From positions 62,001 through 126,000 of IMG/VR virus record IMGVR_UViG_3300047585_000208: 64,000 nt of DNA, one strand, 5' to 3'. Source of the DNA: a virus. Shown piece after piece: positions 1 through 64,000 of the stretch (positions are counted from its first letter, which is position 1; every line of letters starts with the position of its first letter). The notes beneath the pieces were generated by a model. The model did no database searches. It worked only from the letters and a program-made list of their open reading frames with translations, and was not told where the DNA came from. The translations under genes and the position numbers were made by a program.

Positions 1-216
1 GACAGGGGCTGTGGGTTAGTTTTTCTGTTCTGGCCAGTAATTGCAGCTTTCATTGTTATCGTGTCTGCGCTTATTCCCGTCTGTGTGGCCTTACCTCGCT
101 TAGCGAGATGGCTTCAAGGTGGAGCTAAATTTTCAAAGGCTAACCCACCTGTTACTTACAAGTTCGGTAAATGGTGGATTGATCAAGTTCAAACCTTCTA
201 CAAACTCAGTAGCTAA
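1..216 (+). CDS. Small membrane protein, 3' fragment
   Basis: Open reading frame entering from the left edge; the start lies outside the window. The 71 visible residues contain one hydrophobic segment beginning FWPVIAAFIVIVSALI, followed by a basic stretch and a C-terminal tail FGKWWIDQVQTFYKLSS. The tryptophan-proline at the mouth of the membrane segment and the G-K-W/L tail recur in the genes at 1506, 3370 and 27508, so I take it as a member of that paralogous family. It is followed after 11 bases by the next gene, whose SD (AAAGGAG) overlaps the stop. Function unknown. Confidence 0.75.
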   Translation, partial: DRGCGLVFLFWPVIAAFIVIVSALIPVCVALPRLARWLQGGAKFSKANPPVTYKFGKWWIDQVQTFYKLSS

Positions 217-227
217 AGGAGACCTAA

Positions 228-659
228 ATGGTTGAAATCTTCCTTTTACTGGTTCTTGCTTCGATCGCTCTTTCAAGAGCCTGGCACGAAAGTCCGCTGT
301 TTATCGCTGCTCGCGAGTACACCAAAGCTTGGCAAACACTTCCGGGATTTAAAGGTTTTGTCGGTAAGCTCGCGAATTGTCATGTTTGTAACGCGTTTCA
401 CTTTACGTTTTTGCTCCTCGTCCTATTCATTTTGCTGCCAATGCTACTTGGCGGCGGAGCTCCTTTTCTTGGAGAACTAATTTTGACTTGCCTCTCAGCC
501 ACAACTTTAGTACACTGGCACGGGGACATTAAGAACTATTCAGGAGCACCCCGTGAGTCGAAAGAAAGGCAAGAAGGTCCGTATTCAGAAGCCACCGGAG
601 CCCCTTTTGGAAGCGCCGGTCAGCCAGATCATACAAGAGCTTGGTCCAGATGCCGCTAA
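228..659 (+). CDS. Membrane protein with CxxC motif, DUF1360-like
   Basis: 143 residues. An N-terminal hydrophobic segment (residues 3-16) is followed by a polar stretch, the motif LANCHVCNAF (about residues 48-57) and a long hydrophobic region to residue 95. That order, with a Cys pair just ahead of a membrane segment, resembles the small phage and bacterial DUF1360 membrane proteins, but I rank this as similarity of pattern only. SD AAAGGAG lies 7 bases before the ATG. The last 35 residues are encoded in a 107-base overlap with the RNase H-like gene and are hydrophilic and low in complexity, so the tail may be a by-product of the overlap. Confidence 0.7.
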   Translation: MVEIFLLLVLASIALSRAWHESPLFIAAREYTKAWQTLPGFKGFVGKLANCHVCNAFHFTFLLLVLFILLPMLLGGGAPFLGELILTCLSATTLVHWHGDIKNYSGAPRESKERQEGPYSEATGAPFGSAGQPDHTRAWSRCR

Positions 660-1182
660 CTGGGACGCTACAATAATTGGCGACGGCAGCGGCAGTACTT
701 GGGACGGCTCGTGCGGCTGGGCTTCAGTAATCGTTGATAAACACAGCGGAGTTCGAAAAGCTTTTAAAGGGGCTATGACACCCGGTACAAGTTTTCTTGG
801 CGAGATCTTCGCGTACATCCAGCCTTTACTTTGGTATTCGCGTAACCCTGGAAGGCATTACTTAAGAAAGGCGATGCAAGACCACGCCTTTGCACAGCTA
901 AAAGTAAACATCATTACAGACTCTGAAACACTGGCTAGGCAGGGGCGTGGTCTGTATTCCCGTGGCGGCTCGCAGCCGCTGTGGCAGATGATTGACAGTA
1001 TTGCAAGCGAAGGGTACAGCTTTAGGTGGTTTTGGATCCGAAGAGATCGAACCGGGCTCAATATGCTCGTTGACCATTTGTCGAGAATGTGCCGAAAAGC
1101 TGTTGAAGATGTTAGCCTGCCCGAAGGAACTAAACTCGAAGATTTTAATCCGGATGTTGCAGAAGAAGGAAGTCAGATATGA
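553..1182 (+). CDS. RNase H-like ribonuclease
   Basis: 209 residues from GTG, with AGGAG 8 bases upstream. The RNase H fold is recognisable from its acidic residues: D in IIGDGSGS (about residue 44), E in FLGEIFAY, D in IITDSE and D in LVDHLSR, in the order D-E-D-D, spaced as in type I enzymes. Such an enzyme would cut the RNA strand of RNA-DNA hybrids, for instance primers made by the phage primase. The first 36 residues are a basic tail with no fold I recognise. The gene starts inside the preceding one and its stop overlaps the next start (ATGA). Confidence 0.75.
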   Translation: MSRKKGKKVRIQKPPEPLLEAPVSQIIQELGPDAANWDATIIGDGSGSTWDGSCGWASVIVDKHSGVRKAFKGAMTPGTSFLGEIFAYIQPLLWYSRNPGRHYLRKAMQDHAFAQLKVNIITDSETLARQGRGLYSRGGSQPLWQMIDSIASEGYSFRWFWIRRDRTGLNMLVDHLSRMCRKAVEDVSLPEGTKLEDFNPDVAEEGSQI

Positions 1183-1481
1183 GCGATTTTGCCGGAGCGC
1201 CAACTATAACGACACCGGAAGGCGGTCATCAGAGTAAGTGCTGTATGCGAGCAGACTTACTGCCATTTAAAGCTTTGCGAGATATTTCTCAGGTTCTAGG
1301 TGAAGGTGCTAGGAAGTACGGAGTAGGCAACTGGAAGCTTATCCCAGTCGTGGATCATTTAAATCACGCCGTTGCTCACATCATGGCGAGCCTAGATGGT
1401 AACAGCGAAGAGCCTCATCTGCTGCACGCGGGGTGCCGCATACTCTTCGCAATCGAGTGTAATCGTGATAAAGCTGAGTAA
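1179..1481 (+). CDS. dATP/dGTP diphosphohydrolase N-domain-like protein (DUF5664-like)
   Basis: 100 residues. The segment LPFKALRDISQVLGEGARKYGVGNWKL followed by a histidine-rich helix (DHLNHAVAHIMASL) and a final HAGCRILFAIE helix matches the pattern of the small phage DUF5664 / dATP-dGTP diphosphohydrolase N-terminal family, which has K-Y-G...N-W and H-x3-H signatures. The family is found in phages and is thought to act on deoxynucleotides; the activity here is inferred. The stop codon TAA is part of the first copy of the dispersed palindrome. Confidence 0.65.
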   Translation: MSDFAGAPTITTPEGGHQSKCCMRADLLPFKALRDISQVLGEGARKYGVGNWKLIPVVDHLNHAVAHIMASLDGNSEEPHLLHAGCRILFAIECNRDKAE

Positions 1482-1491
1482 CGCATTACTC
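1476..1491. repeat. Dispersed palindrome, copy 1
   Basis: GAGTAACGCATTACTC: 6-bp stem (8 bp with flanking pairs), loop CGCA. Supplies the TAA stop of the gene before it and is followed by AAAAGGAG, the SD of the gene at 1506. Confidence 0.95.
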
Positions 1492-1505
1492 AAAAGGAGA
1501 AAGCT

Positions 1506-1805
1506 ATGACGTCTGAATGGATTCTTTACGGGTTACTTGGGTTGGTCGTCTACTGGCGGATAGCTGTTTTTACTTGCGCTGTTGCTTACGCAGCGCTTGG
1601 TGCGCCGAGGTATTTTGATTTTTCCGCAGGAATGGAGTACGTCGGAGCAATTTTTTGGCCTATAACCTGGGTTGTAATCGGGTGCGCTGTTGTTATTGGT
1701 ACTTGCTGTAAAGTCCTGCAGAACGCCGGTAATTCTAGCCCAAAAGGCTTAATCAACAAAGCCGGTGCCAAAATCGGCAATATCGTTTACAAAAGTGTTA
1801 ACTAG
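1506..1805 (+). CDS. Small two-segment membrane protein (WP family)
   Basis: 99 residues. Two hydrophobic segments (about 5-32 and 50-71), the second beginning FWPITWVVIG, then a basic tail ending KIGNIVYKSVN. The same plan (short N-terminal segment, polar loop of about 20 residues, [FT]WP at the head of the second segment, G-x2-x-G near the C terminus) is seen at 1-216, 3370-3696 and 27508-27813 and in the split gene around the TnpB insertion. SD AAAAGGAG directly after the palindrome. Function unknown; a membrane role is likely. Confidence 0.8.
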   Translation: MTSEWILYGLLGLVVYWRIAVFTCAVAYAALGAPRYFDFSAGMEYVGAIFWPITWVVIGCAVVIGTCCKVLQNAGNSSPKGLINKAGAKIGNIVYKSVN

Positions 1806-1814
1806 GAGCAAAAG

Positions 1815-1847
1815 ATGGAGCTTTCGTATATCCCGCTTGTGGTCTAA
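1815..1847 (+). pseudogene. 5' piece of a small membrane protein gene split by a TnpB element
   Basis: TAGGAGCAAAAG-ATG gives a proper SD and start, but the reading frame stops after ten codons (MELSYIPLVV). Joining this piece to the bases after 3016 restores an open frame reading MELSYIPLVVIIYFKAAK and onward, about 98 residues in all, the size of its paralogs. The start ME-YIP also matches the paralog at 27508 (MEYIPFCLLG). Confidence 0.75.
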
Positions 1848-1858
1848 GGTAATTTCTC

Positions 1859-1887
1859 TTGACACCTAGCCTTTCATAGGCTATGAT
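1859..1887 (+). promoter_or_regulatory. Sigma-70-type promoter for tnpB
   Basis: TTGACA at 1859-1864, a 17-base spacer and TATGAT at 1882-1887: a near-consensus bacterial promoter. The spacer contains a small inverted repeat (AGCCT/AGGCT). The only other strong candidate of this type in the window is weaker, so the element seems to bring a host-type promoter with it. Confidence 0.75.
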
Positions 1888-1909
1888 GCTTAAATATCAA
1901 GGAGTTGCC

Positions 1910-2986
1910 GTGCAACGAGCCGCTAAAGTCACATTGAAGTTTACGACTCAAGCAAAGCGCGACAAGCTGGCTGCGTTGCTCCGTCGGTATAGGTCAGCTG
2001 TAAATTTCTTCATCGGTCGCCTTTGGGCGGATATTGAAACCACCTACCACGATCTTACCGACAGCCGTTTGTCCGCGAGGTATCGCTCGGCGGCGCTGAG
2101 GCAGGCCGACAACATTGTTGTGACTACACGAAAGGCTTGCGCTGCAACTGGCAACACCTCGACGAAACCGCACTTCACTGGCACGGCGATTCTTGACGCC
2201 AAGTTTATTACGATTGAAGCTGGCACCGGCCATTTTGATCTTGCCATTCGCATATCTTCGCTTGTCAACGGCGAGCGCATTGTTGTGCTGACCAAAGCGA
2301 CTCGTGTCCTCAATAAGTGGCTTGCCGTTCCCGGTGCGAAGCTTATTCAAGGCTGCGGTCTTGCCGACGATCATCTTGTTTTGTGGGCTAGCGTTGGCGA
2401 TGAAGCCCCCAAGGAAGAAGGCTATTCGATTGGCATCGATATTGGCGTCAATAAGCTTATTTCCACAAGCGAAGAAGAGCACTTCGGCACCGACTTCAAG
2501 GATATTTGCGACAAGCTTCGTCGCAAGAAGCCCGGCAGCGCAGGACACCGTCGAGCTTGTGCCGAGCGCAAGAATTTCATCAACAGAACCGTAAATCAAT
2601 TGGCGTGGGGGCGCATTCGCGTTATTGGCGTCGAGCGCCTCCGCAATCTCAAGAAAGGCAAAAAACCAAATAGAGGAAAAACCTTCAGAAAAGCTATCTC
2701 GCCTTGGACGTATTGCCAGGTGATAGAACGGGTAAAATGCAAAGCTCAAGAGAACCGTGTTCGTCTTGTTGAAATTGACCCCGCATACACCTCCCAAACA
2801 TGCCCCGTCTGCAAGAAGGTGAGTAAAGAAAACCGAGTGGGAGAGCACTTTCAATGCGTGTCTTGCGCTTGGAGCTGTGACGCCGACACCGTCGGAGCGT
2901 TAAATGTGCTCGCTCGAACCACGGATACTCTGCGCAGTTTGGAGTCGCGCAGGCTTCTTAAAGCCAATGACAAACCGTTGAAATAA
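1910..2986 (+). CDS. tnpB: TnpB RNA-guided endonuclease
   Basis: 358 residues from GTG at 1910, 5 bases after AAGGAG; an in-frame ATG at 1883 lies inside the -10 box and is not the start. RuvC residues are all present: D177 in SIGIDIGVN, E242 in IGVERL, and the DAD motif around residue 326. A zinc ribbon (CPVC and CVSC) lies between the last two. In characterised members of the family TnpB cuts DNA next to a transposon-specific motif, guided by an RNA from the element's right end. The protein is short but complete. It interrupts a phage membrane protein gene. Confidence 0.9.
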   Translation: MQRAAKVTLKFTTQAKRDKLAALLRRYRSAVNFFIGRLWADIETTYHDLTDSRLSARYRSAALRQADNIVVTTRKACAATGNTSTKPHFTGTAILDAKFITIEAGTGHFDLAIRISSLVNGERIVVLTKATRVLNKWLAVPGAKLIQGCGLADDHLVLWASVGDEAPKEEGYSIGIDIGVNKLISTSEEEHFGTDFKDICDKLRRKKPGSAGHRRACAERKNFINRTVNQLAWGRIRVIGVERLRNLKKGKKPNRGKTFRKAISPWTYCQVIERVKCKAQENRVRLVEIDPAYTSQTCPVCKKVSKENRVGEHFQCVSCAWSCDADTVGALNVLARTTDTLRSLESRRLLKANDKPLK

Positions 2987-3016
2987 ATGCCTAGTCATTG
3001 ATTAACTCCTTGGCGT

Positions 3017-3281
3017 GATCATTTATTTCAAGGCAGCTAAGCTACTTGGACAATTTACGGATGGATTAGCTGGCGAGGACCCACTTGAAGCGCCGTCTTC
3101 CGGCGCAACAGCCGCCTGTGTAGTATTTATGCCGATTATAGCGATCGTCGATGTAGTCATTATCATTGGCAACATTATTAACCGTGTTTGTGCATTTAAA
3201 TCTAAACCAAAGCTAGCAAGGCAGCACAATCGGGCTTACCGGATTGGTCGCCGAATAAGCTGCTGGACGCGAGGAGACTAA
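3017..3281 (+). pseudogene. 3' piece of the split small membrane protein gene
   Basis: Open frame continuing VIIYFKAAKLLGQF, with a second hydrophobic segment (MPIIAIVDVVIIIGNII) and a basic tail containing RIGRRI, like its WP-family paralogs. A GTG at 3015 could allow an N-terminally truncated 88-residue product, but no SD precedes it, so I call it the remnant of the gene that began at 1815. Confidence 0.7.
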
Positions 3282-3369
3282 CATTCCGCTAGGGCTGCTA
3301 GGGCTACATAAAGATGGCTCGCCTTACTGCGACCTTGCTTCATTACAGCGTTGGTATGGAGTTGAGAAT

Positions 3370-3696
3370 TTGCCTTTGATCGTGTTACTGGTACTTTTGA
3401 CTGGTTGGGGTTATCGAGTCGGTGGGCACTTTACACTTGGGTTACTGGACAGACCGGCAAAATGTCACGATTTCGACGAATGGACGAATGATTTAATCTT
3501 ATGCACTTGGCCGATCTGGCTAATAGCTACGGTAGTTCTTATAGCGTGCGCAAGTGTCGTTGTTGTAATAAAAACTACATTTAAAGGTGTAAAAGCTTTA
3601 ACTAAGCTTATTTATGGCAACAAAGACCCTGAAAGATCGGTCGCACGAAGAGTTGGGTACTGGCTTGGTAATCAAGTAGATCAAATGATAGGTTAA
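3370..3696 (+). CDS. Small membrane protein (WP family)
   Basis: 108 residues from TTG, with GGAG 8 bases upstream. Hydrophobic segment at the N terminus, polar loop (about residues 25-45), then TWPIWLIATVVLIACASVVVV and a tail ending RVGYWLGNQVDQMIG. Closest in plan to the genes at 1506 and 27508. It ends 10 bases before a palindrome and is followed by a strong terminator, so it closes the first transcription unit. Unknown function. Confidence 0.7.
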   Translation: MPLIVLLVLLTGWGYRVGGHFTLGLLDRPAKCHDFDEWTNDLILCTWPIWLIATVVLIACASVVVVIKTTFKGVKALTKLIYGNKDPERSVARRVGYWLGNQVDQMIG

Positions 3697-3706
3697 AAGT
3701 CTAGTT

Positions 3707-3722
3707 GAGTAATACGTTACTC
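3707..3722. repeat. Dispersed palindrome, copy 2
   Basis: GAGTAATACGTTACTC, loop TACG (a UNCG-type tetraloop in RNA). One of few copies followed by a terminator and not by an SD. Confidence 0.9.
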
Positions 3723-3750
3723 AAACTGCCTAGTTTAACATTTTCAGAAA

Positions 3751-3785
3751 AGCCCTCTGGCGTGCCGCCAGAGGGCTTTCTTTGC
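3751..3785 (+). terminator. Rho-independent terminator
   Basis: Perfect 11-bp stem AGCCCTCTGGC/GCCAGAGGGCT with a 5-base loop, followed by TTCTTTGCTT. It ends the unit of small membrane genes. Confidence 0.85.
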
Positions 3786-3862
3786 TTCATTTGAAGTTTA
3801 GCTCGCTAAAAGGAACAGAATCGATTCTGAGCGATTCTGGAGCGTTTAAAAGGCATTCTGCT

Positions 3863-4010
3863 ACAGATCGCGGAATGTGTTGGTATAACTTTACTCTTTG
3901 TTAAAGCTAAAACATGCCTCCGGCACAGCTCGCGAAGTGTTTCTGTTGTGGTTTGTTTTGATGTAAATCTTTTAATCTCAACGATTTACATTTACAGCTC
4001 GCGATATGTT
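3863..4010. repeat. Three direct repeats, consensus ACAG[CA]TCGCG[AG]A
   Basis: Copies begin at 3863, 3925 and 3994 (spacing 62 and 69 bases). The shared core is ACAG-[CA]-TCGCG-[AG] followed by an A/T/G-rich TGT. The spacing is roughly six helical turns, as expected for binding sites of one protein. Confidence 0.55.
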
Positions 4011-4057
4011 CTTTTGTTTGTTTTTCATTTTTTCTTTTTATTTTATCTTTTCAGTTT

Positions 4058-4107
4058 GCCTATGCTCAACCCCTCGGCCGTAGGCCGGAGAGGGGTTGAG
4101 CATAGGC
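4058..4107. repeat. 18-bp perfect inverted repeat with a second stem in its loop
   Basis: Arms 4058-4075 and 4090-4107 are exactly complementary. The 14-base loop itself contains GGCC-GTA-GGCC. No T-run follows on the + strand, but a T-rich tract precedes it, so on the minus strand the following A-rich RNA is not a terminator signal either. Cruciform or protein-binding site possible. Confidence 0.75.
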
Positions 4108-4194
4108 GAAACTGTCTTATACTCCTACGTTAGTAGGAGTAGACGATATATACCCCCCTTTGTCCTCTTACCTCTCTACCTGAGGAGTAAGCTC

Positions 4195-5061
4195 GTGTTT
4201 TCATCTGACATTAACTGGAGATTCAAATCTTTCCAGTCAAGAGAAGCTTTGACTATTCTGCGATCTGCGGTCTTTGCCCCTATTTTAGGAAAAGCAAAGA
4301 GTCTGTCACCAGAACAAGCTATGTGTAGAATTTTGACTCAGTGGCGAGAAACTGCAAAAGCTCTCGCAGTCTCTAATTGGCTTGCCCCCGAGAGTTTACC
4401 TATCTACAGGAACTGCAAGCCGTTTTTGGTAAACGTCCATGGCAAGTCTAAGACCTTGCCTTGTCAGTACTACCAAGTTTGCCCGTGGTGCTTTGCGAGA
4501 TCGTGTGCACGGCCCGCTACCGCTTTCCTTAGAGCCTTCTCTAAAGATGAAGGCCTTTTCTCTGCGCTTGAAGTAGAACGTATACCCGTCGCGAACTACC
4601 CACCTGCTGAGCTTAAGAAGTTCCTAGCTCACAAAAAACAAATCATGGTTGAAAGTCATGCAGCCAATAACCAATGTCGGCGCGGTTCTGTCTACACAAT
4701 CACAGCTGAGCCAGCTCTAAGGGAAGGGGTTTGGCATTGGAAGATAAGGTCTTACTTGCTAATGATAGTTAATCCAGCGATTCGCGATCTGCATACTTGG
4801 AGTAATTGGAGTTGGACTTTAATGCCTTTTCCTAGTCAGGAGGAGCTCTATCACTGTTTGTCGTCTGTGTTTAGATATCCTCGGATGCTACTGCTCAGTG
4901 AAAAGCCTGAGTTAGTAGCAGAAGCGTTAGCTGCGCGCGAGGGTTTACGTTTGCGAGAAGTTACTGGGCGCGTTCGCGCAGTACACGACAAGCTAAAGGT
5001 CAAACATGAACAAAAAGGAGCAACCGGTGTTACAAGAATTGGTACTGAAGCACTACTCTGA
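4195..5061 (+). CDS. Protein with Rep-like Cys motif, possible replication initiator
   Basis: 288 residues from GTG at 4195, which has GAGGAG 9 bases upstream; an upstream in-frame TTG lies inside the large hairpin and is discounted. Around residues 95-110 there is CQYYQVCPWCFARSCAR, which recalls the C-x5-C-P-x-C-x-[WF]-x-R motif of rolling-circle plasmid initiators of the Rep_1 type. I cannot find the HUH metal motif nor a convincing catalytic tyrosine, so the protein may be a diverged or unrelated zinc-binding protein. Its position directly after a repeat-rich region supports a role in replication or regulation, as inference only. Confidence 0.55.
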   Translation: MFSSDINWRFKSFQSREALTILRSAVFAPILGKAKSLSPEQAMCRILTQWRETAKALAVSNWLAPESLPIYRNCKPFLVNVHGKSKTLPCQYYQVCPWCFARSCARPATAFLRAFSKDEGLFSALEVERIPVANYPPAELKKFLAHKKQIMVESHAANNQCRRGSVYTITAEPALREGVWHWKIRSYLLMIVNPAIRDLHTWSNWSWTLMPFPSQEELYHCLSSVFRYPRMLLLSEKPELVAEALAAREGLRLREVTGRVRAVHDKLKVKHEQKGATGVTRIGTEALL

Positions 5062-5362
5062 TCCTTCTGCGACCAAAGCGTACTGCGAGTGGCCGTTTGT
5101 TTACTTGATTGGTTTGGCGCAGCACCACAACCGCGAGATTGCTGAAAACAACGGCTGGGAGTGGCGTGAACCTGACATGTTTGTTGTTGACATGCCTATG
5201 CCGGCTAAAGCTGGTAACTGGGCAGCTCGATTGTACGGGATGAAGATCTCGATCTTTCTTCGCGAGAATAACGGTCGGATTGAGGGTAGAGCTGCTGCGC
5301 CTTCTGATTCGAATGCCTTTGAGTCTGGGCAGGAGGTTGAGAAATGGAAAGAAGTGAGGTAA
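5006..5362 (+). CDS. Hypothetical protein
   Basis: 118 residues, not recognised. It starts inside the 3' end of the previous gene (AAAGG 6 bases before ATG) and overlaps the next start, suggesting translational coupling. Tryptophan-rich middle (YCEWPFVYLIGLAQHHN, NNGWEWREPD) with no membrane segment. Confidence 0.6.
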   Translation: MNKKEQPVLQELVLKHYSDPSATKAYCEWPFVYLIGLAQHHNREIAENNGWEWREPDMFVVDMPMPAKAGNWAARLYGMKISIFLRENNGRIEGRAAAPSDSNAFESGQEVEKWKEVR

Positions 5363-5628
5363 TTAACGCTGTCCAACTATTGAGCGGCGAGATTATTGGT
5401 TTTGGTTGTAGCTCTACTGGAACTAATTGTCCATATCGTCTTGTAGGGTTATTGACAGGTATAGGCTGCGCCTCAGGAGGCCCAGATTACGAGGCTGGGC
5501 AGTGGGACGGGACTGGTGAAGGTTCTGGATCTTCTCTTGGGTGTCTGGCTTTTGTTGAGCCCACTGCTGGGTATGGGAGGGGCTGGGGAACGCCCGCTGG
5601 GGATGGACTTTGTACAGGAACTAGTTGA
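5344..5628 (+). CDS. Glycine-rich mini-protein A
   Basis: 94 residues; AGGAGG precedes the ATG. First of 14 proteins in the window built from short blocks in which every second residue is glycine, here DGTGEGSGSSLG and GYGRGWGTPAGDG, separated by non-glycine stretches. The family also favours Asp, Ser, Asn, Tyr and Cys and has almost no Lys/Arg in the blocks. The N-terminal 40 residues are more ordinary than in its relatives. No known function; alternating Gly can form flat sheets or polyglycine-II helices. Confidence 0.75.
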   Translation: MERSEVINAVQLLSGEIIGFGCSSTGTNCPYRLVGLLTGIGCASGGPDYEAGQWDGTGEGSGSSLGCLAFVEPTAGYGRGWGTPAGDGLCTGTS

Positions 5629-5642
5629 GTAATGCATTACTC
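5627..5642. repeat. Dispersed palindrome, copy 3
   Basis: GAGTAATGCATTACTC, a perfect 16-bp palindrome extending to 18 with the T/A pair. The TGA stop of protein A lies in its left flank. Confidence 0.95.
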
Positions 5643-5656
5643 AGAAAGGCGTTACT

Positions 5657-5941
5657 GTGACAAAAACAATTTACCGCCAAAACTGTACCTCTTTGGGTGA
5701 CGGAGTTGGCGACTTTGAGGACCATATGTCTGCCAGTACTGACGGATGCGGCGGACCTGACTGTCTTGCCGGGCAGCAGCATGGCGTTGGCTTCGCTAGG
5801 GGTGACGCTTCTGGCTTTGGGGAGACTACCATTAGGGGCAGCGTTTTTGGCCTTGGGCAGTTTAATGGAAAGTCATTTGGCGAAGCCAAAGGTTGGGGCG
5901 TGGGTCGTGGAGCTGTTAACGGCACAGGCCACGACGAGTAA
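5657..5941 (+). CDS. Glycine-rich mini-protein B
   Basis: 94 residues from GTG, preceded by AAAGG. Begins MTKTIYRQNCTSLGDGVGDFED, the same layout as protein G at 19418 (short polar start, RQ-[GN]-C, then Gly block and an acidic cluster). Later blocks: GVGFARG, FGLGQFNG, GWGVGRG. Stop codon TAA comes from palindrome copy 4. Confidence 0.75.
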   Translation: MTKTIYRQNCTSLGDGVGDFEDHMSASTDGCGGPDCLAGQQHGVGFARGDASGFGETTIRGSVFGLGQFNGKSFGEAKGWGVGRGAVNGTGHDE

Positions 5942-5951
5942 GCCGTTACTC
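5936..5951. repeat. Dispersed palindrome, copy 4
   Basis: GAGTAAGCCGTTACTC, loop GCCG. Contains the TAA stop of protein B and is followed by AAGAAAGG. Confidence 0.9.
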
Positions 5952-5965
5952 AAGAAAGGAAATTT

Positions 5966-6214
5966 ATGCTCGCTATCGAGAAGGCAGCTGGAACTGAGCT
6001 TGGAGATGGTGGTGGAATATACGAAAGCAGTATGGCGAGAGTTTTTGGTAATAGCTATGAAGATTGGCCAGCAGGGTTCAAGGATGGTAGCGGTATAGGT
6101 ATTGTGATTGAACCAATCGGTTCTTACGTTGACGAGGCTGTTGGTTATAACCCCGGGGTTGCCACATGCGCTGGAGCACGCGATGGAACCGGAGCTGACT
6201 ATGGAGCTGCCTAA
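5966..6214 (+). CDS. Glycine-rich mini-protein C
   Basis: 82 residues. Gly blocks LGDGGG near the N terminus and KDGSGIGIV in the middle; fewer glycines than most relatives, with a run GYNPGVATCAGARDGTG at the end. Followed after 2 bases by the gene for protein D, the two lying as a tandem pair with no palindrome between them. Confidence 0.7.
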   Translation: MLAIEKAAGTELGDGGGIYESSMARVFGNSYEDWPAGFKDGSGIGIVIEPIGSYVDEAVGYNPGVATCAGARDGTGADYGAA

Positions 6215-6216
6215 CT

Positions 6217-6450
6217 ATGCAAAGCTATAAAACTCGTGCTGGAACAGGGGGAGGCGACGGCGGCGGGTCATTTGAGAATTCAGTTTCTTTGGGCAATGGC
6301 ACCAGTTTCTACGACTGGGGTTCAGGAGATTTAGGTGGTTGTAGTGCGTTTATTGACGACGTTAATACGGTTTCTTGTAGCGGTAAGGGTTACGGTGTTT
6401 TAAATGGCGTTGGTAATGCTATCGGGGAGGGTTATTGCTATGCTGACTGA
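6217..6450 (+). CDS. Glycine-rich mini-protein D
   Basis: 77 residues, smallest of the family. Begins with TGGGDGGGSFENS, closely parallel to LGDGGGIYESS of protein C, which points to local duplication. Aromatic FYDW motif also shared (SFYDWGSGD here, SYEDWPAGF in C). No clear SD; probably coupled to the gene before. Confidence 0.7.
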   Translation: MQSYKTRAGTGGGDGGGSFENSVSLGNGTSFYDWGSGDLGGCSAFIDDVNTVSCSGKGYGVLNGVGNAIGEGYCYAD

Positions 6451-6697
6451 CTCAGCCGACGGATCTGGTAGGGAATTTGTCGAGCTTTTCGGTTTCTATG
6501 ACGCAGACGGCTGTGTTGGCTTTTTTGACGTTGGCGCTGGTTATCGTAGTAACACTGGAGGAGGCTATAGTAGCGAGGGCGACCAGCTTGGAATCGGCTT
6601 TGGCCAAGGTTGTTCTGCTGGTAGTGGAACCGCTTTAGGGTGTGGTGACTACTCTTTAAGTATAGGAAAAACACATGTACGCAGCAGACTTAATTAA
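6440..6697 (+). CDS. Glycine-rich mini-protein E
   Basis: 85 residues from ATG at 6440 with GGGGAGGG 8 bases upstream. The gene overlaps the end of protein D by 11 bases and the start of the next gene by 23. Gly blocks VGAGYRSNTGGG and LGIGFGQGCSAGSG. The basic C-terminal tail (KTHVRSRLN) lies in the overlap and differs in character from the rest. Confidence 0.65.
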   Translation: MLTDSADGSGREFVELFGFYDADGCVGFFDVGAGYRSNTGGGYSSEGDQLGIGFGQGCSAGSGTALGCGDYSLSIGKTHVRSRLN

Positions 6698-7319
6698 AAC
6701 CTGCGCTAAGGCTAATAATCTCCCCCCGGAGATTCAAATCATTTTGATTACTGAGTTTCTGGTTGACAAATTGCCAGGAGTTCAAGGTGAGGTTGTCTCG
6801 GAAAAACTTCGAGAGATACTTGAAGCAGTTGGGGTAGTCCCAGACGTTGTTATTGATGTTATTGGTGCTCTGCTTGATCGTTATGCCGCAACTAAGGATT
6901 TGCCGAAATATCTCAAGGACTTTTTGGCTGGCTGGGCAACGGCAGTTATTCCAGAGCCAACTAACGCGACTATTATTTGTGAGGTGACTGCTGAAGAAGC
7001 AAAGCGAATTGACAAGGCTTTTAGCGACGTGGCTTGGCCAATTGGTGTTCGAATGCCTGTCGGTAGTGTGCGGGATACCGAGGTACCGGATTGGCTGAGT
7101 TGCGTATTAATCACGTTAATTGGCAATTCTGCAGGTGCACCAGTCATCGATATTAGTTTGTGGATTGATGATAAATGCGTAGCTTCTGGGCCTCCTTGTT
7201 ATTCGCTTGATGAACCAATTCGAGTAACGTATAGGAGTGTTTGCGTTGAAATTAAATTTGTGAGATTGCCAGAGGTTCAGAGTGGCGCGCCCAAAGAAGC
7301 AACCCAAGGGTCAACCTAG
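6675..7319 (+). CDS. Hypothetical protein
   Basis: 214 residues, not recognised. The N-terminal half is predicted helical and acidic (residues 15-90, LPPEIQIILITEFLVDKL and following); the C-terminal half is beta-like (VIDISLWIDDKCVASG, RVTYRSVCVEIKFV). No signal peptide or membrane segment. It follows the glycine-rich cluster without a gap. Confidence 0.65.
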   Translation: MYAADLIKTCAKANNLPPEIQIILITEFLVDKLPGVQGEVVSEKLREILEAVGVVPDVVIDVIGALLDRYAATKDLPKYLKDFLAGWATAVIPEPTNATIICEVTAEEAKRIDKAFSDVAWPIGVRMPVGSVRDTEVPDWLSCVLITLIGNSAGAPVIDISLWIDDKCVASGPPCYSLDEPIRVTYRSVCVEIKFVRLPEVQSGAPKEATQGST

Positions 7320-7494
7320 ACCCGGACGAGAAGTCAAGTGTTTAGGCCTTAACTGCGGAAAAATGTTTTGGTCTGAGGACCCTTGTCGAATAAGAATTTG
7401 TCCTGTGTGCCGGAAAAAGCCTGGCCGTAATGATGTGCCGAGGATAAGGCTTTTCAAAACAGACAATCTTGGAGGGTTTCATCCTCCGGAGTGA
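7282..7494 (+). CDS. Small zinc-ribbon protein
   Basis: 70 residues from GTG, AGAGG upstream, starting within the end of the previous gene. A very basic first 20 residues (MARPKKQPKGQPRPGREVK) precede four cysteines in the order C-x4-C ... C-x4-C-x2-C, followed by another basic stretch. Zinc binding and nucleic-acid contact are likely; no specific role can be given. Confidence 0.6.
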   Translation: MARPKKQPKGQPRPGREVKCLGLNCGKMFWSEDPCRIRICPVCRKKPGRNDVPRIRLFKTDNLGGFHPPE

Positions 7495-7500
7495 AAAGTT

Positions 7501-7516
7501 AAGTAACGCATTACTC
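7501..7516. repeat. Dispersed palindrome, copy 5
   Basis: AAGTAACGCATTACTC, first base changed from G to A, followed by AAAAGGAGG, the SD of the gene at 7530. Confidence 0.9.
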
Positions 7517-7529
7517 AAAAGGAGGAAGC

Positions 7530-7874
7530 ATGTTCAATCACGCAATTGCTTGCGCTGTTGAATCACTTGTTTCTGCCGGTTTTATTGATAAGCAGAAGTC
7601 TTCAGAAGCCGAAGCGCACATGCGCGAGTTTTGGAAAAATAAGCTTGTCGATATCTGGTCTGTGGAGGATGTTCAATCTGTTAGACCAGATCTTGATGAA
7701 AAGCAAGCGGTCATGGTGCTTGAACACCTAGATCGCAACTTTGATAGCGAGATTGGAATTAACTGGCAGCGAATTGAACAAGCTGCTATTTACGTCTTTG
7801 GCCCTCTTGAGTTGGATTCCTGTCGCCTCACTTCTTTGTTAGCAGAGGAGCTTGTTGATGGCCGTGCCGATTAG
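7530..7874 (+). CDS. Hypothetical protein upstream of SbcD
   Basis: 114 residues, acidic and helical, not recognised. It directly follows a palindrome cassette with SD AAAAGGAGG and overlaps the start of the sbcD-like gene, so the two are probably translated together. Confidence 0.65.
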   Translation: MFNHAIACAVESLVSAGFIDKQKSSEAEAHMREFWKNKLVDIWSVEDVQSVRPDLDEKQAVMVLEHLDRNFDSEIGINWQRIEQAAIYVFGPLELDSCRLTSLLAEELVDGRAD

Positions 7875-8952
7875 CGCTATCACCGCCGACGACCATCTTG
7901 ATACACATACCTGGGCTAAACATCCTGATCTAGCTGGCGACAGCTACTTTGCTTTCAGCCAAAAAATTGATTACTGTCTTGCCCGTGATCTTTCTCTAAT
8001 CCAAGCCGGGGATCTCTTTAATCGCCGATTTCCTGATCCGGCCTCTGTGTACTTCTTTAATCAGCAGATGCACAGAATGAAACGCGGAGACATCGGTGTT
8101 TATGCCATTCAGGGTAACCACGAGGTCTTTCGTACCAGCCCGTGGCTGAGCTCTAACGCGAGCGGTTGCCCAGCACACGTTCACAAGAAGGCTTTTCAGA
8201 TCGGCGATATCTGGTTCTACGGCCTTGACTTTCAGCCAGCTGAACAGTTAAAACTTGAACTAGTCGCCCTTAGGCAACTTGAACCAAAGCCTCATGTCCT
8301 TATCGCTCATCAGGTTTGGGAGGAGCCGATGGGGCTTAAAGCTGGTCCTGAAGCTGCTTATCGAGACGTCCCAGTTGTGCAGATGCTTATTACTGGTGAT
8401 TTCCATCGCCATTGTGTTACTCGCTGTGTAGGCGTAGACGAGCAGCCTTTAACCGTTCTTAGCCCCGGGTCGCAGTGTCTGCAGAGTAAAGCTGAGGACC
8501 CAAATAAGTATTTCTTTATCCTCTATAGCGACTTGACAGTTGAATCGGTATTGCTTAAGTCAAGGCCACTTGAGCGATTTAAGTTTCGTAATCCGCTTTC
8601 TTTCGAGGATGAGCTAGCTCAAGCTGTCGCTAAAGCTGTTCCTGGCAACGAGTTACCAGAGCACATTGCAAAGCCTATTTTTGTTGTTGAGTATTCAGAG
8701 CTAATTTCGAACGTTCACGCGCGCTTAAAGGCAGCCTTGGCCGGCAAGGTTCATTTGTTTGAAACGCCCATCGAGTCGAGGGCTGCGAAAGCTGAAGTTA
8801 AGCCGGCTATTGCAAAGTGCGGGGCTGTTGAGCAGCTGGAGCTTTTTAAAGAGGATTTGCCTGTTTACGAAACTTCAAAGAGGCTTCTAACTGCCAAAGA
8901 CCCTCTTAGCGAGTGGCAGGAAATTATTTCTGACGCCTCGAAAGGTTCTTGA
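7858..8952 (+). CDS. sbcD: SbcD/Mre11-like nuclease subunit (T4 gp47-type)
   Basis: 364 residues from ATG at 7858 (GAGGAG upstream). Metallophosphoesterase motifs in order: ADDHLD near the N terminus, AGDLFNRR, QGNHE and ITGDFHRH, i.e. the D-x-H, GD, GNH[DE] and GxH-type motifs of Mre11/SbcD/gp47. With SbcC it forms an ATP-dependent double-strand end and hairpin nuclease used in phage recombination and DNA degradation. The usual partner gene lies 1.9 kb downstream, separated by an RNA ligase and small membrane genes. C-terminal 100 residues are charged and not recognised. Confidence 0.88.
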   Translation: MAVPISAITADDHLDTHTWAKHPDLAGDSYFAFSQKIDYCLARDLSLIQAGDLFNRRFPDPASVYFFNQQMHRMKRGDIGVYAIQGNHEVFRTSPWLSSNASGCPAHVHKKAFQIGDIWFYGLDFQPAEQLKLELVALRQLEPKPHVLIAHQVWEEPMGLKAGPEAAYRDVPVVQMLITGDFHRHCVTRCVGVDEQPLTVLSPGSQCLQSKAEDPNKYFFILYSDLTVESVLLKSRPLERFKFRNPLSFEDELAQAVAKAVPGNELPEHIAKPIFVVEYSELISNVHARLKAALAGKVHLFETPIESRAAKAEVKPAIAKCGAVEQLELFKEDLPVYETSKRLLTAKDPLSEWQEIISDASKGS

Positions 8953-8953
8953 T

Positions 8954-9085
8954 ATGTCAGAGTCGCCCATTTTTCGCCAAATCTGCGTGGACTTGCATAC
9001 CATTGTTTGCCTGGACGCGCTTATTCTTCTTTTTGTCATCCTCGACTTTGCTCACGGGGTTTGGATAAAAAGATTTCAAAAATAA
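8954..9085 (+). CDS. 43-residue single-span membrane protein
   Basis: ATG directly after the sbcD stop (1 base gap). One hydrophobic segment (about residues 14-33, TIVCLDALILLFVILDF) and a basic tail WIKRFQK. No SD apart from GG in TCTTGAT, so it probably depends on coupling to sbcD. Confidence 0.5.
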   Translation: MSESPIFRQICVDLHTIVCLDALILLFVILDFAHGVWIKRFQK

Positions 9086-9109
9086 TTCCAAAAAGGGGCT
9101 TGCCGATCT

Positions 9110-9268
9110 ATGCTCGATTCCATAGTATTAGGCGGAATAGTGATTGGTTGTGGTTTAGGCTTGTGTGCCCTTGCTGTTGGTTTCTTTGAGCTGTTGGATT
9201 GGTCGATGGGAGAGGATGATACCGACGATGACGATCACCATCAAGGTGGCCCAGTTCTAGCTGCGTAA
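9110..9268 (+). CDS. 52-residue membrane protein with Asp/His tail
   Basis: SD AAGGGG upstream. A glycine-rich membrane segment (IVLGGIVIGCGLGLCALAVG) followed by a tail with the run EDDTDDDDHH, which could bind metal. Stop codon TAA is inside palindrome copy 6. Confidence 0.6.
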   Translation: MLDSIVLGGIVIGCGLGLCALAVGFFELLDWSMGEDDTDDDDHHQGGPVLAA

Positions 9269-9278
9269 TACGTTACTC
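9263..9278. repeat. Dispersed palindrome, copy 6
   Basis: GCGTAATACGTTACTC, one mismatch at the second base; carries the TAA stop of the gene at 9110. No SD follows for 60 bases. Confidence 0.8.
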
Positions 9279-9350
9279 AGCGCCTAGAGTCGAGGGCTAA
9301 ATCGACTAGACAGCGAGAAGCTGTTTTACGCCCGCCTATGGATTACGGCG

Positions 9351-10502
9351 ATGAGTAGCCTAATAGTCGAAGTCTGCGAAGTAGCTGATGTCGTCGATCA
9401 TCCTAATGCCGATCGAATGGCTGTAGCTAAGATTCGTGGTTGGGACGTTTGTGTAGCTAAGAATTCGGATGGCACGCCTTGGTGTAAGAAGGGGCAGAAG
9501 GTCGTCTTTTTCCCGCCTGACTCCGTTATTCCTCAAGCAGTTAGCGATAAGCACGGTGTTACAAAGTATCTGTCAAAAGGTCGTGTTCGCGTTGCAAATC
9601 TTCGTGGATTCAAGAGTTACGGCTATCTTGCTGATCTAGACGATCCGAGTTGGCCAGTTGGTAAAGACGTCGCTGAGCATTACGGTGTTACTAAGTACGA
9701 TCCGCCGATGCGGACTACCCAAGGAGACGCGGCTAAACCTCATCCGCTTTTCCACACCTATTACGACATGGAGAACATTAGAAACTTCCCAGATGTTTTC
9801 CAAGAAGGTGAAGAAGTTTATGTGACCGAGAAGATCCACGGAGAGAATTGCCGTTTAGGCCTTATTCGCGATACGAACGATAAAGGTGAAGCTGTTTGGA
9901 AGTGGATGGCCGGCACGCACGCGGTCCGGCGTAAACGTTTTTATCAAAAGCGCGATCGAGAGACTTTTGAGTTTGTCGGGCCGGCGCTCACGAGCTCGTG
10001 CTGGCAGTGTTTTAATCCTGAAATAATGCGAATGTTGCTCGATGTTAGCAAGTGCGGTTATACGCTTGAAGAATTTAGTAAGTCGGAGTATGCCGATAGA
10101 CCGCCTGCGCCGTCTGGCAATAGCGTTGTGCTCTTTGGAGAGCGATTTGGGATGCAGGATATAAAATACGGCCTCACGGACGGCAAATTCAGTTTCCGCG
10201 CTTTCGATTTGACGATTAACGGTCGGTACGTAGACTTTGAGGAGAAACTTTCTAAGTTCAAAGCTTTCGGTGTACTGCACGTTCCGTTTCTCTGGCAAGG
10301 ACCTTATAGCTTCGAGAAGATTGTCGAATTGACTGAAGGTCCTTCTTTTCTTCATAACGGACAGCCTTTCAAGGAAGGTGTTGTTGTAACTGCTGCGGTG
10401 GAGCGGTCAGTTGTTACGTCACGGAAGGTCATGAGTCGCGCTCAGCTCAAGTGTATTAGCTTCGCTTACCTGAGTCGGAAAGATGGAACTGAGGGTCACT
10501 AA
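9351..10502 (+). CDS. RNA ligase, DraRnl (DRB0094/Rnl5) type
   Basis: 383 residues. Nucleotidyltransferase motif I is VTEKIHGEN with the adenylated lysine at K161; further motifs are VVLFGERFGM (III), KEGVVVT (IV) and AQLKCIS (V). A 130-residue N-terminal domain (OB-like in the Deinococcus enzyme) precedes the ligase core, as in the DRB0094 family. Such ligases seal nicks in duplexes with an RNA 3'-OH. In phages RNA ligases commonly repair tRNAs cleaved by host defence nucleases; that role is inference. Compare the Thg1-like gene at 39038. SD is poor (GGCG), unusual here. Confidence 0.88.
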   Translation: MSSLIVEVCEVADVVDHPNADRMAVAKIRGWDVCVAKNSDGTPWCKKGQKVVFFPPDSVIPQAVSDKHGVTKYLSKGRVRVANLRGFKSYGYLADLDDPSWPVGKDVAEHYGVTKYDPPMRTTQGDAAKPHPLFHTYYDMENIRNFPDVFQEGEEVYVTEKIHGENCRLGLIRDTNDKGEAVWKWMAGTHAVRRKRFYQKRDRETFEFVGPALTSSCWQCFNPEIMRMLLDVSKCGYTLEEFSKSEYADRPPAPSGNSVVLFGERFGMQDIKYGLTDGKFSFRAFDLTINGRYVDFEEKLSKFKAFGVLHVPFLWQGPYSFEKIVELTEGPSFLHNGQPFKEGVVVTAAVERSVVTSRKVMSRAQLKCISFAYLSRKDGTEGH

Positions 10503-10511
10503 GGAGGATCA

Positions 10512-10637
10512 ATGCTGGATTACTTATTTGAAACCTTTGTTTGGCTTCTAGTTTGCGGATCAGTTTTTACGATTATCTTTGTTGTCGCAGAAACCTTCTA
10601 TCACGACTACGAAGATGATGATGACTTTTTTGAGTAA
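10512..10637 (+). CDS. 41-residue membrane protein with acidic tail
   Basis: AAGGAGG 6 bases before ATG. One membrane segment (about 6-26) and the acidic tail HDYEDDDDFFE, similar in plan to the gene at 9110. TAA stop is supplied by palindrome copy 7. Confidence 0.6.
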   Translation: MLDYLFETFVWLLVCGSVFTIIFVVAETFYHDYEDDDDFFE

Positions 10638-10647
10638 TGCGTTACTC
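10632..10647. repeat. Dispersed palindrome, copy 7
   Basis: GAGTAATGCGTTACTC, loop TGCG. Contains the stop of the preceding small gene; AAGGAGG for the next gene starts 8 bases later. Confidence 0.95.
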
Positions 10648-10664
10648 AGTTTTAAGGAGGATGG

Positions 10665-10772
10665 ATGGCGCTTTATCAGTTCATTGGGCTTATGTCGCTT
10701 GTTGTGGTTGTCTTTGGAATCGGGATTCTCGGGATCCTGGTTGAGGACGACGCACCTTTTAAGGAGAACTAA
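10665..10772 (+). CDS. 35-residue membrane protein
   Basis: AAGGAGG ahead of ATG (an alternative in-frame-shifted ATG lies 4 bases earlier). A hydrophobic segment MSLVVVVFGIGILGILV is followed by EDDAPFKEN. The stop region provides the AAGGAG used by the next gene. Confidence 0.55.
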   Translation: MALYQFIGLMSLVVVVFGIGILGILVEDDAPFKEN

Positions 10773-10773
10773 C

Positions 10774-10875
10774 GTGGCAGAGATTCTCGTAGGTTTTCTA
10801 TCGCTCGGGTTTTTGCTGCTCGTGTTGGTCGCTGCGGGCTACGGGACGATCATTGAGGCAGATGAGTTGCACTAA
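10774..10875 (+). CDS. 33-residue membrane protein
   Basis: GTG start 6 bases after AAGGAG. Almost entirely one membrane segment (ILVGFLSLGFLLLVLVAAGY) with a short acidic end. Its stop overlaps the sbcC start (TAATG). Third of three tiny membrane proteins in a row between the ligase and sbcC; with such length the call rests on the SDs and spacing. Confidence 0.5.
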   Translation: MAEILVGFLSLGFLLLVLVAAGYGTIIEADELH

Positions 10876-12998
10876 TGCGTTTATTAAAAGCAAAGTTTGT
10901 CAACTATTGCCGTCACCGGGATTTGGAGATCAACTTCAATCCCGGTTTGACGGCTATTGTCGGACCTAACGGTTCCGGTAAATCGACCATTCTTAATGGT
11001 CTAGTCTGGTGCCTCACTGGCGTAGACCGTAACGTTGGAAAGAAGGATGATAACATCAGTCTTGCTGCACTCGATCGTGAGCCGGCTGGGGTTACGGTTT
11101 GGTTTGAGCACGCTGGTGTTACTGCGGAGATGTACCGTGGACTTTATCCTTCGAAGCAGCATCTGCGCTTTGGCGATACTCTCCTAAATAAAGACAAGGA
11201 GATTCGCGTAAAGCTTCAAGAGATCCTTGGGGCTAGCGAAGACGTTCTACTCAATTACGTCTTTGTTGAGCAGCTCAAGATGTTCGCATTCATCGGTCAA
11301 AGCGATACCCAGGTCGCTCAGGCGATGGGACAGCTCTTTGGCACAGATAAAGCAGAGCGTATCTACGAGATGCTGGGAAAGCAGCAAGTTACTATTCCCC
11401 TGTCTGCCGTTGACGGAGATCAGCTCGCGATCAAGACTCAAGAAGCTGAGCAGCTGCTAGCTGAAGTCGATAGCGACCTTTTGCAGTATCAGGACATCCA
11501 AGACGGCTGGACAGAGACCCGGTCACCGCACTACACTAAGCTTCAAACTTTCAAAGAGCGACAACGCCTTTGGGAGGACTTCAATAAAACGACAGCGCAA
11601 ATAGCGGCCCCAAACGCTAAATTGGCTGAACTTCAGCCGGAGCTTTTACGTAGAAAAGCTGAATTAGAGGAGTTGAGTAATGCATTACTCAGCAGAAAGC
11701 CAGCTGTTGCCAAAGCTAAAGCCGACCAGACTGAGTGGATCCGCTATAATGCCGCGATTGGCTATCAGGCACTCAATAAAAAGAGAGAACTTGAACAGCA
11801 AGCGATCCTTAGCTCGCTGGTTGAGCCGTATAAGCCTCCAGAGTGTACACAGTTTGCTGAGGTTGACCGGACTGTAATGCTTGGTAGACAAGACGAGCTT
11901 AAACGCCGCAGACAGCTTGTTGCTGCCTGGAAAAATGGTGGCTCTGGCAAATGCCACGCCTGCGGAACTTCAGCTACTGTTATCCGAGCTAGGCTCCCAG
12001 AAGAGGAAGAAGAAATAATTGTACTTTCTGCGAGAGTTGCCCTTGACAATCAACTCTGGGATTCATATAAAGGCTATAACCAGCAACTTGAGCTTTACAA
12101 GAGGCAAAAAGACGCAGCTACTCGATCGCTCGCCGATATCCGAAAACAGCTTAATGAGATAGCTCTTCCGCCAAAGCCAGCGCAAGGCGAAGCTGAAATT
12201 AATTCGTTTCTGGAAGAACAGCAGACGTATGAGAGTGGGTTCGTGGCGCTTGAGCAGGTGTATAACCAGCTTTCAAGAACTTGTGCTGAGCTTGAAGGGC
12301 AGATCAATCAGTTGAACGCACTAGAGCAAGCTTTGGCTGACAAGATCTTTGCTATTCCTTTGATTAAGCCAGAAGAAGCGGTTGAAGCAGAGCTAAAGCT
12401 CGAAGAAGGCCGTAAGCGGGTAGAGGTAAAGCGAAACCTCCTCGCAAGGCAGCGCCTCTTGATTGAGCAGCTTAAACACGATAAGATTTCCGCTGAAAAG
12501 TACCAAGAGTACAAAAAGAAAGTTCATCGGCTTGAGGCGTTAGAGCAACACAGGGTGAAAGTCCGGGAGATTTTTCATCGAGACAACTTGCAGAAGAGAG
12601 TAGTTGAGAGTTATTTGGAGCTTCTTAAAGAAGAGATTAATCAGCATCAAGAAAGTTTTGATGCGACTTGTCGAGTCCTTGGATTCGAAGATTGGCGGTT
12701 TATTGTTAAGAAGCTTCCGGGAGGAGAGGTTCATTCAGCGTCGAGACTTTCAAAGGGTGAGCAAGCTTTATTTGCGCTAGCTTATCGAATTGTAATTAAC
12801 TCGACTTTTGCAAAGGATCTTGGCCTCCTCTGTTTAGATGAACCGACAGTGGCTTTGGACGCGGATAATAGAAGGTGTCTGGAGACTGCGCTCATAAAAC
12901 TTAGAGAACTAAGTGAGTCGCGAGGTCTTCAGGTGCTCTTGGTTACGCATGACACTGATATTGGTTCATTTGATACCGTAATCCGGCTGGAGGCCTGA
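10875..12998 (+). CDS. sbcC: SbcC/Rad50-like ATPase (T4 gp46-type)
   Basis: 707 residues. Walker A GPNGSGKS at 30-37, a long charged coiled-coil arm broken by a CHAC zinc-hook at 360-363, ABC signature SKGEQALFAL at about 626 and Walker B LLCLDEPTVALD at about 655, i.e. the Rad50/SbcC/gp46 plan. It drives the SbcD nuclease at 7858. Remarkably a perfect copy of the dispersed palindrome lies inside the coding sequence (11675-11690) and is translated as LSNALLS in the first arm of the coiled coil. Confidence 0.92.
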   Translation: MRLLKAKFVNYCRHRDLEINFNPGLTAIVGPNGSGKSTILNGLVWCLTGVDRNVGKKDDNISLAALDREPAGVTVWFEHAGVTAEMYRGLYPSKQHLRFGDTLLNKDKEIRVKLQEILGASEDVLLNYVFVEQLKMFAFIGQSDTQVAQAMGQLFGTDKAERIYEMLGKQQVTIPLSAVDGDQLAIKTQEAEQLLAEVDSDLLQYQDIQDGWTETRSPHYTKLQTFKERQRLWEDFNKTTAQIAAPNAKLAELQPELLRRKAELEELSNALLSRKPAVAKAKADQTEWIRYNAAIGYQALNKKRELEQQAILSSLVEPYKPPECTQFAEVDRTVMLGRQDELKRRRQLVAAWKNGGSGKCHACGTSATVIRARLPEEEEEIIVLSARVALDNQLWDSYKGYNQQLELYKRQKDAATRSLADIRKQLNEIALPPKPAQGEAEINSFLEEQQTYESGFVALEQVYNQLSRTCAELEGQINQLNALEQALADKIFAIPLIKPEEAVEAELKLEEGRKRVEVKRNLLARQRLLIEQLKHDKISAEKYQEYKKKVHRLEALEQHRVKVREIFHRDNLQKRVVESYLELLKEEINQHQESFDATCRVLGFEDWRFIVKKLPGGEVHSASRLSKGEQALFALAYRIVINSTFAKDLGLLCLDEPTVALDADNRRCLETALIKLRELSESRGLQVLLVTHDTDIGSFDTVIRLEA
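11675..11690. repeat. Dispersed palindrome, copy 8, inside sbcC
   Basis: GAGTAATGCATTACTC within an open reading frame, encoding residues 267-273 of the SbcC-like protein. The only copy in the interior of a recognised gene. Confidence 0.95.
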
Positions 12999-13936
12999 TG
13001 GAAAAGTTGATTCAGCCTGAGGCTGTAGACGCCGATCGGCTTAAGCTGGTTGTTGATCATCACGGAATAGTGTGGTTTGCCGAAGGAGCCGATTCGCCTC
13101 GAAATTCGGGTTTTAATGTTCAAGATTATATAGCGCAGGCCGATAACCTTCGGGCTGTTTCAGGTATTCGTGTCATAGGCACACACGAGAACTCTGAACT
13201 TCTTCTTCGGCTTTACCGAATGCGGTCTGCCGGGCAATTTCCAATTCTTGAAGTTTGTAGTCCTCTTTGCTGCGAGCCCGCGGCACAGCGGAAAGACCCA
13301 GAAGTGGTGCTTTACAAGATGCGTAACTTCCCAGTTGCCAGGTCTGTGGGTGGCTGGCATGAGTTTGATGCCTCAGATGTTAAGTCTTACTTGCTTGCTT
13401 TGCACTATCAAAAGGGTCTGACAATCACTGAAACCCAGCAAGCGGTTCTCCGTGAGCATCGTATGTGGCTTCCTTTGTCATTCATTCACGATATTGACAT
13501 TGAGGCTTGCTGTACGCTCGTAGGGTTACTCATTGACCCTCGCTGGTACGTCAGCCGAACAGAGCCAGATAGCGAGGGTAAGCTTGAGCAGTTTTTAGGG
13601 CTTAGCACTTCAATTCAATCTGGAGCTGAAAAGGGCCAAGGAAAACTGCACGACCGGTGCCGGCTTGTTCAAAAATGCTGGCGGCGACGTGGAGCTCCTC
13701 GGTGTAATCCAGAAGACCCAAGACAGTTTCTATGGCGTATGTGGAATGAAAAAGGCGGTGGAGCAAGGGCAGACTTGTTTATATCGAAGAAGTTTGTGAG
13801 CTTTTTGAAAGCAGTCTGGACAGACGCTCTTGCTCCAGAGTCTCGGCGTGGCCGGCTAATGGTGTCAAAACATTGGTTTTCTGAACCACGAGATGCTGAA
13901 GCTTTTGATCAATATACTCAGGCTGGTGCCTGTTAA
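12998..13936 (+). CDS. Hypothetical protein between SbcC and helicase
   Basis: 312 residues, start overlapping the sbcC stop (TGATG). Not recognised. Features: a basic Arg/Cys-rich segment (about residues 220-245, RCRLVQKCWRRRGAPRC) and aromatic motifs RWYVSRTEP and KHWFSEP. No transmembrane segment. Position in an unbroken operon with recombination genes suggests a DNA-related role, which is inference. Confidence 0.65.
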   Translation: MEKLIQPEAVDADRLKLVVDHHGIVWFAEGADSPRNSGFNVQDYIAQADNLRAVSGIRVIGTHENSELLLRLYRMRSAGQFPILEVCSPLCCEPAAQRKDPEVVLYKMRNFPVARSVGGWHEFDASDVKSYLLALHYQKGLTITETQQAVLREHRMWLPLSFIHDIDIEACCTLVGLLIDPRWYVSRTEPDSEGKLEQFLGLSTSIQSGAEKGQGKLHDRCRLVQKCWRRRGAPRCNPEDPRQFLWRMWNEKGGGARADLFISKKFVSFLKAVWTDALAPESRRGRLMVSKHWFSEPRDAEAFDQYTQAGAC

Positions 13937-13944
13937 GAGGAGTC

Positions 13945-15444
13945 GTGGAAAAACTTACACTTCGTAAATCGGGCGCGGTTCTCGAAATCTCGCTCGACGG
14001 GAAACCTCACGCTTCTTCGGCGCTTCCAGAAGCCGCTAGAAGGATATTAGAGCCTGCCCTTCAATACCAGTACCGCAAATTTTTGTATGGAGCAGATCGC
14101 CGTTGCCCGGTTACTGGCGTTCAGCGCCGGGTTTTAGTAACTGATAAACAACTCTACAGGTACGACGAATACGGCCGCCTTATCACTAACTTTGGATTTG
14201 CCAATCGCGTTCAAAATCTCCTCCGTTCGGTCGGTTACATCCTCGAATGTAAAATTGTACCCAGTGACCGTGAAGCGCACCGGGACTGCGCACGTCCGGA
14301 CGCTTACTCTTTTTGTCCCGAAAACATCTTAGAGCACTTTCAGTTTAGGGAGCGCCAAGACGACGCTATTGCCGCAATTGCAGGGGCTCAAAATGGTCTT
14401 GTCAATGCGGTTACCGGCTTCGGGAAGCTGGTACTTATCGCAATGACATGCCTTGCTTACCCCAAGGCAGTCTTTCATATTGTTACTCGGCGAGCTACGC
14501 TTGTTCATAAGATTCACGACTACTTGACGAAGTACATTCCAGACGTAGGGTTAGTTGGAGCTGGGTCTCGTTATGTCGGTAGACGCGTGACTGTCTCAAC
14601 TGCCGCGAGTATGCACCACTTGTCCCCCTGGGACGCAGATTTTCTTTTGGCCGACGAAGCTCATGAACTTCTTGCTGAAGAGTCAGCTAAATTTTTAGCT
14701 AAGTACGACTGCGCTAGGATGTTTGCCTTTACTGCTTCTCCAACCGGTCGCATGGACGGCACTGACATGCGGATGGAAGCTATTTTTGGAGAGCAGATCT
14801 TTTACCTTCCTTATTGGGAAGCTGTTGAACTTGGATTAGTGGTCCCTATTAGGGTCGAATGGACTGACGTGCTTATGGATCACAACCCAGTCGCTGACAA
14901 AGACGGGGTTCCAAAGAAGCGCTGGGGGCATTGGCGTAATCAGTATCGGAATCAGCTCATTGCTGATAAAGCTAATAGCTTCGATAGCGCCGACCAGGTT
15001 CTTCTTCTGGTTGACACGATTGAGCACGCGTGTTATTTGAAAGCTCATCTTCCTACCTATAAGTTGGTTTACGCACCAGGAGAAGTGGCTAAGACTGATT
15101 TCTATGTGGCTAAAGATCTAGTCAAGGAGGAAGACCTTAAGCTGACACCAAAGCTTGCTGAGCAGTTTCGAAAAGAGTTCGAGGCTGGCGAGCTTAAGAA
15201 GGTCATAGCGACCGGTGTTTGGTCAGTAGGTATTGACCCAGTTCATTTGACAGCGCTTATTCGTGGGTCAGCCGGTAGCTCCGAGATTATGGATATCCAA
15301 GCCCCCGGTCGCGCCTCTAGGCGAGTTCCTGGTAAACACGTTGGGATAGTCTGCGATTTTAAGGATCAATTCGATTCTGCATTTTCAAGTGCCGCTAAAA
15401 AACGAGCTTCACATTACAAAGCTCTTCGTTGGGAGCAAGTATGA
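13945..15444 (+). CDS. Superfamily 2 helicase, UvsW-like
   Basis: 499 residues from GTG, AGAGGAG upstream. A 135-residue N-terminal region precedes a RecA-like pair: Q-motif-like FQFRERQDDAI, Walker A AVTGFGKLVL, motif II ADEAHE, motif III TASPTGR, and motif VI QAPGRASRRVPGK. The Walker A threonine is replaced by leucine (GFGKL for the usual GxGKT). UvsW-type helicases in phage T4 unwind recombination and replication intermediates. The degenerate Walker A may weaken ATP hydrolysis. Confidence 0.82.
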   Translation: MEKLTLRKSGAVLEISLDGKPHASSALPEAARRILEPALQYQYRKFLYGADRRCPVTGVQRRVLVTDKQLYRYDEYGRLITNFGFANRVQNLLRSVGYILECKIVPSDREAHRDCARPDAYSFCPENILEHFQFRERQDDAIAAIAGAQNGLVNAVTGFGKLVLIAMTCLAYPKAVFHIVTRRATLVHKIHDYLTKYIPDVGLVGAGSRYVGRRVTVSTAASMHHLSPWDADFLLADEAHELLAEESAKFLAKYDCARMFAFTASPTGRMDGTDMRMEAIFGEQIFYLPYWEAVELGLVVPIRVEWTDVLMDHNPVADKDGVPKKRWGHWRNQYRNQLIADKANSFDSADQVLLLVDTIEHACYLKAHLPTYKLVYAPGEVAKTDFYVAKDLVKEEDLKLTPKLAEQFRKEFEAGELKKVIATGVWSVGIDPVHLTALIRGSAGSSEIMDIQAPGRASRRVPGKHVGIVCDFKDQFDSAFSSAAKKRASHYKALRWEQV

Positions 15445-16100
15445 CGGATACCGACGATCAAATTGACCGACTTGCTGAGGCTATTAGAGACATGTACTGG
15501 GAAGAAAGAATTCGGTACGAGGGTCAAGCTACCGGCAGGTTTGGAAAAGCCGGAGATCACCACGCGGTTCGTTGGGACGGCGGGGAAGACGTTTATGGTC
15601 GACGTTATGAGCCTATTTGGCCAAAGATTGCAAAGAGGCTCATAAAAGACTTCATCTCTCCGGAGCGGGCTATTAGAGCTGTCTTCATGACGGCGCATGG
15701 AACTTCAGCGCCGCTGCCTAATGTGCTGCTTGGTAAGAACTTAGCGAGAACTGTTGAAGTAACCGCAGAGAATCGGTTTGAGGAGATCAAGCGTCAGGCC
15801 AACGTTGAGGTTGAATATGCCAAGACACATATCATCCTGCTGATGAGCAGCTATACCGAGACCCAATCTCAGCGATTAGCAATAGTTAGTAGTGAGATAC
15901 AGCTTACTCCTTTATTCCGATTTTGCTTGGCCGTTAAATTCGGTCATTTTGATTTAGCAGAGAAGTATAGAGAAAGGGCATTCAATCAATTCATTAATGA
16001 CGCCGAGTGCTACAGGCAAATCTTTCAAGACGGGTTCATACCGGCGGAGTTCGATACTCGACTGGCAGAGCTCAGGACAGCAGTCAGGAGCGCCAAATGA
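15441..16100 (+). CDS. Hypothetical protein in the helicase operon
   Basis: 219 residues from ATG at 15441 (GGGAG upstream, ATGA overlap with the helicase). Helical throughout, with the conserved-looking stretch FISPERAIRAVFMTAHGTSAPLPNVLLG. Its place between two helicases would fit a helicase loader or DNA-binding partner, but there is no motif to show it. Confidence 0.6.
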   Translation: MTDTDDQIDRLAEAIRDMYWEERIRYEGQATGRFGKAGDHHAVRWDGGEDVYGRRYEPIWPKIAKRLIKDFISPERAIRAVFMTAHGTSAPLPNVLLGKNLARTVEVTAENRFEEIKRQANVEVEYAKTHIILLMSSYTETQSQRLAIVSSEIQLTPLFRFCLAVKFGHFDLAEKYRERAFNQFINDAECYRQIFQDGFIPAEFDTRLAELRTAVRSAK

Positions 16101-17752
16101 CAAATCAGTTGGACTGCACAGAAACGCGCGCTCGCATGGTGCTGGAAGAACGCTTATTTATGATGGCGTTTATTCTGCGGCTCCCAGAGTTATTTGCTCA
16201 AGCGGCGACGCACTTCAAAGCACAGTTATTTTCGGAATCGGATGAGCCGCATCTCCGACTTCTCTGGCGAGTTATTGCAGGAATTTTAAAGCAGCACGGG
16301 ACAACCCGGTTCTTTGTTAATAAAGACCAGACCTGGAATATGCTTTCTGCTGAGTGCAGCGCTTATATAGCTGCGCATCCGACAGAGTTACCAGAGGTTT
16401 ATCGCGAGCAATTGCTAGGCGATGCCCCACAGGGTTTCTTGGCTTGGACATTTAATCTGCAAGAGAAGGAGTTAGTCAAGCTCTGGGGGCAGGAGCTTAT
16501 TATTCGGTTTCTTGAAGAGCGCTGGGTGCAAGACCCAATGCGCCGAGCTATCGATGGGGCGGGTAATCAAACGCTCGCTAACCTTAATTCGATCTTGCGA
16601 GAAGTCCGTGAGCGTGAAGCGCTTGTTACCTCGTTGACCGGTTCGGAATCTGAAGAAGTAATTCCAGACGGCTGGATACCTCAAGCGATTACGCTTGTGC
16701 CGACTAACGTACCGTTCATCGACAAGATTCTCAATGGCGGAGATGCAGCCAAAGAAACTTACGGCGTTCTTGGTGCGTTTAAAGCCGGTAAGACAACTCT
16801 TGCGATTCAGATAGTGAGTGGGACTGCTAGGTATGAGCTGGGGCAAAGAGGTAGAAATCCGGATCACGAGCTTCGATTTGGTTACATGTTCACTTATGAA
16901 GCTGGGGCAGACGAATCGCGAAGTCGTATTATTTCGCATATGGCCAGGATTTCTCGTGCCACGCTCATGAACTGGGGTAAAGAACCTCTATCAACAGCTG
17001 GTAATTACAAACCATATGAATTGGCTGCGTTTAAGGCTGAGATCGAGGAGTGCCAGAGGGCTGGTGTCCCGTTTGGTGGAGAGAAAGAACGATATGAAGC
17101 GGCTAAGCAGCACATGCAGCAACTTCGTATCTTTGACATGTCTGGTCCAATCGCTAATCCAAAGCAAGGTAGCGGAGGTCTAGATGAGATCGCGATGAAG
17201 CTTGACCAAGAAGCTCAGCATGGGCGTAAGCCTCGTCGTGTAGTGATTGACTATGCCGGGCTATGTGTAAATCGTTTCTGTTCCGAGCATGGGGTTAATA
17301 ATCCTAGCGAGCGCTTTCAGGCACTTAACACCTTCGGCTATGACACTTTGCGGAAGATCGCAGTTCCGTATGACTGCTCTGTTTGGATTATGCATCAGTT
17401 GTCTGGTCAGGCCAATAAGGCAACCTGGGCTAAGAAGCAATCTCATGCAGACGCAGCCGGTGGCGCGTCATTTGCTGAAAATTTAGTGACTTGTTTTCAG
17501 CTCGGTATTCCTCATCCAACCCACAAGGGATCTTATTTCTCGTGTGGCGTTTCTAGGCGAACGGATGTTGGAGAGCCCATTCTTGTTCGCTTGGACGGGC
17601 TTCTTGGCACAATTCGTGACGCGTCGTCCGAACTGCTCGACCGAGATGGCGAATTAGTCTTGAAGTCAGAGTTTGGAAATATCCATCGCAGTGTTCAACC
17701 AAGACTGGCTGAACGCACAGGTGGCGGTTATGTAGCGAGGGCTTTTGAATGA
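16097..17752 (+). CDS. Replicative DNA helicase, DnaB-like
   Basis: 551 residues from ATG at 16097 (CAGGAG upstream; ATGA overlap). About 190 helical N-terminal residues are followed by a RecA-type core: Walker A GAFKAGKTT, Walker B RRVVIDYAGL, and SVWIMHQLSGQ as the sensor region, then FAENLVTCFQLG. This matches the DnaB/gp41 hexameric helicase core. It would unwind the fork with the primase encoded next. Confidence 0.82.
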   Translation: MTNQLDCTETRARMVLEERLFMMAFILRLPELFAQAATHFKAQLFSESDEPHLRLLWRVIAGILKQHGTTRFFVNKDQTWNMLSAECSAYIAAHPTELPEVYREQLLGDAPQGFLAWTFNLQEKELVKLWGQELIIRFLEERWVQDPMRRAIDGAGNQTLANLNSILREVREREALVTSLTGSESEEVIPDGWIPQAITLVPTNVPFIDKILNGGDAAKETYGVLGAFKAGKTTLAIQIVSGTARYELGQRGRNPDHELRFGYMFTYEAGADESRSRIISHMARISRATLMNWGKEPLSTAGNYKPYELAAFKAEIEECQRAGVPFGGEKERYEAAKQHMQQLRIFDMSGPIANPKQGSGGLDEIAMKLDQEAQHGRKPRRVVIDYAGLCVNRFCSEHGVNNPSERFQALNTFGYDTLRKIAVPYDCSVWIMHQLSGQANKATWAKKQSHADAAGGASFAENLVTCFQLGIPHPTHKGSYFSCGVSRRTDVGEPILVRLDGLLGTIRDASSELLDRDGELVLKSEFGNIHRSVQPRLAERTGGGYVARAFE

Positions 17753-18822
17753 GAGCCCTTAGACCAGCTCTGTACGATCGGCTAAAAGCCAGAGCTTCAA
17801 TGCACAAATTTGGGGAGATTGTCATTGCTCACGAGAATGAGTCAATGGTCTCTCACGTAGAGTGGTCTGCGGATGAAGAGCGATTTAAGCTTCGCATTGA
17901 TCAGCCAGGCGAGTACTACAGGGTCAATTGCCCCTTTTGCACAGATACTCGTCGTCGGCTTTGGATCAATCACATGTGGGGCTTTTATAACGAGCGCTGC
18001 CGGAGCCGAAACCTCTGGTTAGCTGCTTGCTATAACGAGAGCTGTCTTCAAAGGCCTGGTTATGCCTACAAACTCTACGAAATGATATTTAGCGATGTAA
18101 CTAATCGAAGGCAGGCTGTAGAAGCGGATGTAGTCGAGGTAGGAGAGAAACCGGCAGGCCTTTGTCAAGAAGCTCGTCCACCGGGTGTAGTTTATCCGCT
18201 GCACGAGCTTCCGTTTGATCATCCAGCTAACCTGTATTTGCGTAAGCGCGGCTATGACACAGATATGCTTGGGCGTACTTTACAGGTTGGCTGGTGTTCG
18301 GAGGCTTCTTGTCGTGAGTTATTTCTGGCTGCGAATCGCGTGATTATCCCGATATGGCTCTACGGGACCTATGTCGGCTGGCAGGCTCGTGAAATAGAAG
18401 AGCGTGAAAGTACTGCTCCAAAATATTTCACGATGCCGGGGATGAAAAAGCGCGGCTGCCTCTATAACTACGACATTGCGAGAAATTTTGACTTTGTCGT
18501 GGTTACTGAGGGTGTTACGAAGGTCTGGAGTGTTGGTCCAGAGAGCGTAGCGATCCTTGGTAAGAAGCTTTCTTCCTGGCAAGCTCAAGCTATTTGTGGA
18601 ACCTGGAAGAAAGCCGTTATTTATTTAGACGGTAGCGCGGCAGAAGAAGCGCTTGAAGCTAAAGACGCTTTGAGAAGTGTTCCGGAGGTGGCGCTGGTTC
18701 AATTGCCATCAGGCAAAGAACCAGGAGATTTTTCAATTGATTACAATCGTCAATTAATTTATTACGAAGCAAAAAGGCAAGGCATAGCGCTTGCTGGGCT
18801 TAAGGAGGAGTCAGATGGGTAG
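17749..18822 (+). CDS. DNA primase (zinc-binding plus Toprim)
   Basis: 357 residues, ATGA overlap with the helicase. N-terminal zinc site VNCPFCTDTRRRLWIN with further Cys at ERCRSRN and AACYNESC; C-terminal Toprim with VVVTEGVTKVWSVG (catalytic Glu) and AVIYLDGSAAEEA. In the second Toprim motif the usual D-x-D is D-G-S, as in some phage primases. Architecture and neighbour agree with a DnaG/gp61-type primase making RNA primers. Confidence 0.8.
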   Translation: MRALRPALYDRLKARASMHKFGEIVIAHENESMVSHVEWSADEERFKLRIDQPGEYYRVNCPFCTDTRRRLWINHMWGFYNERCRSRNLWLAACYNESCLQRPGYAYKLYEMIFSDVTNRRQAVEADVVEVGEKPAGLCQEARPPGVVYPLHELPFDHPANLYLRKRGYDTDMLGRTLQVGWCSEASCRELFLAANRVIIPIWLYGTYVGWQAREIEERESTAPKYFTMPGMKKRGCLYNYDIARNFDFVVVTEGVTKVWSVGPESVAILGKKLSSWQAQAICGTWKKAVIYLDGSAAEEALEAKDALRSVPEVALVQLPSGKEPGDFSIDYNRQLIYYEAKRQGIALAGLKEESDG

Positions 18823-19057
18823 TGTGATTTTTATGTTGACTGCGGTTTTCGGACAGCTGTTGGTATTTGGAGCCGGTTATATGTTGTGTCGGCAATGCTT
18901 GGTACACGAGTATCGGATGCGAGCGTTGAAGTATCCGACTAAGACTTTTGCTGAGCTTACGGCTAGGTTTAATCGATTACCTAGTCGAGCAAAGATGATA
19001 TGGGCGTTGAACAAATTTGATTGGGACGAGTACTTGAATGGGTCGGACGCTAGTTGA
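18815..19057 (+). CDS. Small membrane protein
   Basis: 80 residues from ATG at 18815 (AAGGAGGAG upstream, starting within the primase gene). One N-terminal membrane segment (about 2-24, with a C-x2-C just after it) and a basic, helical tail. No recognised function. Confidence 0.65.
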   Translation: MGSVIFMLTAVFGQLLVFGAGYMLCRQCLVHEYRMRALKYPTKTFAELTARFNRLPSRAKMIWALNKFDWDEYLNGSDAS

Positions 19058-19071
19058 GTAACGTATTACTC
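19056..19071. repeat. Dispersed palindrome, copy 9
   Basis: GAGTAACGTATTACTC, loop CGTA. The TGA stop of the gene before overlaps its left edge; AGAAAGGAG follows. Confidence 0.95.
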
Positions 19072-19084
19072 AGAAAGGAGAAGG

Positions 19085-19381
19085 TTGTTGTTTCCAGCTT
19101 ATCTAGAAATTGACGGTTCGCAAGGAACAGGGTTTACAGCTTATCTAGAAATTGACGATTCGCAAGGAAGAGGGTGGGGCGATGTCAGGGATCACCTGAT
19201 AACTTATTCAGATGGAACCGGCGAAGGAGACGGCGACGCTGGAAGTAGTCTGGGCAATGGCTCCGGTAACGGCGTAGCTTCTGGTGCTGGAAGGCTTATA
19301 TCTGGTAGCGATGGTTTTGCTAAAGGAGCCGGGGTTGGTCGTGGTAATGCAGACGGTTCTGGTGAAGCTGAGTGGCGTTGA
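19085..19381 (+). CDS. Glycine-rich mini-protein F with tandem duplication
   Basis: Up to 98 residues from TTG (two adjacent TTG codons fit the AAAGGAG). The start holds a 42-base tandem duplication giving AYLEIDGSQGTGFT and AYLEIDDSQGRGWG. The remainder is the most regular Gly-X run of the family, for example DGTGEGDGDAGSS and GAGVGRGNADGSG. Confidence 0.75.
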   Translation: MLFPAYLEIDGSQGTGFTAYLEIDDSQGRGWGDVRDHLITYSDGTGEGDGDAGSSLGNGSGNGVASGAGRLISGSDGFAKGAGVGRGNADGSGEAEWR

Positions 19382-19387
19382 AAAGTT

Positions 19388-19403
19388 AAGTAACGCATTA
19401 CTC
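19388..19403. repeat. Dispersed palindrome, copy 10
   Basis: AAGTAACGCATTACTC followed by AGAAAGGAGG, SD of protein G. Confidence 0.93.
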
Positions 19404-19417
19404 AGAAAGGAGGATAA

Positions 19418-19660
19418 ATGGCAGAAATAATTCACCGACAGGGTTGTGACTCGTCTGGGGTCGGTGGTGACTACGACGATTTCCTGTCTACGACTTTATA
19501 TGGTGCTGGTGGTCCAGATTTAGGTGCTGGAGATGTTACCGGTACTGGAAGCGACGCTGGCACTGGCGCAGGTTGTGGATTTTCTAACTTTTCGTATAGG
19601 GGTTCCGGAGCTGGGTATGGACGTAGCCATGGTAATGCCTATTTCTCTGGTATGGGCTGA
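19418..19660 (+). CDS. Glycine-rich mini-protein G
   Basis: 80 residues. Opening MAEIIHRQGCDSSGVGGDYDD parallels protein B. Blocks GAGGPDLGAGDVTGTGSDAG and GSGAGYGRSHG. Flanked by palindromes on both sides, a clean example of one gene bounded by two cassettes. Confidence 0.78.
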   Translation: MAEIIHRQGCDSSGVGGDYDDFLSTTLYGAGGPDLGAGDVTGTGSDAGTGAGCGFSNFSYRGSGAGYGRSHGNAYFSGMG

Positions 19661-19674
19661 GTAACGCATTACTC
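19659..19674. repeat. Dispersed palindrome, copy 11
   Basis: GAGTAACGCATTACTC. TGA stop of protein G overlaps its first bases; a weak SD (AGAAAAGAG) follows for the polymerase. Confidence 0.95.
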
Positions 19675-19691
19675 AGAAAAGAGAACTAATA

Positions 19692-22600
19692 ATGGAAGAT
19701 TTAGAGTTAGGTACTGACATTGGTTACTTAGTTGAAGCACTAGAGCCAGCTCTTGATTTTTATCCGCTTACTGCCCCAGGCATGCCGATGCCTGGTCCAG
19801 ATTTTCTAGAACAGGCTGCAGTTCTAGACTCAAAGAAACCAACTTATATCGGTACGGGGCCAGATAAGCGACTTTTGGCTTGCAGCCCAGTTCTAACTGA
19901 ACTTTATAAAGATGCACTCTACCAACCTGGTTTTCCTTTGCGAGTACAGGTAAAGGGCCGTACCCCAGAGACTCGTTTCTTGCCTGGTCACCTTTGGACT
20001 GATCGCCCAACTGGCCCAAGGCCCGCTAGGGTAATGGTCATAGGTAAGTGGCCAGGCCTCGACGAGATGAACGACAGTAGCTACATAGCTGGCGATGCAA
20101 TGCGTTTGTTTATGAAGGTCGCGAAGCAGTTTGGTGTTACGACTGCCGAAATGGCTGAATGGTACGTAACAGCGGTAATTAAGCATCCAAACGCGGATGT
20201 TACTTCGAATAAGCCTCCGAAGCGCCATATTACTAATTGCCTCATTCTCCTAGAGCAAGAGCTTCGTCTTGTAAAGCCAGATTATGTGCTGGCACTCGGT
20301 TCTGAGACTTTCACAGCTCTAATGGGGCCTGGGCATGGCGGAGTAACGGAAGCTCAAGGTACAGCCTTTGAGCGCAAGGTCGATTTAAGGCGTTCTGCAG
20401 AAGAACCTGAATCGTGGCATTATTACAAGCTGGTCGCCTGTATCCATCCGGCCGCCGTACTTCACGACAGCGCTGCTTATGAGACCGCCTTTGAAGTGGG
20501 TATTAAGTACTTTGCTGACATGATCAGCGGGCATGTCGCAGCTGAGGTAAAGCCAGAGATAAATTACCAACTGATTTATAACACCCAACACCTTGGCGCA
20601 ATTGTTGATGAAATACTCGCTGAAGATTCAGCTCCTGCTGTCGCGATAGACTGCGAGTGGCAAGGTGAGTATCCAACAGAGCCAGGGGCTTGGCTTAGAA
20701 CGATTCAGTTCAGCCATAAGCCGACGTTTGCTGCGTGTATCGTTTTGAGGCAGGCTGGTGGGAAGGTTGCCTTTAGGGGTGATCACGCTACGCTTGTCCG
20801 GCAGCTTCGAAGGCTTTTACTGGGTGAGGGCCATAGGTTAGTCGGGCATAGTGTTCGATCTGACCTTCCGTGGATTCAGCTTGGGCTTGATGAACAACTT
20901 GGTTTGGATTTGATTGAGTCATCTGGTGTAGCTGCTACTGCGGAGCTTACGAAGACTGAAGGTGGTTTTGACACGATGTACGCCGCCCACGCTGTCAAGG
21001 AGACGCTAAAGAGCTATTCGCTGGATATGCTTGGTATCCAGTTTTGTGGGCTTAAGAACTACGCGCAAGACCTTGAGCGGTGGAAAGCTGCTTATTGTAA
21101 GGAACATAAGCTCGACAGTAAGAGTCTTGGCGGGTATGGGATGTGTCCTGACGAGATTTTACACCCGTACGCCCTCATGGACGTAATAGTCACTCAGGAG
21201 CTTTATAGGAAATTTAATGACGAGCTACTAGACTGCGATGAGTTTGGTAATTCGTCGAGAGTTCCGTTCTGGATGACTATGCGAGCGCACAGAGCATTTC
21301 TTGAAATGGAGATGAACGGGATTCTGATTGACCGGCAAAGGGGTGAGCAACTTACAGCGACGTTTCTTCAAGCTCGTGATGAGCTGGTAGCTAAGCTTAA
21401 GAAGCTGTTTAACTGGCCGACGTTCAACCCAAGGTCGGCGCAGCAGTGTAAGGTAGCGCTGTTTGGGCCTCAGTACTCTGGGAAGTACGTTAACGGTAAG
21501 CCTGTCGACGTAAGACCGGAAGGGGCGCTGACTTTAGGCTTGCGACCTATTAAGTCTTCTGGCAAGCCTTCGATGAACTGGAACAGGGTCGAGCGAATGG
21601 GCTTGGCTAATGTTTACAGTCCTTGTACTGATAAGGAGACGCTTGGTGGGTTGGCTACTTTATTAAAAGGTAGCGAGGTAACAGGAGAAGCGGATCAATT
21701 TGGGTATGAGCATGTGTGCACACTGAGGAATGCTAAGTTCATTGCGCACGCGGTTACATCCGTGTTGCGAAAACCAAAGGTTGACGAACAAGATAATGTT
21801 GTCAAGGATGAAGAAGGTAATACCGAATACGAAGACGGGCTTTTGTCTTTTATTCAGGCTGACGGCAGGATCAGGACACACATTTATTCCACTAAAGAAA
21901 CTGGTCGCGTAAGTAACGCTAGACCTAATACCCAAGCAATTTCGAAAAGACGCGAGTCGTCCTATAAAAGTATTCTTGGTAAGAATTACCGATTCCCTAT
22001 GCGGACTATGCTTAGGGCTACACCGGGATACGTTTTTGTTGAAGCAGACTTCATAGGCGCTGAAATCGCGATGTTGGCGATTCAAGCTGGTGATGAGAAG
22101 TTGATTGATCATGTCCGTCGGGCAAATCTTCCAGATAGCGACCCGCAGAAGTACGATGTCCATGCGAGTATTGCCGTTAAAGCTTTTCGACTTGATTGCG
22201 CTCCTACTAAAGCTGGTTTGAAGAAGGTGAAGCGTGGAGATAAGACTGTCGATTTAAGCTACCTTCGCGACGTGACCAAAACACTTGTTTTTGGTTTGGC
22301 CTACGGTCGTGGTAATGAGGCGATTGTTAGAGCGGTTCAAGAAGAAGGTGTGTTGATTTCGGCATCGGAAGCTGAAGCAATTAGACAAGCAGTTCTTGGC
22401 GAGTATTCTCGACTTGATCCTTTCTTTGACGCTTGCAAAGCCCGGGTAACAAACCCCGGGTGGATCAGGAGTTGTTTCGGTCGTTATCGTAGAGCCGGCC
22501 GTATTCGGACTGACGATAACGGTGGAACAGAACGTGAATTCATGAATTTTCCGATTCAGGGCGGGATTGCTGATGCTACGAATGTGGCGCTGGAGAATTT

Positions 22601-22925
22601 GAGAGACTACCCTGCTCGTCGAGACGAGAATGGAGAGCTCAAGTATAAGTTGAGCCTTCAAGTTCATGACGCGGTTTTGACGGAAGTGATGATTAAGCAC
22701 CTCGGTTGGTTTGTTGGAACGCACGAGCAGCCGGGCGTACTCGGAAAGTGCATGAGTGAACAGGTTCCGATTTATCAGTGCGATTTGAACGGGGTCCGTA
22801 GGCCTGGAACGCCTGTACATTACCTTGGGATTGAGTCGGCCGTGGCCCTGCACTGGGGCGAAAAAATAAAAAAAGAAATTGCGCTTGATTTAAGAATACC
22901 GCTTCAATATATTGCCTCTTCTTAA
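19692..22925 (+). CDS. SPO1-type DNA polymerase: UDG-like domain + 3'-5' exonuclease + family A polymerase
   Basis: 1077 residues. Residues 110-260 resemble family 4 uracil-DNA glycosylase (VMVIGKWPGLDE near 115 and CIHPAAVL near 255), but the catalytic GE-x-PG is GKWPG and no Fe-S cysteine set is seen, so this domain is probably not an active glycosylase. A DnaQ-like exonuclease follows (AIDCEWQGE; HSVRSDLPW; HPYALMDVIVTQ). The polymerase has motif A VEADFIGAEIAML (D786), motif B TKTLVFGLAYGRG and motif C QVHDAVLTE (H992-D993). The same order of domains is known from phage SPO1 polymerase. Confidence 0.92.
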   Translation: MEDLELGTDIGYLVEALEPALDFYPLTAPGMPMPGPDFLEQAAVLDSKKPTYIGTGPDKRLLACSPVLTELYKDALYQPGFPLRVQVKGRTPETRFLPGHLWTDRPTGPRPARVMVIGKWPGLDEMNDSSYIAGDAMRLFMKVAKQFGVTTAEMAEWYVTAVIKHPNADVTSNKPPKRHITNCLILLEQELRLVKPDYVLALGSETFTALMGPGHGGVTEAQGTAFERKVDLRRSAEEPESWHYYKLVACIHPAAVLHDSAAYETAFEVGIKYFADMISGHVAAEVKPEINYQLIYNTQHLGAIVDEILAEDSAPAVAIDCEWQGEYPTEPGAWLRTIQFSHKPTFAACIVLRQAGGKVAFRGDHATLVRQLRRLLLGEGHRLVGHSVRSDLPWIQLGLDEQLGLDLIESSGVAATAELTKTEGGFDTMYAAHAVKETLKSYSLDMLGIQFCGLKNYAQDLERWKAAYCKEHKLDSKSLGGYGMCPDEILHPYALMDVIVTQELYRKFNDELLDCDEFGNSSRVPFWMTMRAHRAFLEMEMNGILIDRQRGEQLTATFLQARDELVAKLKKLFNWPTFNPRSAQQCKVALFGPQYSGKYVNGKPVDVRPEGALTLGLRPIKSSGKPSMNWNRVERMGLANVYSPCTDKETLGGLATLLKGSEVTGEADQFGYEHVCTLRNAKFIAHAVTSVLRKPKVDEQDNVVKDEEGNTEYEDGLLSFIQADGRIRTHIYSTKETGRVSNARPNTQAISKRRESSYKSILGKNYRFPMRTMLRATPGYVFVEADFIGAEIAMLAIQAGDEKLIDHVRRANLPDSDPQKYDVHASIAVKAFRLDCAPTKAGLKKVKRGDKTVDLSYLRDVTKTLVFGLAYGRGNEAIVRAVQEEGVLISASEAEAIRQAVLGEYSRLDPFFDACKARVTNPGWIRSCFGRYRRAGRIRTDDNGGTEREFMNFPIQGGIADATNVALENLRDYPARRDENGELKYKLSLQVHDAVLTEVMIKHLGWFVGTHEQPGVLGKCMSEQVPIYQCDLNGVRRPGTPVHYLGIESAVALHWGEKIKKEIALDLRIPLQYIASS

Positions 22926-22958
22926 GTTCCACTGTATTAATTTAAGTTTGTTTTATTT

Positions 22959-22974
22959 GAGTAATGCGTTACTC
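22959..22974. repeat. Dispersed palindrome, copy 12
   Basis: GAGTAATGCGTTACTC in the 119-base gap after the polymerase; followed by a second hairpin (22981-23003) and not by an immediate SD. Confidence 0.95.
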
Positions 22975-22980
22975 AACTTT

Positions 22981-23003
22981 TGGCGTAGAGGAATTATTCG
23001 CCA
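22981..23003 (+). other. Second hairpin after palindrome (class II), copy 1
   Basis: TGGCG/CGCCA stem of 5 bp with a 13-base loop starting TAGAGG. Same position relative to the palindrome as four other hairpins whose stems differ in sequence but keep pairing. Confidence 0.5.
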
Positions 23004-23044
23004 GTTAATTGACACTAGTAAACTGATTTCTTAAGGAGATTTTT

Positions 23045-24454
23045 GTGGCGCCACCTTTGACACCTCGGCCTCGCGGTAAGTACGATCAAACGACTCAACT
23101 ACAAGACAGGCAAAGTGGTTTAGAGACATATTTGCTGAATCCTGGGGTCAATGCGGTCTTGCGCAAACCGAGTTGGGGCGGAAGTGAGTCAATTTTTAGG
23201 TTCTGGCCGTCTCTTTCTTATGAGAATCCGGCGCAAGAAATGCAACCGTATCGTTTAGACGCGGCAGGTAAAAATCTGTTTTCCGATTGGATAAGAAAAT
23301 ACGAGGTCATCGAGAGTGTTGGTAATCCGCCCATTACCATGTTTGCTCATACGCCAGATTTCGACTTTGTATATGATCCTTGGACTACTCCGATTGGAAT
23401 GCTCTACAGCGCGGTTAACAAAGCCATTAAAGCACATACAGCCCCAGCTGAATGGTACAGTTTGACGGCACCAGCTGCTGGCAAATCTAAAGCGCTGTCT
23501 TTACCAAAGTCCAAGTTCGTAATGCAAGGTTACGTGGTCAAGCACAACGACAAGCTCACGTTTCGGCAAGGCGAAGCTCCGCTTGGCTGGGCTATTGGCG
23601 AGCCAACTGTAATTGTTATGGTGTCTGAGTCTGCGGGCGCTAAGATGCTCGAAAAGCTTTCTGTTGAAAACGAAAACTATAGAGGTGAACCGTTTGATTT
23701 TAATGCTCGTTACAAAGAGGGTGATCCGGTTTCAATCGACTCAGGCTTGTTCGTTCACTTCTTCGAGGCTGGAAAAGATCCTCGTCAGAAGTACATGGCT
23801 AAGCCAGAGGTGCGGTCAGAAGCGACGGCACAATTTGTCACGACTACCTCTCGTGGTAATAACAGTGGAGCGCCGGAAAGCAAAGAGTTCAAGAGCTACG
23901 ATCTCTTCTTCTCTAAAGACGCCGGGATGGGCTTGCGAGCCAATCTTAAAGGCCCTGGTGAAACGGACATTGTTCGTGATCACTGGCGGTTCTGGGAAGA
24001 TGCACTTCGTTTCTTCAGTTATCAGGAACAAGCGCACCTCTTATATAATCGCTTTCCACCCGCCCTTTGTGCTTATGCTTTTAAGGATTATTGCATCGAT
24101 TGGTTGCCCGAAGATTACAAGGCCCGAGAGGCTAACGCGACCTCAGTGGGCTTCGCCGATGTTGTGCCACAACCACAACCCGGTAATCAATTTACAGGCT
24201 TTCAACAGGCCCCGGCTACTACGTCGGCGCCTACGAGTCCTTGGAACGCACTGCCACAAGCTGTTCAAACTCCTCCTCGCCCCACGTCTCCTCAAGCTAC
24301 ACAAGACAGTGTAGTGCCTGTCGGTCAAGTTCCGACGGGTGGAGTAGAGGCTTTGGTTGGTGGAGAGTTTTCGACAGCACCAGCTACCCCTTCTGTGAGT
24401 GCGGCTGCAATTGCTGCTCTCAAGGCTGCCCGCCAGGTAGCCGGTAAGCGGTAA
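23045..24454 (+). CDS. Candidate single-stranded DNA-binding protein
   Basis: 469 residues from GTG, AAGGAG upstream. A folded N-terminal part of about 350 residues without recognised motifs precedes a Pro/Gln/Thr-rich unstructured tail and a helical basic end (AAAIAALKAARQVAGKR). The place between polymerase and RecA-like gene, and a folded core with flexible tail, are as for phage gp32-type SSB, but there is no sequence signature and the tail is not acidic. Not assigned beyond that. Confidence 0.5.
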   Translation: MAPPLTPRPRGKYDQTTQLQDRQSGLETYLLNPGVNAVLRKPSWGGSESIFRFWPSLSYENPAQEMQPYRLDAAGKNLFSDWIRKYEVIESVGNPPITMFAHTPDFDFVYDPWTTPIGMLYSAVNKAIKAHTAPAEWYSLTAPAAGKSKALSLPKSKFVMQGYVVKHNDKLTFRQGEAPLGWAIGEPTVIVMVSESAGAKMLEKLSVENENYRGEPFDFNARYKEGDPVSIDSGLFVHFFEAGKDPRQKYMAKPEVRSEATAQFVTTTSRGNNSGAPESKEFKSYDLFFSKDAGMGLRANLKGPGETDIVRDHWRFWEDALRFFSYQEQAHLLYNRFPPALCAYAFKDYCIDWLPEDYKAREANATSVGFADVVPQPQPGNQFTGFQQAPATTSAPTSPWNALPQAVQTPPRPTSPQATQDSVVPVGQVPTGGVEALVGGEFSTAPATPSVSAAAIAALKAARQVAGKR

Positions 24455-24468
24455 GCTGTCTAAGTTTG

Positions 24469-24500
24469 GCCGAGGCTCTTCGGAGCCTCGGCTGCTTTTT
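24469..24500 (+). terminator. Terminator with UUCG tetraloop
   Basis: Stem GCCGAGGCT/AGCCTCGGC closed by C-TTCG-G, followed by TGCTTTTT. It lies 15 bases after the stop of the gene at 23045 and 14 bases before the next start, so it may only attenuate transcription into recA. Confidence 0.85.
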
Positions 24501-24513
24501 CCAAGAGGGTCAG

Positions 24514-25869
24514 ATGGGTAAGAAAGATAAGTGGCTGCTCGATTCAACTGACGGCCAATATGACAAACTCTTTGAGGCTGTCACGCGAGAAGCTAACGAG
24601 AAGTATCCGGGTAAGGTGTTTAGTGGTGGCGCTGAGTGTATGCGAGTCGTTTGCATTCCCGTTCCAGCGTTCTCTGTTCGCTATCTGTTTCAGCAGGACG
24701 GCTTTCCGCTGGGGCGGTTCACGATGCTAGTTGGCGAGCGAGAGAGTTGTAAGTCTGCGCTAGGATATGAGATCATGTCTTGGCACGGGAAAATTCCTGG
24801 TGGCGGTGGGGTTATGGTCCCTACAGAGAATAAAGACGCTCCGGAATTGTTCCGATCAATCGTGGGTTATAACCACCCACGAATGCGTATTCAAGAATCT
24901 TGCAGTACATCTGCCGAGTGGATGGCTGTAACGAACATGTGGATCAAGCAGTTCCAGTCTTATATGGGTGGAACTAAGAAGGATCCAGGTCCCGGTAGGA
25001 AAGCGCCGATTGCTTTCCTTGTCGATTCACTTACTGCGAATTTGACCGCTGGGCAATACGAAGATCTGCATAAAGCCGGTACTCCGGCAAAGCACTTTGC
25101 TGAACTTGCGTTTGAGCTGACGGACTATATCAAGTATGTAACTCAGTCAATTAAGGGTTATCCGTTTAGTCTCATCGGCATTAACCACCTTAAGGTCTCG
25201 CAAGAGAAGGTTGGTATGTTCATGAAGAACATCCGAAAGGTTGGTGGCGGTGAGACTCTCAAGTTCTTTGAAACGACTGAAATTGAAATGCGCCGAATGG
25301 GCGGGACTGCTCCAGAGAAGCAGATTGACCGCATTAAGGATAATGAGCAAGGCATCCCTCTTGACATTATCATTCATAAGAACTCTTTAGCGCCGCACGA
25401 ACGTATCTCAGTTGAGATGCTCTGGTGGACTGATTATGCGGATCGCGATCCAGCTGGGCACTTTAGACAAAAGACTATCTTCGATTGGCACAGCGCGTCA
25501 ATTGAGATTCTGGCGGAGCTTCTCAAGGGAGAAGGCGTAAAAGCTAAGCGGCTTAGAGAGGTCATTGACCTAACTGTCTCTACTGATTCGCGAACTGCGT
25601 CTTCAGTACTTTTGGGTATTGGGCCTAAGTCAAAAGTCAAGTACAGAGAAGCTGGGCAGATCCTTGAGGAGAAGCTTCAGAGTGACGAAGAGTTCCGCAA
25701 TGCGCTTTATGCTGAGACCGGTATTCGGCGACGTTACTTATTTCAGCCAGATGTTGATTATCCGGAGCAGATCGCGCGAGCTGTGCGATTGGCCGCTGGA
25801 GAGCCTGTTGAGGCTAATGAAAATAAACTAGTGGAGGAGGTGCTAGGTGAGGTTGCGCAAGTTGAGTAA
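24514..25869 (+). CDS. RecA/UvsX-like recombinase
   Basis: 451 residues from ATG at 24514 (AGAGGG upstream; an in-frame TTG at 24466 lies before the terminator stem and is discounted). Walker A GERESCKSALG, Walker B IAFLVDSLTANL, and a loop INHLKVSQEKVG where RecA-type proteins have their DNA-binding L1 region. It would catalyse strand exchange with the SbcCD and UvsW-like products. The C-terminal 100 residues form a helical extension not seen in short RecA proteins. Confidence 0.78.
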   Translation: MGKKDKWLLDSTDGQYDKLFEAVTREANEKYPGKVFSGGAECMRVVCIPVPAFSVRYLFQQDGFPLGRFTMLVGERESCKSALGYEIMSWHGKIPGGGGVMVPTENKDAPELFRSIVGYNHPRMRIQESCSTSAEWMAVTNMWIKQFQSYMGGTKKDPGPGRKAPIAFLVDSLTANLTAGQYEDLHKAGTPAKHFAELAFELTDYIKYVTQSIKGYPFSLIGINHLKVSQEKVGMFMKNIRKVGGGETLKFFETTEIEMRRMGGTAPEKQIDRIKDNEQGIPLDIIIHKNSLAPHERISVEMLWWTDYADRDPAGHFRQKTIFDWHSASIEILAELLKGEGVKAKRLREVIDLTVSTDSRTASSVLLGIGPKSKVKYREAGQILEEKLQSDEEFRNALYAETGIRRRYLFQPDVDYPEQIARAVRLAAGEPVEANENKLVEEVLGEVAQVE

Positions 25870-26050
25870 GCCACGTGAGCCTAAACACACGGTTCAACGG
25901 CATTGGACGTTCTTTTGGGATACCGAGTTATCCGAGAAGCGGATGATTGAGATATCCGAGTGGATCGGGTCCTTATCTTTGGAAGACAGAGGTAAGCTCA
26001 CAGACCTAATGAAAGATCATACGGAAGATATTAACTTCCAGGAATTTTGA
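25847..26050 (+). CDS. Small hypothetical protein
   Basis: 67 residues from GTG (GGAGGAGG upstream), overlapping the end of the recombinase gene. Basic N terminus, acidic helical C terminus. Not recognised. Confidence 0.55.
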   Translation: MRLRKLSKPREPKHTVQRHWTFFWDTELSEKRMIEISEWIGSLSLEDRGKLTDLMKDHTEDINFQEF

Positions 26051-26064
26051 GTAACGCATCAATC
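26049..26064. repeat. Dispersed palindrome, copy 13 (degenerate)
   Basis: GAGTAACGCATCAATC: right arm carries two changes, so the stem cannot close fully. TTAAAGGAG follows for protein H. Confidence 0.7.
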
Positions 26065-26083
26065 AATCTTAAAGGAGCGGTTA

Positions 26084-26353
26084 ATGGTAGTGGACGAGGG
26101 TGGAGGTTGGTGTAATGGCAGCGGTTCAGAGGACTGCACTGGTCCCTTTAGTCATAACGATTTAATGTTATTTAATGGGCACTGGGTGGGTTGTGGCAAT
26201 GCTTTTGGGGCTGGTAATGGCGCTGGAAGCAGTAAAGCCTCTGAATTTTCTTTTCCTTATGGTGGTGGTTTTACAAATGGCTATGGCGACGGGGTTGGTT
26301 GTGGTGGCGGCAGCGCTAATGCAACTGGATTAGGTGGACCAAGGAGGGTTTAA
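26084..26353 (+). CDS. Glycine-rich mini-protein H
   Basis: 89 residues, AAAGGAG upstream. Blocks VGCGNAFGAGNGAGSS and GYGDGVGCGGGSANATG; ends GLGGPRRV, almost the same as the end of protein I (GLGAPRRPS), so H and I are recent duplicates. Confidence 0.75.
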   Translation: MVVDEGGGWCNGSGSEDCTGPFSHNDLMLFNGHWVGCGNAFGAGNGAGSSKASEFSFPYGGGFTNGYGDGVGCGGGSANATGLGGPRRV

Positions 26354-26375
26354 CTGAGCCCGTTTGAGGACATTT

Positions 26376-26391
26376 GAGTAGCACATTACTC
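26376..26391. repeat. Dispersed palindrome, copy 14
   Basis: GAGTAGCACATTACTC, one stem mismatch; AGAAAGGGG follows for protein I. Confidence 0.8.
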
Positions 26392-26406
26392 AGAAAGGGG
26401 TAGTCG

Positions 26407-26667
26407 ATGATCTGTGAGGAAACTCAGGGCTGTAGCAGTGGTTTAGTAGACGGCGCGGGGCCAGTTAGTTTATTTCAGTTGCAAGCAGGCTCCTGCTGGT
26501 ATGGGCCTGGCGCTGCTTTAGGAAGTGGTACTAGCGATGGGAGGGGTATAACAAATACTGTTGTTTATCCCTATAACGACAACACCTGTGGCTACGGGAC
26601 AGGCACGGGGTGGGGCTCTGGAGACTATTGCGGGTTTGGTTTAGGTGCACCAAGGAGGCCAAGTTGA
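26407..26667 (+). CDS. Glycine-rich mini-protein I
   Basis: 86 residues. Opening CSSGLVDGAGP parallels CNGSGSEDCTGP of protein H. Blocks YGPGAALGSGTSDGRG and GYGTGTGWGSGDYCGFG. Overlaps the next start by 4 bases (TTGA). Confidence 0.75.
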   Translation: MICEETQGCSSGLVDGAGPVSLFQLQAGSCWYGPGAALGSGTSDGRGITNTVVYPYNDNTCGYGTGTGWGSGDYCGFGLGAPRRPS

Positions 26668-27188
26668 ATCCATTTGAAGACGCTGGTGTTGACGCTGAAG
26701 CTATGCGTCAGCTTTCAATCATGAACTGGGAACAGACGATTGTCAAGCGAATGCTCAAGTTTTACAAGATCGAGCATGAGGTGAAAGAGCTCAAACAGAA
26801 ATGCTTTGACGCGACCGGTAAGTCTCGTCTTTTGTTCACTTGGTTCATGGAGCTTCATCCGGACTTTCCGGTTTGGTTTGGATTTGATAAAGTTAGATAT
26901 CTGCACCAGTGGGATATGGAAAGCTTTCTTGGAAAGTTTTCTAAGTCTCCAGCGTTTAAAGCTTATGCAGATATTGAAGAGAAGATTCCGGATCGGTGGC
27001 TTGAATCGGGCAAGCCAACTGGTTTAGTATTCGAATACATCCACGGTATGGGCGCTGCAGTGATGTCTGACTGCGATCGTCCTCTTGGAGACGATGACAC
27101 TCGGATTGTGAAGTCATTTCGCAATCGAAGATTTTATTTCCAAGATCTTGGGTCGTTTTTGGCCGCACTGGGGTGGTCGCCATGTTAG
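26664..27188 (+). CDS. Hypothetical protein
   Basis: 174 residues from TTG at 26664 with AGGAGG upstream. Rich in aromatic residues (FTWFMELHPDFPVWFGFDKVRYLHQW), helical, no membrane segment. Not recognised. It is embedded between two glycine-rich genes, overlapping both. Confidence 0.6.
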   Translation: MNPFEDAGVDAEAMRQLSIMNWEQTIVKRMLKFYKIEHEVKELKQKCFDATGKSRLLFTWFMELHPDFPVWFGFDKVRYLHQWDMESFLGKFSKSPAFKAYADIEEKIPDRWLESGKPTGLVFEYIHGMGAAVMSDCDRPLGDDDTRIVKSFRNRRFYFQDLGSFLAALGWSPC

Positions 27189-27433
27189 ATGTTCTTTCAG
27201 CCGGTCGTGGAGATGGTACTGGCCCGGCGGATAGAGAGGTTTACGCTATTTGCGCTTATGGAAGCCCATCGGAAAGCTCTGGCTACGGGTGTGGGCAAAT
27301 CAATGCCGGCGGCTCGAAAGATGCAACAGGAGAAGCTACTGGTAAGATTTGTTCTGGAATAGGTTCAATAACTGGTTATGCGTACGGCGTAGGCGTAGGT
27401 TCTGGTTGTGTGAATATGACCGGTTTAGGCTGA
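27182..27433 (+). CDS. Glycine-rich mini-protein J
   Basis: 83 residues from ATG at 27182, overlapping the previous gene by 7 bases (GGGGTGG upstream). Opening AGRGDGTGPADRE, later GYAYGVGVGSGCVNMTGLG. The final N-x-TGLG is shared with protein H. Confidence 0.72.
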   Translation: MLDVLSAGRGDGTGPADREVYAICAYGSPSESSGYGCGQINAGGSKDATGEATGKICSGIGSITGYAYGVGVGSGCVNMTGLG

Positions 27434-27447
27434 GTAATGCATTACTC
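27432..27447. repeat. Dispersed palindrome, copy 15
   Basis: GAGTAATGCATTACTC; the TGA stop of protein J overlaps its first bases. Followed by a class II hairpin. Confidence 0.95.
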
Positions 27448-27454
27448 AATTTCT

Positions 27455-27474
27455 CGTCAGAGAATCATCTGACG
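27455..27474 (+). other. Class II hairpin, copy 2
   Basis: CGTCAGA/TCTGACG, 7 perfect pairs, loop GAATCA. Starts 7 bases after the palindrome; the SD of the gene at 27508 lies 20 bases beyond. Confidence 0.6.
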
Positions 27475-27507
27475 CTTATCTAAATTTCATCCAGTAAGGA
27501 GTCTGCT

Positions 27508-27813
27508 GTGGAGTACATTCCGTTTTGTCTACTTGGTACGGTGCTTTGGGTTTACGGCGCTAAGTTTATGGCGTCTATTATTCACGGGCACGATAATTAT
27601 AGGTTTGAAGATCTCCACGAGATGCCAACTGACGCAGAGATCATTATTTTGTCTATGGCTTTTTGGCCGTTCTTCTTATTGATTATTACCGGTGCCACTA
27701 TTTGCGTTTCTTCGTATCGGGTATGCAAACGTTTTTTGTTTATAAGTAAACCTTTTGCGAGTAATAAAATAGGTATCTGGCTCGGCAAGCAATTGCGAGG
27801 ATACGACCTTTAG
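27508..27813 (+). CDS. Small membrane protein (WP family)
   Basis: 101 residues from GTG (TAAGGAG upstream). Segment 1 IPFCLLGTVLWVYGA, polar loop of about 30 residues, then FWPFFLLIITGATICV and the tail KIGIWLGKQLRGYDL. This is the family member most like the gene split by the TnpB element and it shows what the intact product should look like. Confidence 0.8.
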   Translation: MEYIPFCLLGTVLWVYGAKFMASIIHGHDNYRFEDLHEMPTDAEIIILSMAFWPFFLLIITGATICVSSYRVCKRFLFISKPFASNKIGIWLGKQLRGYDL

Positions 27814-27821
27814 CGCTAATT

Positions 27822-27837
27822 GAGTAACGCATTATTC
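27822..27837. repeat. Dispersed palindrome, copy 16
   Basis: GAGTAACGCATTATTC, one mismatch in the right arm; AAAAGGAG follows for protein K. Confidence 0.85.
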
Positions 27838-27852
27838 AAAAGGAGCGGCGCA

Positions 27853-28182
27853 ATGCAAATTCAAGGTGTAACCCCTAAGATATGGATGGATGCTGGTTCT
27901 GGATTTGAAAATGGAACGTTTGGTAGCTGGGAGTTTAGTCCGGGCTGCTTTAACAAAGGTTCAGAGGCTGGTCTGGGCACTGGTAGAGGCTACGAAGACG
28001 GTAGGGGCGAAGCTTTATATTATTATCCAGCTGCCGGCGCTGGCGGTGATCAAAGTGGTTGTGGGAATGGCGATGGCTCAGGAAGTTTAGGTGGGTTTGT
28101 GGACGGAATTAGCGAAAGTCCCAACGAATATGGCCGCGTGATTGGCAACATAAGAGCGCTTTATCGCATTCAATTTTCATAG
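27853..28182 (+). CDS. Glycine-rich mini-protein K
   Basis: 109 residues from ATG at 27853, longest of the family. Blocks LGTGRGYEDGRGE and AGAGGDQSGCGNGDGSGSLGG, then a 25-residue non-glycine tail (RVIGNIRALYRIQFS) unlike its relatives. Confidence 0.75.
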   Translation: MQIQGVTPKIWMDAGSGFENGTFGSWEFSPGCFNKGSEAGLGTGRGYEDGRGEALYYYPAAGAGGDQSGCGNGDGSGSLGGFVDGISESPNEYGRVIGNIRALYRIQFS

Positions 28183-28191
28183 GAGGTTTAA

Positions 28192-28488
28192 ATGGATACT
28201 TGGGTTAAAGACGATGAGGCCGGATGTGCTGACGGAAGTGGGGGATTTAAGGTAAGCATGTTTGGGCAGTTCGGGCACGGCTTTGGGTGTGGGGCTGCAA
28301 CTGGTAGCTGCAGCAGAAACGGAATTAATTGTGACGCAACGTTTTGTTCACCCGGCGATGAAGATGGAGATTCCGGCACTACTGGGGCGACATACGGCAG
28401 TGGCGACCTAGGTGGACACGTAAGAGGTTGGGGTTACGGAACCGAATTTGATCTTTATAAATATTGTGCTACTGCAGTTATCGGGTGA
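28192..28488 (+). CDS. Glycine-rich mini-protein L
   Basis: 98 residues, AGGAGG upstream. Blocks HGFGCGAATGSC and YGSGDLGGHVRGWGYG; seven cysteines, more than most members. Followed without a palindrome by the next gene. Confidence 0.75.
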   Translation: MDTWVKDDEAGCADGSGGFKVSMFGQFGHGFGCGAATGSCSRNGINCDATFCSPGDEDGDSGTTGATYGSGDLGGHVRGWGYGTEFDLYKYCATAVIG

Positions 28489-28492
28489 AAGC

Positions 28493-29635
28493 ATGCTTGC
28501 GGCAGACCCAGTCTCAAAACACTTTAACCGGCACCAAGAAGCCGAGCTTCGAGAAGAGCTCGAAGCTATGGCCAAAGGGCTTATCGTTTACGAGATTCAC
28601 GATCCAGAAGAGCTAATGCTCGATAAGGAATGCCGAACTAGAATTGGCGGCTATCGCTTAAGCCAAATAGCTTTTCAAAGAATTTGTCATTTGACTTGTA
28701 CCCGCATCTTTGACATGCTTAACGATCTATCCGGCGTAGATAGAAGCGAGCGTAATGTTCGATCTGACTACTCAGTTGAAGAGGCTGTCTGGGTTTATAA
28801 CCAGGTGGTCCGACGAAGGTTCGAGTCAAGGCTTGAGAAGCACTTTATTTCTCGCGATAGCCGAACTGGCACAATCGTTGGCATTATCGGTCCGAAGCAC
28901 AGCGGTCTTCGTCTTTTGGATGTTTACCAACAAGTAATAGCGCAGATTATGGTCGACGGGTCAAAGACAGTTAAGTTTCTTGAAGCTGACCTCAATGATC
29001 GCTGGCTTCTTCTGCGCTATTACTCGCCAAAGACAGTCGCGCTAACAACTGCTGACAAAGGGGAGAGAGACCGTTTTGTCGAGGGTTATCATTTTTCATA
29101 CCGTGAGGTAAATGGCAGCTCCGTTCGATCGGCTAAGATTTTGGTCAGAGAGCGAGGAATGACTTGCTCAATGTGGCCAATCTATGACATTCGTCAAGGT
29201 AAACCAAACGGTAAGAGCTACAAGAAAGAGCTCCAAAGTAACATCGAGCGAGTAATTAGTTTTCCTTTCGAAGAAGAGCTTGACTTTAATGCTCGAATTT
29301 CATATATGAAAGAGCAGCTACTTGGCGTTGGTAAAACAGACCCAGTAGCAGAGGATGACCGACGAACGGCGCTTGCAGGACAAATGTCAGGTTGCCTAAA
29401 GGGAACCTATAGGCACGTGTTTATTAGGGCGGTTAGGTCAATGCTAGCGAGGGGTAGTTATGACGCTGAGCCGCTTACATCTTTGACTTTATTCAGAGAG
29501 GCAGTTTCGAAGAGGACGCTTTATGATCTTTTTAATGCGGTTACAAGGGAAGCAAAAAAGCTGCCAATAGACATGCGTGAAATGGTTGAGCATGTTGCTT
29601 GGAAGCTATTGTGTGGAAGAATCGTTATCAGGTAG
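28493..29635 (+). CDS. Hypothetical protein, 380 residues
   Basis: Start at ATG 28493 (GGGTGAAAG upstream); a longer frame from 28448 overlaps protein L and lacks an SD. Alpha/beta protein with SRDSRTGTIVGIIGPKHSGLRLLDVY and SKTVKFLEADLNDRWLLLRYY. The overall size and these strands recall phage/plasmid DUF932-type proteins, but I would not assign it. No Walker motif, no membrane segment. Confidence 0.6.
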   Translation: MLAADPVSKHFNRHQEAELREELEAMAKGLIVYEIHDPEELMLDKECRTRIGGYRLSQIAFQRICHLTCTRIFDMLNDLSGVDRSERNVRSDYSVEEAVWVYNQVVRRRFESRLEKHFISRDSRTGTIVGIIGPKHSGLRLLDVYQQVIAQIMVDGSKTVKFLEADLNDRWLLLRYYSPKTVALTTADKGERDRFVEGYHFSYREVNGSSVRSAKILVRERGMTCSMWPIYDIRQGKPNGKSYKKELQSNIERVISFPFEEELDFNARISYMKEQLLGVGKTDPVAEDDRRTALAGQMSGCLKGTYRHVFIRAVRSMLARGSYDAEPLTSLTLFREAVSKRTLYDLFNAVTREAKKLPIDMREMVEHVAWKLLCGRIVIR

Positions 29636-29644
29636 GAGACTTTT

Positions 29645-30481
29645 ATGGTTGGGGCTACGATGGTTAGGGAAAGAACACGCAAGGAAGAATTTGAAGACAT
29701 GGAGCTCGCTCGGGACGACATGAACGACGCGCTCCGTGAGCAGTACGACGGGATTTTTAGTCTGGTGTGCGATGACGCGAACACCCAGATTCAGCATTAT
29801 TGGCAGATTGGTAAAGTTGTTGACGACATTCTTGACAACGAGACAAAGTACGGGTCGGATGCGCTTAAGCGACTTGTGGCAGCTATGGGTAAGCAAACTC
29901 TTTCTTACTTTCATCGTGCCAGGAATCTTTATCAGCTGATTGACGAGATTGAGCTTAGGAAGATCCTTTCGTATAGGAGGAAGTATTCAAAACTGCCGGT
30001 TACGCTGTCGCACCTGTCAAGAATTACTGGTGTGACAGATCAAAGGAAACGACTAAAGCTGCTCACAGATCTTTGCGAGCAAGAACAGTCTTTTGATGAG
30101 TTTGTCGCGTCTGTCGATAAGACGCTTAATCGAACTATCGCCGAGCGTAACGCCGGTGGTCGGAAACACAAAGTGCCGGTTACTGCGATTGGCAAGGTCA
30201 GTAATTTCTGCGAGTCAGCTAGGTTCGTGTGTGCGAGGGCTGACCAGGTTTGGCTTAACGAGGATTACCTCTTCTCTAAAGCCATCTCTGAGACTGCCCC
30301 AGACAAGGTTACGCCAGAGCTAATCGAAACTATCGATCAAGCTATTGGCTGTGCTGTTGATCTGGAGTCTGCTGCCAAGAAGATTCGAAATGAAGCTGGT
30401 AAGGCTAGAGAATTAGCAGCTAAGATTGCTGCAACTCACGCCGAGCAGCTTGGTTATGCCGATGTGGAGGGAATTGAATGA
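29645..30481 (+). CDS. Hypothetical protein with YhcG/DUF1016-like segment
   Basis: 278 residues. Residues 45-100 (QHYWQIGKVVDDILDN ... YGSDALKRLVAAMG ... YFHRARNLYQLI) have the order of the DUF1016 N-terminal domain (Y-W-x-I-G, Y-G-x2-x-L-x2-L, F-x3-N-L), found in YhcG-like nucleases, though no nuclease domain follows. The C terminus is a charged helix. SD is GTAGGAG. ATGA overlap with the next gene. Confidence 0.5.
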   Translation: MVGATMVRERTRKEEFEDMELARDDMNDALREQYDGIFSLVCDDANTQIQHYWQIGKVVDDILDNETKYGSDALKRLVAAMGKQTLSYFHRARNLYQLIDEIELRKILSYRRKYSKLPVTLSHLSRITGVTDQRKRLKLLTDLCEQEQSFDEFVASVDKTLNRTIAERNAGGRKHKVPVTAIGKVSNFCESARFVCARADQVWLNEDYLFSKAISETAPDKVTPELIETIDQAIGCAVDLESAAKKIRNEAGKARELAAKIAATHAEQLGYADVEGIE

Positions 30482-31299
30482 GTCTCCCATCCGACTATAA
30501 CCGAAACCGATCTTGGATTCAGACCTTCACAGGTAAGCAGTTCTGGCCGCTTGAGCCAGACGCTGAGAGTGTCGACATTCGCGATATAGCGCATTCACTT
30601 GCTCTGAAGTGTCGCTTCTCTGGTCATACGACTTGCTTTGCTTCTGTTGCGCAGCATAGCGTAATGGCAAGTCTTAACATCGTGCCAGAGTTTGCTTTGT
30701 GGGCGCTCCTTCACGACGCCTCAGAAGCCTATGTGCCAGATATCGCGAGTCCAATAAAGCCGTGGATTAGCGGCTTCAAAGAAATTGAAGATAACATTCT
30801 CAAAGCTGTTGCAGCCAAATTCGGGCTCGTTTGGCCAATGCCGGACGCTGTCCACGAAATTGATTCTATTCTTCTGCTTACAGAGCGCCGAGATGTTATG
30901 CTGCCTACGAAACTACCGTGGGCGCAAATCTCGTTTAAAGCTAAAGGACTAAAGCCTCTTGAGGCTAAAATCAAACCCTGGAGCTGGCGCCGAGCGGAGA
31001 AAAAGTTTCTGAGCAGGTTTGAAGAGTTAGCAGGCGAGGCCAAACAAGAGGCCCCTGTTGACTACGCGAAGGTAAAAGCCCTTCGTGGTGGTGTAAAGCC
31101 AGTGGAAGAAGCCGATGACGACGATACATTCGTTTGTTTATCTCCAACAAAGGCTTCTCAAGTTTCATTGCACGATCCTGCCGAGTGTTTACCTAGGGCT
31201 GGCTCTTGCAAGACGTATGAACCTAACAGGCTTAGATTGTATGGTGATAAAGCTGGGCGTTGGGATAACGTAGTTAGAGCTCTTGAGGAGGATCGCTAA
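30478..31299 (+). CDS. HD-domain phosphohydrolase (YfbR/DatZ-like)
   Basis: 273 residues. The first 185 match the common phage HD hydrolase: WIQTFTGKQFWPLEPD, DIRDIAHSLALKCRFSGH, SVAQHSVMAS (metal His), WALLHDASEAYVPDI (HD) and EIDSILLLTERRD. Family members dephosphorylate deoxynucleotides; the dATP triphosphohydrolase DatZ of 2-aminoadenine phages belongs to the same superfamily. The last 85 residues are a tail of unknown role. Which nucleotide is the substrate cannot be read from the sequence. Confidence 0.8.
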   Translation: MSLPSDYNRNRSWIQTFTGKQFWPLEPDAESVDIRDIAHSLALKCRFSGHTTCFASVAQHSVMASLNIVPEFALWALLHDASEAYVPDIASPIKPWISGFKEIEDNILKAVAAKFGLVWPMPDAVHEIDSILLLTERRDVMLPTKLPWAQISFKAKGLKPLEAKIKPWSWRRAEKKFLSRFEELAGEAKQEAPVDYAKVKALRGGVKPVEEADDDDTFVCLSPTKASQVSLHDPAECLPRAGSCKTYEPNRLRLYGDKAGRWDNVVRALEEDR

Positions 31300-31505
31300 T
31301 GGGTGCCTGGGGCGAGTTCATTTCTTGTGAGTTAGTATTTGCGCTTATTTTTGGGCTTGTTGGCTATGGACTTGGTGAAAGCGCCAGAGCCGTTTCTTTT
31401 GGGGTGGCTTTTGGCCTGACTTTCGGTTTGCTTGTTCTTGGTGGTGGTACGCCGGCTGTTGAAGAAGTAGAAGACGAGCCAGTTGAAACTCCTAAACCTG
31501 AGTAA
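31299..31505 (+). CDS. Small membrane protein with acidic tail
   Basis: 68 residues; start overlaps the HD gene stop (TAATG; GAGGAG upstream). Two glycine-rich membrane segments (ELVFALIFGLVGYGLG and AVSFGVAFGLTFGLLVLGGG) then VEEVEDEPVETPKPE. Stop TAA is provided by palindrome copy 17. Confidence 0.65.
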   Translation: MGAWGEFISCELVFALIFGLVGYGLGESARAVSFGVAFGLTFGLLVLGGGTPAVEEVEDEPVETPKPE

Positions 31506-31515
31506 TGCATTACTC
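31500..31515. repeat. Dispersed palindrome, copy 17
   Basis: GAGTAATGCATTACTC, contains the TAA stop of the membrane protein gene. Followed by two overlapping hairpins. Confidence 0.95.
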
Positions 31516-31545
31516 AAACCCTTGGTAGAGGGTTTTTATCTACCA
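31516..31545 (+). promoter_or_regulatory. Two mutually exclusive hairpins (class II hairpin copy 3; possible attenuator)
   Basis: AAACCC/GGGTTT (31516-31535) followed by TT forms a short terminator-like hairpin; TGGTAGA/TCTACCA (31523-31545) forms a 7-bp class II hairpin. They share bases and cannot coexist. The SD AAGGGGCGG follows at once. Confidence 0.4.
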
Positions 31546-31557
31546 GAAGGGGCGGCT

Positions 31558-31758
31558 ATGAAAGTTGTTTGTGCTTGGTGTAGGGTTCACATGTCTGGGC
31601 CAAGCGAAGATTTGGTTATTAAGCCGGGTTTGTGTAGTGATTGTTACACAAGGCTTGAAAAGGAAATTGAAGAAACTAAGGCCAGCGCTATAGAAGAAGT
31701 AAAGAGCCGCATCATGGAGGTTGACTCTGGTAAAGAAGATGTGGAGTATTGTGAGTAA
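31558..31758 (+). CDS. Small zinc-finger protein
   Basis: 66 residues from ATG at 31558. CAWC near the N terminus and CSDC 25 residues later make a four-cysteine zinc site, followed by a charged helix. The stop is the TAA of GAGTAATG, which looks like the left half of a palindrome repeat; the right half is missing where the TnpB element begins. Confidence 0.6.
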   Translation: MKVVCAWCRVHMSGPSEDLVIKPGLCSDCYTRLEKEIEETKASAIEEVKSRIMEVDSGKEDVEYCE

Positions 31759-31862
31759 TGACACACGATGGCTTCACAACTGGACAAGCGTCAAAGTATA
31801 TCAAAAGGCACCCTAAGACCTTGCAGACGCTTGATCGTGCCGGCAGATTGCCGGCCAAGTGA
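31758..31862 (+). pseudogene. Truncated MerR-type HTH, remnant of an IS607-like TnpA
   Basis: 34 codons then stop. GFTTGQASKYIKRHPKTL followed by RAGRLPAK is the N-terminal MerR/excisionase-type helix-turn-helix seen in serine transposases of IS607, cut off just where the family would continue. Placed directly ahead of tnpB, as in IS607. It could also be a phage HTH gene broken by the insertion. Confidence 0.55.
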
Positions 31863-33142
31863 GCTTCGACTTGCTTGATCTTGAACAGCAACGAAAATGT
31901 TTTCATTACACGAAGCTTCAACCGTTATGGGCGGCTGATAATCATCGCAAGGGAAAACGCGCTCAAAGAAGTATTAAAGACGTGAACCTGACACACAAGA
32001 TATCCCTGGACGCCACGTTCAAGCAACGGCATTATTTTGCCCGCGCTGCTGGTACGTCCAGGTTTGTTTACAACCACGCTTTAGCCGAATGGAATCGTCA
32101 ATACTCGGCCGGAGGCAGGCCAACTGCTAACGCCTTGAAGCTGCAATTCAATGCGACGTACAAGGAACTATGGCCCTGGATTGAGGATGTTCACCGCGAT
32201 TGCCATTCCCAACCTTTTGCAGATCTTGGCAAAGCGTTCGGCAATTTTTTCAAGGGCCTGGCCAAACGGCCAGTGTTCAAGAAACGCGGTAAAAGCAGGG
32301 CGTCATTTTACGTCGCCAATGACAAGTTTAGCGTGCGTGGCAACACGGTGAGGTTGCCAGTGATCGGCAAAGTGAAGATGCGAGAAGCGTTGCGGTTCAC
32401 CGGCAAGATCAATTCGGCCCGCGTGGTTGAAGAGTGCGGCCAGTGGTTCATTTGTATTTCTGTGGACGTTGGTGAGTTCAGTAAGCCACGCACTGGAGAC
32501 AGCGTTGTGGGCGTGGACGTTGGCGTTAAAGTGTTGGCCACGCTCGACACGGGCGAACAGATTGAGAATCCCCGTCCGCTCAAGAAGGCTCAGAAAAGAT
32601 TACGCCGAGCAAACCGAAAGCTTGCCCGTCGCGTGAAGGGGTCGGCCAACAGGAATAAACAGCGGCAGGTTGTGGCCCGCATCCACCGCCGCATTCGTAA
32701 TATCCGTCACGATGTTCTGCACAAATTCACGTCGCGGCTGGCCAAAAACCACGGCACAGTCGTGATCGAAGACCTCAACGTCAAAGGAATGGTGAAAAAC
32801 CATTGTTTGGCGCAAGCGATCAGCGATGCTGGGTTTGGCATGTTCCGTCAATTTCTCGGCTACAAGGTCGTGATACACGGAACGCGGATTGTCGTGGCGG
32901 ATAGGTTTTATCCCAGTTCGAAGATGTGTTCGCGCTGCGGAAGAGTCAAGTCTGAGCTTTCACTCAGCGAGCGAGTGTTCATTTGCGAATGCGGTAACGT
33001 TATTGACCGCGACTGGAACGCCGCTTTGAACCTGAAACAACTAGGGGCGGCTAGCCCCGAAGTAACGCCTGTGGAGTCGTCATGGGGCGACAGTGAAGCA
33101 GGAACTACACCGCGAGCAGACTCACGTTTGCTCACAAGGTAG
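31859..33142 (+). CDS. tnpB: TnpB RNA-guided endonuclease, second copy
   Basis: 427 residues in the full frame. The recognisable protein begins near 31982 (NLTHKISLDATFKQRHYFARA); the first 40 residues match nothing I know and the start is uncertain because no SD is present. RuvC motifs: VVGVDVGVKVLATL, VVIEDLNVKGM, and IDRDWNAALNL, with zinc site CSRCG ... CECG between. All catalytic acids are kept. Clearly different in sequence from the TnpB at 1910, so the phage acquired it independently. Confidence 0.85.
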   Translation: MSFDLLDLEQQRKCFHYTKLQPLWAADNHRKGKRAQRSIKDVNLTHKISLDATFKQRHYFARAAGTSRFVYNHALAEWNRQYSAGGRPTANALKLQFNATYKELWPWIEDVHRDCHSQPFADLGKAFGNFFKGLAKRPVFKKRGKSRASFYVANDKFSVRGNTVRLPVIGKVKMREALRFTGKINSARVVEECGQWFICISVDVGEFSKPRTGDSVVGVDVGVKVLATLDTGEQIENPRPLKKAQKRLRRANRKLARRVKGSANRNKQRQVVARIHRRIRNIRHDVLHKFTSRLAKNHGTVVIEDLNVKGMVKNHCLAQAISDAGFGMFRQFLGYKVVIHGTRIVVADRFYPSSKMCSRCGRVKSELSLSERVFICECGNVIDRDWNAALNLKQLGAASPEVTPVESSWGDSEAGTTPRADSRLLTR

Positions 33143-33156
33143 AAAGCAGTTGAAAA

Positions 33157-33567
33157 ATGTTGGTAGTCACTGCAAGTCATCTTGATATCGAGAGTTACAG
33201 GTTTGCTAAACACAAGCCTGCTGGAATCATTAACCGGAACACCAAAGAGAATTGGTGTGTCCGTCAGACCGATACAGATTCCGCCCTTTCACCAAGGCAC
33301 CTTTGGACGACAGTCGAAGACCATGTTCATATCCCGGTGCATCAGTACACAGCTCCAGCTGGAACAGACGTACAGCCTATTGGGCTAGGGATCAGTATTG
33401 GCTGTACCGCTGTGAACGACTTCTACGCAGACTATAAAAGACAGTTTCCGGATGCAAGGATTATCCGACTTCACCTAGTTCTTGGGCACGAGCCTAAGCT
33501 CCGTGGAGGAGTATTAGCGTTTTGGGTAGGATTTGCCTTCCTTGTGGAGGGCGTCCGATTTGATTAA
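33157..33567 (+). CDS. Hypothetical protein
   Basis: 136 residues, not recognised, with no good SD (AGTTGAAAA before ATG). It lies right after the TnpB element and its true 5' end may have been replaced by the insertion. His-rich middle (DHVHIPVHQY) and the stretch GLGISIGCTAVNDFYADYKRQFPDARIIRLHLV. Confidence 0.5.
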   Translation: MLVVTASHLDIESYRFAKHKPAGIINRNTKENWCVRQTDTDSALSPRHLWTTVEDHVHIPVHQYTAPAGTDVQPIGLGISIGCTAVNDFYADYKRQFPDARIIRLHLVLGHEPKLRGGVLAFWVGFAFLVEGVRFD

Positions 33568-33575
33568 AAGGAGGA

Positions 33576-33632
33576 ATTACGAGCGTACCAATAGTCTCTG
33601 GTCGTTACTGGTGCACTTATCGCAGTAGTTGA
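33576..33632 (+). other. SD plus 18-codon frame without standard start
   Basis: AAAAGGAGG is followed at 33576 by ATT and an open frame of 18 codons that stops at the TGA of the next palindrome, exactly like true genes here. Either a micro-peptide with an ATT start or the leftover of a deleted gene between two cassettes. Confidence 0.25.
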
Positions 33633-33646
33633 GTAACGCATTACTC
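33631..33646. repeat. Dispersed palindrome, copy 18
   Basis: GAGTAACGCATTACTC followed by AAAAGGAG, SD of the gene at 33660. Confidence 0.95.
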
Positions 33647-33659
33647 AAAAGGAGAAAGT

Positions 33660-34058
33660 ATGGAAGCTGCAGAAGAAACTTTGAAGGAATTAAATGAAAT
33701 GCTTGCTGAAGATGATTTGACTGCACATGACCCGACGGCTGCCGCTTTTAGCGACTTGCGCGAAACGTCGGCACAGCTAAGGATCGCTATTGGACAGTTT
33801 AGTAACGTCTCTGTAGCTTATTACAAGCTTCATGACGAAGCCGCTAATGAAGGCGAAGTACCGGATTCGAATGTTATCCTTGAAGTCGATAATGAGCGGT
33901 TTCGAGTAGACAGCCTCTCGGCAAGGGAGGCCGCACTGTTTCTTACTGAGCGAGCTTTAGTAGAGGCTTTCCGACGAGTGGAGGAACTTAGCACTCGTGG
34001 TATGGAACTTTGTACTTTTCTAATCTCTGCGAGAGCGCCAGATGCCGAAGTTGCCTAG
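33660..34058 (+). CDS. Hypothetical acidic protein
   Basis: 132 residues, strongly acidic and helical, probable coiled coil. Not recognised. Ends 16 bases inside the next gene. Confidence 0.6.
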   Translation: MEAAEETLKELNEMLAEDDLTAHDPTAAAFSDLRETSAQLRIAIGQFSNVSVAYYKLHDEAANEGEVPDSNVILEVDNERFRVDSLSAREAALFLTERALVEAFRRVEELSTRGMELCTFLISARAPDAEVA

Positions 34059-34932
34059 TTATAACTTGCCAAGAGTGTTTAGGCATCGGCTTGCGCTTAT
34101 GGAGCTCCTGAGTGTTAACTACTCAGGATGCTCCTTGACTGGTAAGGATTTTGAAGATTTTGTTGAAGACGTCAGAAGCACTATTTCTGACAAGATCGTT
34201 TATTCGGCGCTATACGCCTCGCTCAGGGGGCTCGCTGGTGTTGAGCTTGATAAGCCCAGAATCAGCGAGCTCTCTTGGCGCATTGCTGGGAATCTTCCAG
34301 CTATACTTGCTGGAAAACCTGTAATAGTCTGGAACAACCAGCTTCAGGCAGAGTGGTGCCCTGTTCAGGTTACGGACGCTGTTCCGGGCATAGTTCAAGT
34401 AGACCAAGTAAGTTACGCGGCTGTAAGACTAGTTTGCTTTGTTATGGCCGGCTCACCGGCGGGGCATCTTTTTGAAAAGGTCTGGCCGGTTAGGCACATA
34501 AAAGCGCTACGTAAGGTGTTTGGGTTTGCTAAGTATGACAAGCAGAAGTACACAGGTGAGGTTCCAAAGCGTCCAGAGTTTCCTTTTCGGGATATTAGAC
34601 AACTCGTGAATTTGCGGTTCTTTGGCCAGTTTGAGCCAAGTGAACAAGCTATGTTGCTGCTTGCGGGTGTAGACACGTGCAGCAGTATGAAGGCCTGGAA
34701 TAAAAGCACAATGCTTTTAAGAGCCCGCAAAGGCTTTGAGTGTCCGCTTGGTTACTCAGTTAAAGAAGTCCCGTGCTATAGGTGCGAGCTTGGGTATGAC
34801 AAATGTCAAGCTGCTTGTCGCCCAACTACCCTTGAAAAAGGAAATTGCGAGAAATGTGGCTTGACGAATGTGTGGATAGATGCTAGAGTAACTACCACGT
34901 GTGTGGATTGTTCTAGTCATCAGTTGTTATAA
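34042..34932 (+). CDS. Hypothetical protein with C-terminal Cys-rich domain
   Basis: 296 residues. The N-terminal 215 residues are not recognised. The last 80 contain ten or more cysteines arranged as CxxC pairs (CYRCELGYDKCQAAC, CEKCG, CVDC), suggesting two or three zinc sites. Such a layout is typical of nucleic-acid-binding adaptors, but the core gives no clue. Confidence 0.6.
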   Translation: MPKLPSYNLPRVFRHRLALMELLSVNYSGCSLTGKDFEDFVEDVRSTISDKIVYSALYASLRGLAGVELDKPRISELSWRIAGNLPAILAGKPVIVWNNQLQAEWCPVQVTDAVPGIVQVDQVSYAAVRLVCFVMAGSPAGHLFEKVWPVRHIKALRKVFGFAKYDKQKYTGEVPKRPEFPFRDIRQLVNLRFFGQFEPSEQAMLLLAGVDTCSSMKAWNKSTMLLRARKGFECPLGYSVKEVPCYRCELGYDKCQAACRPTTLEKGNCEKCGLTNVWIDARVTTTCVDCSSHQLL

Positions 34933-34942
34933 GGAGCATAGT

Positions 34943-35428
34943 TTGCCAAAGAATCCTTATCGAGAGAAGTCGAACCACCAGCAGGCTGTGGAGCTTTTTC
35001 TTAAGGGCGCTGGGCACGATATCCCAGACAGGCCAATGCTAGCGCCCCAGAAAAAGTTGATCGCTCAGGTGAAGATTTTGTTTGAAGAGGCGCTTGAGCT
35101 GGCTGACGCTGTTGGGATCGACGTCCTGGTTGACGAGATTCCGATTACGAAGAACTCGCTTGAGTTCGACGCAGATATTAATGAGTCGGATTTTGTGGAT
35201 GTTGTTGACGGGGCTTGCGATGTGATGGTCGTCGCTACCGGGTTTCTTTCGCTGTGTGGGGTTTCGGATGTTGGTGTTCAGGCAGAGGTGGATACCAATA
35301 ATTTGCTGAAGCTCGATGGCGGAAAAATGAACGGGGCTGGGAAGTTTAAGAAGCCAAAGGGGCATCCGAGGCCGGAGCTGAAGGCTAGGCTGCTTGAGCA
35401 GGGCTGGCAGAAACCAATCGGCGAGTAA
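34943..35428 (+). CDS. MazG-like / phosphoribosyl-ATP pyrophosphohydrolase-like protein
   Basis: 161 residues from TTG at 34943 (AAGGAG upstream; an in-frame ATG at 34901 lies in the previous gene). Helices with LFEEALELADAVG and DVVDGACDVMVVATGFLSLCG carry the E-x2-E and D-x3-D metal motifs of all-alpha NTP pyrophosphatases; the end DTNNLLKLDGG ... GKFKKPKGHPRPEL is typical of the phage PRA-PH-like group. It would hydrolyse a nucleoside triphosphate to monophosphate; MazZ of some Z-genome phages belongs to this superfamily. TAA stop is inside palindrome copy 19. Confidence 0.75.
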   Translation: MPKNPYREKSNHQQAVELFLKGAGHDIPDRPMLAPQKKLIAQVKILFEEALELADAVGIDVLVDEIPITKNSLEFDADINESDFVDVVDGACDVMVVATGFLSLCGVSDVGVQAEVDTNNLLKLDGGKMNGAGKFKKPKGHPRPELKARLLEQGWQKPIGE

Positions 35429-35438
35429 CGCATTACTC
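35423..35438. repeat. Dispersed palindrome, copy 19
   Basis: GAGTAACGCATTACTC, contains the TAA stop of the MazG-like gene; AAGGAG of the next gene abuts its right arm. Confidence 0.95.
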
Positions 35439-35449
35439 AAGGAGCGGTC

Positions 35450-35659
35450 ATGGACGAACGGGGATTAAATAGCGCTGGCGAGCGGGTTCATACAGACGAC
35501 TTTGGTAATGAGTACGTTTTGGATGAACTTGGTAATCGTCGCCCGCCTATGTACACGAGTAAATGTAGCAAGACGGACGGTTTTACAACATACGACACTG
35601 ATCAAGGGCACTGCTGTCTTTGTGGCAACTTGCTGTGTCGAGGTAGTTGCTTTAAGTAA
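35450..35659 (+). CDS. Small Cys-rich protein
   Basis: 69 residues. Acidic N-terminal half and a C-terminal CSKTDGF ... HCCLCGNLLCRGSC, a likely zinc site. Not recognised. Confidence 0.55.
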   Translation: MDERGLNSAGERVHTDDFGNEYVLDELGNRRPPMYTSKCSKTDGFTTYDTDQGHCCLCGNLLCRGSCFK

Positions 35660-35670
35660 GGAATTTAGTT

Positions 35671-36183
35671 ATGTCATTAGAAGTTCTTATACCCGGTGTT
35701 AATGGTGGAGCCGGCATTAGGACCAATCCGAGTAGGGATTGTGCTTATTTATGGCCACAACTCGCTTACATGATTAAAGACGGGTTGGTGGAGTCCGCTT
35801 GGGAGCCATGGTATGAGCATTATTGTAAATCTCAAGGCATTACCGAGTGTGATCTTATGCACGCTCTAGAGTGCTTCTACAGGTTTATGGTTTTTAGCCA
35901 TACTCCAGAGATTGGCTGGACAATGGCTGATGCGCTTCGAGAGTCTGGTTTCCTTAGTTGCCCACAGGCCGCGCAACTTGTTGTTGTAGCGAAAGCTGGC
36001 CAATTAACTTGCGGAGCGTGGTGGTATGGCGCTCGCGAGCTTGTTCGGGATAATGAAGCCCCGTCTACTATTCGCAAGATGGGTGAGTGGGCCGAGCAAA
36101 CGCGACAGCTGTTATCTAGTTTGTGGAATGTTCAAATTAAGCAGCATGAAGCTGTAGCTGACAAGGCCCAGATGGTCGGTTAA
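35671..36183 (+). CDS. Hypothetical protein
   Basis: 170 residues, helical, with Trp-rich segments (SAWEPWYEHYC, CGAWWYGARELV). SD is weak (AAGGAA). Unknown. Confidence 0.6.
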   Translation: MSLEVLIPGVNGGAGIRTNPSRDCAYLWPQLAYMIKDGLVESAWEPWYEHYCKSQGITECDLMHALECFYRFMVFSHTPEIGWTMADALRESGFLSCPQAAQLVVVAKAGQLTCGAWWYGARELVRDNEAPSTIRKMGEWAEQTRQLLSSLWNVQIKQHEAVADKAQMVG

Positions 36184-36195
36184 GCAAGGAGCGCG

Positions 36196-36975
36196 ATGTT
36201 AACCGTAAATTCAGCATCAATAGAAGCAAACACGATAAAGTCGTTGTTTGCAATCATGAAGGATAAGTTTAGGAACTTTCCTAAGAACTACTTGGTTTTC
36301 GATGTCGAGACGACTGGCACGGTCTGTGGTAAAGATCTAATCACAGATATTGGGCATACGCTTGTTACTGACGGCGAGGTCACAGATAAGAATAGCGTCC
36401 TGTTGGACTGGACAAGACATGAGCGCGTGGACCAGTCGTGGCTGCAAGAGCGGATGCTACAAACAAAACGTTTTGTGGAGATCACAAAGGACGGGAGAAA
36501 AAGTGGTAAGACTTACCACGGTAGTTACGAGTTGTTGCGAAATGAGGGCGTTCCACCAGAAGACGCCTTGAAAGCTTATCGCGACATGTTTGAATCGACC
36601 CGTCGTGATGGGCTATTTTTTGTAGCGCATAACGGGATAAGTTTTGATTGTCCTTTGTTAGAAAATCATTTTGTGCAATATCTCGATCAGCCATGGGAGT
36701 TTGCTGATGGTGAGGTATTTGATTCCGGAATGGTGTGTAAAGCCACGCAGATTGCTATGACTGTCTGGCACGGTGAGTCGGTTAGAGAGTTTTCAAGAAG
36801 GGTAGCAGCTCACCGTATGAAAGGCGTGTTTTGGAATCTTGAAAATTTTGCAGTGCAAAAGTATAAATTGCAAGAGAAATACAATTTAGACGCAAGTCAG
36901 GCACATACAGCGCTTCATGACAGCTATGTGACTCATTTGCTTTTTAAAGAGTTGACAGCACAAGTCGCCGCTTAA
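36196..36975 (+). CDS. DnaQ-like 3'-5' exonuclease (DEDDh)
   Basis: 259 residues, AAGGAG upstream. Exo I YLVFDVETTGT, Exo II FVAHNGISFDCPLLE, Exo III QAHTALHDSYVTHLL: the D-E, D and H-x4-D of DEDDh exonucleases. As the polymerase already contains its own proofreading domain, this enzyme more probably serves DNA or RNA degradation or repair. The 30-residue start before the first strand is not needed for the fold; an ATG at 36256 is an alternative start without SD. Confidence 0.8.
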   Translation: MLTVNSASIEANTIKSLFAIMKDKFRNFPKNYLVFDVETTGTVCGKDLITDIGHTLVTDGEVTDKNSVLLDWTRHERVDQSWLQERMLQTKRFVEITKDGRKSGKTYHGSYELLRNEGVPPEDALKAYRDMFESTRRDGLFFVAHNGISFDCPLLENHFVQYLDQPWEFADGEVFDSGMVCKATQIAMTVWHGESVREFSRRVAAHRMKGVFWNLENFAVQKYKLQEKYNLDASQAHTALHDSYVTHLLFKELTAQVAA

Positions 36976-36997
36976 TTTTCACTAAAGGAGTATTTAA

Positions 36998-37669
36998 ATG
37001 AGGGTAGGAGCAGCAGAAGTAATTATTCTTGGTGGCAATGAAATGGCCGATGGCTATGTCCACCTAGAACACGAGACGCAATATACTTTGCGAATCTTGA
37101 ATCACTTTAACCGGCGCGTAGACGCTGAAGTCCGGATTGACAATAAGGATCAGGGCGCTTACCGCGTTGAAGCATTCCGCGCGATTCAGCTGGAGCGCCC
37201 GAGTCACGAAAACGGAAGGTTTACATTTTTCAGAGTTGGTACAGCCGAAGCCGCTCAAGCTGGCGCTGAAAAGATCGATAACCAAGACCGCGGCCTCGTT
37301 CAGGTCACATTCAAAGTTGAGAAGGCCCCCGTTGTCGTGCCAATAAGCAGACGTGGAGCTGGTGGCTCATGCGCCGGTGGTAGACCAGACAGCTGGGCCT
37401 ATACTGGTGGTGTGCGCGGTCAATCCATGAATTGCGCTTCATCGCTAACTTCTGGCGGTGTGCTCGGAGTTGCGGGGGCTCCAGCAGCCTCGGCCGGTAT
37501 AACTGGTCTCACAGGCCATAGCAAGCAATCCTTTGTCGAAGTCAAGGAGCTCGACTATGACGAGGCAGCTACTGTAGTAGTTACGCTCCGTCTCGTCGAG
37601 ACTACGAACACTGTTCGCGAGCTTGGTGAGGCTCACAAAGGTAATCCAGTGCCCCAGCCAGTTGGTTGA
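36998..37669 (+). CDS. Beta-rich protein, possible virion or surface protein
   Basis: 223 residues, AAAGGAG upstream. N-terminal 110 residues alternate strands (GYVHLEHETQYTLRILNH, RFTFFRVG, GLVQVTFKVE) in the manner of a beta-sandwich; a Gly/Ala/Ser-rich middle follows, then another strand pair. Not recognised by name. No signal peptide. Confidence 0.55.
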   Translation: MRVGAAEVIILGGNEMADGYVHLEHETQYTLRILNHFNRRVDAEVRIDNKDQGAYRVEAFRAIQLERPSHENGRFTFFRVGTAEAAQAGAEKIDNQDRGLVQVTFKVEKAPVVVPISRRGAGGSCAGGRPDSWAYTGGVRGQSMNCASSLTSGGVLGVAGAPAASAGITGLTGHSKQSFVEVKELDYDEAATVVVTLRLVETTNTVRELGEAHKGNPVPQPVG

Positions 37670-37683
37670 GTAACGCATTACTC
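37668..37683. repeat. Dispersed palindrome, copy 20
   Basis: GAGTAACGCATTACTC; TGA stop of the previous gene overlaps. Followed by a class II hairpin. Confidence 0.95.
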
Positions 37684-37689
37684 AAATTT

Positions 37690-37712
37690 CGGCGTAGATT
37701 ATAAATCCGCCG
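37690..37712 (+). other. Class II hairpin, copy 4
   Basis: CGGCG/CGCCG stem, 13-base loop starting TAGATT. Same distance from the palindrome as the other copies. Confidence 0.45.
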
Positions 37713-37747
37713 CATACGAATCATCGATTTTCAGTTGTGATTATTAA

Positions 37748-38371
37748 ATGAGCAAATCGCTGTTAGAGGTCGATCCAGCTGTTGTAGCTGAGAAACGTCC
37801 AGTTACAACTAAGAAGCTCATTCTTGGGTTAGATCTTGGAACGACTTGTGGATACTCGTACGGTTTTTATGTACCTGGACAACCTGCCAGCCCAACCTGC
37901 ATTGATAAGAATTTCGTAGGTAATTGGGATTTGTCAGCTGGGCCGTACGATTCAGGGGCGATTCGGTTCTTGCGATTGCGTTATTTTTTGTCTGCTGTCA
38001 GACCAAATGCGGTTTTTTATGAGGACGTCAAATTTACTCCTCCAGGCATTAATAAATTTAATGCCCACGCAATCCTTGCCCGTACAGCCACTTCTAGCGA
38101 GTTCATCGGCGCTCTTCGTGCTACGGTTTGTACTTGGGCTCATGAGAACGATGTCCCTTGTACAGGCTTTGGCATTGGGACAATAAAGCGCAGAGCTACT
38201 GCTAGAGGCCGAGCAGATAAAGAAGATATCATCAGAGCTTGCAATGAGATGTTTGGTACGACGCTAGATCCAGACGGGTATCAAACTACTGGTGTTGACA
38301 ATATAGCCGACTCAGCATTCGTTTGTCTTTTAGGATTAGAACAATATGCAGCAGGATTTTCCACAACCTGA
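37748..38371 (+). CDS. RuvC-like Holliday junction resolvase
   Basis: 207 residues; unusually no SD before the ATG. LGLDLGTTCGYSYG (D29), VFYEDVKF (E92), and GRADKEDI with GVDNIADSAFVCLLGLE near the C terminus give the four acidic positions of RuvC-type resolvases. It would cut four-way junctions left by recombination or before packaging. Overlaps the next gene by 26 bases. Confidence 0.82.
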   Translation: MSKSLLEVDPAVVAEKRPVTTKKLILGLDLGTTCGYSYGFYVPGQPASPTCIDKNFVGNWDLSAGPYDSGAIRFLRLRYFLSAVRPNAVFYEDVKFTPPGINKFNAHAILARTATSSEFIGALRATVCTWAHENDVPCTGFGIGTIKRRATARGRADKEDIIRACNEMFGTTLDPDGYQTTGVDNIADSAFVCLLGLEQYAAGFSTT

Positions 38372-39026
38372 ACAAGTAACTAGGCAAGAACTCCAGCCTA
38401 GCGACGGTCAACCTTATCATGTAATGCGTCTCTCAAAAGCAACCGGTCTAACAGACCTAGCGGAGGAGTACGCCTTCTTCACTACCGGTATACTGCACGT
38501 GCATGGCCGACTTGACTATGATCCAGTCGCGACTTACGTGCAAGAGTATCCAAATTGTTGCCCAATGCGAATTAATCTCCCGACTCCAGCCTTCAAAGGT
38601 CTTAACGTCGGCGATAACGACGTCTGGAATTACGTTATATTTGCCGTGCGTAAAGAAGAGTGGGGTGAGACCAACAAAAAGCTAATGCAGTACCTGTCTT
38701 ACCTTGGCATAGTTGACCGAAAGCGCAACCGCTATTCAAGGATGCTCGTACAAGAGCTCCCAATGCTCGATAGGCTCGCACTAGCGAGGAAGTCTGTTCT
38801 TCCATCTCCTTTGCCGTCCGTGAACATCTTTACCTTCGGCCTAGACGGTAATAAAGAGCGCGTCTTCTTTGAACCAGCTTTCGATATGCACCCAAAGAAA
38901 AAGATCCGAGTCGTAAAACTCGGACCAGACGAAGCTGGAAGACAATTCGCTGAACACATGCGGCAAAGGGCGTTCACTGAAGATAAACTCTACCCAGAGA
39001 AGCAGGAAATCGCCCTGGCTGCCTAA
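38346..39026 (+). CDS. Hypothetical protein
   Basis: 226 residues, not recognised. Contains strands around GILHVHGRLDYDP and CCPMRINLPTPAF and a basic C terminus. Its overlap with the resolvase gene suggests coupled expression. Confidence 0.6.
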   Translation: MQQDFPQPEQVTRQELQPSDGQPYHVMRLSKATGLTDLAEEYAFFTTGILHVHGRLDYDPVATYVQEYPNCCPMRINLPTPAFKGLNVGDNDVWNYVIFAVRKEEWGETNKKLMQYLSYLGIVDRKRNRYSRMLVQELPMLDRLALARKSVLPSPLPSVNIFTFGLDGNKERVFFEPAFDMHPKKKIRVVKLGPDEAGRQFAEHMRQRAFTEDKLYPEKQEIALAA

Positions 39027-39037
39027 AGGAGAAATTC

Positions 39038-39928
39038 GTGTCGGATAAAACAGCTCTTGGCGATCGAATGAAATGGTATGAGGGTCGCTACACTGAGCAG
39101 ACCTTCATGCCGTTTTGCCCAGTTATTGCGAGACTTGACGGTCGGGCTTTTCACACCTTTACGCACGATCTTGAGCGGCCATTCGATAAGCGGTTTTCTG
39201 ACTTGATGATTGAGACAACGAAGTTCCTTGTCAAAGAGGCTGTTGCGGCTTGTGGTTATACGCAGTCAGACGAGATTAGTCTCACTTGGCTTACTGAGGA
39301 CTGGACCAGTGAGATTTTCTTTGGCGGTAAGTTGCAGAAGATGAACTCAGTCTTAGCATCACTCGCTACAGCCTTTTTTAATACGAAGCTTAAGGCTTAT
39401 CTGCCCAACAAGGCAGAGGCTATAGCAGAAGATGCAACCAAGTGCCCTGTATTTGATTGCCGGGCCTTCCAAGTTCCAACAGTCTCAGAAGCCGTTAACT
39501 GTTTCATTTGGCGAGAGATGGACGCGACTCGCAACTCGGTTCAAATGGCGGTTAGGTCTTTGTATAGCCACAAAGACTGCGATATGAAGAAGACCCACGA
39601 CCTTATGGACATGCTTTTCCATAAAGGTGTTAACTGGGATGATTATCCGGCTTTCTTTAAGCGCGGAACTTATGTTCGTCATCGAGTTGTTGATCGAGCC
39701 TTCGCCAAGGAAGAGCTCGAAGCCTTACCACCTAAGCACGCTGTTCGGCAAAACCCTGATTTGCGGATTCGCCGAACGGTTGTGATGCAGGAGAACTTTC
39801 CGCCGCTTGCACGAATTTCAAATCGAATTAATGTTATTCTGCATGGCGCTGATCCTATTACGATTGCAGAGAAGATTTTTAAGGACGTGGACGATGAAGA
39901 TCAAGTTACATCTGCCTCGGCAGTTTGA
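39038..39928 (+). CDS. Thg1-like 3'-5' RNA polymerase (tRNA-His guanylyltransferase family)
   Basis: 296 residues from GTG, AAAGGAG upstream. Signatures: ARLDGRAFHTFT (D34), RPFDKRFSDLM, YTQSDEISL (D78-E79) and WREMDATRNSVQM, the bacterial/phage form of the Thg1 pattern. The two carboxylate motifs bind the catalytic metals. Thg1-like proteins add nucleotides to the 5' end of tRNAs in the reverse direction, in bacteria mainly for repair of 5'-truncated tRNAs. With the RNA ligase at 9351 it suggests a tRNA-repair capacity. Confidence 0.9.
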   Translation: MSDKTALGDRMKWYEGRYTEQTFMPFCPVIARLDGRAFHTFTHDLERPFDKRFSDLMIETTKFLVKEAVAACGYTQSDEISLTWLTEDWTSEIFFGGKLQKMNSVLASLATAFFNTKLKAYLPNKAEAIAEDATKCPVFDCRAFQVPTVSEAVNCFIWREMDATRNSVQMAVRSLYSHKDCDMKKTHDLMDMLFHKGVNWDDYPAFFKRGTYVRHRVVDRAFAKEELEALPPKHAVRQNPDLRIRRTVVMQENFPPLARISNRINVILHGADPITIAEKIFKDVDDEDQVTSASAV

Positions 39929-40169
39929 AGGTAAAGTCGAAGCCAAGGATAACACTTTGGTAATCGAGCCACACTTTGCTTTCGCGACCCAAGCTAAGAC
40001 AATCGCGTTTGTTGAGGTTGTGGATGATAGTGGCCAAAAGATCGTTCATTCTCAGCTTGTAGTCAGCGGGCGGGACGGGAAGCTCGTTGTTAAACCAGAT
40101 AAAAAAGTTTCGTCTGCGTTTGACGGTGGGCTACCGGAAGTGAAAATGGAGGCGCCTAATGCTGTTTGA
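39894..40169 (+). CDS. Small beta-rich hypothetical protein
   Basis: 91 residues from ATG at 39894, inside the end of the Thg1-like gene. Strand-rich (NTLVIEPHFAFATQAKTI, GKLVVKPDKKV). Unknown. Confidence 0.55.
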   Translation: MKIKLHLPRQFEGKVEAKDNTLVIEPHFAFATQAKTIAFVEVVDDSGQKIVHSQLVVSGRDGKLVVKPDKKVSSAFDGGLPEVKMEAPNAV

Positions 40170-40299
40170 GATATTTTCACCACAGCCTTTCCCTGCAGAC
40201 TATTTAACCATTGCCGATTATCTTGGTATTTTAGGTTTGCTGGGTATGTGGTTTGGCCTAATATTGTTCGTAACGAAGTGGTTAAGCAAAGATGAGTGA
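40159..40299 (+). CDS. 46-residue membrane protein
   Basis: GGAGG upstream within the previous gene. One membrane segment (YLGILGLLGMWFGLILFVTKW). Overlaps the next start by 8 bases. Confidence 0.5.
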   Translation: MLFEIFSPQPFPADYLTIADYLGILGLLGMWFGLILFVTKWLSKDE

Positions 40300-40702
40300 A
40301 GAAGCTGTAAAGCTACCGTATTACTTGATCACAGCCTCAGAAGGCCAAGAGTCAACCTGCATATCCTTTAACGATCGCTGCGAGCTTGTCGCAGCGATTA
40401 AGGTGCTTAGGCAAAAGGTTAAGTCTGGTAGGCAGACGCGAATCTTTGTTATTCGTGGCGAGCGGCTTCAGACGACTGTTCCGCCTTACCCTTATTTGAT
40501 TGAGGTTGGTCAACAGCCAGTCGCGCTGTTTGACCATCCACAGATGGGGGTTGTTAGTGATAGCGGGGATCTTCTTGGCGATGTTCAAGTTAAGCAACCG
40601 CTTAGCGAGTATGTACTCGCGACTCAGGCCGCGATTGCCGAGCATAAGACGTTGATTGCTCAGGAGGAAGAAGAGGAAGAATTACTAGAGGATGAGAGCT
40701 GA
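40292..40702 (+). CDS. Hypothetical protein
   Basis: 136 residues ending in a run of glutamates (QEEEEEELLEDES). Start follows AAGCAAAG; a weak SD. Not recognised. Confidence 0.6.
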   Translation: MSEEAVKLPYYLITASEGQESTCISFNDRCELVAAIKVLRQKVKSGRQTRIFVIRGERLQTTVPPYPYLIEVGQQPVALFDHPQMGVVSDSGDLLGDVQVKQPLSEYVLATQAAIAEHKTLIAQEEEEEELLEDES

Positions 40703-40728
40703 AATTAAGCTGTATTCGTTTCGTTATT

Positions 40729-40744
40729 AAGTAAGGCATTACTC
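40729..40744. repeat. Dispersed palindrome, copy 21
   Basis: AAGTAAGGCATTACTC; stands 27 bases after a stop and 3 bases before a terminator stem. Confidence 0.85.
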
Positions 40745-40747
40745 ATT

Positions 40748-40779
40748 AGCCAAAGGTCAACAAACCTTTGGCTTTTTTT
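40748..40779 (+). terminator. Rho-independent terminator
   Basis: AGCCAAAGG/CCTTTGGCT with an 8-base loop and seven T. Ends the 33-40 kb unit. Confidence 0.9.
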
Positions 40780-40793
40780 AAAGGAGGGTCGTA

Positions 40794-40832
40794 ATGGAAA
40801 AGGCTTATTGTGCTAATCAGTTCAAGCTCTAA
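40794..40832 (+). CDS. 12-codon mini-ORF between two terminators
   Basis: ATG 6 bases after AAGGAGGG, then twelve codons (MEKAYCANQFKL) and TAA. Very strong SD but an extremely short product; followed 52 bases later by a second terminator. Could be a leader peptide or a remnant. Confidence 0.3.
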   Translation: MEKAYCANQFKL

Positions 40833-40884
40833 AATTTAGCCGTATTTGCGGCACTATTGTATGTAGAGCTCTATATGCTCTTTT

Positions 40885-40922
40885 AGCCAGACGATCCGGT
40901 AATCGTTTGGCTTTCTCTTTTA
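40885..40922 (+). terminator. Rho-independent terminator
   Basis: AGCCAGACGAT/ATCGTTTGGCT (11 bp with one G-T pair), loop CCGGTA, then TTCTCTTTT. Lies directly before the SD of the gene at 40936. Confidence 0.8.
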
Positions 40923-40935
40923 AGGGAGGACTCTC

Positions 40936-41481
40936 ATGTTTACGGCAATCAAGTCGTTCTTTACTCGTACGGCTGCGGCCTGTATTACGAGTGTCAAAGA
41001 CTCAATGCAGAGAATCGACAGCCGGTGGAAGCCGGTTCAAGCTGCTTTGGCCGCAGCAGCGGAAGCAACGGTTGGGGATACGGCAAAGGCCATTCCGACC
41101 AACATGCAGAACACGCGAGACGCGGCGAGATCTTACACAACCTCAGTTGTGCAGTTCGGCCTCACAGCCGGAGCAGCCGCCGTATTACTGCCGGCTGGGC
41201 TTGTGGCAACGTGCTTCTCCGCGACTGTGTTCGGTGTGGTCGAGACAGTCGCTATGGTGTATGCCATTCTCGAAGCCCTCTACCACGCGGTTGTCAATGG
41301 GCTTCGCGGCCGGACCTTGATCGAAGGACTGGTAGCACTAGCCGTAGCGGGCATCGCGGCTTATCTAGTTATGCAGTACAAGGTGGTTCAGCTGCCAATG
41401 CGCCTTGGCTGGTTTGTCTGGCGGAAGGCGTCTAGCTTTGGACTGCCCTGGTCACGGCGTACGGCTATCGTGGTCGCGTAA
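40936..41481 (+). CDS. Membrane protein
   Basis: 181 residues, GGGAGGA upstream. An amphipathic N-terminal region (to residue 70) is followed by hydrophobic segments at about 75-112 and 132-148. The start MF[TK]xxKSxFxR is like that of the next gene and suggests that the two are paralogs. Two other long frames over the same bases lack SDs. Confidence 0.65.
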   Translation: MFTAIKSFFTRTAAACITSVKDSMQRIDSRWKPVQAALAAAAEATVGDTAKAIPTNMQNTRDAARSYTTSVVQFGLTAGAAAVLLPAGLVATCFSATVFGVVETVAMVYAILEALYHAVVNGLRGRTLIEGLVALAVAGIAAYLVMQYKVVQLPMRLGWFVWRKASSFGLPWSRRTAIVVA

Positions 41482-41527
41482 CAAAACAACTCAAAGGTAC
41501 AATTTTATCGTCCCAAGGAGAATACGC

Positions 41528-42253
41528 ATGTTTAAGTCAATGCTTAGTCATGTTCGGCAGGCCTTTGTTGAGGCCAAAGCTGCAATCCTCGCAACAGTGC
41601 GGGAATTCGACGCAAGGCTTGCTCCAGAAGCCGCGGTGGGGGACCCGATTCTTGGACTCATCGCGACTGGTCAAAGCGGCTTGGCCGATTTCGGTAGCCC
41701 GCTGGGGGTTGATCAGCGGGCAGCTACTGAGCTTCGTCGAGTTTCTCATGCAGTCGGGATCTTGGCGCCTAACGCCCGGGTCAAACTCGAAGTGGCTGTC
41801 ATGCCCGTGATGAAGCTGGCTGTGAAAAGCAGCTGGTTCTTGCCCAGATGGCTCAGTGCTACGATTGTTAAGGTGACCGGTGGCATTCTTGGTACGGGGT
41901 TTGTTTTGGCCGACGGTGTTTTGCTTGCGCGTGCCTCGGTGAGCGCCGGCGCTGCAGCGTTTCTCAAGTGGTTTTACACAACAAAACCTTTTACGGTCAG
42001 TCACTACTTCGGATTAGTCGTTTCTCTTGGCGTCTATTACACGCTATTTAATTGCGTCTGTGGAATTGTGGGGTTTGTGTTGGGCGCTGGGTTTGAGCTG
42101 TTTTTACCTTTCGCCGTTACAGTGGCGATGGCAATTGGCACAGCCAGTCTGTTGTATTTGATAATGTTGGTAACACACTGGATAGTGATTGCTTCGAAAA
42201 GTTCAGTCAGGGCACGAGGCCCGGCTGAGGTTGTCGAGCCTTGGCCCGCATGA
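41528..42253 (+). CDS. Membrane protein
   Basis: 241 residues from ATG at 41528 (AAGGAG upstream); the longer open frame from 41405 has no SD. Four hydrophobic segments, about 110-130, 160-185, 190-210 and 212-228. Probably a duplicate of its upstream neighbour. Function unknown. Confidence 0.65.
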   Translation: MFKSMLSHVRQAFVEAKAAILATVREFDARLAPEAAVGDPILGLIATGQSGLADFGSPLGVDQRAATELRRVSHAVGILAPNARVKLEVAVMPVMKLAVKSSWFLPRWLSATIVKVTGGILGTGFVLADGVLLARASVSAGAAAFLKWFYTTKPFTVSHYFGLVVSLGVYYTLFNCVCGIVGFVLGAGFELFLPFAVTVAMAIGTASLLYLIMLVTHWIVIASKSSVRARGPAEVVEPWPA

Positions 42254-42266
42254 AATCAACTTATAG

Positions 42267-42297
42267 CCGGTAGCCCCAGCTACCGGTCTTTTCTTTT
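42267..42297 (+). terminator. Rho-independent terminator
   Basis: CCGGTAGC/GCTACCGG, loop CCCA, then TCTTTTCTTTT. Closes the pair of membrane protein genes. Confidence 0.85.
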
Positions 42298-42306
42298 GGA
42301 GCTAAC

Positions 42307-42411
42307 ATGAACGACTTCTTTTCCGAGCTGCGGAAACTCGGGCATCGCGCTATGCTTTTGTGGTCGTTTATTAGGAGGTGGCGATGGCATCGTCGGCGCT
42401 TTAGTGTTTAA
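42307..42411 (+). CDS. 34-residue very basic peptide
   Basis: GGAGC upstream. RRWRWHRRRF near the C terminus; amphipathic and cationic with Trp, like membrane-active or nucleic-acid-binding peptides. Short, so the call rests on SD and spacing. Confidence 0.4.
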   Translation: MNDFFSELRKLGHRAMLLWSFIRRWRWHRRRFSV

Positions 42412-42424
42412 CAGAGGAGGCAAT

Positions 42425-42571
42425 GTGAAATATGTAACAACTATGATTGACATGTGGGTTATTACTTTTGTCGTTGGGGCGGCATCTGGCCTTTGGTGGC
42501 CTTGGATTTTGTGTAACGTCTATCTGGTTGGGATGCCAGCTTCGAAGCTTTACAACATGTCATCTGAATAA
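42425..42571 (+). CDS. 48-residue membrane protein
   Basis: GTG 5 bases after GAGGAGG. Membrane segment MWVITFVVGAASGLWWPWILCNVYLVG contains a W-W-P-W similar to the WP family. A terminator follows. Confidence 0.5.
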   Translation: MKYVTTMIDMWVITFVVGAASGLWWPWILCNVYLVGMPASKLYNMSSE

Positions 42572-42616
42572 GCCCAGTAATCGCTAGACTGTATCGTTGT
42601 TGCCTAAGTTTCTCAT

Positions 42617-42648
42617 GAGCAGCCCTACCTAGGGCTGCTCTCTTTTTC
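42617..42648 (+). terminator. Rho-independent terminator
   Basis: GAGCAGCCCTA/TAGGGCTGCTC, 11 pairs, then TCTTTTTC. Confidence 0.85.
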
Positions 42649-42676
42649 ATCGTCAGTCTGAATTTCTCTTAGTTCT

Positions 42677-42692
42677 GAGTAACGCATTACTC
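42677..42692. repeat. Dispersed palindrome, copy 22
   Basis: GAGTAACGCATTACTC, then GGTTTTAAAAGGAG, SD of the gene at 42716. Confidence 0.95.
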
Positions 42693-42715
42693 GGTTTTAA
42701 AAGGAGTACTGTTTT

Positions 42716-43177
42716 ATGCTGAAAACCAAAGAGAGCCCATTTTGGCTTCAGTTCAGTTGTACTTGGCGACGACTGATTTTCCGGAGTGTGTTGCTGATTT
42801 TTAACGTCGTCAACTATCTCGCGAACTTGCTTATCCAGTTAGAGCCAGTTTACATACCGCTGTGCACGGTATTTGGTTTGTTATTTGGGTGGTCAACTAC
42901 CGAAACGTTTCTTGGAACTGTTATTGGTGGCGTGTCTGGGCTGGCGTTGGCTATCTTGGCTTATCAACCCGTAAGGATTTTGTCGTGTGTCGCTTGTTGG
43001 CTTAGTGAAAGAGCTTTTGCTAGCTACATGGTCGCGGCGGGTAAGTGGATTGCCTATACAAAGGAACAAGCATTGATAGCTTGTGAACGGTCACGTGCTT
43101 TACAGGAAAAGAAGTACCAGTTTGCAGTGTTTGGAGATGCAGACCCAACCAGTCCAAATTACGACCAGAGCGCATAA
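42716..43177 (+). CDS. Membrane protein
   Basis: 153 residues. Three hydrophobic segments (about 18-40, 46-60, 62-87) with a charged C-terminal tail. Not recognised. Confidence 0.65.
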   Translation: MLKTKESPFWLQFSCTWRRLIFRSVLLIFNVVNYLANLLIQLEPVYIPLCTVFGLLFGWSTTETFLGTVIGGVSGLALAILAYQPVRILSCVACWLSERAFASYMVAAGKWIAYTKEQALIACERSRALQEKKYQFAVFGDADPTSPNYDQSA

Positions 43178-43181
43178 CTTG

Positions 43182-43304
43182 ACAGCCCTTAATTAGGCAG
43201 CACCACGCTAGTTTCGACCTCTTGGCAGCGGTCGAAATGGCTAGGTAGTGGTATGTCTAGCCACCTTTGGCGAGCTGGAGTGGTGCTGCCTAATTAAGGG
43301 CTGT
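43182..43304. ncRNA. 123-base cloverleaf-like inverted-repeat element
   Basis: 25-base arms at 43182-43206 and 43280-43304 are perfectly complementary. The 73 bases between hold two further perfect stems: TTTCGACC/GGTCGAAA (43212-43219 with 43230-43237) and TGGCTAG/CTAGCCA (43238-43244 with 43257-43263). The whole folds into a long stem with a branched head. It could be a structured RNA, a miniature transposable element with terminal inverted repeats, or a cruciform recombination site. A palindrome repeat follows 2 bases later. Confidence 0.7.
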
Positions 43305-43306
43305 TT

Positions 43307-43322
43307 GAGTAATGCATTACTC
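43307..43322. repeat. Dispersed palindrome, copy 23
   Basis: GAGTAATGCATTACTC, followed by AAAGGAG for protein M. Confidence 0.95.
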
Positions 43323-43340
43323 AATTTTGAAAGGAGACCT

Positions 43341-43622
43341 GTGTTAGTTGCGAGCATGTTAGAAAACGGAGACGGCCTTTCTAACGGAAGTGGGCCGTAT
43401 AAAGAACACTGGCGTTCGCGGCTCAGTTATGCCGATTATGGCCGGCCTAACGGTACTGGCTATGGCGACGGAATGATTGGAGGTTACGGTGATCGTGCCA
43501 TGACGGGGTATGGTGCTGGAAACTCGGCGGAGTGTTTTGGAAATGGAATAGGACAAGGTCAGAGTGGCGGTCAAGTTATTTTTACTTCCGATCTCGGAGT
43601 TCACTGTATAAGTTTTACCTAA
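43341..43622 (+). CDS. Glycine-rich mini-protein M
   Basis: 93 residues from GTG at 43341. Opening ENGDGLSNGSGP; blocks NGTGYGDGMIGGYGD, GYGAGNS and FGNGIGQGQSGG. Isolated from the other members, bounded by palindromes on both sides. Stop TAA is in copy 24. Confidence 0.75.
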   Translation: MLVASMLENGDGLSNGSGPYKEHWRSRLSYADYGRPNGTGYGDGMIGGYGDRAMTGYGAGNSAECFGNGIGQGQSGGQVIFTSDLGVHCISFT

Positions 43623-43636
43623 GTAACGCATTACTC
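43621..43636. repeat. Dispersed palindrome, copy 24
   Basis: AAGTAACGCATTACTC; overlaps the stop of protein M; AAAGGAG follows. Confidence 0.93.
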
Positions 43637-43656
43637 AACTTCAAAGGAGCAGCATT

Positions 43657-43887
43657 ATGACCCAGTGGGAGTACGACACCCATCAAGCGATTGAAGCAAC
43701 GGAAAACGCATTTTATTTGATTGCGTTTGGAATGACCATCCTCGGGGTGGTAGTTGGAGTTCTTTTGGACGAATCAGTTGCGGCAGCGTTTGTGTTTGCT
43801 TGTTTGGGGTTTTGTTTGTCGTTTGTAGTGTACACAGTGTGTGTGGCTATTTGGGTAGAGCGTCGCGATCAGAAGAGGCCTAAATGA
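43657..43887 (+). CDS. Small membrane protein
   Basis: 76 residues, AAAGGAG upstream. Two membrane segments (about 20-38 and 45-68) with a charged N terminus and basic tail. Unknown function. Confidence 0.65.
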   Translation: MTQWEYDTHQAIEATENAFYLIAFGMTILGVVVGVLLDESVAAAFVFACLGFCLSFVVYTVCVAIWVERRDQKRPK

Positions 43888-44004
43888 TTAGCGCTTCGAG
43901 GCGTTAGTTGTTTTCTTTTGTTTCTGTTTTGCTTTTTAGCTTTCGTCTGTCTACTACTGGTTGTGGTAGGCAGTTTGTGTCAGTTTCTCTAACAAGGAGT
44001 TCCC

Positions 44005-44697
44005 GTGAAGAAGTTCATTGCGATTTTGTGTTTCTTTTGTTTGGCCAACCCTGGGTTTACTCAGGTGACCACAACCGGGGTTGGGACTGTGTACGCCAAG
44101 CCTGATTGCGCACAACTCGTTTTCACTGTCACAACAGAGAACGTTGAGGCCAGTAAAGCCCTTAAGCTCAACAATCAGTACTCTGACTCGCTTTTTCAAA
44201 TAATGAAAGTGCGAGCTGTCGACGAGAAAGACATTGCTACGGTCAATTTTCAGATTTATCCATTTTCTATTAAAAAGCCTTTTAGCTACGAGGTAACGCA
44301 CACGGTCGGCGTTAAGGTTCGTGACCTGAAAAATATCGGCGCTTTAATCGATAAAACGGTAACGATCATTGCTCTTGTTGATCAAAAGGAAGCTCGGATC
44401 ACGGTTAGTTCGCTAGATTTCGAGATTAGTGACTCGTCGAAACTACAAGAAAAAGCGCGGGCAATCGCGGTGGCTGACGCCAAGTATAAAGCTCAAGAAT
44501 TGACGAACAACGCTGAAGTCAAACTTGGGCAGCTTATGCTGATTACGGAAAGCCATCACGAATCTAATTTTGTGAGTCGTTCGATGCTAGCTAATGTATC
44601 TGGAGGTAATGATACATCCGTTATGGCCGGTACACGGGCGATTCAGGTTCATGTGAATATGACTTGGGCCATTCAACCAACTAACACCAAAAAATAA
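44005..44697 (+). CDS. Secreted SIMPL-domain (DUF541/YggE-like) protein
   Basis: 230 residues from GTG, AAGGAG upstream. Signal peptide MKKFIAILCFFCLANPGFTQ with a likely cleavage before Q. The remainder follows the SIMPL pattern: VTTTGVGTVYAKPD at the start, a KALKLNNQYSDSL helix, KDIATVNFQIYP strand, the AIAVADAKYKAQEL helix and the C-terminal strand AIQVHVNMTWAI. SIMPL proteins are periplasmic oligomers of unclear role; one in a phage is unusual and would act outside the cytoplasmic membrane. Confidence 0.78.
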   Translation: MKKFIAILCFFCLANPGFTQVTTTGVGTVYAKPDCAQLVFTVTTENVEASKALKLNNQYSDSLFQIMKVRAVDEKDIATVNFQIYPFSIKKPFSYEVTHTVGVKVRDLKNIGALIDKTVTIIALVDQKEARITVSSLDFEISDSSKLQEKARAIAVADAKYKAQELTNNAEVKLGQLMLITESHHESNFVSRSMLANVSGGNDTSVMAGTRAIQVHVNMTWAIQPTNTKK

Positions 44698-44741
44698 AAG
44701 GAGGAGCTTCTTCAACTCTAAGTTTTTTCTGAAGCATGTCT

Positions 44742-44783
44742 AGCTGCTAGTTGTCATGCCAGCAATTAGCAGCTTTGTTCGTT
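44742..44783 (+). terminator. Probable terminator
   Basis: 12-bp stem (AGCTGCTAGTTG with CAATTAGCAGCT, one G-T pair), loop of 9, then TTGTTCGTT. The remainder of the 157-base gap to the next gene shows only a small GCAACT/AGTTGC repeat. Confidence 0.6.
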
Positions 44784-44854
44784 AGACGCAACTTGCGTAA
44801 GTTGCCGATCCAGTAACGGATGCCACGATGCATCCTTGGCAGGAGGTTACCTCG

Positions 44855-46540
44855 ATGTCAGGACTAGTCTCGGTCGAAAGCCACCGGCAGCATGAATTCC
44901 ACGTCGCTATGCAGACTCAAGATGGTCTCTTAGGCGGGTCAGCTATGGCCGCGGACGTGGCATTTGGCAGCTCTATAGTAGAGCCTTTGTCGGAGTCCAT
45001 CGAAGAGGCATTGACGGAGTCCCTTGATGCGCAGCCATCACCGGCTCCATTTAAGTCTTTGATTGATGAGAAGCTGTTGATTGAGTGTCTTGAAGCTGGG
45101 TGTCCGTGGCCAGCGGAGCTCGACGAGGTTTGGAATAAGGCGGAGCCTTATCAGGTTAGCCAGACTTTGCGCCATTTGCGAGTTCGTGAGCGGCTTTATT
45201 CTGGCATTCCCGACGAGTGGCGCAACGTGAACGGTGAAGTTCCGCTTTTGTCAGATGTTGTTTATCGGCGAAACTTGATCTCTATTCCGAAAGCCGCGGA
45301 GCTTGTTGAGGCACTGCAAAAGCAATTCGCGATTGCCATTTCTGCTTTCCAGCCGCGTACGCAGCGGCTTCTTTTGCATGCTTATGAAGTTGTTATCCAG
45401 CCGTTCTCGATCGGAGAGAACACGATGAGCCTTTGGGGATTGACCTTTATTCACCGGACCGAACCTCACTTTTCCTCAAAGTTCGTTCCGATGAAAGACG
45501 TTCTCGCGGTATCTCTGACCTATCGGGTTACTCGTGAGTACACCAACAAAACTTCCCCAGCTTGGGACATTAAACTGCACGAGTTTACTGTCGATCCTGC
45601 AACTGGCTGTGTGTATTGTGGGGGGTTCTACGGAAAACGGACAAATCAGCCGCCAAAAGGACCGGTGGCGCAGTTTTCGAGGTGTGCTTTGGGTAAGTAT
45701 TGGATGCTTACTCCAAAACCGGGTAATACGCGCCGGCACTTGGACGAGTCGTACACTAACGTGTTCGATGCCGGCCTCTCGCTATCTAGGATGATCGAGC
45801 GAGCGGCCTGTCATAAAGCGCGTGTAAAGGCTGCGCCAGATTTTCCAGCGGTTTACATAGCGTTCGCTTCGGCCGAGGATGCTATTCCGGAAATGAACGA
45901 GGATAGATCGACTGGCTGGGAATGGTCGGAAGAGCTCAAGGAGGCAACTCTTCAGCGGGTGCGCGCATGGTGCTATGCCGGCAAGGAAAAGCCGATTATC
46001 GCTGGTAAGGAAAAGTCCGAGAAGCTTGAAGCAGTTTGTGCACAGATCAAGGCTGATCTGATGGAAGTTCCTCGGTCTTGGGATGATCTCGAACGGCAGC
46101 TTCTTCGAAGGTCGGATACTGGAGAAGTGAATGTCAAGTTCCTGTTGGGGGAGGCCTGGATAGCTGCTGAAGAGCAGGTAGACGGGCTTGTCTTGGTTCC
46201 GTGGGCATTTATCTGTCCCGAAGCTTTGCCAAGTGTTTTCAGCAAATCCAAGGGGGTTTATCTGCGGATGGACGACAGTCTCATGGGTAGGGAAACTTGG
46301 CATACCAACGCTATGTACGTAGATGGTCGCATTACTGACGACTTGGGCAACACGATTGACAAGTCGTATTACGACTATAGCGCTGAGCTTAGGGTTGACC
46401 ATCAGCACGCGGCACCGCAGCCGCATCGGCAGTTTCGTGCGAATGAGTGGAATGTGGAGAACGAAAGTCAGGGGATTATCTACAACTTCGATGATGCCCC
46501 TGCGGGCCAGGAGAAGCATTTTCAGCGTCCCGGGTATTAA
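44855..46540 (+). CDS. Large hypothetical protein
   Basis: 561 residues from ATG at 44855 (AGGAGG upstream; ATG at 44828 lacks one). Not recognised. A central beta-rich part has DPATGCVYCGGFYGK (Cys pair); the C terminus is acidic and His/Gln-rich. Between a secreted protein and the ubiquitin-like gene. No Walker motif, so not a terminase. Confidence 0.6.
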   Translation: MSGLVSVESHRQHEFHVAMQTQDGLLGGSAMAADVAFGSSIVEPLSESIEEALTESLDAQPSPAPFKSLIDEKLLIECLEAGCPWPAELDEVWNKAEPYQVSQTLRHLRVRERLYSGIPDEWRNVNGEVPLLSDVVYRRNLISIPKAAELVEALQKQFAIAISAFQPRTQRLLLHAYEVVIQPFSIGENTMSLWGLTFIHRTEPHFSSKFVPMKDVLAVSLTYRVTREYTNKTSPAWDIKLHEFTVDPATGCVYCGGFYGKRTNQPPKGPVAQFSRCALGKYWMLTPKPGNTRRHLDESYTNVFDAGLSLSRMIERAACHKARVKAAPDFPAVYIAFASAEDAIPEMNEDRSTGWEWSEELKEATLQRVRAWCYAGKEKPIIAGKEKSEKLEAVCAQIKADLMEVPRSWDDLERQLLRRSDTGEVNVKFLLGEAWIAAEEQVDGLVLVPWAFICPEALPSVFSKSKGVYLRMDDSLMGRETWHTNAMYVDGRITDDLGNTIDKSYYDYSAELRVDHQHAAPQPHRQFRANEWNVENESQGIIYNFDDAPAGQEKHFQRPGY

Positions 46541-46552
46541 TTGAAGGTTTAT

Positions 46553-46578
46553 GCCGCCTGCCCAGGGCGGCTTTTCTT
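46553..46578 (+). terminator. Rho-independent terminator
   Basis: GCCGCC/GGCGGC with a 7-base loop, then TTTTCTTGTTTT, 12 bases after the stop. Confidence 0.75.
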
Positions 46579-46583
46579 GTTTT

Positions 46584-46599
46584 GAGTAATGCATTACTC
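46584..46599. repeat. Dispersed palindrome, copy 25
   Basis: GAGTAATGCATTACTC directly downstream of a terminator; the SD (AAAAGGAG) of the next gene lies 31 bases further. Confidence 0.95.
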
Positions 46600-46644
46600 A
46601 AAAGATTGATTTTCTGAAGCAGCTCTCTAAAAGGAGTTTGAATC

Positions 46645-47355
46645 ATGCTGACAGCCGGATTTGGGCCATCGATTGGCATTTGGGTTTTGATCGGTTTGGC
46701 GCTGTGGTTTTTGGGGGATTTGATAAAGCTGCTTGTTCGAGTAAAAAACGATGTAGCTGCCCCAGTTGATGATGACTTCCTGAATAACCGAACGATCGAT
46801 ATTGAAGTGAACTTCTGCTATCAGTACACGATTACACAGGCGTTTCCACTTCATACGACAGTTAGAACGGCGCTAAAGAAAACAATTAACGAAGAGGATG
46901 TTAGCCCGTTAGATTGCCCGGATTTATTTCGGATATCGGTGCGCTCTCATTCTGGTGGGTTGATTTTGCCGTGGAAGAGCCCACGTGAGGCGATACTTGA
47001 TTTAAAACTGAAGAACAAAGACTATATTAAAGTCGAGAATGTTAAGCCAGCACCGAGTAGTAAACATCCAGAAGAAATTAAAGTCTGGTTGATCAGCGCC
47101 CAAGCCGGTAGCAAAACTCATTCAGTCAATATGCCGGCTAGATCTACTGTTTATGATTTGATTATTCGGCAGGTCTACCTAGATCCTGTGCTTACGCAGT
47201 GCAATCCTATTAATGAGCCGGAGGAGTTTAGAATTCAGTTGTACAGGGTCGACTCAATGGGGATTCGCATGGGGCCTTCCGATATTTGTCTCGCTACTAT
47301 TCTTCAAGCCGACGACCAGGTCTATCTTCTCTCGTCAAAGCTTCTAGGCGGCTAG
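46645..47355 (+). CDS. Membrane-anchored tandem ubiquitin-like protein ending in LLGG
   Basis: 236 residues, AAAAGGAG upstream. One N-terminal membrane segment (about 8-30), a linker, then two segments with the strand-strand-helix-strand order of the beta-grasp ubiquitin fold: residues 50-132 (TIDIEVNFCYQYTITQAFPL ...) and 143-236 (IKVWLISAQAGSKTHSVNMP ... STVYDLI ... EFRIQLYRVDSMG ... ADDQVYLLSSKLLGG). The last strand and the terminal LLGG match the end of ubiquitin (LRGG). In ubiquitin-like modifiers the free C-terminal GG is the conjugated end. Two tandem domains are the layout of ISG15 and of bacterial BilA. No E1, E2 or deubiquitinase gene is visible in the window. The fold is my reading of the pattern, not a database match. 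Confidence 0.5.
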   Translation: MLTAGFGPSIGIWVLIGLALWFLGDLIKLLVRVKNDVAAPVDDDFLNNRTIDIEVNFCYQYTITQAFPLHTTVRTALKKTINEEDVSPLDCPDLFRISVRSHSGGLILPWKSPREAILDLKLKNKDYIKVENVKPAPSSKHPEEIKVWLISAQAGSKTHSVNMPARSTVYDLIIRQVYLDPVLTQCNPINEPEEFRIQLYRVDSMGIRMGPSDICLATILQADDQVYLLSSKLLGG

Positions 47356-47357
47356 GC

Positions 47358-47386
47358 TTGCCTAGCCGATTAGTTTCTGCTATACT
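47358..47386 (+). promoter_or_regulatory. Candidate promoter inside a hairpin
   Basis: TTGCCT at 47358, 17-base spacer, TATACT at 47381. The spacer and -10 box form the left arm and loop edge of the hairpin at 47364-47409. It would serve the gene at 47425. Confidence 0.45.
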
Positions 47387-47409
47387 GCCTTAGCAGAAAC
47401 TAATCGGCT
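47364..47409 (+). terminator. 19-bp hairpin, terminator or operator
   Basis: Arms 47364-47382 and 47391-47409 perfectly complementary, loop 8 bases, followed by TTCT only. Stable enough to stop or protect transcripts; also a palindromic site overlapping a promoter. Confidence 0.6.
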
Positions 47410-47424
47410 TTCTAGGAGCTCTAA

Positions 47425-48498
47425 ATGCAAACAAGTCTGTCGTCTATTCTTGGGACGTATAAGCAAGGCATTCCTCAAGGTAAAGAGGAATTTGACCTTC
47501 GTACTCCGAATCCGTCGAAATACCACGATCCTCGTTCAATGCGACTTGGTACAACTGGTGACGCCATTGTAGAATCCCTTTTCAATAGAACCTCGGCAAA
47601 AGGAAGCCACGCTGGATGCGTTATGATTCCGCATTCGACCCAAGGTGGAGCCCCAATGGGCTTCTCTCCAGAAACTGCAGTTCAGCAGGTCTTTATTGAC
47701 CCAGAGCTGAACAACAAATCAATCCAAGTTTCCATAAAGGATATGCGCGAGCAGCCAGAGTTTCTAGCTCGTACAGTTAAAGAAGCTCGCAGTACTATTG
47801 CGAATCCAGCAGATGCCGCGATTATGGCTTATGGGCAGTTTTCTAAGATCACGACTCCGGGATATGATCCTGTTGAGATAACGATCCAAAGGGGTAATCA
47901 AGAAATGGCGGGGTTAGGCTCTGATTTACCGCCTTTGCCAGATAACGTTTACGTGGTCTCAAATAAGTCTGTTCAAGTAGCTCCTCAAACAAGCGGGTTT
48001 TCCAAGCAAGCTTTGTCGGTTCCGGAACCTTCAAGGCAGTCGGCACAGCCGGCGGCGGTGGTTCCCTCGTTGGGTCCTCCTTTTCCACCGCCGCCGGTTA
48101 TTCAAATTCCAGAGCCAGTTTCAACGCAACTGAGGTCGGTGAAAGAGATGTTTGAAGAAGAGAGGCCTAACCCTATTCAACTGCAGCCATTGGTCAACTT
48201 GACTTCGATTGTGTTTGATCTTGGAGAACTAGGGGATTTCACCTGTTCGTATCACTCGATACTTAAGACGGCTGTAGAAGGATCGCCAGCAACGCTTGTT
48301 CTGGTTTATGACCATAATAAACCTATGCAAATGCGGTGGTTTCCTCCTTGCCGCGAGGTAAATGGTGAGCCACAGCAGATTTTGGCGCTCTACGAGCGTG
48401 TAGCTTACAAGCTGTTCGCGACTGGAATTCGGTTCAAGGATGGCTCGAAAGAGTACTGTGTTTTGACGATTGATCAGGAAAGGTCGGTATCGAAATGA
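47425..48498 (+). CDS. Hypothetical protein with Pro-rich linker
   Basis: 357 residues, TAGGAG upstream. About 190 residues with no known motif (MRLGTTGDAIVESLFN, DMREQPEFLARTVKEA), a Pro/Ser-rich linker including PPFPPPPV (residues 190-240), and a C-terminal domain of 110 residues (LTSIVFDLGELGDFTCSYHSIL ... KEYCVLTIDQ). Adjacent to the ubiquitin-like gene but separated by its own promoter and hairpin. Unknown. Confidence 0.6.
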   Translation: MQTSLSSILGTYKQGIPQGKEEFDLRTPNPSKYHDPRSMRLGTTGDAIVESLFNRTSAKGSHAGCVMIPHSTQGGAPMGFSPETAVQQVFIDPELNNKSIQVSIKDMREQPEFLARTVKEARSTIANPADAAIMAYGQFSKITTPGYDPVEITIQRGNQEMAGLGSDLPPLPDNVYVVSNKSVQVAPQTSGFSKQALSVPEPSRQSAQPAAVVPSLGPPFPPPPVIQIPEPVSTQLRSVKEMFEEERPNPIQLQPLVNLTSIVFDLGELGDFTCSYHSILKTAVEGSPATLVLVYDHNKPMQMRWFPPCREVNGEPQQILALYERVAYKLFATGIRFKDGSKEYCVLTIDQERSVSK

Positions 48499-48659
48499 AT
48501 AAGGTTGGAAAGATCGAAGTTGGCGTGACTCCTGTCGAAGAGCACGATGGTGAGAAGGTTGCTGGAGAGCAGTTGGAAGATCATCTCATGACTAGGTTGG
48601 CTGAAAAGGTGGAGAAGAAAAGCGCTGAAGTTGGGCAGCGGAGCATTAAAGACAAGTAG
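48495..48659 (+). CDS. 54-residue charged protein
   Basis: ATGA overlap with the previous gene. Highly charged and helical (HDGEKVAGEQLEDHL, RLAEKVEKKSAEVG). Unknown. Confidence 0.55.
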   Translation: MNKVGKIEVGVTPVEEHDGEKVAGEQLEDHLMTRLAEKVEKKSAEVGQRSIKDK

Positions 48660-48667
48660 AATGAGTT

Positions 48668-48683
48668 GAGTAACGCATTACTC
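48668..48683. repeat. Dispersed palindrome, copy 26
   Basis: GAGTAACGCATTACTC, 8 bases after a stop; TTTGGAG follows. Confidence 0.95.
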
Positions 48684-48705
48684 AACTTTCTATTTGGAGC
48701 TAGTT

Positions 48706-49632
48706 ATGGCGCTTAAAGAAATTCACATTCCGCACCTTGGACACACTGTGAAGATGGGGCGTAAGCGCCCTGTCGCTAAGGGGCTTCGGCTTAAGTTTAG
48801 CCGCTATCTGAAGAATAGTTTGCCTACTCCACCGGCTTCGGTTGATTATTCTGCTAATGCATCTTCTGCGATTAGTCAGATGTATCTCAACGACCAGCTG
48901 GGTGACTGCGTTATTGCATGTATGGGGCACACTATTGGCGTTTTGACCGGTAATGCGACCGGTTCGGCGCAAACTCTTACTCAAGCGCAAGTTCTAGCTC
49001 TTTATGAAGCTATTGGTGGTTACGTTCCTGGCGAGCCCTCTACAGACCAAGGCTGCGATGAACAGACAGCTTTGAATTATTGGATGCAAAATGGAGCGCC
49101 AAACGGTGGAACTAAGATTCTTGGGTATTTGTCTGTTGATATTCAAAACCCGACCGAGTATCGAACCGCCCTATGGCTTTTTGAGAATTTGATTTTTGGC
49201 CTTGAATTGCCCGATGCTTGGGTTCAGAACCCAACGCCCGGGTTTGTTTGGGGGCCTGGAACGCCTGATGAAGCAAATGGACACTGTATCGGAGGAGTTG
49301 GTTATTCGTCTGCCGGTATTAAAGTCATGACGTGGGGCATGACTGGAACTATTACTGATGCAGCTATTGCTGAAGTAATGGCTCCGCAATATGGTGGGGA
49401 AATGTGGGTTGTGCTAGATCCTGACCAAATTGCAAAAGGTCAAGCGATTGCCCCCAACGGCATTAATTGGGATTTGTTGATTTCTGATTTCGACGCCATG
49501 GGTGGAAACGTTCCAGTTCCTGTAACGCCCCCGCCACCACCCCCGCCGCCCGTAAATCCCCCGGCACCTTCTGCGACAACCATCACATTGTCCGCCGATA
49601 TGCCGGCCGGAACTTACACTGTTTCGCAATAA
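48706..49632 (+). CDS. Papain-like cysteine protease-fold protein
   Basis: 308 residues from ATG at 48706. Catalytic-type Cys in NDQLGDCVIACMGHTIGVL and His in NGHCIGGVGYSSAGIKVMTWG are spaced as in papain-fold enzymes with a GDC ... GGH/GHC pattern. In related proteins an Asn/Asp follows on the next strand. C-terminal poly-proline stretch and a short TITLSADMPAGTYTVSQ beta segment form a separate tail, perhaps for attachment. No signal peptide. Could be virion-borne. Confidence 0.65.
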   Translation: MALKEIHIPHLGHTVKMGRKRPVAKGLRLKFSRYLKNSLPTPPASVDYSANASSAISQMYLNDQLGDCVIACMGHTIGVLTGNATGSAQTLTQAQVLALYEAIGGYVPGEPSTDQGCDEQTALNYWMQNGAPNGGTKILGYLSVDIQNPTEYRTALWLFENLIFGLELPDAWVQNPTPGFVWGPGTPDEANGHCIGGVGYSSAGIKVMTWGMTGTITDAAIAEVMAPQYGGEMWVVLDPDQIAKGQAIAPNGINWDLLISDFDAMGGNVPVPVTPPPPPPPPVNPPAPSATTITLSADMPAGTYTVSQ

Positions 49633-49681
49633 TGGTCTCGCCAGCTAAAGCTGGGAGCTAACATCTGCCAAAGGTGCCGCA

Positions 49682-50590
49682 ATGTTATTGGAGCCAATTC
49701 ACGCTGTAACAACCAGTGACGGATACAGCGATTTCCTCAAGATAGCATTGCGGCACAACAGGCATCTAGTAGACAGCCTTGTCGTTGTAACTTCCCCCGA
49801 AGATACAGAATCCCAACTCGTAGCAGGTCAGTTTGACTGCCGCCTAGTCATTACGCGAGAAGCTCGTGAAAATGGCCGGCTTCAAAAAGGTCGCATGGTT
49901 GAGCGCGGACTTCAGCAGCTCCCAGGCGACGGCTGGCGACTTCACTTCGACGCTGATGTAATAATGCCAGCAAGCCTCCGAACATCACTTCAGCGCGGCC
50001 TATACGACAAAGAAGCTATCTACGGCTGCGATCGCTTCAATATCGAGGGCTGGGAAGCTTATCAGAAGTTACTCACTACCGATTGGCCTTACACAGGTTG
50101 GAGGTATCATCACTTCCTTGCTATGACGCCCACTGGTGCGCCTATTGGCTCTCGTTTGGTTCATAGTGACCAAGGTTTCTGCCCAATTGGCTTTTGGCAG
50201 TGTTGGCACTCTTCAGTTGAGATGAGTGGTATTTATCGTACTCGCCCATACCCCGTTGGCTCACGAACCGCTGCTCATGATGATGTTCAATTTTCTCTTT
50301 TGTGGGATCGGTGTAAGAGGATTTTGATTCCAGAGTTGATTGTGGGTCATCTTATTTCGCCCGGTGCTCAATACGGAGAGAACTGGAATGGACGAGTTAC
50401 AGCTCCTTTCGGACCAGATTCAAAGGTTAGACCAGCTTCGCGACGAGGATCAGGCGGCATGTTTGGCGCTAAAGCTGCCGAACCTGCCCAAGGAAATACT
50501 CAAGCCTCTTCTGCGTTATCGAAAAAGCCTGCAAAAGGAGTGCCAACAGCTCCAGGCTCGTCTTCCGGAATGGTATCGCCGCCTTGTTAG
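49682..50590 (+). CDS. Glycosyltransferase, GT-A fold
   Basis: 302 residues, AAAGG upstream. VDSLVVVTSPEDTES, RMVERGLQQLPGDGWRLHFDADVIMP (D-x-D metal/nucleotide-sugar motif) and a downstream acidic AHDDVQFSLLW fit a family-2-like glycosyltransferase. It may glycosylate host surface polymers or virion proteins. The last 65 residues, low-complexity and basic, are encoded in an overlap of 203 bases with another open gene and may not be part of the fold. Confidence 0.72.
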   Translation: MLLEPIHAVTTSDGYSDFLKIALRHNRHLVDSLVVVTSPEDTESQLVAGQFDCRLVITREARENGRLQKGRMVERGLQQLPGDGWRLHFDADVIMPASLRTSLQRGLYDKEAIYGCDRFNIEGWEAYQKLLTTDWPYTGWRYHHFLAMTPTGAPIGSRLVHSDQGFCPIGFWQCWHSSVEMSGIYRTRPYPVGSRTAAHDDVQFSLLWDRCKRILIPELIVGHLISPGAQYGENWNGRVTAPFGPDSKVRPASRRGSGGMFGAKAAEPAQGNTQASSALSKKPAKGVPTAPGSSSGMVSPPC

Positions 50591-50597
50591 CGGTTGA
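50388..50597 (+). CDS. 69-residue coiled-coil protein in an overlapping frame
   Basis: ATG with GGAGAGAACT upstream, inside the glycosyltransferase gene in another frame. The product (MDELQLLSDQIQRLDQLRDE, then LPKEILKPLLRYRKSLQKE) is a regular heptad-like helical protein, more protein-like than the glycosyltransferase tail encoded by the same bases. Confidence 0.6.
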   Translation: MDELQLLSDQIQRLDQLRDEDQAACLALKLPNLPKEILKPLLRYRKSLQKECQQLQARLPEWYRRLVSG

Positions 50598-50619
50598 TTT
50601 AAGTTTCGTTTTTCTTAAG

Positions 50620-50645
50620 CCACCCAACTGTTGGGTGGTTTTTTG
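50620..50645 (+). terminator. Rho-independent terminator
   Basis: CCACCCAA/TTGGGTGG, loop CTG, then TTTTTTG; followed directly by a palindrome. Confidence 0.9.
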
Positions 50646-50647
50646 TT

Positions 50648-50663
50648 GAGTAACGCATTACTC
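50648..50663. repeat. Dispersed palindrome, copy 27
   Basis: GAGTAACGCATTACTC, then AGGAGGGG. Confidence 0.95.
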
Positions 50664-50678
50664 AGGAGGGGAATTTTA

Positions 50679-51386
50679 ATGTTGATGCAAGAGCTGCTCG
50701 ACATTGCGAAAGAAGAATCTCCGGAGCTTAGTGAGAAATCAGTTCGTCATACGTTGGTTACGCGGTTTGGTGGCGTGGTAAAAGCAGGCTGCCATAGCGT
50801 TAAGGAAAAATGCGGCTGTATACGCGAGCTTCGTTCAGCAGAAATTCCAGCTTCTCGTTGGACTGACTGTCCAGATCATCAATCTGACACTCGCGGAGGT
50901 AGTCCTACTGATCGCGTGTGTCAGTTGCTCAACGATCTTAATTGGACGAGTGATGAGCTTCGGACAGAAAGATGCTTTCCACTTGTGTTTCTGACTGAAA
51001 AACGTGCGGTCGTCGGTTGGCGTAAGAAGTTGCGTAAGGTGCTGTATGCGGAGTTTGGTGACGTCTTAGTTCACGAGTTTGGGCTCTTGGTTCCAACAAT
51101 CAAGGTCGAGACGCTTGTGGAGTTGACCAAGGAGTGTTTGAGATCTCCTGACTGGGCTTTAACGACTATCCAGTCTGCAATTCATGCTACGTATCCTGGT
51201 ATACGCCCTCCTTTGGCTTTATTGACGTTTGTCAAGTCCGCTGAGAAGAACGATGTTTACAAGGCAGTCAAAGCTTTCACATCCGACGCTTCCGGTCAAA
51301 TCTTAATTGGTTCAACCGAAAACGATATCCGCTTTACGAGGATTTTGGAATTATTCATCAAGTGTCATGCAGGGAAAATCGCCTAA
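50679..51386 (+). CDS. Hypothetical protein upstream of the Cas12-like gene
   Basis: 235 residues from ATG at 50679 (AGGAGGGG upstream). Cys cluster in residues 30-65 (AGCHSVKEKCGCIREL ... RWTDCPDHQ), then helices. The C-terminal half contains EKRAVVGWRKKLRKVLYAEFGDV. Only 45 bases separate it from the Cas12-like gene and no terminator or palindrome intervenes, so the two form one unit. Unknown family. Confidence 0.6.
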   Translation: MLMQELLDIAKEESPELSEKSVRHTLVTRFGGVVKAGCHSVKEKCGCIRELRSAEIPASRWTDCPDHQSDTRGGSPTDRVCQLLNDLNWTSDELRTERCFPLVFLTEKRAVVGWRKKLRKVLYAEFGDVLVHEFGLLVPTIKVETLVELTKECLRSPDWALTTIQSAIHATYPGIRPPLALLTFVKSAEKNDVYKAVKAFTSDASGQILIGSTENDIRFTRILELFIKCHAGKIA

Positions 51387-51431
51387 CTGTTCTTGCCTCG
51401 GCAGAGGCCTTCCGCCGTAAAAGGAGTCATC

Positions 51432-53153
51432 GTGACTACAGCGTGTATCGCGCCGTCTACTGCAGCTTTCAAAAAGCCTCGCAGTAATCGCCAGTCGAAC
51501 TCATCAGTCATCTGGTCATATTCTGCGAGTAAGCCTCTTACGAATTTGGACGTTATCGAGGATCAGTTCCATCGTGGGTATCAGCTTCGGCGTAATCTTG
51601 TCAGGCTTGAAAATGACCGCAGGAAAAAGCAGCAAGAACTCAGGCAGAAGACTTATCCAAGGCTCATTGAGCTTGAAGAAGCTTTGATCCCGATTGAGAA
51701 AGAAATTCTCGCGATTGAAGGCGGCATTAAGGTTGCACAGAACTCTGAAACGCTTATTAAGTTGAAGGCCGCGCGAAAGCCGTTTCTGGATGAGAAGAGT
51801 AAGCTTGAGGTTGACCTTAGCCTTAATCTGGTATTTCAAGGGGCAGCCGGGATTATCGACAATGCATCAGACGTTTTGAAGAATAACGCTTGTTCTGAAA
51901 GCGGGCTCTACCCAGCAAACATTCAGCAAGTTATCCAGACGGTTAAAAGGACAGGGCTAGCTCCGATCATTGAGCCCGAGTACACCGGTGAAGGAAAAAT
52001 TGCAGTTTATCTACCAGAGGGGCTGTCTCCGGCAGCTTTGTTTGCCGGGCAAAATCGGCTTATCCGGGTAGACCCTGTACCAGCTACCGCCTATGGGCCA
52101 AGACAACCCCACGAGATTGTTGGGCCGACTATTCCGAATCCACGCCGAACGAAAGCTTTCCTGCGAGTCGGGAGAACTGACGCGGAGGCTGTTTGGGCTG
52201 AAATTCCAGTTTTGCTGCATAGACCGTTCCCAGAGGATTGTGCTATTCGGCAGGTTTGGCTGAGTCGGAAAAAGAGCGGGTATAAGTCTGAGTGGAAATT
52301 GCAGTTCACTTGTTGGCACAATCTTACCCGGAAGCGGGCAGATAAAGGTGTTGTTGGGATTGATTTAGGGTGGCGTAAACTCCCGACTGGGCTTCGAGTT
52401 GCTTATTGGGCTGGAGACGACGGTCAGGCTGGCGAGATTGTTATTCCGAATGCACGAATTCATCAGCTTGATCTTGCAGACAACATCGATAGCGAGCGGA
52501 TTGAGATTTGCGCTGAAGAGACTTTGAATCTCAAAAACTGGATTAGCAACCATGCCGTTCCTAATTGGTTGACTGTAGATAGTGTTCCTGAGACGCTCAA
52601 AGGGCTTTTTGATATGGTGTCTGCTTGGATGAGTAATCGATTTGCAGGTGACGAAGCAATTTTCGATCAGCTTATGGCTTGGCGTAAGGAAGAGATGAAA
52701 CTCGCTAATTGGGCAGCTAATCAAAGGAAGAACTTCCAAAATTGGCGCAAGCAGTTTTTCCTGGATCACGTTAGCGATTCAAGAGCGGTTGGTGCCTTTG
52801 CAAAGCTTGCGCAGCGATACCGAACTGCGGTTGTTGAAGATAATCGGCATACACCCCCAAGGCTGAAGGTTCAAGATCGGGGCTTCTCAGAGAAAGAGCG
52901 TGTACAATATCGAAATATTGCTGGTGTGGGGTTGTTTAGCGATATTCTTCGGGACCGCTTGATTGTTAAAGCTGTCCAGGTTCAAAATGCTGCGGTTATG
53001 TGCCATGAGTGCCACCGCATCTGCAAGTGGGAGCAGGTTGAGCTGAAGCATAAGTGTGAGCATCCGGGCTGTCGGGCTGAGTGGGATCAAGATTACAACA
53101 CGAGTAGGAATTTGCTTGCAATCGGTCTTGAAGAGGAAGATAGGGCTGAGTAA
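51432..53153 (+). CDS. Cas12/TnpB-superfamily RuvC nuclease, 573 residues
   Basis: GTG at 51432 follows AAAAGGAG by 5 bases. Residues 50-145 form a charged coiled coil; 190-300 are a beta-rich domain; then RuvC-I GVVGIDLGWRKL (D311), RuvC-II TAVVEDNRHTPP (E469), a zinc ribbon CHECHR ... CEHPGC, and RuvC-III WDQDYNTSRNLL (D554 or D552). All catalytic acids are present. The 158 residues between D311 and E469 and the total length exceed TnpB (350-430) and match small Cas12 effectors. No CRISPR array, no insertion-sequence ends and no transposase are visible. Stop TGA/TAA region is in a palindrome. Confidence 0.7.
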   Translation: MTTACIAPSTAAFKKPRSNRQSNSSVIWSYSASKPLTNLDVIEDQFHRGYQLRRNLVRLENDRRKKQQELRQKTYPRLIELEEALIPIEKEILAIEGGIKVAQNSETLIKLKAARKPFLDEKSKLEVDLSLNLVFQGAAGIIDNASDVLKNNACSESGLYPANIQQVIQTVKRTGLAPIIEPEYTGEGKIAVYLPEGLSPAALFAGQNRLIRVDPVPATAYGPRQPHEIVGPTIPNPRRTKAFLRVGRTDAEAVWAEIPVLLHRPFPEDCAIRQVWLSRKKSGYKSEWKLQFTCWHNLTRKRADKGVVGIDLGWRKLPTGLRVAYWAGDDGQAGEIVIPNARIHQLDLADNIDSERIEICAEETLNLKNWISNHAVPNWLTVDSVPETLKGLFDMVSAWMSNRFAGDEAIFDQLMAWRKEEMKLANWAANQRKNFQNWRKQFFLDHVSDSRAVGAFAKLAQRYRTAVVEDNRHTPPRLKVQDRGFSEKERVQYRNIAGVGLFSDILRDRLIVKAVQVQNAAVMCHECHRICKWEQVELKHKCEHPGCRAEWDQDYNTSRNLLAIGLEEEDRAE

Positions 53154-53163
53154 TGCATTACTC
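53148..53163. repeat. Dispersed palindrome, copy 28
   Basis: GAGTAATGCATTACTC; provides the TAA stop of the Cas12-like gene. Followed by a class II hairpin. Confidence 0.95.
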
Positions 53164-53171
53164 AAATGCCA

Positions 53172-53195
53172 CAGCAGAGGCTAAAGTATCTGCTG
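53172..53195 (+). other. Class II hairpin, copy 5
   Basis: CAGCAGA/TCTGCTG, 7 pairs, loop of 10 starting GG. Precedes the portal gene. Because it lies just 3' of the Cas12-like gene, it should also be considered as part of a possible guide RNA. Confidence 0.55.
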
Positions 53196-53229
53196 GACTT
53201 TCAACTCCTTCTAATTGCATGAGCTGATT

Positions 53230-55170
53230 ATGAGCCAGGGTTCTTTCGGTGGAATTTCGTCGTACTCCGGTCTTAACTCTGGGCAATTTCCATCTCCGTG
53301 GTGGGACTATGCTTCGACTGAATTCCCCGAAACGATGCAGTTGGCTCTAAGGTATTGTGAATACATTTTTATAAAGAACGGGATTTACCGGTCAGCCGTT
53401 GATAGACTTCTCTCTTATTTCATTACAGACCTCGACATTTCCGGACCAAAGCTTGGGGAAGACGAGGAAGAGCAGTGGAAGGCCTTTTTCTATAACGATC
53501 TTAGTTACCAGAGCGTTTTACACACAGCTGGCCTAGACGGAGAATGCTACGGCAATTACTTCTGCTCAGTCCTTCCGACTTTTAAGCGTTTCCTTTCTTG
53601 TCCGAAGTGTTTTTACGAAGCGCCACTTCGACGAATCTACAACGACCCGACATTCGCTTTTAAGTGGTCTGACTTTACCCCAAATGCTTTTTGCCCTCGA
53701 TGCAAGACGACGGGCAAATGGAGTATGATTGATCGCCGTACTAGCGAGAATGGCGGGTTTTACATTAAGCGATGGAATCCGCATGAGATGGAGCTTCTTT
53801 GGGACCCGCTCACGGATCAGTGTTCGTACATCTGGAAAGTTCCAGAAGATTACCGCAGAATGATCCGTGAAGGCCACCTCTACCACCTTGAGCGGGCAAC
53901 CAAAGAAGTTATTCAAGCAGTAAAGCACAACAACTATATCCTTTTCGATAAAGATATGGTTTATCACATGCGGGTAGACGCTCTGGCTGGAGTTCGAAAC
54001 AGAGGTTGGGGAATTTCAAAGGTATTGTCGAACTTCAGTCAGGCGTTTTATGTTCAGGTACTCCACCGCTACAATGAGGCTATTGCGCTTGACTATGTGA
54101 TCCCGTTTAGGGTCATTACGCCGGCTCCAGGTGACAAAGGAAGCGGCATTGACCCAATTCTTAGCCAAAACCTTGGCAGTATGGGTGCACAAGTTAACGC
54201 AATGCTTCGTCGTAGACGGCGCGACCCTGCGAGCTGGCATTTCCTTCCTTTTCCGGTTAATTACACAGCGCTTGGCGGCGACGCTAATAAGCTTGCGCCG
54301 TCAGATCTCCTTAAGCTCGGTCGTGAGGATCTTCTCGACAACATCGGTGTTCCGGTTGAACTCTTTAAGGGAACAATGCAGCTACAAGCTGCTCCAGTTG
54401 CTTTGCGGCTTATGGAAGCTGTTCATGCTTCTATTCCGAGGAACCTTAACGGGCTACTTAAGTTCATTACCAAGAAGGTCAGCGCTATCAAGGGCTGGGT
54501 TAAAGCAGACGTTAGGCTAGCTCGTGTTACTCACGCAGACGATCTTAATAGGCAGCAAGCTAAGCTGCAGCTAATGATGGGTGGCCAGATTAGTGCCACT
54601 ACCGGTCTCAAGAGTATTGGCCTAGAGTACCGTGATGAAGTTAAGCGCCAGATGGACGATCAGCACTTTCAAGCTGAAGAGCAAAGCAAGCTTAAAGAAG
54701 AGATGGGGCAAGCTGCAACAATGGAGCAGCTTATCCAATCTCCTCCAGGTGGTGGTGCTCCTGGACAACCTGGTCAGCCTGGACAACAGCAAGGAGGTGC
54801 TCCACAGCAAGGTGGGCAAGGTCAGCCGCAAGGTCAAGGTGGCCCAGCTGCTGGGGCTTATCAATCTGTAACAGCTAATCTTCCGACTGGTCCTAATGAA
54901 AAGGTTAGTCCGGAAGAAATGCAAGAAAAGGCGCAGTATATTTCACAGCAGCTTATGGGCATGGACGCTGGCCAGCGCCAAAGTGAGCTCAGGAAGCTCA
55001 AGCAGGTTGACCCGACTATGCATTCGATTGTTACAGCGTTTATGCGAGATTTGCGGCAGCAAGCTCAGCGGCAAGGCGGAGCTCAGGTATTGGCGCAGCA
55101 ATTTGGAAAATCTGGTGTATGGAAAAATGGATTACTTGGGGTGCCTCACCCAGTTAAGCCTGAAGTTTGA
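53230..55170 (+). CDS. Portal protein
   Basis: 646 residues; ATG at 53230 (TGAGCTGATT upstream, weak) or TTG at 53215. MQLALRYCEYIFIKNGIYRSAVDRLLSYFITDL at the start, a middle with IPFRVITPAP and FLPFPVNYTALGGD, and GVPVELFKGTMQLQAAPVALRLMEA fit phage portal proteins (the last being the stem/clip region). Unusual insertion: a four-Cys zinc ribbon (CPKC ... CPRC, about residues 118-160). The C-terminal 120 residues are Gln/Gly/Pro-rich. The portal forms the dodecameric ring through which DNA is packaged. Confidence 0.8.
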   Translation: MSQGSFGGISSYSGLNSGQFPSPWWDYASTEFPETMQLALRYCEYIFIKNGIYRSAVDRLLSYFITDLDISGPKLGEDEEEQWKAFFYNDLSYQSVLHTAGLDGECYGNYFCSVLPTFKRFLSCPKCFYEAPLRRIYNDPTFAFKWSDFTPNAFCPRCKTTGKWSMIDRRTSENGGFYIKRWNPHEMELLWDPLTDQCSYIWKVPEDYRRMIREGHLYHLERATKEVIQAVKHNNYILFDKDMVYHMRVDALAGVRNRGWGISKVLSNFSQAFYVQVLHRYNEAIALDYVIPFRVITPAPGDKGSGIDPILSQNLGSMGAQVNAMLRRRRRDPASWHFLPFPVNYTALGGDANKLAPSDLLKLGREDLLDNIGVPVELFKGTMQLQAAPVALRLMEAVHASIPRNLNGLLKFITKKVSAIKGWVKADVRLARVTHADDLNRQQAKLQLMMGGQISATTGLKSIGLEYRDEVKRQMDDQHFQAEEQSKLKEEMGQAATMEQLIQSPPGGGAPGQPGQPGQQQGGAPQQGGQGQPQGQGGPAAGAYQSVTANLPTGPNEKVSPEEMQEKAQYISQQLMGMDAGQRQSELRKLKQVDPTMHSIVTAFMRDLRQQAQRQGGAQVLAQQFGKSGVWKNGLLGVPHPVKPEV

Positions 55171-55215
55171 TACAGTAAGTCGAGGTTGTTTTACTTTCTT
55201 TAAACGGAGTTAAGG

Positions 55216-56199
55216 ATGAAGCGTGTTCTGGTTTGCATCGGCCTTGTTTTGTTTTGTGTCGCCTCTACTGGTTTGGCCGCTCAGCAGCCGACCACGAAAG
55301 TCCCGGATTTGGCTTTTGATAAACTTGTCCAAAGCCTGATTGGGGTGTCTGTTACTGTCGTTACTCCTCGTGGTGAGGGTAGCGGCGTTGTTAAGACTCG
55401 TAAGGTTGACGGAGTTTCGACGAATTTCATTTGGACCGCCGCTCACGTTGTGGCGGGGCTCAGGCACGAACGTTCTATTGTTGACGGCAAGAGCGGTTCG
55501 TCTAAGACGGTCGTAGAGTTCGACGACGCCAAGATCGTCAAAGAGCTCGTTAAAGCCGGTCGAATTACCGGCGAGTCAGCGATGTTTGCTGAAGTTATCC
55601 GCTATAGCGCAGACGAAGATCTCGCGCTTTTGCGTTTGCGTGAAGATGACTTCTTCAAAACTGACGCTGAATTTTATTTGGAAGAGAAAAATGGTAAGCC
55701 TGTTCTGCCATCGATCGGAACTAGGCTTATCCACATCGGGTCGCTGCTCGGGCAATTTGGCTCAAATAGCTACACCTCCGGCGATCTGTCGTACCAAGGC
55801 CGGCTGTTGAATAAGGTCGTGTTTGATCAAACGACTGTTCCAGCTTATCCAGGTAGTTCTGGTGGTGGCGTATATACAGCTTCGGATGGTCGCTGTATTG
55901 GCTTGATCTTGCGAGGTGCTGGTGAAACCTTCAACCTGATTGCGCCGACTCGCAGGATTCACGACTGGGCTAAGAAAGCTGGTGTTGAGTGGGCTATGAC
56001 CGCTAAAGCAGCTATGCCGACAGCGGCTGATCTTGCTCGTATGCCCATTGAGGACAACGGAATTAGCTTTGTCTATTCCGTTCAGCCCGGTAAGGCTGAT
56101 AAAGAAAGCTTCATCGGCGAAGGTCAGCAGTACTATCTCGGTAATCGCGCGGCTGAATTGGCTCTGCCTACTTACTTTAATCTGTCACCCAAGAACTAA
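55216..56199 (+). CDS. Secreted trypsin-like serine protease
   Basis: 327 residues. Signal peptide (MKRVLVCIGLVLFCVASTGLA, cleavage near residue 21). Catalytic triad H77 (WTAAHVVAG), D135 (DEDLALL) and S215 (PGSSGGGV) in the order and spacing of chymotrypsin/HtrA-type proteases; no PDZ domain. The last 70 residues lack a recognised domain. A secreted protease next to the portal is unusual; it could cut host envelope proteins or act in virion maturation if retained in the cell. Confidence 0.82.
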   Translation: MKRVLVCIGLVLFCVASTGLAAQQPTTKVPDLAFDKLVQSLIGVSVTVVTPRGEGSGVVKTRKVDGVSTNFIWTAAHVVAGLRHERSIVDGKSGSSKTVVEFDDAKIVKELVKAGRITGESAMFAEVIRYSADEDLALLRLREDDFFKTDAEFYLEEKNGKPVLPSIGTRLIHIGSLLGQFGSNSYTSGDLSYQGRLLNKVVFDQTTVPAYPGSSGGGVYTASDGRCIGLILRGAGETFNLIAPTRRIHDWAKKAGVEWAMTAKAAMPTAADLARMPIEDNGISFVYSVQPGKADKESFIGEGQQYYLGNRAAELALPTYFNLSPKN

Positions 56200-57267
56200 A
56201 TGCGGGTTGGCTTTTATTCTTACTGGGGTCTAGGGGATTCATCCGATTTGGCGATCCGCCTTGCAGAGCGTCTCTTAGACCTCGGGATTGATATATCGAT
56301 TTTTCCAACGAATCGACGCCCTAAGCCGCTTCATTTTGCTCTGGACAAGTTTGTAGTTAGAAACAGCGAATCGTTCTCTAGTTGGGCCAGGACTGGGCAG
56401 TTTAGCCATCTTATCTTTGGCGATATGCCCAGTCCTGAGATTTTAAAGTCAATTTCTCAGCCGCAAGACAAGTTCTCTTCAGCGCCCGCCGAAACATACC
56501 TGCTCTGCAATTGGTCTGATTTAAACGAAACAGACGTTCGGCATCTCCATAAGTTGACCGGGGTTATAGCCCCAGCTAAAGCTGTGGCAGCGCTCTTGTC
56601 TAAAAGGGTTAAGCTTCAAAACATCCGGTTACTCCCTTGGGACGCTGGAGTTCCTGTTGCGAGTCGCTCTGACTCTATAAGTCCTTCTGTCATTCGGCTG
56701 TTTTGGCCAGTTACGGTTAATCAGAAGCTTTCTGCGGATAAAGATTTCACAGCGCTACTTGGGCGAGTTTTGAAGGCTCATCCAGTTGTAAAGTTGACGG
56801 TTAGCTGCTCTGGGCATGCCCCTAGTAAGCTTGCTGAAGGTTTTCAGCACTTGCATGTGGTAGCTGGCGATCGGGTTAAGCTACTTAAAGATCTGACTTC
56901 GGAGAAAGAAGCGGTGGTTTGTGGGCAGAGCGATCTAACGCTTTGGCCGAGCCTCATTGAGAATACGGGACTTGTAGGACTGACATCATTGGCGATGGAT
57001 ACCCCGGTTTTGGCGTTTGCTCATCCGGTTATTGAAGAAGTGGTTAGAGATGGGCTTAATGGAAGTTTGATTCCTTGTGTACTGAATTACAACTGGCTTG
57101 GTGTTCCTAGGGTTGAGCCAGATTGGACGGCTTTCGAGTCATGGCTTACTAGGTTAATTGCTAGGCCAGAGCTTTTAACAGCGCTTAGGCTGACTGCCCA
57201 TTTAAGGATGGTTGAGCGACGGATGAAGTGGTTGGCCGGGGTGGATGAGTTATTTCTAACTGAATAA
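56200..57267 (+). CDS. Glycosyltransferase, GT-B fold (GT4-like)
   Basis: 355 residues, starting directly after the protease stop. N-terminal MRVGFYSYWGLGDSSDLAIRLAERL is the usual first Rossmann strand and glycine loop; C-terminal DLTLWPSLIENTGLVGLTSLAMDTPVLAF ... EEVVRDGLNG has the GT4 donor-binding pattern (E-x7-E region partly changed). Together with the gene at 49682 it points to sugar modification of virion or host surface. Confidence 0.75.
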   Translation: MRVGFYSYWGLGDSSDLAIRLAERLLDLGIDISIFPTNRRPKPLHFALDKFVVRNSESFSSWARTGQFSHLIFGDMPSPEILKSISQPQDKFSSAPAETYLLCNWSDLNETDVRHLHKLTGVIAPAKAVAALLSKRVKLQNIRLLPWDAGVPVASRSDSISPSVIRLFWPVTVNQKLSADKDFTALLGRVLKAHPVVKLTVSCSGHAPSKLAEGFQHLHVVAGDRVKLLKDLTSEKEAVVCGQSDLTLWPSLIENTGLVGLTSLAMDTPVLAFAHPVIEEVVRDGLNGSLIPCVLNYNWLGVPRVEPDWTAFESWLTRLIARPELLTALRLTAHLRMVERRMKWLAGVDELFLTE

Positions 57268-57279
57268 GGAGGGCAATTT

Positions 57280-57519
57280 ATGCCGTTTGATTACGGTGTA
57301 GAGCCTATCAAGAAGCTAGGGGATATGTCTGGTTGTGGGAGCGGAGCTGGTAATGGTATAGAGGAGCATGTTTTTGGTTCTGCTTTTACACATGGCTATC
57401 TTGGATTTTTTAGCCAGCGGTTTTATGGCTACTATCCAACTGGTTACGGGTTTACGTATGGGCCAGATTTGCGGGTTGATGAATTCGGGACAGGCACAGA
57501 CTGTGGATTCGTTAAGTAA
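57280..57519 (+). CDS. Glycine-rich mini-protein N
   Basis: 79 residues, AAGGAGGG upstream. The most aromatic member: SGCGSGAGNGIEE, then RFYGYYPTGYGFTYGP. Only member among the late genes. Confidence 0.68.
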   Translation: MPFDYGVEPIKKLGDMSGCGSGAGNGIEEHVFGSAFTHGYLGFFSQRFYGYYPTGYGFTYGPDLRVDEFGTGTDCGFVK

Positions 57520-57526
57520 ATTGCTA

Positions 57527-57555
57527 TTGACAGCCGGCTGGAATTATGGTAGGCT
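57527..57555 (+). promoter_or_regulatory. Weak promoter candidate
   Basis: Perfect -35 TTGACA at 57527, 17-base spacer, TAGGCT at 57550 as a poor -10. It precedes a palindrome and the HD gene. Confidence 0.3.
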
Positions 57556-57567
57556 TCTTCCTGAGTT

Positions 57568-57583
57568 GAGTAATGCATTACTC
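57568..57583. repeat. Dispersed palindrome, copy 29
   Basis: GAGTAATGCATTACTC followed by AGAAGGAG. Confidence 0.95.
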
Positions 57584-57599
57584 AGAAGGAGCACTGGCA

Positions 57600-58229
57600 A
57601 TGCAGCTTACATGCGACGAGATTGAATTTTCTCAGCTTCACGATGTCTTAAACTGGGAAGAAGCTCAAAGCTTAGCCCGGTCTGCCCACGCTACCCAAAC
57701 ACATCTAGACGGAGAAAGCAAGCTTACTCATGTTTATGCAGTTAGCGAGCTCGCAAAGGGCTATGCTTTGTACGTCTACGGCTTAAGAGCCGGATTTGAG
57801 AAAAAGTATTTAGTAGAAGTTTGCCGAATCGGTGGGCTTCTCCACGAGGTTGTAGCAAGCGGAATTGACTTTGAAAGGCTGACTCAGGCCGCGGATAAAG
57901 CTGTAACTGAGCTGGTTGTAGCGATTACGCCAGACATTCGCCTTCCAAGGCCAAAGCGCTTTTACATGTACAACAACCAGGTAGGTCTGGCTGATGACAC
58001 AGCGCAAATAGTGGCTTTGGCAGATTTGCGGCACACAGTTACTAGTGTGGCTAAGATAGCTAAGTTGAAATCGTTCTCGTGGCAGACACTTAATGAGTAC
58101 ACTAGGGAAATGCGGGAGATGCTCAGCGTCTTCTACAGGATAGAAAAAGAGCCCAAGATCGCAGCTATCCTTCGGGAGATTAAGGCGTCGATTAAAGCGA
58201 TTGAAGTAGTTGGCCAAACCAAACGGTGA
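57600..58229 (+). CDS. HD-superfamily protein, RelA/SpoT-hydrolase-like
   Basis: 209 residues from ATG at 57600. KLTHVYAVSELAKGYALYV, CRIGGLLHEVVASGIDFERL, VTELVVAITPDIRLP and VALADLRHTV follow the order of the HD domain of RelA/SpoT/MESH1-type hydrolases. The HD pair itself is H-E (LLHEV), so metal binding may be altered. If active it might cleave an alarmone or other phosphorylated nucleotide; this is inference. Confidence 0.55.
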   Translation: MQLTCDEIEFSQLHDVLNWEEAQSLARSAHATQTHLDGESKLTHVYAVSELAKGYALYVYGLRAGFEKKYLVEVCRIGGLLHEVVASGIDFERLTQAADKAVTELVVAITPDIRLPRPKRFYMYNNQVGLADDTAQIVALADLRHTVTSVAKIAKLKSFSWQTLNEYTREMREMLSVFYRIEKEPKIAAILREIKASIKAIEVVGQTKR

Positions 58230-58231
58230 TT

Positions 58232-58558
58232 ATGTATCAGAATCTTTTTGACTTTCTTTTTGAGCTTTATCAAAAGAAGCAGTTTTTTATGGACAGCGCG
58301 ACCAAAGCTAGTTATTTAGCAGTTGCGCGAGGGTTTGTTGGCTTTTGTAAGCAGCAGCTTCAAGAAAATCCTCCAGTCAATACGACTGTAGCAGAGTCCG
58401 GTTTTGCGTTTAGGCTACAAGACGGGCAGGTGCTGCAGCTAAATTCTGCTACACCGAACGAGAATAAGTTTTACGAGGCAAGTATCAGCACAACCAAAAG
58501 TAGCCAAATGCCTCACGAGATGCCCGATAGCAGAGTCGTCAATATTACAGGGATGTAA
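58232..58558 (+). CDS. Hypothetical protein
   Basis: 108 residues; start 2 bases after the previous stop (GTG at 58226 also possible). No motif recognised. Confidence 0.55.
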   Translation: MYQNLFDFLFELYQKKQFFMDSATKASYLAVARGFVGFCKQQLQENPPVNTTVAESGFAFRLQDGQVLQLNSATPNENKFYEASISTTKSSQMPHEMPDSRVVNITGM

Positions 58559-58560
58559 AC

Positions 58561-59328
58561 ATGAACATTCGAGTTTACGTGGACAAGGTTGCAGCGCTTA
58601 AGGCCGGGACTGATCAGCATGGATATATGATCATTCCCATCCCAGCGCAGCTTATTTCGGTAGACCGCCGGAATATTCTTGCGAGATTTCCTTGCGCGAC
58701 CAATGAGAACGTGGTTACAGCGGATTTCTATTTGGATGACGAATCTCATCTTGCCAAGCATCATGATCTTGGTGGACTACTCGAATTTGACCATTCGCCT
58801 AGTTGTAACGATGTCTTTGACGCCCTGGATCAAGTCGGAGCTCGCCTTGCAGATATTGAGCGAGGTAGAGGTAAAATGCGCACTTGGGCTGAAGAGAATG
58901 GCTCAGACGCGCTTAAATCTTTGATAGCAAACAATCTTGAGTGGGAAGAGCTTGCAGCAGAAGAACTGGTGCAAGCTAACATTGAGGCATTAGAGCTTGG
59001 GCTCCAGCCAGCTGGCTGTAGTGAAGAGCGTGGGCACTGCCTTATGTATACGGATAAAGAGCGGCTGTCTCCGGAAGAGACTCAGTTTTTGCAAACTGTG
59101 ATTGACAGAGTGCAAGAAGTTTCAGAGATTTCTCCTGGTAGTCTCCCGGTTAAAGTTGAACCGGTTGAGGCGCTTTATGTGCAGCCGCATGATTGTCAGC
59201 CTGATGGGTGTTGTCCAGTTTGTATGAATGCAGACTCAATTGAAGAGAATTGGCGATCTGAGATTCGGATGACTTTTAGGTTGCCAGACCGCAGTTTGTT
59301 TGATGAGTTCTTTATTTTGGAAGCCTAA
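58561..59328 (+). CDS. Hypothetical protein
   Basis: 255 residues. Acidic helical middle (WAEENGSDALKSLIANNLEWEELAAEELVQ), two Cys-rich sites (CSEERGHC; DCQPDGCCPVC) that may bind zinc. Ends just before a terminator. Unknown. Confidence 0.6.
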   Translation: MNIRVYVDKVAALKAGTDQHGYMIIPIPAQLISVDRRNILARFPCATNENVVTADFYLDDESHLAKHHDLGGLLEFDHSPSCNDVFDALDQVGARLADIERGRGKMRTWAEENGSDALKSLIANNLEWEELAAEELVQANIEALELGLQPAGCSEERGHCLMYTDKERLSPEETQFLQTVIDRVQEVSEISPGSLPVKVEPVEALYVQPHDCQPDGCCPVCMNADSIEENWRSEIRMTFRLPDRSLFDEFFILEA

Positions 59329-59352
59329 CTGCCCAATTAGTGTTTAGCATCA

Positions 59353-59381
59353 AGTCCGGGGTCAGCGCCCCGGGCTTTTTG
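59353..59381 (+). terminator. Rho-independent terminator
   Basis: AGTCCGGGG/CCCCGGGCT with a 6-base loop and TTTTTG. Confidence 0.88.
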
Positions 59382-59447
59382 TTTTGGCGTGGTTCGCTCG
59401 TGTAGTCGCTGGTGCTTATTGGCACTGGCCAACAGAGGAGCAGTATT

Positions 59448-59774
59448 ATGTTAGCGCAGCAGAGCCGTAGTGGTGGCCTGGTTACCACTGAGCGTAAGGT
59501 GAAGTTATGGGGACCTGAAGAAAGATTCCCAGTAGGACCACGAGGTGAAATCGAAGACTTCGTGTCGGCAAAGAGTTTGCCAGAATGGGTACAGGATAAG
59601 TTGTTTGAGGAGAATTTCCCAAAGAAGGTCGTTGGTGGCAATTTGGTTTACTACCAGGTCTCGCTAGTGCAGAAATGGTACGACATCGAGTTCGTTAAAT
59701 TGCCAGACCCAGAAGAACTTCGAAAATCGTATCAACGGTTGCTGGAAATTCTCTATCGCTCTCGTTCGGATTAG
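59448..59774 (+). CDS. Hypothetical protein
   Basis: 108 residues from ATG at 59448 (GAGGAG upstream). Basic and aromatic, with KVKLWGPEERFPVGPRGEIEDF. Lies alone between two terminators, thus an independently expressed gene. Unknown. Confidence 0.6.
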   Translation: MLAQQSRSGGLVTTERKVKLWGPEERFPVGPRGEIEDFVSAKSLPEWVQDKLFEENFPKKVVGGNLVYYQVSLVQKWYDIEFVKLPDPEELRKSYQRLLEILYRSRSD

Positions 59775-59814
59775 TTGGACGTCAGTCTGTAGGCTAAGGA
59801 CGGCTAACCTGCGC

Positions 59815-59855
59815 GGGGCGGTGAACTTGTGGTTCACCGCCCCATTTTTATTTTC
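59815..59855 (+). terminator. Rho-independent terminator
   Basis: 12-bp perfect stem GGGGCGGTGAAC/GTTCACCGCCCC, loop TTGTG, then ATTTTTATTTT. Confidence 0.9.
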
Positions 59856-59868
59856 ATGGAGATTTCGA

Positions 59869-60324
59869 ATGCTTTTACCAGCCAAAAAGCCAAGTAAGTT
59901 GGCTAGGTTTTTCGCGACGATAGCTGGAGCAGTAGCTATCTGTCATCTAGAGATCAAAAATGCGATTACGAAGTACTTCGGGCTTAACGCGCTTTGCAAA
60001 TGCCAGCTTGCTGCGCAAAACCAGATTTTACTTCTTCAATCGCGAGTTAGCGAGTTAGAAGCCACAGCGGCAGTCCAGCAAAACAAACTCGATGAGCTTG
60101 AGCGCCGCTTTGAAAATGCTTTTGACGCCTGGATGCTGGACGAACAAATCAAAGACGAACTCGAAGTTGGAAGAAGTGATACTCTGGACGGCCTACTGGA
60201 CACGCTGGAGATTGGTGAAATTAAAATCGGCTCAGACGAGCCGACTAGGGCTCCGTCTCCAGTTGAGCTAGCTTCAAGACAAGAAGACCTCATTGTTGCG
60301 AGCTTGGATGGTGCAGTATCTTAA
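59869..60324 (+). CDS. Hypothetical protein with coiled coil
   Basis: 151 residues from ATG at 59869; the open frame upstream is inside the terminator. Short hydrophobic stretch near residue 20 (FFATIAGAVAICHL), coiled coil at about 50-90, acidic C terminus. Shape would suit a membrane-anchored or scaffold-like role, not shown. Confidence 0.6.
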   Translation: MLLPAKKPSKLARFFATIAGAVAICHLEIKNAITKYFGLNALCKCQLAAQNQILLLQSRVSELEATAAVQQNKLDELERRFENAFDAWMLDEQIKDELEVGRSDTLDGLLDTLEIGEIKIGSDEPTRAPSPVELASRQEDLIVASLDGAVS

Positions 60325-60333
60325 TCTGAATTT

Positions 60334-60365
60334 GCAGAGTTGAGTAATGCATTACTCAACTCTGC
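60334..60365. repeat. Dispersed palindrome, copy 30, extended to 32 bp
   Basis: The 16-base core at 60342-60357 is embedded in a perfect 32-bp palindrome (arms GCAGAGTTGAGTAATG and its complement). The second longest perfect symmetry in the set after the terminator-like copy 33. Confidence 0.95.
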
Positions 60366-60418
60366 TACCTTACAATAATGAATAGGGGTCGATTTGTTAT
60401 TTGTAGCCGGTGAGAACT

Positions 60419-62155
60419 ATGCCTTTTAAGAGCAAAGCCCAGCAAAGGTGGATGTTTGCCGCAGAATCTCGCGGTGAAGTGGCTAAGGGTACGGCCAAAG
60501 AGTGGGCTCACGCTACGAAGAGCATAAAAGCACTACCTGACCACGCAAAGAAAAAAAAGCATAAGAAGAAAGCTTCTGAGATAAAGCTCTTTCAGCAAGC
60601 AGGTTTAGTAAAGCTATCTTGGCCTGCTCCGCAACAAAGTCAGCCTCAGGCTCTTGGAGCACCTTTGCTACAAGCTCAGCCTAACCCAGCTCAGCAAACT
60701 CAAGCAGCCCCAACTCCTCAGCCCATTGGGGCTTCGCAGCAAAGTCCGCCTGGGCAGCCTAAGCCGTCTGTAATTGGTGCTACTCCACCAACGCAGGCTA
60801 GCCCGCATTTGCAGCGTCATCAAGCAATCAACGGAATGTTGGGCGTTCCGACCGCCAAAATGGCTGCGGTAAGAAATGAAATCTACAATAAAGTCAACAC
60901 GGGGCGTATTCCAGTTGCTGAAGCTCTTGCAAAGGTAGCTTCGCAGGTTAAGCAGTCTGATTGGCCTTATCAAGGCGGCGTGTACGGAACATTTCCTGGA
61001 AGCGGTGGTATGCCTGGGGGCATGGGAATGCTTCCGCCAGGGATGATGGGTGGATACCCTGGATTTCCTCAAGACCCCTATACAACTGCATTAGGCCAAC
61101 TCGATCAGCGAAGAAGGGTTTTGTCTGAGCGTTTTTATAACGGTCCCATGACACCAGAGCAATATCAAACCTCTATCCGCGACCTTGAGACTCGCCAGAA
61201 TGTGTTGCGGCAAGAGACTTACGGTAATCAGGGTAACGCGGGACGTGGTCAGCCTGGCTATGCGCAACAAGGCGCTAGACAGCTGCCAGCAGAGTATCAG
61301 CAGCAATTTCAAAGAAATCAAGCAGCGCACGATAGGGCCGTTGAGTTAGCTCGTCGGCAAATTACGACCCCTGGTCGTTTGTCGCAGCTTGAGCAGTTTA
61401 ATCCGCAGCTTTTTGAACAACTTCGACAAGAGTTTACTCCACCCGGGGTTGACCCAATGTCCGTTGATCAGCAGTTTAACGACTACATTTCTGGCCGAGG
61501 ACAGCTGCCAGCTAATAACCGTATTTCGAACGAAGTTCGGCAACAGTTGCGGCAGTTCACGGCTACGAGTCCTTATGTAGCTCAAATGCGACAACAGCCG
61601 TGGTACAACCAGATACCGCAAGCAGAGAGAGCCGAGGCTGAACAAAACTGGATTAATAACCAAGTTCAAAATCCTTCTCTGCAGCAAGTTCAAGGTGATC
61701 CTGAGCACCAAAGGCACTTAAACGCCGGATCGCAGCAGCAGCAACAGCTCGCTAGAGATGTTGAAGCCCATCTGCGCGACCCTGCTTCTCAGAACTGGTC
61801 TCAGACTGCACAGAGTTGGCAGCAGTATTGGCAGCCGACAGGAACTGGGGCCTACAGTGCACCTAGTCAGCCAGCTGGTGGGTCTTCTTTTGCGATAGCC
61901 AGGTCAGCTCCAGCAACTAACGCAACTTCTAATAATGGCTGGAGTGCGGGTGGTGGAAGTTGGAATGGTGCGGCTTCTGCACCAGTTGCAGCGCAACCAC
62001 AATCGCCACCTGCAGCACAAATTCAACCACAGCAAGCTGCACAGGCTCCGTCGCAACAACCGGCACAACCTGTACAGCAAGCTCCTGCTTCTGTAATGCC
62101 TACTGCGCCGAGTGCTCCTACTGCAGCTAGACCTGTACCTCACTGGACAAGTTGA
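60419..62155 (+). CDS. Gln/Pro-rich putative virion protein
   Basis: 578 residues from ATG at 60419. The start MPFKSKAQQRWMFAAESRGE with the following basic helix (ATKSIKALPDHAKKKK) is a module often seen at the N terminus of phage structural or virion-associated proteins. The remainder is Gln-, Pro- and Ala-rich, with a short ordered stretch around 300-420. Located after the portal, so probably virion-associated or scaffold-like; not proven. Confidence 0.6.
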   Translation: MPFKSKAQQRWMFAAESRGEVAKGTAKEWAHATKSIKALPDHAKKKKHKKKASEIKLFQQAGLVKLSWPAPQQSQPQALGAPLLQAQPNPAQQTQAAPTPQPIGASQQSPPGQPKPSVIGATPPTQASPHLQRHQAINGMLGVPTAKMAAVRNEIYNKVNTGRIPVAEALAKVASQVKQSDWPYQGGVYGTFPGSGGMPGGMGMLPPGMMGGYPGFPQDPYTTALGQLDQRRRVLSERFYNGPMTPEQYQTSIRDLETRQNVLRQETYGNQGNAGRGQPGYAQQGARQLPAEYQQQFQRNQAAHDRAVELARRQITTPGRLSQLEQFNPQLFEQLRQEFTPPGVDPMSVDQQFNDYISGRGQLPANNRISNEVRQQLRQFTATSPYVAQMRQQPWYNQIPQAERAEAEQNWINNQVQNPSLQQVQGDPEHQRHLNAGSQQQQQLARDVEAHLRDPASQNWSQTAQSWQQYWQPTGTGAYSAPSQPAGGSSFAIARSAPATNATSNNGWSAGGGSWNGAASAPVAAQPQSPPAAQIQPQQAAQAPSQQPAQPVQQAPASVMPTAPSAPTAARPVPHWTS

Positions 62156-62169
62156 GTAATGCGTTACTC
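62154..62169. repeat. Dispersed palindrome, copy 31
   Basis: GAGTAATGCGTTACTC; the TGA stop of the preceding gene overlaps its first bases. Confidence 0.95.
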
Positions 62170-62191
62170 AACTTTACGACTGGACTTTGAT

Positions 62192-63808
62192 ATGCTTCAG
62201 CAAGATAAATTGCCTGAGACCTTGGCCAAAGCCGCTTCTCACTTGAAGAAGGCGGATCCTCCGTATAGCCCTTATGGCTATCCCCCCATGGGCTATCAGC
62301 CAATGGGCTACGGAATGCCTCAGCAATCCTTTACGCCGTATAACCCTTATGGCGGCTGGACTACTCCCGGTGGTTACGGTGGTCCAACTACAAGCGGCCA
62401 GGGCCAAAATCCCGCTTCAACGGGTGGTGGTGTTGTTCAGCAGCTTGCTAATACTGCCGCATCCAACGCGTATCGTCCGTCCTACGACGCGCAGCGCGAG
62501 CTCAACGATTTGAACGAGGCTCGAACAAACTACACTATTCGCCCCGATCAACATCCAACATCTACTGTTGGTAGAACTGACATCGATAAAGCTCTACAGC
62601 AACTTCGCGATATGGCACAGAATGTAAGTTTGTCCAGTAATGCGGAGGCTAGCTCGGTAACTGATCCGGTCACGGGAAAACCAGTTAGTTTGATGCATTC
62701 GCAATCTTCTATTCCGTGGCTCAATATCAGTAGTGAGTGGTGGAAAGGTGATAACTGGAGAGCATATCAAAAAGCCAAATCAGAGTATCAGACTCTCGCT
62801 GACCGGTACAAGGAGCAGCGAACCAAGGCTTTGCCGCAGATTCAGTCGAATCTCGATCAGCGCCGGCGAATGGTGCAGAATCAAATGCAACAAGGGCGGC
62901 AGCTTGAAAATCGTTCGCTTGATACTGCAATGGGTCGTGAACAAAACATGTACGATCAAGCCCAAGGCTGGAATACCGCCCACATGCAGCGATTTATGAA
63001 TCCGCCAGGGATGCCACCGATGGGCGGGATAGGTGGTGGAGTTGGGGGTGGGATGGGTGCAACTGGCGGTATGCCTCATTTGCCGCACCTGGGTGGCGGT
63101 GGGATGACAAGAAGCGCTAGCTTTACTGAGAGTCTGGCGAAGTGCGCAGCTGAAGTTCAAGATACTGACAGCGCTTCTCCAATTGTTGCCGGTGCTTTAG
63201 CAGGAGCTCCTGCTCTCGCTGGCGCTGCCCATCAAATGAATTGGTCCGTTCCGCAGGCGCTTAAAGGTATGTCTGCTGCAGGTGGGCTCATGGGAACGGC
63301 TTCCGGAGCCATGGGTAACAGAGTTGGAGCAGACATCGGGTCTGCTATGGCTGTTCCAAAGCTCGTACAAGAAGCTCTAGCTCTTTCTAAGGCTCAACCT
63401 GTTGTTAAACCAGGAATGACCTTCTCTCACGATCTTGGCACAGCCGCCCGTAATGCCTCAATGATGACTGGCCGAGCTGGAGCTGTTGGCCAGGAGCTTG
63501 GTAAGTATAAAGGCCTTGGAGCGGCTCTAGCTGGAGTACTAGCTCCTCAAGGCGCTTATGCTGCTCGAAAGGGTATTGATAAGCTCCGCGGTAAAGACGA
63601 GAAGAAAGCTTCAATTGGCGAGTGCGAAACTCCTCCTTGCCATAAGAACATCCCAATGGCTGGGCGAATGGCAACGAAACAGCCAATGGCTAAGAAAAAG
63701 CCCAGTGATCCGTTTACCTCAGTAATGCGAGACATGAAAGAGAACAAGATGGCAGCTCTTGACCGTATTACAGAAGAGGCAATTCGAGTAATGCATTACT
63801 CAAAATAA
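62192..63808 (+). CDS. Putative virion protein with low-complexity N terminus
   Basis: 538 residues from ATG at 62192 (no good SD; an ATG inside the palindrome is the alternative). A Pro/Tyr/Gly-rich stretch (residues 22-80), a helical middle with QALPQIQSNL-type repeats of Gln, a Met/Gly-rich linker (270-310) and a hydrophobic Ala/Gly-rich part (330-470) that could insert into a membrane, followed by a basic end. The last residues (IRVMHYSK) are encoded by palindrome copy 32. Unknown; a virion or DNA-ejection protein is possible. Confidence 0.55.
   Translation: MLQQDKLPETLAKAASHLKKADPPYSPYGYPPMGYQPMGYGMPQQSFTPYNPYGGWTTPGGYGGPTTSGQGQNPASTGGGVVQQLANTAASNAYRPSYDAQRELNDLNEARTNYTIRPDQHPTSTVGRTDIDKALQQLRDMAQNVSLSSNAEASSVTDPVTGKPVSLMHSQSSIPWLNISSEWWKGDNWRAYQKAKSEYQTLADRYKEQRTKALPQIQSNLDQRRRMVQNQMQQGRQLENRSLDTAMGREQNMYDQAQGWNTAHMQRFMNPPGMPPMGGIGGGVGGGMGATGGMPHLPHLGGGGMTRSASFTESLAKCAAEVQDTDSASPIVAGALAGAPALAGAAHQMNWSVPQALKGMSAAGGLMGTASGAMGNRVGADIGSAMAVPKLVQEALALSKAQPVVKPGMTFSHDLGTAARNASMMTGRAGAVGQELGKYKGLGAALAGVLAPQGAYAARKGIDKLRGKDEKKASIGECETPPCHKNIPMAGRMATKQPMAKKKPSDPFTSVMRDMKENKMAALDRITEEAIRVMHYSK
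63786..63801. repeat. Dispersed palindrome, copy 32
   Basis: GAGTAATGCATTACTC read through in frame as part of the C terminus of the gene before; the stop TAA comes 4 bases later. Confidence 0.95.
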
Positions 63809-63839
63809 ATTTGACGTTTGAATTTCGTTTTAATAAGTT

Positions 63840-63875
63840 AAGAGCTGAGTAATGCATTACTCAGCTCTTTTCGTT
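63840..63875 (+). terminator. Dispersed palindrome, copy 33, extended into a terminator
   Basis: Core GAGTAATGCATTACTC (63847-63862) lies in a 30-bp perfect palindrome starting AAGAGCT, followed by TTCGTTTTCG. Here the repeat has become the stem of a likely terminator. Confidence 0.75.
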
Positions 63876-63898
63876 TTCGTTCAGAGGAATTACTCTTT

Positions 63899-64000
63899 AT
63901 GACCGATTTGGAAATTGAGCAGGCTGTTGGAACAGCGCTTCGCGATTTAGCTGGAATTCCGCATCCGTGTTCTTTAGAGGACACTGACTGGTTTGTAAGA
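63899..64000 (+). CDS. 5' fragment of an unidentified gene
   Basis: ATG at 63899 after GAGGAATTACTCTTT; 34 codons to the window edge (MTDLEIEQAVGTALRDLAGI ...). Resembles the start of small phage head-completion or neck proteins only in being a short acidic helix; no assignment. Confidence 0.5.
   Translation, partial: MTDLEIEQAVGTALRDLAGIPHPCSLEDTDWFVR

Follow-up and report, generated by a model that had tools for sequence, protein, structure and literature searches.

Conjugation of ubiquitin-like (Ubl) proteins in bacteria serves as a defence against phages, as in the Bil and type II CBASS systems. Beta-grasp domains also occur together with membrane parts in EccD, a protein with many transmembrane (TM) helices that is not known to have a diglycine end. 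Among the components of Bil, BilA is composed of two Ubl domains, BilB carries a CEHH motif and BilD contains two adenylation domains (PMC11354881). In Caldiarchaeum subterraneum, a single operon encodes ubiquitin, E1, E2, a small RING protein and Rpn11, and the JAMM protease cuts pro-ubiquitin (PMC5654768). Prokaryotic clusters of Ubl, E1, E2 and JAB genes are described in parts of Iyer et al. 2006 from bacterial genomes, many of them located on plasmids or in ICE-like elements; for phages, the same parts of that paper describe Ubl and JAB proteins encoded among tail assembly genes (TAPI/TAPK), without E1 or E2 (PMC1779556). There, 12 TM helices are given for EccD.

The genome studied here, a 137,890-bp IMG/VR virus record, is that of a contractile-tailed phage, as indicated by genes for a baseplate J protein, a DNA polymerase, a primase and DnaB-like and UvsX-like proteins. 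Enzymes to attach ubiquitin-like tags and to remove them are encoded as well, in a nearly complete set, suggesting protein tagging by the virus itself. The window, a stretch of 64,000 nucleotides corresponding to positions 62001-126000 of the record, contains a gene whose product is plausibly a second, membrane-tethered modifier of the phage's own conjugation system. A palindromic repeat is spread over the genome from position 331 to position 135451, which argues against a chimeric contig. This 18-mer (TGAGTAAYGCATTACTCA) has 61 strand-wise matches in the window, for 0 expected (sites at 1475, 5626, 11674, 31499, 46583 and 60341, among others), and about 50 sites genome-wide. Many copies lie immediately 5′ of the Shine-Dalgarno sequence of a gene, and the repeat is possibly an operator, part of a promoter or a processing hairpin. 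The window also encodes a standard TnpB (31859-33142) and a protein of 586 aa whose C-terminal zinc finger is Cas12/TnpB-like (51393-53153; Pfam E 0.05), near which no CRISPR array was found. At locus L006 (9645-11354), a 569-aa protein matches the phage RNA-binding protein family phrog_850 (E 9e-76). Locus L004 (13587-14897) encodes a tandem series of four similar small proteins of 95-116 aa; for three of the four, the palindromic repeat, as a copy or a remnant, lies immediately 5′ of the gene. Two further proteins resembling them are encoded at locus L002 (935-1267 and 1494-1811).

The window gene (46645..47355, + strand) starts with ATG, follows the Shine-Dalgarno sequence AAAGGAG (46630..46636, +) and encodes a protein of 236 amino acids ending in ADDQVYLLSSKLLGG, with a TAG stop immediately after. 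Upstream of it are a terminator-like hairpin predicted 3′ of the preceding gene (46553..46571, +) and one of the palindromic repeats that recur throughout the genome (TGAGTAATGCATTACTCA; 46583..46600). A perfect 19-bp hairpin, either a terminator or a regulatory element, lies directly 3′ (47364..47409, +; −36.6 kcal/mol, z −7.9). The gene is flanked by two hairpins and therefore probably forms its own transcription unit. The two neighbouring genes, encoding proteins of 570 aa (upstream) and 357 aa (downstream), are orphans in which no domains were found. The only strongly hydrophobic stretch of the window protein (residues ~9-31; 46669..46737, +; Kyte-Doolittle 2.05) corresponds by hydropathy to an N-terminal TM helix. 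It is followed by the positively charged residues RVK, so that, by the positive-inside rule, the rest of the protein is probably cytoplasmic. Behind the helix, the protein is made up of two similar segments of ~95 amino acids, segment 1 (residues 46-136; 46780..47052, +) and segment 2 (residues 140-236; 47062..47352, +). The window protein has no significant family match in Pfam, NCBIfam, PHROGs or PADLOC, and no homologs were detected by IMG/VR patterns, by tblastn in INPHARED, in eight cassette-bearing IMG/VR contigs or by an ORF-by-ORF HMM scan of three phages with a related cassette.

The earlier note had described the gene product as a TM helix followed by two beta-grasp-like segments and a terminal LLGG. 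For segment 2 this fold is supported by the AlphaFold2 (AF2) prediction obtained from an alignment of two rows, segment 2 and segment 1 (pLDDT 82, pTM 0.77; pLDDT 75-82 over the five models), in which strands and helix follow the beta-grasp order b-b-a-b-b-b. Foldseek searches with this model, in both the PDB and BFVD, are headed by ubiquitin-like folds: MoaD (6jbz, E 5.8e-4) ranks first in the PDB, ahead of linear di-ubiquitin, SUMO-like domains and the Caldiarchaeum ubiquitin, and the best viral matches in BFVD are ubiquitin-like proteins of giant viruses. The PDB matches also include the EccD-containing ESX-5 structures 7npt and 7np7. Segment 1 shares 22% identity with segment 2, and their global alignment score exceeds that of 99.5% of shuffles, yet scores as high were obtained for many adjacent block pairs within the other proteins encoded here; hhalign comparisons between single sequences gave no signal. 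These alignments lend moderate support to a duplication. The anchor, the predicted fold of segment 2 and the LLGG end of the earlier description thus stand, and segment 1 probably shares the beta-grasp fold, judging from its likeness to segment 2.

Adjacent genes for Ubl, E2, JAB (JAMM) and E1 proteins are located at 3.3-11.9 kb of the genome (locus L002), outside the window and 97 kb upstream of the window gene. The E1, E2-like and JAB genes that the earlier note had proposed to look for are therefore all present in the same contig, with intact active-site motifs. Two small Ubl-like proteins, u1 (3288-3533) and u2 (3804-4064), were assigned by sequence pattern and position. They are 74% identical; u2 ends in KLEG-AFAA and u1 lacks the tail motif discussed below. 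Three paralogous E2-like proteins with Cys-rich parts are encoded at 4159-5634, 5677-6651 and 6688-7650, a JAB protein of ~1190 residues with the JAB domain at its start from ~7610 to 11179, and E1 at 10965-11921. The E1 protein shows one ThiF match in its 318 amino acids (Pfam E 4e-20), has E. coli ThiF, UBA6 and UBA5 as PDB matches, and is nearest to the E1-E2 models of PADLOC (3e-10); a CTAK/CSYK loop is conserved in four of the five phage E1s compared. The E2-like proteins carry the pattern HPN/HPH...C, and the third of them (HPNINFQGNVCLG) aligns with the catalytic site of each of UBC12 and UBC4 (E 0.1-0.7, always at the active site) and likewise with the active site in homologs encoded by other phages. 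Their Cys-rich parts, with 9-17 CxxC pairs, have a RING/RBR-like look and no Pfam RING match. The JAB domain contains the complete JAMM motif E...HxHx7SxxD, with a Prok-JAB score under the Pfam cut-off. Beyond this domain, the JAB protein (L002, 7610-11179) has ~1000 further residues with internal repeats. No physical or regulatory link was found between the window protein and this cassette.

This arrangement recalls BilABCD by the tandem Ubl protein with a C-terminal glycine tail and by the co-occurrence of E1, E2 and JAB within one genome. It differs from BilABCD in being encoded by a phage, with a Ubl protein that is anchored and located 97 kb from the enzymes, in the single ThiF match of its E1, compared with the two adenylation domains of BilD, and in its HPN/HPH...C-type E2, compared with the CEHH motif of BilB (PMC11354881). 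PADLOC detected no BilA match in the window protein, whose gene, given this distance, forms no bilABCD operon with the enzyme genes. With no BilA match, E1 and E2 of different types and no operon, the phage system is not Bil, and the parallel with Bil drawn in the earlier note is to be read as an analogy. The operon of C. subterraneum (PMC5654768) likewise brings together Ubl, E1, E2, a Zn-binding part and a JAMM protease, but in the phage the Cys-rich part is fused to E2, the JAB protein has its ~1000-aa extension, and the second Ubl protein is membrane-anchored and would require no processing. The clusters described in parts of Iyer et al. 2006 (PMC1779556) contain the same four components and also include tandem Ubl repeats. 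By analogy, the phage system appears akin to these archaeal and bacterial Ubl-E1-E2-JAB clusters (PMC5654768, PMC1779556). It resembles the Cap2 (E1-E2) and Cap3 (JAB) proteins of type II CBASS in the affinity of its E1 domain to PADLOC E1-E2 models, but its E1 and E2 are separate polypeptides, and no CD-NTase gene was seen beside the cassette. With YukD and EccD, the window protein has in common a beta-grasp fold joined to transmembrane parts, and structures containing EccD are among its fold matches; it differs in having one TM helix and a diglycine end, and genes for type VII secretion were not observed.

Related cassettes recur in other phages. An E2 active-site pattern searched in IMG/VR led to a 182-kb phage contig (G004) in which E2, JAB and E1 genes follow each other in a row, preceded by a Ubl gene. 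A second pattern retrieved eight IMG/VR contigs, including G004 (L031 and L035, whose proteins are the same, are both counted); E2 and JAB are encoded in 8/8 and E1 in 7/8 within the stretch examined, the stretch of the remaining contig, G009, being too short and its full record containing E1. In this 191-kb contig, homologs of our phage's proteins were detected for E2, Cys-rich part included (1e-32), for JAB (5e-25) and for E1 (2e-21). The recurrent cassettes, together with the crAss001 genes described next, are found at loci L030-L036 and L012, and also at L015 (2965-6636) and L017 (2196-5686). In crAss-like phages, JAB and E1 genes are adjacent and have a putative E2-like neighbour, recognized in a hand-read alignment; in crAss001, the JAB-E1 pair and its E2-like neighbour correspond to gp78-76, annotated as 'thiamine biosynthesis' and 'metalloprotease'. 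A Ubl/E1/E2/JAB operon is also present in a bacterial MAG (Magnetocorallium). Tailed phages of several lineages, probably with crAss-like phages among them, thus carry E1, E2-like, JAB and Ubl genes themselves. Relatives of our phage identified by DNA polymerase gave no E1 or E2 matches. Around the conserved gene at 48694, synteny with the related phage G004 is absent, the flanks being different, and the core of the palindromic 18-mer was not found in G004. On the human-gut phage scaffold MT835544, a reverse transcriptase, identified by eye from the translation, is encoded near E2-JAB-E1 (L017, 652-1989). Our search of the open-access literature yielded no description of an E1-E2-JAB-Ubl system encoded by phages; subscription papers were outside this search, so that priority is uncertain.

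In most of these cassettes, a small Ubl gene is located directly 5′ of E2, and most of the small Ubl proteins have the tail motif [K/R/Q/A][V/L/M]xG[G/A]. Besides that of u2, their ends read QVKG-AA.., QVKG-A, RVEGG-E, AVKGG-R, KMAG-A, KMKG-AA and AVKGG-KI; the Ubl candidate of MT835544 is without the motif. For G004, a 91-aa ORF (L012:3606-3881) was initially taken as the Ubl gene and dropped for a better candidate, a 66-aa ORF before E2 (L023:8412-8612). Most small cassette Ubls would require trimming, presumably by the JAB protein. The window protein has nothing after KLLGG and hence requires none. Its last predicted strand is followed by the six-residue tail SKLLGG (47335..47352, +), of the same length as in ubiquitin, with the diglycine predicted to be exposed on a flexible end; the likeness to the last strand and tail of ubiquitin proposed from the sequence alone is borne out in this respect. 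By composition, about 1.1 GG endings and 0.017 LLGG endings are expected per 184 ORFs, and the window protein is the only one of the 184 ending in LLGG. The GG alone is weak evidence, since about one such ending is expected by chance; the evidence is much stronger for a GG that closes a domain predicted to fold like ubiquitin, when E1, E2 and JAB are encoded by the same genome. The KLLGG end is in the same register as the cassette motif, which is expected exactly at the C-terminus of ~0.1 in 184 ORFs by chance, a figure to be read knowing that the likeness was spotted after the fact. Among the ties of the window protein to the cassette, this shared motif is the best one. A profile of cassette Ubls, in which the 91-aa ORF of G004 was still a row, as it was in two alignments, reached the window protein by hmmsearch at E 5.8 and rank 11 and does not indicate homology. 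Segment 2 aligned with u2 alone scores above 99.9% of shuffles, yet ranks third among 289 ORFs of the genome.

We tentatively favour, at somewhat less than even confidence, a protein with an anchor, two cytoplasmic beta-grasp domains and a mature diglycine end that is conjugated by the phage enzymes and tethers its targets to the membrane. The distance of 97 kb to the cassette and the lack of homologs speak against such a modifier, and a scaffold acting without conjugation is nearly as likely. As a non-conjugated membrane adaptor, comparable to EccD/YukD of type VII secretion and to the plant MUBs, it would use its beta-grasp domains to hold a partner (a complex of the host, for example, or the E2-like proteins of the phage) at the membrane, and the GG would be accidental. 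A fusion of YukD to TM helices is mentioned in parts of Iyer et al. 2006 (PMC1779556). Modifiers do not usually have an N-terminal anchor, 7npt and 7np7 are among the Foldseek matches, chance alone would produce about one GG ending and no homolog shows selection on the GG, all of which makes the adaptor a possibility to be taken seriously; what counts against it is a tail of ubiquitin-like length that carries the cassette motif with nothing behind it, in a genome that encodes E1, E2 and JAB.

The choice between a counter-system, a decoy and a conjugation system of the phage's own had been left open in the earlier note, and the presence of E1, E2-like and JAB genes supports an own system over a lone decoy. 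A decoy or inhibitor would be a tandem Ubl protein of the BilA/ISG15 type that blocks defence by occupying host enzymes, either E1/E2 (those of Bil, or Cap2 in type II CBASS) or deconjugating ones. The tandem architecture and free GG do recall BilA, and the phage E1 is closest to PADLOC E1-E2 models, but the protein has no sequence similarity to BilA in PADLOC, and a phage with its own enzyme set needs no decoy to explain a Ubl protein; we therefore consider a decoy for host systems less likely and, on the whole, improbable. That the protein is an unrelated small membrane protein, with a confident model produced by the two-row alignment and an LLGG due to chance, seems very improbable: only two rows were indeed available and the single-sequence AF2 run of both segments together reached pLDDT 31, but segment 2 was modelled at pLDDT 82 and pTM 0.77, the five models remained at 75-82, and ubiquitin-like folds dominate the matches in two independent libraries.

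If the window protein is a modifier, E1 would adenylate its LLGG tail and an E2-like protein would receive it as a thioester. Once joined to a target, it would tie this target to the cell membrane through its N-terminal anchor, and JAB could undo the attachment. It is more doubtful that the phage system is complete, with the anchored tandem modifier moving targets to the membrane and the small Ubls and the anchored Ubl serving as alternative tags. We know of no membrane-anchored Ubl modifier; such a protein, if confirmed, would put the ubiquitin fold to a new use. Working enzymes would mean that phages tag proteins in the course of infection, and it would then be of interest which proteins these are, what purpose the tags serve, and whether tagging by phages counters or predates the bacterial systems.
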